From NCBI RefSeq assembly GCF_041260155.1, contig NC_091946.1:21965853-22029852 (forward strand): a stretch of 64,000 nt of DNA. Direction: 5' to 3'. Position 1 is the stretch's first letter; each line of letters begins with the position of its first letter. Of the stretch, positions 1 to 64,000 are shown one piece after another. The position numbers and the translations under genes were made by a program. This stretch comes from Ptychodera flava. Taxonomy: Eukaryota > Hemichordata > Enteropneusta > Ptychoderidae. A model generated the notes under the pieces. It did not search any database. It saw only the letters and a list, made by a program, of their open reading frames with translations, and was not told the DNA's origin.

Positions 1-42
1 ACAGGATCAGTCACACACTTAATCTTTTCTATGAAAAGAATG

Positions 43-115
<73 letters not shown>

Positions 116-190
116 GTAAGGATTTGGGTCAAACGAAACTGCTAAAACTTTAATTGCAATTCATGGTCAATTATTTTTGTTTCCATTCAG
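1..190. repeat. AT dinucleotide microsatellite in an intron
   Basis: A pure (AT)n run occupies about positions 46-111. The rest is intron of the HYR-TIR gene, ending in a polypyrimidine-poor acceptor (ttccattcag) just before the HYR exon at 191. The upstream exons of that gene lie outside the window. Confidence 0.85.
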
Positions 191-1939
191 ACACTATTTC
201 GCCAACTTTCGATAGATGTCCACAAGAGATAACGAAAGTCATAAAAGATGATGAGACACGTACCAATATTACCTGGCAGGTACCAACAGCAAATGACAAT
301 TCGAATAACGTCACTGTACATAGCAGTTATACACCGGGCGATGTCTTCGTTATTGGAACGACAGTTGTAAGATACACAGCTGTTGACTCGTCCAACAACA
401 CTGTGTATTGCCAGTTCAGAGTTAATGTCATTGGTATGTATTACAATAAAAGGTAACTACCTTTTATCACTTGTTCAAAGTGTCTGCTGCAGTATAAATG
501 ACACGAAGACTTTAACACAAGGAGCTCGTCCAACAACACTGTAAATTGCCAATTTAGAGTCAATGCCATCAGTATGTATGACTATATATCACTTGTTCCA
601 AGTGTTTTTTACACAAGAAAGATGTTCTGTCTAGTAATAATCGATAACAATGTCTTTCTGCTTGTCTGTCTGTCTGTCTGTCTGTCGGCTGGCAGGTAGG
701 CAAGCAGGAGGGCAGGGAGGATGGATGGATGGTATGTTTGTTGGTAGGTACGGTAGGTACGCAGGCATGCATTCAGGCTGTTAGGTAGGTAGGTAGGTAG
801 GTAGGTAGGTAGGTAGGTAGGTATGTAGGTTGGTACATAGGCGTAGAGGTAGGTACATATTTTAGTAGGCATGTGCATACATGCAGGCATTTAATTGTTT
901 ACTCTATGTATGCATTTAATTGTTTATGGAGTACATTGGTGATGCTGACACCATGTGTTACTTTCATTTTTGACAGTACAAGAAAAGTTGAAGATTGGTC
1001 TTTCAATCGGGATTCCAATAGTGTGCATCGTTTTCCTTCTTCCGTTATTCTTCTTTCTCGGATACCGGTACCGGTTGCAGTTTTACTTGGTTTTCACAAG
1101 AGACTGGGATATAGACGAAGACCTTGGTAAGAGGTTATTTCTTCTTTATTGTTAATATTCTAGTGAAGTCTCTTTAAAAGGAATGTAGTCGTTTTTGGTC
1201 GATTGGATATTTGCTAGATAGTTTTTTTGCGAAATATTGTCTATCGTATTTCTTTCTTTATCGCTATTCAAGTTATCCAAGAACTATAATCAAGTTAATG
1301 TTAATTTAGTGAATGGTCAATTACCATTTCAGTAAAAGCTGTTTAAAAATTGATAATAACATTAACCTTACCTTATTTGGTAACTTAAAGAGTGCCGATT
1401 TTGCCCTCAAAATATTATAATACTTAAAAGCAGTGATTTTTGAAGAAGAGTCGAGTGGTCACATATTTGTGGGAAAATACGAAAACCATGCAACTACCCG
1501 GGCTTTATACTATTCAGTTGTCTAGTATATCGACGAAAAAATAGTATGTTGTTCTTTGAAATTCTAACATTTAGTGGTCATTTTTTGCTTTGTAACTAAT
1601 AACACTATTATCTACTCTAACCTACTAATCAATGCTTTGAACAATTGCTGCAGAAAGCACAATTATTAGAAACCATCGGTTGAATTTTAAGATGAGAAAA
1701 CAGTATTTATAAAAATCATTAAATTAAGGTTAACCATACGAAACACAATATGTTTCCGTGTTGAAAAATTGGTAATTCCCATAGTCCATATATTTCAAGA
1801 TGATTGAAATTGGTTTCTAATTTTGAAATTTGAAACCGATGTTTTACCGTTTATCATCTTGCTGTCGTTGATTGTCTCTGGCATTCTAAACAAAGTAGGT
1901 ATGTAGGGAACGCTGATTGCTATATATGCTATATATATG

Positions 1940-1982
<43 letters not shown>

Positions 1983-3620
1983 TTAATATACATTTTTAAA
2001 GATATCAGCATAAATACTAAGCCAATGGCTCAAGGCCTTTTAGCAAGAGTAATAGATTTGCTGCCATTCCTGTTCTCATGTTGAAACCTCAGCCTTATTG
2101 CTCGTGTAGTACACTACATTTCAATAACTGAAACAACCGTCATGTGTACGGGAAGCCACACATATTAATGACATCATTCAATAAACAGTTAACTACAAAA
2201 AACATAAAATTTCCGCTGATTTTTGCATGAACGTCTTAGTAACTTGACCTTATGTACCCGACGTTTATTAATAAAGCGCGCCAGGTGGTCTCTCTATCTC
2301 CCTAACTCATGGCTGTGCACGAAAAACAAAATGAAAGAAATTACCATTAAGAGGCCGTATTTGATCATATTGTAAACCATAAGGACACACATATATGTAA
2401 GGTGTATTGTCCATCTGTCGCACTAGAATGAAACCGACTGAGCTATATTTCGGAAAAATCATGCATTGTAAATATAAAAATATACTTTATACAGCCGTAC
2501 CAGTTGTCACTCGGGTATGTAATGTGCATTAAACAAGTTATCATGCGTGTTTATAGTGTTGTCTTGTGCATTTACAGTGTTGTCTTAAGTACTACGGATG
2601 TTTCCTTCGGCTTTTGAAAAAATGTCCTGCGCATGATATTATGTAACTGTTGTTTTAAAATGAAAAATTCGATTCAATTCAGCTTTTCCTGAAAATATTT
2701 GCTCCCCTCATACCATCAAAGCATTTCGAAGGGGTTTAATGGACGAAAGTGTAACATCGTTTAATTTGCAGGTGACAAGGACTATGACGGATTCCTATCG
2801 TACAGTAGCAAAGATGGAGACTTCGCCGAAGCAATCATGAAGAATCTTGAAAAGAATGGAAAATTCAAACTATTGCTACATCACAGAGACTTTATAGCCG
2901 GGAAGGGTAAGTAGACATTTGTTAATTCGATATTGTCATACCTTTCTACAAAATGAAATGTGTTTATAAGTGATTTCACGATGTGTATACATGTGTCACT
3001 CAGTGAGTTTGTTTCTGAAGTAGCCAGCGTTGTGAAATTAAGAAAAACGTAATTTATTGTCGAGCGAGGATATTTTCAGTCACCGCTTAAACATATGATT
3101 GTGGCTTGATCAGTGATTAAAATTGTTTCATTTTCCGTAAGAAAGAGGGTCCTGTAGCACACTTTTTCAAAGCACACGGGTTTTTATTAATTTTTTTGTT
3201 ACTTTCTCCAACTAAACAGGGATTCTCGACAATATCGAAGATTCGTTTGATAACAGTCGTGCCGCGATCTTGGTCATCTCTCCGAATTTCCTCGAGAGTG
3301 GCACATGTGAACACGAGGCAAGAATTGCCCTGGATAACTGGATCAACAGAAGACAGAAACTGATTCCGATTGTAAAGGGGAACGTCGAACAGGCAAACAA
3401 CTCCCAAGTGATCAAGCGGATTATGAAATTCATAACATACATTCAATGGCCTGAGAATGCTTCAGCGAAAGAAGAAGACGCATTTTGGAGAGAGCTTGAA
3501 AACGCCCTGGATATAAATATGCAAAGGCAAACAAGGGTGGCTTCATTTACAAGGGCATTAGCAAACGTGTTCAGATGTGGGAGAAATGGTTACTCTAGAG
3601 TCAGAAATCATGTCGTTTGA
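191..3620 (+). CDS. HYR-transmembrane-TIR receptor, 3' part (partial gene)
   Basis: Four exons join in phase 1: 191-433, 977-1126, 2772-2906 and 3220-3620 (stop TGA 3618-3620). Exon 191-433 is a complete 81-codon HYR (hyalin repeat) module, beginning DTISPTFDRCPQEI and ending with the typical FVIGTTVVRYTAVDSSNN and YCQFRVNV strands. Exon 977-1126 gives a single membrane helix (IGIPIVCIVFLLPLFFFLGY) followed by a basic juxtamembrane stretch. The last two exons encode a TIR domain: box 1 YDGFLSYSSKD, box 2 HHRDFIAGKGILDNI, then AAILVISPNFLESGTC with a following E-H-E, and box 3 FWREL. A short basic tail follows. TIR domains of this type signal by TIR-TIR contacts or, in the SARM1 branch, cleave NAD; nothing here decides which. 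The N-terminal ectodomain lies left of the window, so start and total length are unknown. The BB-loop position that is proline in most Toll-like receptors is alanine. The HYR-TM-TIR order suggests a cell-surface innate immune receptor; this role is inferred. Confidence 0.88.
387..606 (+). repeat. Tandem duplication of the end of the HYR exon
   Basis: The last ~50 bases of the HYR exon plus its donor and downstream intron (about 387-483) recur at about 523-606 with roughly 85% identity by eye. The second copy keeps CTCGTCCAACAACACTGT and a donor-like AGTATGTAT but has no acceptor or exon start, and it reads into a stop. It looks like a small local duplication, not a usable exon. Confidence 0.7.
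655..870. repeat. Tetranucleotide microsatellites (CTGT)n and (GGTA)n
   Basis: Runs of CTGT (about 662-686), GGAT (about 717-732) and TAGG/GGTA (about 780-835) sit side by side in the HYR-TIR intron. The long Pro-Thr-Tyr readings on the opposite strand are by-products of these repeats and are not called as genes. Confidence 0.9.
1127..2771. other. Intron between TM and TIR exons
   Basis: This 1.6 kb intron has a GTAAGA donor and a TTTGCAG acceptor. It contains a (TA)n microsatellite around 1920-1979 and otherwise AT-rich sequence with no exon, RNA gene or recognisable element that I can see. Confidence 0.7.
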
Positions 3621-3635
3621 GCCAAAATTGTTTCG

Positions 3636-3959
3636 TTAAAGGGACAAATTCGGCCATTTTCATGAATTGTCTTTGATACGAGACACTATTTATATCGTTC
3701 GATATGTTCAAAGATAATGAATGGTGACCATGCATATATTCGACCCCGTTTTTAGAGACGATACGTGAAACCAACACGAGAAAGTATTAATGGTCAAGAC
3801 CATTTATTCTTTCTAGCGATGGTTTCATTAAATTTATCTAAAACCGGGGTCGAATATATTCATCGTCACCCATTCATTATCTTTGAACATGTCGAACGAT
3901 ATAAATAGTGTCTCGTATCAAACAAAATTCATGAAAAATGGCCGACTTTGTCCCTTTAA
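3636..3959. mobile_element. Foldback MITE with TTAA ends, in the presumed 3' UTR of the receptor
   Basis: Two arms of about 120 bp (3640-3760 and 3838-3955) are near-perfect reverse complements: each reads inward from AGGGACAAA through GATACGAGACACTATTTATA and TTCAAAGATAATGAATG to TTCGACCCCG. TTAA lies at both ends (3636-3639 and 3956-3959), fitting a TTAA target duplication. There is no coding capacity. The element starts 16 bp after the stop codon, so a transcript crossing it would form a long hairpin. An ATTAAA hexamer in its central loop (3827-3832) is the first plausible polyadenylation signal after the stop; an AATAAA follows at 4289-4294. Confidence 0.85.
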
Positions 3960-4439
3960 TTCATATTGCCATAGGATGTTATAGATTTACAACATGGAAG
4001 CAGTCGTTCTGCCCCTACAAAGAGTAGACAGTTAATCTATTCATTCATATCTCCTCGAAAGCCAATATCTGAAATCCTCGTTCTTAAAGTTTAAGTCAGC
4101 TACCCTCGTCGAAATTTATCAAGGAGACAGGACTGGAGATATCGGGTCTCCCAGACGAACTTCTCTATGAAAATTGAAATAACCTATTGTGAGCTCAGAA
4201 ATTCAGATCACAGCTTGTTGGATAAGAGAGGAAAGTTGGAATCCACTTCTACAAAGACGGGCCAAAGTGGGTACTCTCAAGAGACTTTAATAAATACAAC
4301 ATTCCCGGCTATCGAAACCTTTCGCAAAATCAATAGCCTTAAGAGTGACTTGAATATCCAACTTTTCATATACTCCATTATTTCTTCAGTTTTACAAATA
4401 CAATCTCCTATTTTCCTAGCTTTTATAAAAGCCCACTGA

Positions 4440-5260
4440 GTAACAAATACATTTGGAAGGACTTTTTGTAGACGCTTAGCGATACATTTGATGACACTAG
4501 AGAAGACGCACAGACTATACAAGGAGCTGTGTAACGACAATTTAAGATAACAACAAACTTGTTGTATAGAGACATCTTCACACACGAGTTTAACGTAGGT
4601 AATTTTACGCCCAAATGGGACCTTTGTGATCTTTGCATAAGACACAAACACAGTTCAGAAATAGAAAAAAGACCTGAAGAAAAACCGAAAAGACCAACAA
4701 AAAGATAAAACCTTTAGCAGTCGAGAAAAAGATGGAGGTTATGCGGCTTCCTTTGATTTGGAGAAGGTGTTACCAATGCGTATTAGTGATCTGTCCGTAT
4801 TCTATTATAAATGTAAACTCTCCATTTACAACTTGAGGGTATATAACATTGGGAACAAAGAGGGTCACGATCACTGCCACATACAGCACGACGGGATAGC
4901 TTCCAATGGATCCAATAAAATATCGTCAAATCGTGTGTACAAATCCGTAAAGGAGAGGTCAGGTAAGAGGATTACCAAATTTGTATTATATTCTGACAAT
5001 ATCGCTAGCCAAAACAGTAACAGGTTCATCGTTGATACGTGTATGAAAGGTTTGAAAGAAACGAATTTAATGTTGACATAATCCCTCACAAATTTCTGAA
5101 AGGGGGAACACCCATAATGAAGTTGATAGCATGCATGCATTTGTCGCAAAAGCAAATGATTATAATCCAATAGTTTATTCTCCGGATCACTGCTATTTTT
5201 GGCAAGAAAAAAATGGAATTGAGCCCATCATATACATATCGCGGTTCAAAATGGTAAGGC
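4440..5260 (+). pseudogene. Decayed transposase-like gene (DUF7869-type relic)
   Basis: Conceptual pieces in different frames recall the family of multi-copy animal proteins annotated as DUF7869 or transposase-domain, which carry a C-x-x-C region and a DDE-like segment. In order: IFTHEFNVGNFTPKWDLCDL with a CDLC pair (about 4572-4640), FDLEKVLPM (about 4755), VFYYKCKLSIYNL (about 4795), HDGIASNGSNKISS (about 4890), LYSDNIASQNSNRF (about 4986), HKFLKGG (about 5090) and a histidine/asparagine-rich stretch ending YNPIVYSPDHCYF (about 5160-5205). Family members typically read LYSDNCGGQN then HKFLE-GHT-ME-DS, so the order matches. At least three frame breaks and internal stops separate the pieces and I see no start codon or terminal repeats, so it is a dead copy. 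Family naming rests on remembered motif patterns. Confidence 0.6.
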
Positions 5261-5539
5261 TTGATTTCAGTCGAGGAAAAGTAATACTCGATGTCAGAAA
5301 TATCGCTGTCCGAACTCTCCAAGCTCCAATCGTCTGTATCGCCGATAATGTCAGGCACGCTCGTCCCATGAGCCCTTTCGCGCCCATGGAATTCCTAGCT
5401 CATTTTCATAAATGCTGTCTACTTCAACTTCTCTTTTCGTCGCGCCGTAGTCGTCAGCGCATGCAATTATGTTGCAAATTTGAAATGCATTTTATTCAAG
5501 GGTTCTATCAGCAGGGATAAATGATGAAATTCGCAGGAC

Positions 5540-6340
5540 TTAGGTTCCCTTTAAGCATTTTACTTCATCCAACTCCTAATTTGCATATTTAATGAACTTT
5601 TGAAAGTAGAGATATATCTGAATTGACTAGACCAAAATTGATGAAACTTGCTATGTACGTTGAAGATACTATGATATAAAATTATTGAAAGGCATTAGGC
5701 ATTTTTACTTTGGCCAATTCCATATTTAATGAATTTTCCTAATTAGGGATATTTATCATAATTGACTGGACCAAAACTGATGAAACTTGCTAGTAAGTAC
5801 ATTAAAGATACTATAATACAACATTATTGAAAGTCATTAAGCATTTTTCCTTCAGCCACTTCCTTATTTGCATATTTAATGAACTTTTGTCTGAATTGAC
5901 TCGACCAGAGTTGACGAAACTTGTTATGTACATTGTAGATACCATGATACAACATCATTGAAAGTCATTTAACATTTTTACTTCAGCCAATTCCTAATTT
6001 GCATATTTAATGAAAACATTTCGGTCAATTCCTAATTTGCGTATTTAATGAACTTTCCCAATTAGGAATATATACTTGGATTTACTTGATCAAAGTTGGT
6101 AAAACATTGATGATTTATACCAGGTTATAACAATATTGAAAGTCATTTCGCATTTTTATATCAGCTATTTATAATTTGCATATCTAATGAGCTTTCACAG
6201 TTTGGCATATATAGCTTGAAGGACTTGACCATTGGCAATTGCACTTGCTACATAAAGTGGTGATATAATGACAGCAGTCGAAGAAATTATGTATCATTTC
6301 AGCTAATTACATATTTGTATACTTAATGACCTTTAGCATT
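5540..6340. repeat. Diverged tandem repeat, period about 140 bp
   Basis: About five or six degenerate units each contain a block like TAATTTGCATATTTAATGAA (near 5574, 5720, 5862, 5990, 6030, 6170), followed by a segment like TTGATGAAACTTGCTATGTA and GATACTATGATA. Units differ from one another by many substitutions, so this is an old array. The same block (AATGAACTTTCCTAATTAGG, then TGATGAAACTTG) recurs at about 40310-40400, right of the 150-bp satellite, implying one family. Confidence 0.7.
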
Positions 6341-7069
6341 AATCTGTGGTGAACATTGTTCATTATGTTGATCATAACACTTTCAATGAAGTTGCAAACA
6401 TGTGGCAAAGGTTCGAATTTACACATAACTGCAATATATAATGAAACACGTGAGCACTTTCGGTTCATATCTGGTTAAAGTGACAGAAATAAAAAATGTG
6501 CACATTTTGAGCCAAACAAACACATGCACAAAGGTTTCAAAATATTCTCACACAATTTTTGTAATCTTCAACTACTGAGCTAACAAAATGTATACTACAT
6601 ATCGGGTGTATAGATTCATTCTTACGGTTAAGAATCAGTTTCAAGAGAAGAGTCTGTGAACGTGGTTCTCCATGAATTAGTGTTGTGATATCATCCGTGA
6701 AATTCAAACATGTAGTAACTGATCAACTCACCAAAATTAATATTTATTCAAACCATTTACGCCGGATTATTCAATTGTTGTAAATTTACAGATTTATTGC
6801 AACCTACTTGCTGAAAATGATACAGACTTTAAAACAGTTTTAAAATTTACAAAATCTTTTAAGGCGTTGCAATTACTTGTCATAATATTTACAGAATCTA
6901 TTACTACCTGTGATTCAAAATCAAGGGGGCACATTACTTACTGTGCTGTGTGGAAACAAAACAGAGGGAAATTTTGACATTTATTTTGTAATATGAATGA
7001 AACATGAGTACAAGTATGTTACCATAATATTTTTTCCATTGTGCTGTAAGATTTCCTTCCCGTTTCACA
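6341..7069. other. Non-coding stretch
   Basis: AT-rich sequence with no exon-like reading frame, repeat or RNA gene that I can support. Confidence 0.5.
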
Positions 7070-7549
7070 AATAACTCCAATAACTATATGAAGGGCAATA
7101 ACTCCAATAACTAAATGAAGGGCAATAACTCCAATAACTAAATGAAGGGCAATAACTCCAATAACTAAATGAAGGGCAATGACTGCAATAACTAAATGAA
7201 GGGCAATAACTCCAATAACTAAATGACGGCCAATAACTCCAATAACTAAATGAAGGGCAATAACTCCAATAACTAAGTGAAGGGCAATAACTAAATGAAG
7301 GGCAATAACTCCAATAACTAAATGAAGGGCAATATCTCCAATAACTAAATGAAGGTCAATAACTCGAATAACTACATGAAGGGCAATAACTCCAATAACT
7401 AAATGAAGGGCAATAACTCCAATAACTAAATGAAGGGCAATAACTCCAATAACTAAATGAAGGGCAATAACTCCAATAACTAAATGAACGGCCATAACTC
7501 CAATAACTAAATGAAGGGCAATATCTCCAATAACTAAATGAAGGGCAAT
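7070..7549. repeat. 27-bp minisatellite, about 18 units
   Basis: The unit is AATAACTCCAATAACTAAAT followed by GAAGGGC (27 bp). Units are nearly identical, with a few point variants and one shortened unit near 7280-7295. Because 27 is divisible by three, the minus strand stays open for 177 codons reading ALHLVIGVI over and over. That frame has no sign of being a gene: the flanks do not continue it and the peptide is just the translated repeat. Confidence 0.95.
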
Positions 7550-9424
7550 CAAACTTTAAATTGTATTTAAAAGTCCCAATGTAAAGAAAAGTTACACTTG
7601 TTCCGATTGGGTTCGAGAATAGCAATTTGACTCTGTGGGGCTCTGATTGAGAAAGGAGTTTAAAAACTTGCAAAGGAAAAATTCACTGCTAAATTTATCA
7701 AAATAGAGATAGTCTTAAACCCATACCAATTATTCTAAAACATGGCACATTTCTAAATGAATGATCTTATGAATTCTTTCAATTGATCAGAGTACAGTTA
7801 CCTACAATGATGTTTAAATTAAAACTGATTATTTTTCACTATTTTACATGTTCCAAAGCTCGTTTTAAAGTGAAGACATTTTGTCATCAATATCAAAATC
7901 TACAGGCAGATACAATGCAGGGCCCTTTATGACGCTGTTGAAAATATATTGAAGCTGCACATCACTTGATTCATAATTTTGATCATAACTCACTAAATAA
8001 AATTTATCTTTGAGGGACATGATCCTTTTCCCTCTATATCAGTAAATTCATATGCAAGCCATCATGGATACTCTTTTAAAATAACAAGCATCTCGAAAAA
8101 TTTAGTCACTCACTGAGAATAAAACTTGGTCACAACCTAAGAAAACTTGCTTCAACAAGTAATGACATGTGAGTCCCACTCTGCCTCTCAGAAACATGGT
8201 TCATTTCTACGTTCATTTCCATGTTTTTTGAACTATATTTGTTTGATATTTTCATTGCATTATTGTTACCAAGAACGAAAGCTGTCATTCCGATGCAGAG
8301 TAGCGAAAACACATCAAGCAAAAATTAAATTTACAAGCCGACTAATTCATGAATTTACAATACTCGTCGCCAGATTTTTTGTGGCCATTCACTGGGATGC
8401 TACTGCCTAAATGGAATCTCCATGTTCATGGCAATTTAACCTTCCATGTTGTAGATTTACTCGTAAATATAAACGGCAAATTAGATGCTTTAAAAATGTT
8501 CATCGATTACAAACAACAACTTGTGTTTTTTCTTTCCAACACTGTAATGTACACCATTTTTCTTATTAAATATGATTATCTTTTTATGTACATTGTCAAA
8601 TATCTTTGGAGGGTTTGATTTTAGAGTAGACATGTTTAAAGGAATGAGTAAAAATATTTTTAATTTCAGACATTCACTAGAGCTCATTTATCATGTTTCA
8701 TATCAATTGAAAACACATACAACATTGATTTGTTTGTTATTTTCACTTGGAAATGCACCGATTGTGTGAAGCAGACATGGGCCTGTGGCCTGTGTCATAT
8801 CTGATCACATAAATCTGATTTAGTTTGATATTGTCCATACTAAAAGCAAACAGATATCAACATGGAAGTAGCCGTACAATGTTAGAAGGCTTTTAACAAA
8901 TGCCTAAATGTGTTAGCACATAACCGAATATATGTTATATTTTAGCAAGAAGCTGAACAGATATGCCACTAATATTGAGCGTGAATATATCGTAAAAATG
9001 AAGTTTTATATCTACCCATGGAATATTGTCATATATTTCACAACCGTTGACAAATGAAAATGACAATGTATACACATGTAAATTTATGCCAATACATGAA
9101 ACCTTTCTGAAAAACAGCGTTTTTGTAAAAATAGTTGACAAAATATTATCATCAAATTAGTAAGCTTCAGTATTACATTTTCTTCTCAACAAACAAATCA
9201 TGAGAGAATTTTTTACAAAAGAAGAGTACTGAAGATTGATTTCTCTAAAACTGACATTTTTTTGTTCAATTTAAAAGATTGCTTAATTCAGAGAAGGATA
9301 TCCTATTTATAAACACAAAGATATACATGAAGTCAAATAAAGTCTTGAAAATTATTTTCTTGTGGTTTTTCCTTTCTGTTATTTCTATTGGGTCTCTTCT
9401 TTGTCATTATGTAAGTCAGCAACT
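7550..9424. other. Non-coding stretch left of ANKRD42
   Basis: No exon with flanking splice sites and conserved protein sequence is visible on either strand. Short open frames (for example 8147-8410 and 8349-8618, plus) are low-complexity and unrelated to anything I recognise. Confidence 0.5.
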
Positions 9425-9566
9425 CAGTGTTCTCCCCAGAGCAATCATAGAGTAGTGGCCGCCACTCTTTAGTGTTTTATAAACAATAAAAACTCATTAC
9501 CATAACAATTGTTTATTGTTATGCAAATTAGGCATCACTCTACCATAAAATCCTGGGGAGAACTGT
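9425..9566. mobile_element. 142-bp MITE with CAGTG ends, copy 1
   Basis: It starts CAGTGTTCTCCCCAGA and ends with a degraded complement (CTGGGGAGAACTGTG). It matches the copy at 10410-10551 over its length. The CAGTG...CACTG ends are hAT-like. On the minus strand it contains AATAAA (9517-9512), the first canonical polyadenylation hexamer I find downstream of the ANKRD42 stop codon. Confidence 0.8.
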
Positions 9567-9727
9567 GAGTGTTGTTTGCTATCGTCATCACAGAACTCAC
9601 TGAGATGATATACAGACATGAAATTTAGAACCCACTTGTGCCGCTGTTCTCTAATACGATTGCATGAGATATACCAACTGGGAAATACTAGAGAAATGAT
9701 TTGAGACCCAAGCCACCGCCCAAGCCA

Positions 9728-9873
9728 CATGCTAGGGGGTCTGGCTGCTTCATGAAGCTTGAGAGGCTCCCTAGAAAAACCTGATTGATTACTTACAACA
9801 TAAATGCTAGGGGGTCCAGTTGCCTCATGAAGCTTGAGAGGCTCCCTAGAAAAACCTGATTGATACAGTGACG
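9728..9873. repeat. Tandem duplication, two ~75-bp units
   Basis: The block ATGCTAGGGGGTC...CATGAAGCTTGAGAGGCTCC and CTAGAAAAACCTGATTGAT occurs twice (about 9730-9798 and 9806-9873), separated by TACTTACAACATAA. It lies in the presumed 3' UTR or flank of ANKRD42. Confidence 0.85.
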
Positions 9874-10037
9874 ATTGAGGCAAACATTCTTAAGGCGCAC
9901 TGGAGTGAAATATTAATGATCTTAGTTAGCAATGTACTCTAAAATTGGTCTTTTTTACGTAAACATTCCATTGACATATCTCCTGGTACTTGTATGCTGT
10001 GAGTCAGCCTCACACAGAACTGACATACTCTTCAAAA

Positions 10038-34025
<23,988 letters not shown>

Positions 34026-34420
34026 CTTAGTTGTCACAATCTGCCATAATATTATAGTATTCCTTTTGAAAAATGCAAGCCAAAGATTTTAATGAAGAAA
34101 ACCTTTATTTTCTACTGATTTCAAGCGTCATGTGAAGTCTTTTTTGAAATAAAGGGAATATTCCGCTAACGACTCGTCGTTGGTGGCGGTATTTGGAAAA
34201 TGCACCCAGGTCGTGAGCCAGGTCATTCCGGGACATGCACACTTCCTTGCCGCCGCGCCGTCGGTGTTGTCGTTCGCGCTAATTTTAAACCGTTGCCCAA
34301 GCGTGAAGAGTCCGAAATCAACGAAACCTGAGCCCCGTGGGCGTTTTTTGTATGCTATGTAAGTTACACGTGAACAGCATGTTAACACATGATGATTAAT
34401 ATAAACAATCATAATGGAAT
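34026..34420 (-). promoter_or_regulatory. Probable ANKRD42 promoter region (CpG-rich)
   Basis: Directly upstream of the inferred start codon (34025-34023), the block 34160-34340 is rich in CG and GC-rich words (CGTCGTTGGTGGCGG, GCCGCCGCGCCGTCGG), in contrast to AT-rich flanks. No TATA box is evident. The frame on the minus strand at 34412-34128 is probably a by-product of this composition. Confidence 0.45.
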
Positions 34421-36531
34421 ATTAATTTCATTATACTGATCATATCAATTATCACATTCGCAAATTATCGGTTTATCATTCACACGTTTGTCAATATTAT
34501 TATCTATTTATTAGCCGTGTTAACAATAATGACATTGGCTCAGAAAGAAAGAGAAGGGGAAGAAAATGTATAACACTGAAAAGTTTTCAGATTCACTTCA
34601 TTCAAATTAGCTCAGAAGTGATTAAACTTTCTGTCTGAAAATCTGTAAGAATATTCACAAATATTCACGAATATTCACAATATCCAGTAGTAGTTTCACG
34701 GTTCAAATGAGACAGAAAAAGGACTCTACCCCCATTTGTGCTGGGTGGTTCGACTACAGGAATTCACTAGTCTACTTTAAACCAAATTGTTTCTGTGTGC
34801 TACCTCCATGATTGATTACTGTGCTTCTGTAAAATTATGTCACTCATTGGAAAATTGAATTGTTTTCCATGAGTAATAAATTATTATTAGCCGGACCAAC
34901 ATATCTTTCCTGTGCCAACATAGCCTCCTGCAGGCATCAGGAACATGCAGATCATGCGCGCTGAGCTGAGTCTTCTGGCTTCAGCATTATAACCACAGAA
35001 GCCAGAACACTCAGCATCCTACTTTCTGTGCATTGTTGACTGTAAGTGGTTTCCCCACAACACAAATTATTCTTGGAAAGCTATCTGACCGTAGGACCCT
35101 CTTTTATACCTTTTATACTGTTCTTGCATACATACGGGACCTCTAAAGATAGATGCTGCACCTCTAGTTGATCTGATATGTACGTCTGATCCTAAAAAGC
35201 CCATGACATTTCAAGTTTACTGGATTTACAAATGTAGTGATATCATCAGACAATTGTTTTTCTGATAATCAATGAAGATATGAAAACATCCTTTCTTATT
35301 TCAACAGAATTACGGTGTTTATGAGAGTGAACAGAGCCAGTGTTTCTGCTGATGCAAACATTGTCTAGAACATGAATGTAGTGTCAGGACATAACTTTCC
35401 CAGCCCATATTAGCCCCAAACACAGATGACAAGTGTAGTCATGGATTATATTTTCAGGGGTATATTTCTGAAATAACCAGGAATTTTAAAGGAATCTTTC
35501 AACAATTTTGGAAATTAGCTTAATATAAATCACATGTTTTGTTGTAAATGAACAAGATTTCCATAATTTGATAAAACAATTGAAAACCATTATCAGTGAC
35601 TAATTTTGATGATTGGCCTTTTTTACCTCTCATGGTATATCAGATCAGGAAACAAATCAAAGTGTGGATAATAATGGAAATGGTCACGAGTCAGCTTGAA
35701 TCACCATCACATATGGGAATACTTACTTGTGTCAGAGATTCATGGTGCTGGTTCAGTGTCATCCATACCATAGCCGTAGCAACAGTGTTGTCTGTTCCAT
35801 ACCCTAGCAACAGTACCATCCACCATAGTAACAGTCCTGCCATTCGTCATTGTTATCAATCAGGTACAGTACAGGTGTAGACTGGAAATATGATATCATA
35901 CTAGAAGGTAATTCATGGTACCACTGGTATGTGCAATCACCTGAACAGATGTCATCATACCTTACACATTCATGCACCTGGTGTTGATATAGGATGTAGA
36001 TCATTACTAGCAAACGAAACTGTATTATTAAACCTAAGACCCTAAAGAAAGATTTGTTTTTGGTCCTTGACATTCAGCACAAGTGATGCAACTATGCGCT
36101 TTTCTTTTTTTTTTCTAACAATGCTAGTTTGTCACTATTTATGCGACAGTTATTGTCTGCTATCACTGGCTGCAAAATACTTCCACTTTAGCAACTGTGA
36201 CATGCAAAACAGGGATATCAAGGATAGCTGTACCGATGAGTATGTAACCAAAATAGAGACATGTCGCGCAGGTCCTGAAATGACGCTCTTACTGACCAGA
36301 AACAGATCATTTTTTTGGCATAATCCGATTATGAAAGCTGGTGTGTTCACAATAGTAGTGCTTTCTCTTCTGCAAACTGTTTTTTATCATGTTTTCTGTC
36401 CAACATGACCAACACCTGCTTTTCTTGTATCTTGAAGCATTTCTGATCCAGTAGTATTAATTCATTCTGTCGCCATGTTCACCTTCTTACGCAGTAAGTA
36501 GTCTTTCTGGAAAGTTGATCAGACTCTGGAA
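34421..36531. other. Intergenic region between ANKRD42 and PIGZ
   Basis: The two genes are divergent, about 2.5 kb apart. I see no exon here. A short inverted repeat (TCTTCTGGCTTC at 34971 and GAAGCCAGAAC at 34998) is the only structure noted. The start of PIGZ transcription must lie towards the right end. Confidence 0.5.
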
Positions 36532-38669
36532 ATGGACACGCTATGGATTGTCCTTGTGGTGATCCGGGTACTTTGGACACTGCTGCCCCAAACAGGATTT
36601 GTTTATCCCGATGAATTCTTCCAGAATCCAGAAGTTATGGCAGGTGAGGTAAAATATTTAGAGGCCAGAATCATATCAACAGGTTCTCCCTAGGTTCTGC
36701 AATCAGCATTATGAATTATAGAACTGGTCTTGATTCTTGTAATAACTGTGAATTCACTTATTTCTCGTGAACTTGTGACTGTTCTTATAAAAAATACATG
36801 TGTGGTTAAAGAGAAGGGGTTATTTGGTCAATGCTCAAAGGTCAAATTGGACTCATTGACCAACGTTAACACTGTATGCCAGGTACGTTGGCGATTGATG
36901 AAAGTTAAAATACGTTTGTCATGATGTACATAGTAAACTGTAAACTTTGCAGCTATATTGACTATAGTTTATGATCACCATTCTGTTGTCATTTTCTCTT
37001 TATGAGCCATGTGTCCTTGCATATTTCAGGCAGCATCTTCGGATTTGATGTCTACATTCCCTGGGAATTTAACGATCAGCTGCCATGTCGAAATGTCATC
37101 TTTCCCTTCCTGACAAGCGGAATTCCATTCCTTATTCTGAAGACGATGAGACTGTTCATCCCAAGCATTGTGACCACCTACACACTCATGGTCTTTCCGA
37201 GACTCTTCATGCTCTCGCTGTCATTCATCATCGACTACTGCGTGTACAAATCCTGCAGAGCTCTGAATCTGAATCCGAAACCAACCCTGGTAGTGCTAGC
37301 CAGCTCCTTCGTCACACTGGTGTTCCACTGTCGCACTTTTTCAAATACCATCGAGTCGATCCTTTTCGCGCTTTTACTGACAGTAGTTATACATGTGCAT
37401 GGGAGGTTTGCAAGAGACGGAAACTGCACCTCTGCAAAGGACACTCCAGATGAGGATGTTTTATCCAAAGTCAAGCAAGCAACCTCTGCAGTCGCAGTCA
37501 TAACAACATTTGGCTTTTTCAACAGACCAACTTTCCTTCTTTTTGCCTTGTGCCCTATTTCCTATCTAGTTTATGTCATCTGTCAGAGATCTTCAGCAGT
37601 GAATGTAGCCAGTTTATTACCCGCAGCAATAGCTACCATCTTTTCAGCAAGTCTCTGCATTTTGGCAGATTCACTATATTACGAGTCAGATTTGCTGTTT
37701 GTTTTATCGTACGGTGTTTACGATTTCTCTTTTGGCGACATCCTCAGAGATATCATAATCACACCATTTAATTTTATTGCATATAATGCTGACAATACCA
37801 ACTTAATAGAACAGGGTATCCATAGTTACTACACTCATATCCTTTTCAACATCCCCATTCTTTTTCTTCCTTTGATAGTGAACTTGGTATCAAATTTGCT
37901 GCACTCTGACAGACATGGCATATTTTTCAGGAAGATTGATGCGATTGTGATATTTTTGGTTCTCTCTGTGGCTGTGCCCGTCGTTCTACTCTCAGTGTTT
38001 CCACACCAAGAGACAAGGTTTTTGATTCCACTGCTAGTCGCACTCAGTCTGTTGTTTGCCAAAGTAAACCAAAAGCTTTCTAAGGCCTTCAAAGTGGCAT
38101 GGCTTCTCTGGAATCTGATTGGTTGCTTCAGTTTCGGTGTTCTCCATGAAGGCGGAGTTGTCCAATCTGTGGACCACATCAGATCAATGATGATGAATAA
38201 CAACAATGTAACCATGTATGACTTTGTCTTCTACCATACCTACACTCCTCCAAAGCATTTATTTGCATATGATCCGTACGGAACCAATCAGAATACAAGG
38301 CAGGGTCATGTGATGGGACAGTCTGCCAATCAGATTTCCAGAAACCCTCTCATGACAATTCACAGCCTTCCTAGTGTAGAATATCCACACCTTCGTCAAA
38401 CTATAAACAGGTTGGTCAGTCAACACCTTCCAGAGGACAAATATGCCCTGTACGTTGTGGCACCATCAACATTGCATCATTTATTCTGCATGCAAAACAG
38501 TAAATACAAATTTAACATCCAAAATAAATTCAACCTTCACTTTCCATTCTCTGACTTTCCAGGTTTAAAGGCCAATGTCAGCTGTGAAGGAAAACAGGAG
38601 GAACATAACCTTGTGACTTTTTTCACACAGAATGTTTCCTTAAATCTTTATAAGATTGATTTATTATAA
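36532..38669 (+). CDS. PIGZ: GPI mannosyltransferase 4 (SMP3/PIG-Z)
   Basis: Two exons: 36532-36643 and 37030-38669 (donor CAG|GTGAGG, acceptor ATTTCAG), giving 583 aa; human PIGZ is 579. The enzyme is an ER multi-pass GT22-family mannosyltransferase that uses dolichol-phosphate mannose to add the fourth, side-branch mannose to the GPI core. Visible evidence: an N-terminal helix (WIVLVVIRVLWTLLP), the catalytic acidic motif TGFVYPDEFFQNPEVMAG (D27, E28) in the first luminal loop, then PWEFN, RNVIFPFLTSG and many hydrophobic helices. The conserved HQETRFLIPL (H363 onward) is the GT22 H-x-E-x-R-F motif. The C-terminal ~190 residues are less conserved luminal/cytosolic sequence ending NLYKIDLL. 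The start ATG is the first in frame before the DE motif. Downstream in-frame ATGs would lose it. The gene looks intact and is transcribed away from ANKRD42 and towards BCS1L. Confidence 0.96.
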
Positions 38670-39018
38670 TTGCCGTTATACAAGTTGCCAATTGCAATAT
38701 CATTGCTTCTTTTGAAGAGTAGCTCTTCAGATAATCACTGTGACTTTATTTTGAAAGTTACAGAGAAATGATCCTGGTTTCCTACAAAGGAAATATTTCT
38801 GGTCACTTGTACTGCTTTATTTCTACACTTTAGAAAAAAAAGGATACTCACTTCACTTGGCAGTGAAATTGCAGTCATTGAACATCTTGTTGCCATTTTA
38901 AACAACAAAGATCTCATTTTTACTGAACAGGAATTATTAGAAGTTATCCTTCATGCATCTTGCCATTTTTTTCAGAACTTTTCAAAACAATGCATCTCTT
39001 GTAACTTTTCTTAATTTT

Positions 39019-39024
39019 AATAAA
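39019..39024 (+). terminator. Probable PIGZ polyadenylation signal
   Basis: AATAAA, 350 bp after the PIGZ stop codon, in TTTTAATAAAAACACATT. It lies about 50 bp before the satellite-bearing element, so the 3' UTR would end just short of the repeat. Confidence 0.6.
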
Positions 39025-39072
39025 AACACATTAATAAACATATCATAATGGTAACTCTCATTATGTATTATT

Positions 39073-40150
39073 AGTCCCCATGGACACCGTCTGGGGGGAC
39101 TTATAGGTTTGGTCGTGTCCGTGCGTGTGTGCGTCCGTGCGTGCGTGCGTGCGTGTGTGCGTCCGTCCGTTCACGCAGATATCACAGAGATGCAAGCAGC
39201 GATTTCATTCAAACTTGGTACAATAATTACTTCATATGTCATACAGATGCACGTCGATTTGTTTTGTGATACGATCCAATATGGCCGCCAGGCGGCCATT
39301 TTCTAACGATTTTTTCATGTACAGAGCCATAACTCAGACATGTTTCAACAATTTTATTCAAACTTGGTACAAGGACATTGACCAATGTCATAGATATGCA
39401 CATCAATTGTTTTGTGATACGATCCAATATGGCCGCCAGGCGGCCATTTTATTACGTTTTTTTCATGTACAGAGCCATAACTCAGACATGTTTCAACTGA
39501 TTTTATTCAAAGTTGGTACAAGGACATTGACCAATGTCATAGATATGCACGTCAATTTGTTTTGTGATACAATCCAATATGGCCGCCAGGCGGCCATTTT
39601 CTAACGATTTTTTCATGTACAGAGCCATAACTCAGACATGTTTCAACAGATTTTATTCAAAGTTGGTACAAGGACATTGACCAATGTCATAGATATGCAC
39701 GTCAATTTGTTTTGTGATACAATCCAATATGGCCGCCAGGCGGCCATTTTCTAACGATTTTTTCATGTACAGAGCCATAACTCAGACATGTTTCAACCGA
39801 TTTTATTCAAAGTTGGTACAAGGACATTGACCAATGTCATAGATATGCACGTCAATTTGTTTTGTGATACGATCCAATATGGCCGCCAGGCGGCCATTTT
39901 CTAACGATTTTTTCATGTACAGAGCCATAACTCACACATGTTTCAACCGATTTTATTCAAAGTTGGTACAAGGACATTGACCAATGTCATAGATATGCAC
40001 GTCAATTTGTTTTGTGATACAATCCAATATGGCCGCCAGGCGGCCATTTTCTAACGATTTTTTCATGTACAGAGCCATAACTCACACATGTTTCAACCGA
40101 TTTTATTCAAAGTTGGTACAAGGACATTGACCTATTTCATACATATGCTC
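39073..40150. repeat. 150-bp satellite, about six units, with a GC palindrome
   Basis: Units repeat every 150 bp: the block ATGGCCGCCAGGCGGCCATT recurs near 39281, 39430, 39580, 39730, 39880 and 40030. Between blocks lie TCATGTACAGAGCCATAACT, CAGACATGTTTCAAC, TTGGTACAAGGACATTGACC and TTTGTTTTGTGATAC. Later units are almost identical, the first is more diverged. The array is preceded by GTCCCCATGGACACC, TGGGGGGACTTATAGG and a GT/GC-rich microsatellite (39117-39165). Because 150 is a multiple of three, long open frames appear by chance. The right flank (40300-40500) grades into the older repeat seen at 5540-6340. Confidence 0.95.
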
Positions 40151-40685
40151 GTCAATTTGTTCACGTCATGTAGCAGTAACATGTCAATTATTGAAGTTTC
40201 GTAAATAGGCTGATATGTCAAGAAATACTGCATCAAATTCATGTTAAGCTCACATTGCTTTAACATTAGAAAAGACATTTATCAGTGTCATTTTAATTAA
40301 TTTGTAATTGCATAAGTAATGAACTTTCCTAATTAGGGTGATATAGCCACAAATTAATACAACGTCAAATGTGATGAAACTTGATACAGATGTTGATCTC
40401 ATTGTGTTGTAAATACTGCATCAAACTTTATGAAATATGGTACAAGTGATAATCTGTTAAGTGTTAGGATTGTATGCAAAAATGTTTTGCAACATCCTGT
40501 TGATTAATTCCTAGTTGACTCATTTTATGAACTTTAGGATGATGGCCTTCTTTGGTTTTATGTTTTCATCACCATGGAACTCATTCTTGCCCATTGAGCG
40601 CCATCTGTATCAAAGTATTTTTATCACAGACCTAATTAATGAAGAGGACTCTATCCTCTCCAAGGACATGTAATCAAAGTACCCA
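40151..40685. repeat. Diverged flank of the satellite
   Basis: Contains ATAAGTAATGAACTTTCCTA and ATGTGATGAAACTTGATACA, similar to units of the array at 5540-6340. Otherwise no feature. Confidence 0.55.
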
Positions 40686-42357
40686 TTAACCCTTTTCCTG
40701 CCAAGTCGGTGAAAATCCGCTTGAAATTCGGTGTAGCTAGAAGCTGAGCAGCCACGGCCGTTATCCTCCTAAGGCGGTGGAAATCGGGCTACTTTTTGGT
40801 ACCCCCTTTCCTGCCTAGTCGACGGAACTACGTTTTGCTATCCCCTGTGCGTTTAGGGGTCATCCGAGGACAGGTTTTCTGACAAGGAACGCCTTTCCCC
40901 TCGAAATGGGTTCGCAGGGAGTTGATAGACAGGGAAAGGTGCAGAAACCTGTCCGCCAGTCCCCCACACCCGAGGGGGCTGGGGTTTTTTTTACCGCTTT
41001 TTAGCGGACTTGGCAGGATAGCATGGTGACGTTTTCTGGCGGAGTTGGACGTACTTGGCTGCCTGGCACTATAGAGATTGCTGCCGAACTTGACCAACTC
41101 GGCAATGCTAATCTAGAAGGCTACCTCTTGCAAACGACTTGGCAGATATGCCGATGGTGCGAGACGAAAGTCACTTATTCAGTTGTGCGTGACTGAAAAT
41201 GAGAACGTATTTTTGACGGGACGGCTCGACTTGTTCCTCCCATGGAACGGATATGAACGACTCGGAAATACCATTACAAACTGGTGTCCGACGTACTAAG
41301 CTGGGCTTCAGCTCTGCAAGTTCAAGCCAGGCAACGTCCTTCACTGCCTTGGCCGTGCCATTCAATGGACGTAGCTTTGGATTTTTTATTTATTCCACCG
41401 TCCGAAGTATTGGCTCTGGTTTGCAGGCAAACGTATCCTCTTGCCGACGCATTGGTAACTACGTACGCTGTTTGCGTACAGAATTCAAAAGGGCACATGA
41501 GGTCAATATGCTACATGTACGGGGATACCGCCTGCATTTAGCAGGGACTGCTTTTGTTATGCAAACCAGCTAGCAGTACAATATGGCTGCCAGCATGTGG
41601 ACACGTCGATGGCTAGAACAATGGAAGCATATTGCGTTGCACCCGTGCATCGCAAAAGTGAACTGAAGACTTGGGGGTAGTGACTGGTTATCACTGGTTA
41701 GCTGCAGCCCAAGCCATGTCGGTACAAACCCGTACCTGACTGAGGACCACTCGATTAAGTCAGTAATGAACGGTAACACTCGTAAGCCAACTCCCAACTG
41801 AGCTGGCAAAACTACGTAAAGCTGTGCTTCAATGGCTCAGCCATGTCGTTAATACAACGGCAAAAACGTAGTTTTTGTGCTACACTGCCAAGTCGTTGGA
41901 GGTACGTATTCAATTGACCCTACCCTGGGGAAACAGGACAGGTTTGACGGTGCTGCTGCACCCCTAGCACGACCCTCAGGGTCTCTGACTAACAGACGAG
42001 TGAGGTGATGTTTGTGCCTAGCGGACGTACGTAATACTGAAGGAGTTTATTTCCGAAAAAATAAACATGAAACGGCAATAAAATGACGCACTCCCAGGGG
42101 CAAACAAAGCCGGTGACCTCAATTTTTTTCTGCAGCAACCCTTGAGCTCCTTCCCCTGTCTACGGGCATGTAGAAATTATCGAAGTCTAACACGTATAAG
42201 TACGGCTAAAACTACCCTGAAAATGGGCGATTTCTGCCAAAATGCCTGGCAGGATAACATGCAGGAGAGCCAATCTTTTGCAGGCACATATTATGGGGCG
42301 GTTTTCTACTGACTTGGGAGAATAACGGACAAGGGCGCTCGGCAGGAAAAGGGTTAA
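40686..42357. mobile_element. 1.66-kb TTAA-flanked element with CCCTTTTCCTGCC ends
   Basis: TTAA flanks both sides (40686-40689, 42354-42357). The ends are exact inverted repeats for 13 bp (CCCTTTTCCTGCC) and similar for a few more (AAGTCG versus GAGCGC). The inside is distinctly GC-richer than its neighbours. It holds many short copies, in both orientations, of words like TGCCAAGTCG / CGACTTGGCA: near 40699, 40812, 41003, 41050, 41134, 41218, 41886 and 42310. Open frames of 80-106 codons show no transposase motif. It looks like a non-autonomous piggyBac-like element. Confidence 0.8.
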
Positions 42358-42504
42358 ACAAATGGGGGACTGTGTCATCAACGATGACTTGTTTAATAAA
42401 AAACGCTATTAAAGGACCAGTAGCTGTACCTGTATGAAATTTAAAATTCATCGATGCACGATACACTTTGATATTCAGGCTTGATCAAATGCATTTTCAG
42501 AATG

Positions 42505-42996
42505 CAGTGTTGCAGCCAGGATGCGCCCTTGCGACAGTGTCCTCAAAATCGAACCCGTTGCCTCACACACTCATATACTGCATGTCACCTCAGGTGCACT
42601 CATGAGTTGATTGTGTTTGGTGTAGTCTGCAAGTAATATCTGACACTGACAATGACCTTTGTTTTGCATGATTATTTTGAGGCTTATATTTTAATTCTTT
42701 CGGAATACAGATTAGAGTGATTAACATGCTGCACTTGATGTTACATGTATATTTTGCTTGTAGTCTGACTGAGCTAATTGGTGACAGATACAATAAACTA
42801 GCTGCTACAATTACTTGCCTGAAATTCAAACATAGTGAAGTGGTCCCGGTAGCGTGAATTTTGTTTTGTGAAACTAATTTGTTACAATATGAAATAAAAT
42901 TTGATTAACAACTGATGCATGTTGTCCCGAAAATGTCCCCATTATAAACGTTAGGGGGTGAGTGTCCCCGGTTGAAAATTCCTGGCTGCAACACTG
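42505..42996. mobile_element. hAT-like non-autonomous element, 492 bp
   Basis: Ends are CAGTGTTGCAGCCAGGA and its complement TCCTGGCTGCAACACTG. Direct repeat AGAATG flanks both sides (42499-42504, 42997-43002). No transposase frame. It lies between PIGZ and BCS1L. Confidence 0.85.
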
Positions 42997-43549
42997 AGAA
43001 TGTTTTATATGCATTCTGTATTGTACACTGAATGCCAGCTGAGAGTGAACATTGAAATTGATTTGACCAAAGCCAAAACCATTACGGCTGGCATAACACT
43101 TAAAAATCCTGCTGTTCCTATTCTATAGCTGTATTGAATGCTGACACTTGAGATGACAAGACCTGAGTATTTCACTGGCTGAACAAGACAACTTTGCCAG
43201 GGATCTCAAAGAATAACAAAACTAGCTCTTTCATTATATTACCGGTATTACAGGAACTTTACTTTCGCACCTCTGTACTTTCTGCATTGCACACAGGTTC
43301 AACCACGCAGTTGAACATGATGAAAAAACTACCAATGAGTGTTATTGGGTGTGTAAAATAATTGCACAGACTAGCCCATCGCCGTTTATAGATGTTGTTT
43401 TTGTATTTTGTACCTGTACAAAACATGTTTGAAAAACCCATACTTGAGTAACACTTTTAGTGTAAGATGAACTCCCTCCCAACAAACATAAAATGAGAAA
43501 GTCAAACAAATGTAAATCACACAGACTATTGCGTATTTTAAAACTTTCA
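42997..43549. other. BCS1L downstream flank
   Basis: Presumed 3' UTR and flank of BCS1L. No canonical AATAAA was found on the minus strand within this stretch, so the cleavage signal is unassigned. Confidence 0.45.
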
Positions 43550-54013
<10,464 letters not shown>

Positions 54014-54420
54014 GTCTATTTCTGTAGCCTTCTCTGAGGCAAAGTCTGAACGAGTTTACACATACGAAGCCGATTAAAGTTTCGTTTCCCGAACAATTAA
54101 TTCAGGATTTACATAAACTTACTGCGGGAGTTGTATTTGTATCTGATAGTAAGTACGACTGATATATAATCCCATCTCTTACGACAAGGACTGCCTATTT
54201 ATCAGAAGTCGTGGCCCATCGTAGTATCATTAAACTCGACAAAGCGGAAAAGCGTGGATTGAAAGCGTGCGCTCGCAATGGAGGCGGCCATTTTGAAGAG
54301 CACAGGGTATGAGGTCATAGGTCAAATTACAACTGTATTAACAATAATATCCATAATTTCATTATTTTTGTAACATTAAAAATGACGTTTCAAATTTTGA
54401 GACTAATACTTTAATTTCAG
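54014..54420. promoter_or_regulatory. BCS1L promoter region with a possible divergent start
   Basis: CG-containing words cluster at 54225-54310. On the plus strand ATGGAGGCGGCCATTTTGAA (54278 on) is a short open piece ending at a donor-like GG|GTATGAG (54307). It contains GGCGGCCATTTTG, close to the YY1 site (GCCGCCATNTTG). It may be a YY1-type promoter element, the first exon of a divergent gene, or both. I found no matching downstream exon in the window. Confidence 0.4.
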
Positions 54421-55440
54421 ATCTTTTTGGATTAAGAGCTTAATTTCTGTATTCGACTGGTGCGACGTACGACCCTTATCAATATTCGGCAATCTTCGGC
54501 AATCTCAGACACTTTCCCCCGAACGCGCCGAGCAGCGTTCCGAACGTGGGTTGGGTCACACACAAAACTTCGACAGCTCAATAATAACGGCGAGCCTTGA
54601 CACTGTGATGCCAATGCTGTTTGCATAGTAGAAGAGCCGATATATACTATTCCAGTTACCGTCGATGACAGAAACAGAAAGTGAGAAAAATGAGTGAGTA
54701 TAAAATCTTTCCTGACATAGTCGATGAGAACGTAGACTAACCCAACCACGACTGGAGTGCCAGTGTTGGCAGTGTTTGTCAACAGTATACACTCAGTCTG
54801 CCGCAGTGCTTGTCAAAAGGCATGTACATCCCTTCACTGGACCCTAAAGCGGACGTCGCTCACATAAATATTTTGTAAAACAAATATCATACTTTAATAC
54901 AGAGTCTCATATCCTATAACGCTCTATACATGCCGTTTGAAGAACTGAACACTATGCTTGTTTTTCATTAACTGTTCACGTCACTGCACTGGCTGTCGCG
55001 GTCGATATGTTGTACACACCATCGGCCCGGACCCATCAAAAAATACATGTCAGGTGAACAAGAGGCCTTGATCATGTAAATCAGATCCGCTGTCGCAAAC
55101 TGACTTCGATGTAGGCACCAAAAATACACATGTTGCATAATTTATGGGTCTCTTTTATAGACTTGTAATGTATGGTCAGAGCATTCACCATTGAACCTTC
55201 ACAACTTGTTGAGCTTGGCTCGTTCGTTGAGGGAGCCTACTTTATCGAGCAGACGGTGAACTGGTCACCGTCCAGAGAAGTCGTCAGCCATCTACCAGAC
55301 AATCACCCTCTTGTTTGTTCAACCAACTCACATTCACAAGTGCCCGTGTCATGCCCTTTCCGTCTCTATTTGTACATGCCCATCTTTTAGAAACGAGCTG
55401 CGTGGATTAAATTTGCAGATAATGACAGTAGTTGCTTATG
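54421..55440. other. Upstream region right of BCS1L
   Basis: A second CG-richer patch (54440-54560). Frames at 54432-54782 (minus) have no recognisable domain. Confidence 0.4.
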
Positions 55441-55449
55441 ACACAGTTT

Positions 55450-55670
55450 GACTGTATTATTTATTTATTTATTTATTTTTCATTTATTTATTTATTTATT
55501 TATTTTTATCAATCTACAATACATGCCTTTATCTAGCTGTCTGTCCAAGTATCTACCACTATCTATGATTTATCTGGATATCTCTTCATCAATCCATCCA
55601 TCAACTCTATCTATCTACATATTATCTATCAGGTTATCTATGTATCTATCTTTCTATCTCATATTCAGCA
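55450..55670. repeat. (TTTA)n and (ATCT)n microsatellites
   Basis: TTTA repeats at about 55457-55505, then a degenerate ATCT/ATCC tract to about 55665. The hydrophobic plus-strand frame across it is a repeat by-product. Confidence 0.9.
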
Positions 55671-56246
55671 AAACAATAGATATAACACAATTATCAAAGT
55701 TAGCAGTGGCGATGGTTTGCTGAGTGTTCATGGGTTTCCTTCTGTTTCTACTTTCTGTTTGTTTTGCACATTGTTTTGCTAAGTTTTTCAGAGTTGTCAT
55801 GCCTCAAAATAGCATGCATGTATCGTATTTAACACTTGTGTCATTAATATGTCAGGGTTGTTTTCCTGCTAGCCAATGACAAATCCCAGTTTCTACTCTT
55901 GTATCAAACTTTCAAAGCAAATAAAATACACAGGGACACTATCAGGGCAATGTTTGCATCCTAATATTTTCAAATATTCAATATGTGAACTGAATATTCA
56001 AAATGGCGATACCGGTATTTTTGAGCTTGCTCTAAAAGCAACAGAAATTTGTGAGGTCTCTCCGTTGTTACTAAAGTTAGTCTGGAATCTCTCTGGTTTG
56101 TTTGGGCCATTTTGGATGGCAAAGCCCCCACAAAAAGAGGTTTCAGACAAACAGTCAGTTTTTGCTATGCTGCATATGAATTATGATGTAGCAAACACTG
56201 ATTGTGACTCCAGAATCTGTGCCATATGTTCAACATGTTGGTATTA

Positions 56247-56556
56247 TTAAGGTAATATGCACTATGAGTGATGACTTAAACTTTTGCTCAAACTTTCTCC
56301 AGTGAAACTTTCAACCAGTCTCTTACCATATTGAGAATTAAAATCAGAAACATTTACCGATATTTGAAATTAAGAATGGCCAACCACCCCTTTGCTAGCT
56401 CATGGGGAAAAAATACAATTTCTGATTTTTTGGAAAACTAAATCAGTGAAAATGTTTCTCACTCTAAAAGCTTTAAAATGAGCCCCCACAAGTAGTAGAT
56501 CAGAATAATATTGTAAAAGTTTGCAATTGAGGGTCTGAATACTGTCCCTCACTTAA
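56247..56556. mobile_element. Family B MITE, internally shortened
   Basis: TTAAGGTAATATGCAC to CTGTCCCTCACTTAA. It keeps ACTTAAACTTTTGCTCAAAC and AACATTTACCGATATTTGAA but lacks part of the middle. Confidence 0.8.
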
Positions 56557-57784
56557 TACCAAGAAAAACTATGTTTGTTAAGGTTACGGGAATATAGGTG
56601 AGGAACCTGGGTACCATATCTGTCGTCCACCGATATCATAATTGTCTTGGTATTCTAAGAGGAATCCCAGTAACATGCCAGGGAACCCAGATACCAGCTA
56701 AAGGAAATTTCACTGTTGTAGGTACTGCTACTCCGTATCACTCTCTCCTTTTTTGAAGGGCTAACTTTATTATGAACAATGGCATCAAGCCAGACTAATG
56801 TACAAAATGATTGATAGCAGATCGGAGTTTTATTTAGCTTTATAAGCTGTGTATTTTTTCTGAATTATAGGTTACTTTGAAAACATTCCCCGTCACTATA
56901 GTTACAAAAACATTTGATACACAGTAATCATACTGGACTAAGTTCCTATTTTCTGTTACAGTGGTACATGTATCTACACTCACCAGTTTCACGTAACTCT
57001 TTGACTGCTTTCTCAATCTACATTCTTTTTCAACCTTTCATTTTCGTGACTGAAAACAAGCTCAAACATGCACAGACCATTCAAATGTGAGTTTGTTGTA
57101 TCCAGAATTAATAGTTCTCGGTAAGGGTAATAGTGAAAGACTATAATGTCTGCAGTGCACCATTGAGTTATGTCAAAAATGCATAAATATGGAAACGTAC
57201 ACGCTAACAAAAATGTCTCAGAAGTATGTAATATCAGAGTAAGTACTGGATATTCCAGAGTCCTTGTGGGTGTTGTTTCTGGGAAGAATGTTGATTTCAT
57301 TTTGAGGAAGAAACTACAGAAAAATGTTTGCTGTCATGTAGTGTTCCAAAATCAAACTGAGCATGGGCAATCTCCATGAGGTGGGTTTATATGATCCTAT
57401 GACCTATAGCAAATTTTTGGTAGCACATGACAATGCCTATACAATGTTGTTTGACATCCATAACAACTGAGAATTTCTAATATATGTTTGTTGAGGATAA
57501 TATGTTTGAATGCAAAAATGCACTTTATACTCAAAGTTTTATTTTTTTAGGATGTGGAATAATGAAAATTCTCTGGATGTTGCTGCCTTAAGTCTGTGTT
57601 TATTTTTAAACAGTTTTGTTTGGAATATTTAGGGCTCAGAATGATTTTAATCTGTATATAGTGATGTTTTTCTCCTTGCATCCATTGTCTTTATCTTTTT
57701 TCTTTCTTCATTATTTAAGTGGGTTCTCAAATGAAAGCATCTATGAAACATATTTGAAGTGAAACTGATATTGAGATAATTAGT
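56557..57784. other. Non-coding stretch
   Basis: No exon, RNA gene or repeat that I can support. Confidence 0.5.
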
Positions 57785-58006
57785 TTAACCCTTTGAGCGC
57801 CAAAGTCAAATTTTGTCGCCTTTATAAAATATATCCCTGTCAAATTTTGTCAGATTTATGCCAAAATTTTGATAAAATCTGTAGCCTATGAAATTCAATG
57901 TTCATTTGGTCCAAATTATCAAAAAGATTACAGAAAAAATCATATAAACTGGTAAATTGCTGCATTAAAATTTTGGTGGGAAAAAATGCAGCACCCAAAG
58001 GGTTAA
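57785..58006. mobile_element. TTAACCCTTTGAGCGC MITE (family A), best copy
   Basis: 222 bp, ends TTAACCCTTTGAGCGCC and CAGCACCCAAAGGGTTAA, TTAA at both edges. Same family as 14141, 24517 and 30877. Confidence 0.9.
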
Positions 58007-59459
58007 TAAATAACATTTAATCGTGTAATGAACTCATCAATGTCAATTGATGTATAGCTTGCATCAGGGGAATGCTTAAGGCTTGAAGTCTTTATATAAT
58101 GTTTAGCTGTAGTGGTATGATAATGACAAAAATAAATGAAGTACATGTACTCACAAATTTTCAGTGACATAAAAATATGAATTATATTATACGTGTTAAG
58201 TGCAATGCATATCCAGAATCCAAAATGTGATGTTAACAAAGAGACATGAATGATGGGTGTTTGACAGGGGTAATATTTGTGATTATTGTCATAAACTAAA
58301 CAAGTCGATGTAATGAGGAAGTGGTGTGAACAGAAGCTGTAATCCAAGTGCTACCAAATTTCAGTAGTGAAAGCGTTTCCTGGTGACTTTTTTAACTCCT
58401 GGTTTGTTTTGGGATTTTTTTGAGAGGCGCTTGAATTTTGTGTTGCAGGAAATGCTTTGCAAAAGTATGTGTGAAGGTGAATTTATAAGCTAGCAATTAC
58501 AGTATGATCCATTACTTTAGAATCTGTCAGTCGAATTTAAAATTATCAGAATTCTTTTTACCATGGCAACATTGTATATTCTCTCATCTCATGCATATAC
58601 CTAATTTTTCTCAACTCCCTAATCACACCCTCAGAAATCATGAGGAACGTTGACTTATAAAACAGGAAGCTGATTTCTGGTGTAACGGATGGCACCCGGT
58701 GATTGTGATGGTACCTTGTAAATTGGTAAATCAGTTTTTCATTAAGATGAATTAGCTTAATGTTATCAGGTGCTGATAAGTTCCCCTTTGAAGACCAAAC
58801 CAGACATGTTTAATAGCTCATCAATATTAATATCAGTAGTTCCAAAACCATTTGCCTGCTTTCCCCAACCTATAGAAAAACACTCAATACATGCCTAAGG
58901 CAGAACAACATATCTTTTGTATATGATATGACAATGCTCACCAATATTTTGACAGACAAACAAGGAACAGGGAGAAATTTCCACAGTATCTTATGTTCAC
59001 CAGGTGAACATTTTCCTACAATTCTACTATTGATGATTTCATCTTTTTCATTGAAAGTCTATGATAATAAGTATGTACGTTGTTCAGTTGAGTGATAACT
59101 GAAATTCCTTGGTGGCCAGTGTCAAGTGGTCCCACAGTCCAGCTTGGTACTCAGTCTTTCCATAACATGCATAGTTATATGCCTGGTATATTAGTCCATG
59201 CAAATTTACTCATTGTGTTTTCTAAGGTTTTGAACTTCAGTAAATACTTTGGGAACTAGGCAAGGGAAACTCCGGTAAAATAAATGGGGAAGCTTTTGAT
59301 ATGGTCAGCTTCCACCAGTGGCAAAACCTACAGAGTAGTATTCATTGATCTAATTGTGACTTCATTGCTCTAGGCAATACATGTAAAAATTTGTTGAAAC
59401 ATTTAGCCTCCAAATTTACATGTCCTTCAACTGTGTTTGCATTGTAAGTAAATGACATG
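58007..59459. other. Non-coding stretch
   Basis: AT-rich, with no supported exon. Confidence 0.5.
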
Positions 59460-59788
59460 TATTCCAACTCTCAAACTTTTATAATACATTTTTAGTCTGT
59501 CATTTGTTGGGGCTCATCTTGAAGTCAGGGAGTAAATAAAGTTTTGACCAGCATATTTTTGTGAAAAATTAAAAATTTATGTATTTCCACATCGAGTTAA
59601 CACAGGGATGCATGGTGGCCATTTTGTATTTCAAGTGTTGGTAAAACATATGGTAATTTGTTTCTCTGGTAACAAATGTGCACAGTTACCCCATATTTTG
59701 AAAGAGAATTGTTTAAAAGTTCCTCACAGAAAGTTTGAGCAAAAGTTTCAGTCTTTCATTTTCATTTTCAAGGCACGTACCACCTTAA
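59460..59788. mobile_element. Family B MITE, inverted copy
   Basis: Contains GGTGGCCATTTTGTATTTC, GAGCAAAAGTTTCAGTCTTT and ends AAGGCACGTACCACCTTAA. The left end is worn. Confidence 0.75.
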
Positions 59789-61410
59789 TAGATGTCCACA
59801 AACAGTGTGCAAATAGAACAATAGGTGTACTACAGAAGTCATGGAATTTGTCCCTGTTTTGGTTTTTATGATATCGATAGTTTTTACCAATTTATTTGGT
59901 TTGCAATATTATTTTTTCTCAGCTCATAATTAATTAATAATAATTAATTACAGCTCATAATTAATTACCTGCATGTTGACAGACCTCTACCCTTCCCCAA
60001 CTATTTAGAAAGTGAAAGTTCCATCAGCTGCAACTTTCTGTATGTTTTCCAATAACGTTTTTCTGTTTATGAAATGTGCCTCTTTTCTTTGATAAAATAT
60101 TGTTGAAATATCCATTGTTTGACAGGGCAGCACCACCTGTGTGTTTGTGCAATGCCTAATATTTTTGTTGACAACCAAATTTAATCCAGACAAGAATTCA
60201 GTTGTCAACAATTTTTCATTTTGTACACAAAGTGTTGTGTTCACTTGGCTTTACTCAGTTTCAGTGTTCTGTAGAGAGAAGAAGCTATACACTAGAACAA
60301 AAACAATAGAGCTATTGACCCTTCAGTGTGACAACAATGCAATAGTAATGTCATCAAAACCAGTAAAACCCAGGTGAAGTTTTCTGAAATGTTGAGGCAC
60401 ATTTATTACATCGTAGCTGATGCCAACAATTATTGTATAAAGGTGTAAAGTGTTTGGAATTCATAATAATTTATGACCCAGGCCTACATGTATATACACA
60501 TTTTTCTTTGGAAACATGCAGACTGCTTGCTATAGTAATAAACACGGTTCAAGGCCAGCTCATAAAACAATGCATCATGAATCTGTTGGCATTTGGTCTG
60601 ATAACAAAATGCCCGTCTGTCAGGGCTTAGATTTATCTGCTTGCAATACAAAATCATACAATGGCATGCTAATATATCATTGAGTTTTTTTGTCAGGACA
60701 GTAATAGTAAAGCTTTTTCTTGACAAATGTCTCTACCAAATATTTTCCAACTTTCATCCCATGGAAGCTCAGTCGCCAAACTTGGTTGGGACTCTGAGAT
60801 GCTGTTCAAAGCTGATACGTGATATAATAGCAACCATACAGAGAGAAAAAAACAACAAATAAAACAACCTAGAGGGTGACACGTATGCATGTTTATTCAG
60901 AGTTGACATGAAAACGTAATTTGAAAGAAGCAATTTATTCTCATTGATAAGCAATTACATGTAATGTGAAAGGCGAAACTAAATTCTATTAATGCTGCAT
61001 TAAGAAATCATAGTGACAAGGTATTATGGAAATTCTGTAAAACGTGTTTGCATGTCAGTGTAGTGAAGCAAACCGTGACGTATGTACGGTAGTTTGACTG
61101 AGTACATCATCATATGATTGCAGTTTTAATACCAGTAGTTCAATCAAAGGTCATACTGCCAACAATATGCTATATATTTTGTCATTAAACTTAATTTATT
61201 AATTTTTATAAAACGGTCACATTTGTGTTTGATTTAGCTGATTGCTCAGTACAGTTTATCTCGTCATCATATTCTTCAATTTCTAAACAGAAAGGTTACT
61301 CATGTCATGAACTTTCTGATGCATGTACGGTAAAGCCACATCTTCAACTCAAGTGTGTAAATATACCAGAACGGTGAATTCACAATACTGGTATATTTAC
61401 ACACTCAAGT
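59789..61410. other. Non-coding stretch
   Basis: A small imperfect palindrome of TAATTAATTA words lies at 59925-59965, and a near-palindrome (CACTCAAGT/ATACTGGTATATTTACAC) at 61345-61405. No exon is supported. Confidence 0.45.
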
Positions 61411-61760
61411 TTAAGATATATGCAGCTCGAAAGTGAAAGACTTTTGTTTAAACTCAAAGAAATTTTCAACTGTTTTCTTACTAAAAATCAGTAATAAAAA
61501 ATAGGGGGCACTGTGCAAAGTTTGGTACTAGAAACAGATTACCAAACATTTACCGATATTCTAAATTTAAAATGACCGCCATCCCTGTGTTAACTCTATG
61601 GGGAAAAATAAAATATGCAATTTTCCAAAAAAACTAAGCTTGTGAAAATTTTTCTTACTCTTGGAGCTTTACAATGAGCCTCTATATACCGTGGACCACA
61701 ATAGTACCGTAATATTTTTAGAGTCTGAATATCGGTCCCCAAGATGCATTTTGCCTTCAA
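61411..61760. mobile_element. Family B MITE copy
   Basis: TTAAGATATATGCAGCTCGA at the left; CGGTCCCCAAGATGCATTTT and GCCTTCAA at the right. Contains AAATGACCGCCATCCCTGTG. Confidence 0.85.
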
Positions 61761-62850
61761 GAAGGTTGTTGCAACCTTGCCACAAAAAGTTGGAAAAGTG
61801 GCCAAACTGCATCATCCAATAAATAACGATCTGATAAATATAAAATGTACACATACATTTTGTGATGATAAAGTGTCATATTGGAAGAAGATTAAAGTTT
61901 TAATAAACAAAGATGATTATAAATTATGCCCAGTTTGTGTAAATTTACAATGTAAGTTTATTCCAATTTCAAATTACATCTTTGGTTTCAGCAAAGAAAC
62001 ACCAGCCAATTTTGGGATTGTCAGTTGACTTTGTCATGAAAACCTGTTTCTTTTGATTGTCATTCACAAATTTATTTTAAGTTAAATTTCCTTTCTCCTT
62101 TGTGTTACAATGTTCATACATAGTGCACATGTATGTATATGTTAGTCTGTCTCTGGAGGTGCATGTACATGTATTTTATAGCATACCCAGGGTGTGGTTA
62201 AACTATCACTTGTTGGCCAAATTGTCCACAGGTTTATGTAGGGTGAGTCATGCATATACATGTATGTCTTAACAGTATCCACTTAAACCAGACAATACAG
62301 AATGGGAGTAAATTCAATGCTGTTTTACTATGTTTTTCTTGGTAAAACATTTTTCATCACAGTTCAAGTTCAAGATATCACTTTGACATATTGTCAATAG
62401 GATTATTGTATTATATGATCCTATTTACATGAAAGTGCTAATCCCTACTTTCCATAAATGCAAAAGGCTGACCCTATCATATCCGTATCCTACAAGATTA
62501 CAATACATACAGCTGGTGAAGCCCAAAGGGGGAATCACCATAAATTTGCATAAATGTATCACTTTCACCTTATGTTTTAATTTAGCTTGCATTGATGTGC
62601 AATATATCATACAACATTGACTTACATGTAGGTATTGTCTAGAAACATGCATCAAATGATATTTTTCAATACAGTTACAGCTGCATCAATTATAACCTAT
62701 TTATTTATTTATTTTATTTTATTTTATCAATTGGTTTAATATTGCTTTAATTTTTATTTATTTTCACAAGCAATACTACTACTAGGTAAAACATGTTACA
62801 GTATCAGGTATTATCCTGTTAATATGTGGTTATACATTTTTAATGATAAT
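61761..62850. other. Non-coding stretch
   Basis: No supported exon. The 94-codon plus frame 61744-62028 begins inside the family B repeat and shows no domain. Confidence 0.45.
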
Positions 62851-63186
62851 TTATGAAACTCTACAATGATGTAATCCAAGGTTACAGAGGCTGTTCTGTG
62901 AATTTAGCTCTAGCATGTCAATGTACAAATAATGGATACTACGATAGTACGAATACAGTGCGATTAGTATGCTGATGATAACGATGATCGCCATCATCAC
63001 TGCAGTAGTGTATGTGGCAATGAGACAACTGTTACATCGGTAAAGACAAATCCTGTATACATTTACAGTAGATGGCCAAGCATCAAAATGGTCTTCTGGC
63101 CACTTGAATAGATTTTGATATCCATTTCCTTTACTGAATCTCATCATGCACATGATGTATACCCCAACCATGAGGCTGCAATATTG
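62851..63186 (-). CDS. Possible terminal exon of an unidentified membrane protein
   Basis: A minus-strand frame opens at an acceptor-like TTACAATATTGCAG (about 63187) and runs to a TAA at 62851-62853. It has two hydrophobic stretches (MVGVYIMCMM and AVMMAIIVIISILIALYSYY) separated by a soluble loop rich in W and P (FKWPEDHFDAWPSTV) and ending with NSQNSLCNLG. The composition is less low-complexity than other frames around it. No family is recognised. A candidate preceding exon (63853-63809, SHFHVLNYPEQ before a CAG|GTATGA donor) does not fit in phase with confidence. If real, the gene continues to the right of the window. Confidence 0.3.
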   Translation of the reverse strand, partial: QYCSLMVGVYIMCMMRFSKGNGYQNLFKWPEDHFDAWPSTVNVYRICLYRCNSCLIATYTTAVMMAIIVIISILIALYSYYRSIHYLYIDMLELNSQNSLCNLGLHHCRVS

Positions 63187-63457
63187 TAATTTTGCATTGT
63201 AAACTTCCTACGTACATCATCATCAGACTGTTACATGCAGCAGAAAATTGTGATGCTGTATCCCTGAATAGTTCAGGTGTCAGTAGACCATTGCAATTTG
63301 AATTCTCACAGAATAATCCAGTTCTACAGTGACCTAGCTGGTATAAGCCATTGAGATCATTGATAGGTCATGTACATACAATAGGCAGAACTTGCTTTCA
63401 TAAAATGATATTACCCGTATGTCATCTAGATTAGCAATTCTTGTCAAACTTTAACAT

Positions 63458-63551
63458 TTAACCTGTTCACCCCAATTACTTGTAAACAGGTCAATATTTA
63501 CCATTGATAAGGATGGGTTTGGGGCCAAACCATGTTAGCGAAAGGGTGAAA
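63458..63551. repeat. Family D repeat, inverted copy
   Basis: TTAACCTGTTCACCCCAATT to CATGTTAGCGAAAGGGTGAA, with ATATTTACCATTGATAA inside. Confidence 0.8.
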
Positions 63552-64000
63552 CCATCTTTTAGCATGAATCATCTTTATTGGCCTGATTTTGTCCCCCAAA
63601 GAATAAGAAATTTTCAAATTTGCTGTTAATTTCAAACTTTCTAGGATGCATAAAAACAGAAAATTCTGTTTTTGTAATTTCTAAAAATATGTTGATGGTT
63701 GTACTGACATGCACCAATCTCCATTATTTTATTAAAGTCATAAATTATATGCCACTAATTGTACTGTACCTACCTGTATGACCTGTCTTTTACATAAAGT
63801 TCATACCTGTTCAGGGTAGTTCAAAACATGGAAGTGGGACACCCTAATCTGTATAAAACCCTCTGCAGCCCAGCAGCGTACGCATACCGGTAGATGGCGA
63901 CAATGTGACATTGACCATACACTTCACATTTACTTGAATTTGAAGTAAAAACTCTGTGTAAAATGGATGGCACCATCATTTATCACCACAGCAATGAAAA
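63552..64000. other. Right edge of the window
   Basis: Nothing further supported apart from the donor-like CAG|GTATGAAC on the minus strand at 63808. Confidence 0.4.

What the first reader, a model, noticed from the sequence alone, without database searches (positions are those of the whole stretch)
191..3620. HYR-TM-TIR receptor with an alanine BB loop
The exons give one HYR module, a membrane helix and a TIR domain in a single phase-1 chain, an architecture less usual than LRR-TIR or Ig-TIR. The BB-loop reads RDFIAGKGI where Toll-like receptors normally have RDxxPG. Loss of that proline in TLR4 blocks signalling, so this receptor may use different partners or an enzymatic (NAD-cleaving) mode. 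Phase 1-1 HYR exons can be shuffled and multiplied easily, so the missing N-terminus may hold many HYR units and vary between individuals.
Basis: partly seen in the sequence, partly recalled or inferred. Interest (0 to 1): 0.72.

Follow-up and report, generated by a model that had tools for sequence, protein, structure and literature searches.

The report
HYR-domain receptor with Toll-like tail
An animal gene, cut off at its front end by the window edge, appears to join an extracellular HYR module through one membrane helix to a Toll-receptor-like signalling domain whose key loop carries an alanine, a swap already known in human TLR3 and in an amphioxus Toll-like receptor.

Summary
Four exons (191-433, 977-1126, 2772-2906, 3220-3620) join in phase 1 to give HYR, membrane helix, TIR, stop. 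The BB loop is RDFIAG; the alanine codon GCC (2897-2899) is one base from a proline codon.

Different adaptor preference is reasonable but not new in kind: TLR3 has this alanine and avoids MyD88, and an amphioxus TLR with it failed to signal in human cells. Against that, human TLR2 P681A keeps partial MyD88 recruitment, and another amphioxus TLR without the proline is reported to work with MyD88. The receptor keeps the other two residues that separate MyD88-dependent TLRs from TLR3. NAD cleavage has little support: the TIR resembles TLR2 (E 2e-19), SARM1 scores E 0.7-1, and the Trp of WxxxE is Thr. A variable HYR array is untestable: the window starts 190 bases before the exon and no genome is held.

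My paper searches found no HYR-TIR receptor, but the library is partial. Verdict: a real, mildly unusual TIR-receptor variant.

The parts
191..433 (+). Exon (phase 1-1, 243 nt) encoding one HYR module, presumably extracellular, with three N-glycosylation sequons and one cysteine near each end
   Evidence: Splice sites and phase; Pfam HYR E 1e-18; sequons and cysteines
977..1126 (+). Exon (phase 1-1, 150 nt) encoding the juxtamembrane segment, membrane helix and cytoplasmic linker
   Evidence: Splice sites; hydropathy peak 2.7
2772..2906 (+). Exon (phase 1-1, 135 nt) encoding the first part of the TIR domain, box 1 YDGFLSYSSKD to the BB loop RDFIAGK
   Evidence: Splice sites; Pfam TIR_2/TIR; TLR2 alignment
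2897..2899 (+). GCC codon for the BB-loop alanine (proline 681 in human TLR2)
   Evidence: Mapping; alignment to TLR2 chain 1fyw
3220..3620 (+). Last exon: remainder of the TIR domain, box 3 FW, C-terminal tail, stop TGA 3618-3620
   Evidence: Acceptor and stop; Pfam
3315..3317 (+). Glutamate codon aligned with the Glu of TLR2 WCKYE, taken (from recall) as the position of the TIR NADase glutamate; the tryptophan four residues before it is threonine (codon starts 3303)
   Evidence: alignment to TLR2. The SARM1 alignment itself was not displayed

Best explanation
This is the C-terminal half of a single-pass (type I) animal TIR receptor whose extracellular part, as far as it lies in the window, is an HYR module instead of leucine-rich repeats or Ig domains. 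The HYR ectodomain most likely binds a surface or matrix ligand. Ligand-driven clustering brings the TLR2/1/6-type TIR domains together, and they recruit TIR adaptors by scaffolding rather than by enzymatic activity. The BB-loop alanine most likely weakens or re-tunes MyD88 binding, as in human TLR2 P681A, or favours another adaptor, as in TLR3 and possibly amphioxus BlTLR. Shown: exons, phases, domains, alanine, TIR class. Inferred: one transcript, surface location, ligand, adaptor. The animal is not identified; an invertebrate deuterostome is a guess.
For: Phase-matched exons on one strand. Pfam HYR and TIR above curated cut-offs. Best solved relatives are TLR2 (2e-19), TLR1 (2.5e-18), TLR15 (9.9e-17) and TLR6 (2.7e-16). 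Of the three residues that separate MyD88-dependent human TLRs from TLR3 (L663, P681, N688 of TLR2), L and N are kept and only P is changed, read off the alignment. TLR2 P681A still recruits MyD88 in part, while L663E and N688A are greatly suppressed (L663E also loses surface expression). The Ala-to-Pro change in TLR3 switches the adaptor from TRIF to MyD88 (secondary citation). Amphioxus BlTLR with Ala gave no NF-kB response in HEK293; a chimera with the human TLR2 TIR did. TRIF-type TIRs appear restricted to gnathostomes, so an invertebrate would need some other partner.
Against: No RNA data; HYR and TIR could in principle be in separate transcripts. The N-terminus is missing, so LRR or other domains upstream are not excluded. 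The alanine rests on one base in one assembly. TLR3 is a weak sequence match (E 0.008), so the shared alanine says nothing about ancestry. Amphioxus BbtTLR1 also lacks the proline but is reported to act with MyD88 on NF-kB, and the BlTLR authors also offer a missing amphioxus co-factor as an explanation. Pfam's TIR_2 model scores slightly better than TIR, and TIR_2 is described as common in bacteria and in novel sea-anemone genes (PMC5094078).
Confidence: 0.55

Rival explanations
1. The alanine is neutral: the receptor signals through MyD88 like an ordinary TLR, and the HYR ectodomain is just one more of the many non-LRR ectodomains joined to TIR in marine animals.
For: TLR2 P681A responded like wild type to a TLR2/6 agonist at high dose. 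L663 and N688 equivalents are kept. Amphioxus BbtTLR1 lacks the proline but is reported to work with MyD88. Amphioxus has 28 TIR domain combinations, 20 of them its own.
Against: Amphioxus BlTLR with Ala failed in HEK293; TLR2 P681A was largely suppressed with two of three ligands.
Confidence: 0.28
2. The TIR domain cleaves NAD+, as in SARM1, and the receptor signals by enzymatic activity.
For: The alpha-C glutamate is present. TIR chain 7uxr_A (bacterial, from recall) and AbTir are weak matches (E 2.3e-4 and 0.16). Pfam CAP12-PCTIR_TIR matches at 1.9e-4, but at 21.9 bits it is below its cut-off of 24.7.
Against: That glutamate is kept in over 70% of all TIRs. SARM1 matches only at E 0.7-1 while TLR2 matches at 2e-19. 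The Trp of WxxxE is Thr, though the Trp is dispensable in TcpC. TLR4 and MyD88 TIRs have no NADase activity, the family not being exhaustively tested.
Confidence: 0.05
3. The HYR exon and the membrane-TIR exons belong to different genes or transcripts, or the gene is a decaying copy.
For: No transcript evidence; a broken partial copy of the HYR exon end lies at 525-586.
Against: Matching phases and good splice sites across a 543-base intron, same strand, and no stops or frameshifts in the four exons.
Confidence: 0.1

Closest known systems
Toll-like receptors TLR2/TLR1/TLR6 (TIR group 3)
   Same: Single membrane helix and a cytoplasmic TIR domain most similar to theirs (E 2e-19 to 2.7e-16); boxes 1 and 3, and the L663 and N688 equivalents, kept
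   Different: HYR instead of leucine-rich repeats in the part seen; BB-loop Ala for Pro; Thr for the Trp four residues before the alpha-C glutamate; Leu for the conserved Cys before box 2
TLR3
   Same: Natural alanine at the same BB-loop position, linked in the literature to TRIF rather than MyD88
   Different: Weak sequence match (E 0.008); TRIF appears restricted to gnathostomes; TLR3 also changes the other two MyD88-linked residues
Amphioxus BlTLR22-like (Branchiostoma lanceolatum)
   Same: An invertebrate deuterostome TIR receptor with the same Pro-to-Ala change
   Different: A TLR with TLR11-family relationship; no HYR mentioned in the passages read
Ig-TIR (IL-1R-like) receptors of sea anemones
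   Same: TIR receptor with LRRs replaced by another extracellular module
   Different: Ig domains instead of HYR
HYR-repeat egg receptor protein EBR1_5 of sea urchins
   Same: Membrane protein with HYR domains
   Different: SEA domain and seven HYR domains; no TIR mentioned in the passage read

Membership tests
Toll-like receptor (LRR-TM-TIR) | Leucine-rich-repeat ectodomain | tested here: inconclusive
   The only ectodomain exon in the window is HYR; the N-terminus is outside the window and no genome is held
Toll-like receptor (LRR-TM-TIR) | Group 3 / TLR-type TIR domain | tested here: met
   Best solved relatives TLR2, TLR1, TLR6; boxes 1 and 3 present. No tree was made
Toll-like receptor (LRR-TM-TIR) | BB-loop proline, described as invariant in MyD88-dependent TLRs | tested here: not met
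   RDFIAG, codon GCC at 2897-2899; the rule is from PMC10161769; amphioxus BbtTLR1 is an apparent exception
IL-1 receptor family (Ig-TM-TIR) | Ig ectodomain | tested here: inconclusive
   HYR, no Ig match at E up to 1 in the part seen; upstream part missing
TIR NADase (SARM1-type) | Catalytic glutamate in helix alpha-C | tested here: met
   Glu codon 3315-3317, placed through the TLR2 alignment; not discriminating, as over 70% of TIRs have it
TIR NADase (SARM1-type) | Tryptophan of the WxxxE motif | tested here: not met
   Thr in its place; in TcpC the Trp is not required
TIR NADase (SARM1-type) | Sequence closer to SARM1 or bacterial NADase TIRs than to TLRs | tested here: not met
   SARM1 E 0.7-1, AbTir 0.16, TLR2 2e-19
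HYR-domain proteins | HYR module | tested here: met
   Pfam HYR E 1e-18, profile positions 5-81 of 81

The most novel reading that the evidence does not exclude
A family of HYR-TIR receptors, built from shuffled phase 1-1 HYR exons, senses microbes or altered extracellular matrix and signals without MyD88 through an adaptor specific to invertebrate deuterostomes. It would have reached by convergence the alanine switch that TLR3 uses for TRIF.
Probability: 0.15. Interest if true: 0.6.

Novelty: new variant of a known kind. Interest (0 to 1): 0.36.

Why it matters
If the gene is expressed as modelled, it adds an HYR ectodomain, of the kind found in a sea urchin egg receptor, to the modules that animals have wired to TIR signalling. 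It also offers a natural test of whether the BB-loop alanine alone redirects adaptor choice in an animal that probably has no TRIF.

Tried and rejected
Relatives by back-translated patterns: viral contigs with the TIR (27 stretches matched a pattern, 0 confirmed) and with the HYR exon (5 matched, 0 confirmed); genome contigs with the TIR (79 matched, 0 confirmed). These are viral and prokaryote collections searched for close relatives only, so this says nothing about animals. Solved structures for HYR: none at E up to 1. The window's own genome: not held. Other TIR or HYR copies in the window: none by single-sequence tblastn at E up to 1, which would miss short or highly diverged copies and did not show the 62-nt partial copy that the DNA comparison found.

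Papers on an HYR-TIR architecture: 44 papers held enough terms, 20 listed; 10, all listed; 28, 20 listed; exact phrases, 0; 57, 30 listed; 1; 32, 20 listed. I judged the listings by title and abstract start, and opened passages of 12 papers in all, plus one whole section of one of them (PMC6224433). None of what I saw described the architecture. The 'hyalin' hits in the Ciona TLR paper are 'hyaline amoebocyte', and the 'HYR' hit in the TIR survey is the mussel name Hyriopsis. One search, on BB-loop proline in invertebrates (164 papers, 15 listed), also listed the amphioxus TLR paper, whose passages I opened in the same turn. Verstak 2013 (TLR3 Ala-to-Pro) is not held; I rely on other papers' statements and references. 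I considered that the partial HYR copy might be a used mini-exon (509-571, open, in phase, GTATGT donor), but by eye its acceptor has no pyrimidine tract, so a relic is more likely. No tree of TIR domains was made, for want of animal sequences. On rechecking, the BbtTLR1 passage made me lower the main confidence from 0.60 to 0.55 and raise the neutral rival from 0.25 to 0.28.

Full report
What is there. The window (64 kb, 31-45% GC by 2-kb window) opens near the 3' half of a plus-strand, intron-containing animal gene. Four exons can be read directly: 191-433, 977-1126, 2772-2906 and 3220-3620. Each internal boundary has a consensus acceptor and donor, the three internal exons are 243, 150 and 135 nt long, and all are phase 1-1. 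Joined, they give 309 positions, the first a cut codon, and end in TGA at 3618-3620 with no internal stop. Pfam finds HYR (E 1e-18 on the exon alone, profile positions 5-81 of 81) and, in the joined chain, TIR_2 (2.2e-18) and TIR (6.8e-17), all above their curated cut-offs. Between them is one strong hydrophobic segment (mean hydropathy 2.7 over 19 residues, against at most 0.75 outside the region). The HYR module has three N-glycosylation sequons and a cysteine near each end, in keeping with an extracellular location.

What is not shown. Nothing upstream of base 191 is available. The window begins 190 bases before the HYR exon, and no whole genome is held for it. Whether there is one HYR module or many, or other ectodomain modules, is open. 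No transcript evidence exists here, so the link from HYR to the membrane exon rests on phase, strand, splice sites and proximity (543-base intron).

The BB loop. The sequence is RDFIAGKGILDN, where TLR2 has RDFIPGKWIIDN (alignment). The alanine codon is GCC at 2897-2899, one base from CCC. The loss-of-function cases that I know are changes to histidine (TLR4, from recall; TLR2 P681H, cited). For alanine, PMC3634009 (abstract and passages) reports that human TLR2 P681A responded like wild type to a TLR2/6 agonist at high dose, was largely suppressed with two other agonists, and recruited MyD88 in proportion. The P681H results that it cites showed no MyD88 recruitment. The same paper names three residues shared by the human TLRs except TLR3: L663, P681 and N688. 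Counting on the printed 1fyw chain, the present receptor keeps the L663 and N688 equivalents and changes only P681. It therefore looks like TLR2 P681A rather than like TLR3.

Precedents. TLR3 carries alanine at this position and uses TRIF, and changing it to proline switches TLR3 to MyD88 (passages of PMC10161769, and PMC7215789, both citing Verstak 2013, which is not held). An invertebrate precedent also exists: the B. lanceolatum receptor BlTLR has alanine here. The full receptor did not activate NF-kB in HEK293 cells, but a chimera with the human TLR2 TIR did. Its authors offer two explanations, a missing amphioxus co-factor or a species-specific adaptor, and link the second to the alanine (PMC6224433, section 22 and passages). 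Against the adaptor reading, the same paper says that BbtTLR1 (78.8% identical to BlTLR) also lacks the proline, yet cites work in which it acts with MyD88 on NF-kB. TRIF-type TIRs appear to be restricted to gnathostomes (PMC7075850 passages). So the idea of different partners is reasonable, already proposed for another receptor, and unproven here.

Enzymatic mode. The alpha-C glutamate is present (3315-3317; placed through the TLR2 alignment, its equivalence to the SARM1 glutamate being recalled), but over 70% of TIR domains have it. The tryptophan of the WxxxE motif is threonine here. PMC11374754 (passages) reports the Trp as essential in AbTir but dispensable in TcpC, so this is suggestive only. 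By sequence the domain is of the TLR2/1/6 class (E 2e-19 to 2.7e-16). SARM1 chains score E 0.7-1, AbTir 0.16 and the TIR chain 7uxr_A 2.3e-4. Pfam's CAP12-PCTIR_TIR model matches at 1.9e-4 but below its cut-off, and TIR_2, described as common in bacteria (PMC5094078 passage), scores slightly better than TIR. [quoted passage not shown] I give the enzymatic reading about 5%.

Architecture. Group 3 TIRs with non-LRR ectodomains are few and include Ig-TIR proteins of sea anemones (PMC7075850; PMC5094078 passages). Amphioxus has 28 TIR domain combinations, 20 of them specific to it, against about six in sea urchin (PMC2575513 passages), so new combinations would not be a surprise in a marine deuterostome. 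I found no paper describing HYR joined to TIR, but several of those listings were capped, the library holds only open-licence papers, and I could search no animal protein database. It may well exist in annotated genomes. Three of seven HYR domains in a sea urchin egg receptor protein show positive selection (PMC5521101 passage), which makes a recognition role plausible for HYR in general.

HYR exon shuffling. The window gives one small hint: the last part of the HYR exon with its donor region (387-448) is repeated at 525-586 at 84% identity, a broken partial duplication inside intron 1. No complete second HYR exon was found in the window.

Conclusion. This is a real TIR-receptor gene model with an uncommon ectodomain and a BB-loop substitution that has precedents. 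It probably works as an adaptor-recruiting receptor with lowered or shifted MyD88 preference. It is a variant of a known kind of receptor, of moderate interest.

Noticed in passing
window 525-586 (and 587-620): Partial tandem copy (84%) of 62 nt spanning the end of the HYR exon and its GTATGT donor, followed by a 34-nt copy (76%) of intron sequence 465-498. A 63-nt in-phase open stretch 509-571 exists, but by eye its acceptor lacks a pyrimidine tract.
   Followed up: partly
window 3636-3959: Foldback element of 324 nt, 86.5% self-complementary, with TTAAAGGGACAAA at both ends, beginning 15 nt past the receptor's stop codon and so probably inside its 3' UTR; no other copy in the window at E up to 1e-3.
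   Followed up: partly
window 4665-5520: Two open stretches, the first with a YSDNIASQNSNRF motif that resembles, from memory, a family of uncharacterised mobile-element proteins of marine invertebrates; no Pfam match.
   Followed up: no
window 36975-38669 (+): Long open frame of an Alg9-like mannosyltransferase (Pfam Glyco_transf_22, E 3.4e-43), perhaps a GPI mannosyltransferase.
   Followed up: partly
window 43550-54055 (-): Three exon-sized matches to a mitochondrial BCS1-like chaperone (two BCS1_N, one BCS1 ATPase lid); useful for identifying the animal.
   Followed up: partly
window 31304-32741 (-): Two open stretches with weak, sub-threshold ankyrin-repeat matches.
   Followed up: no
window 7019-7682 (-): Short tandem repeat whose translations give long repetitive ORFs (ALHLVIGVI-like units), probably not a gene.
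   Followed up: no
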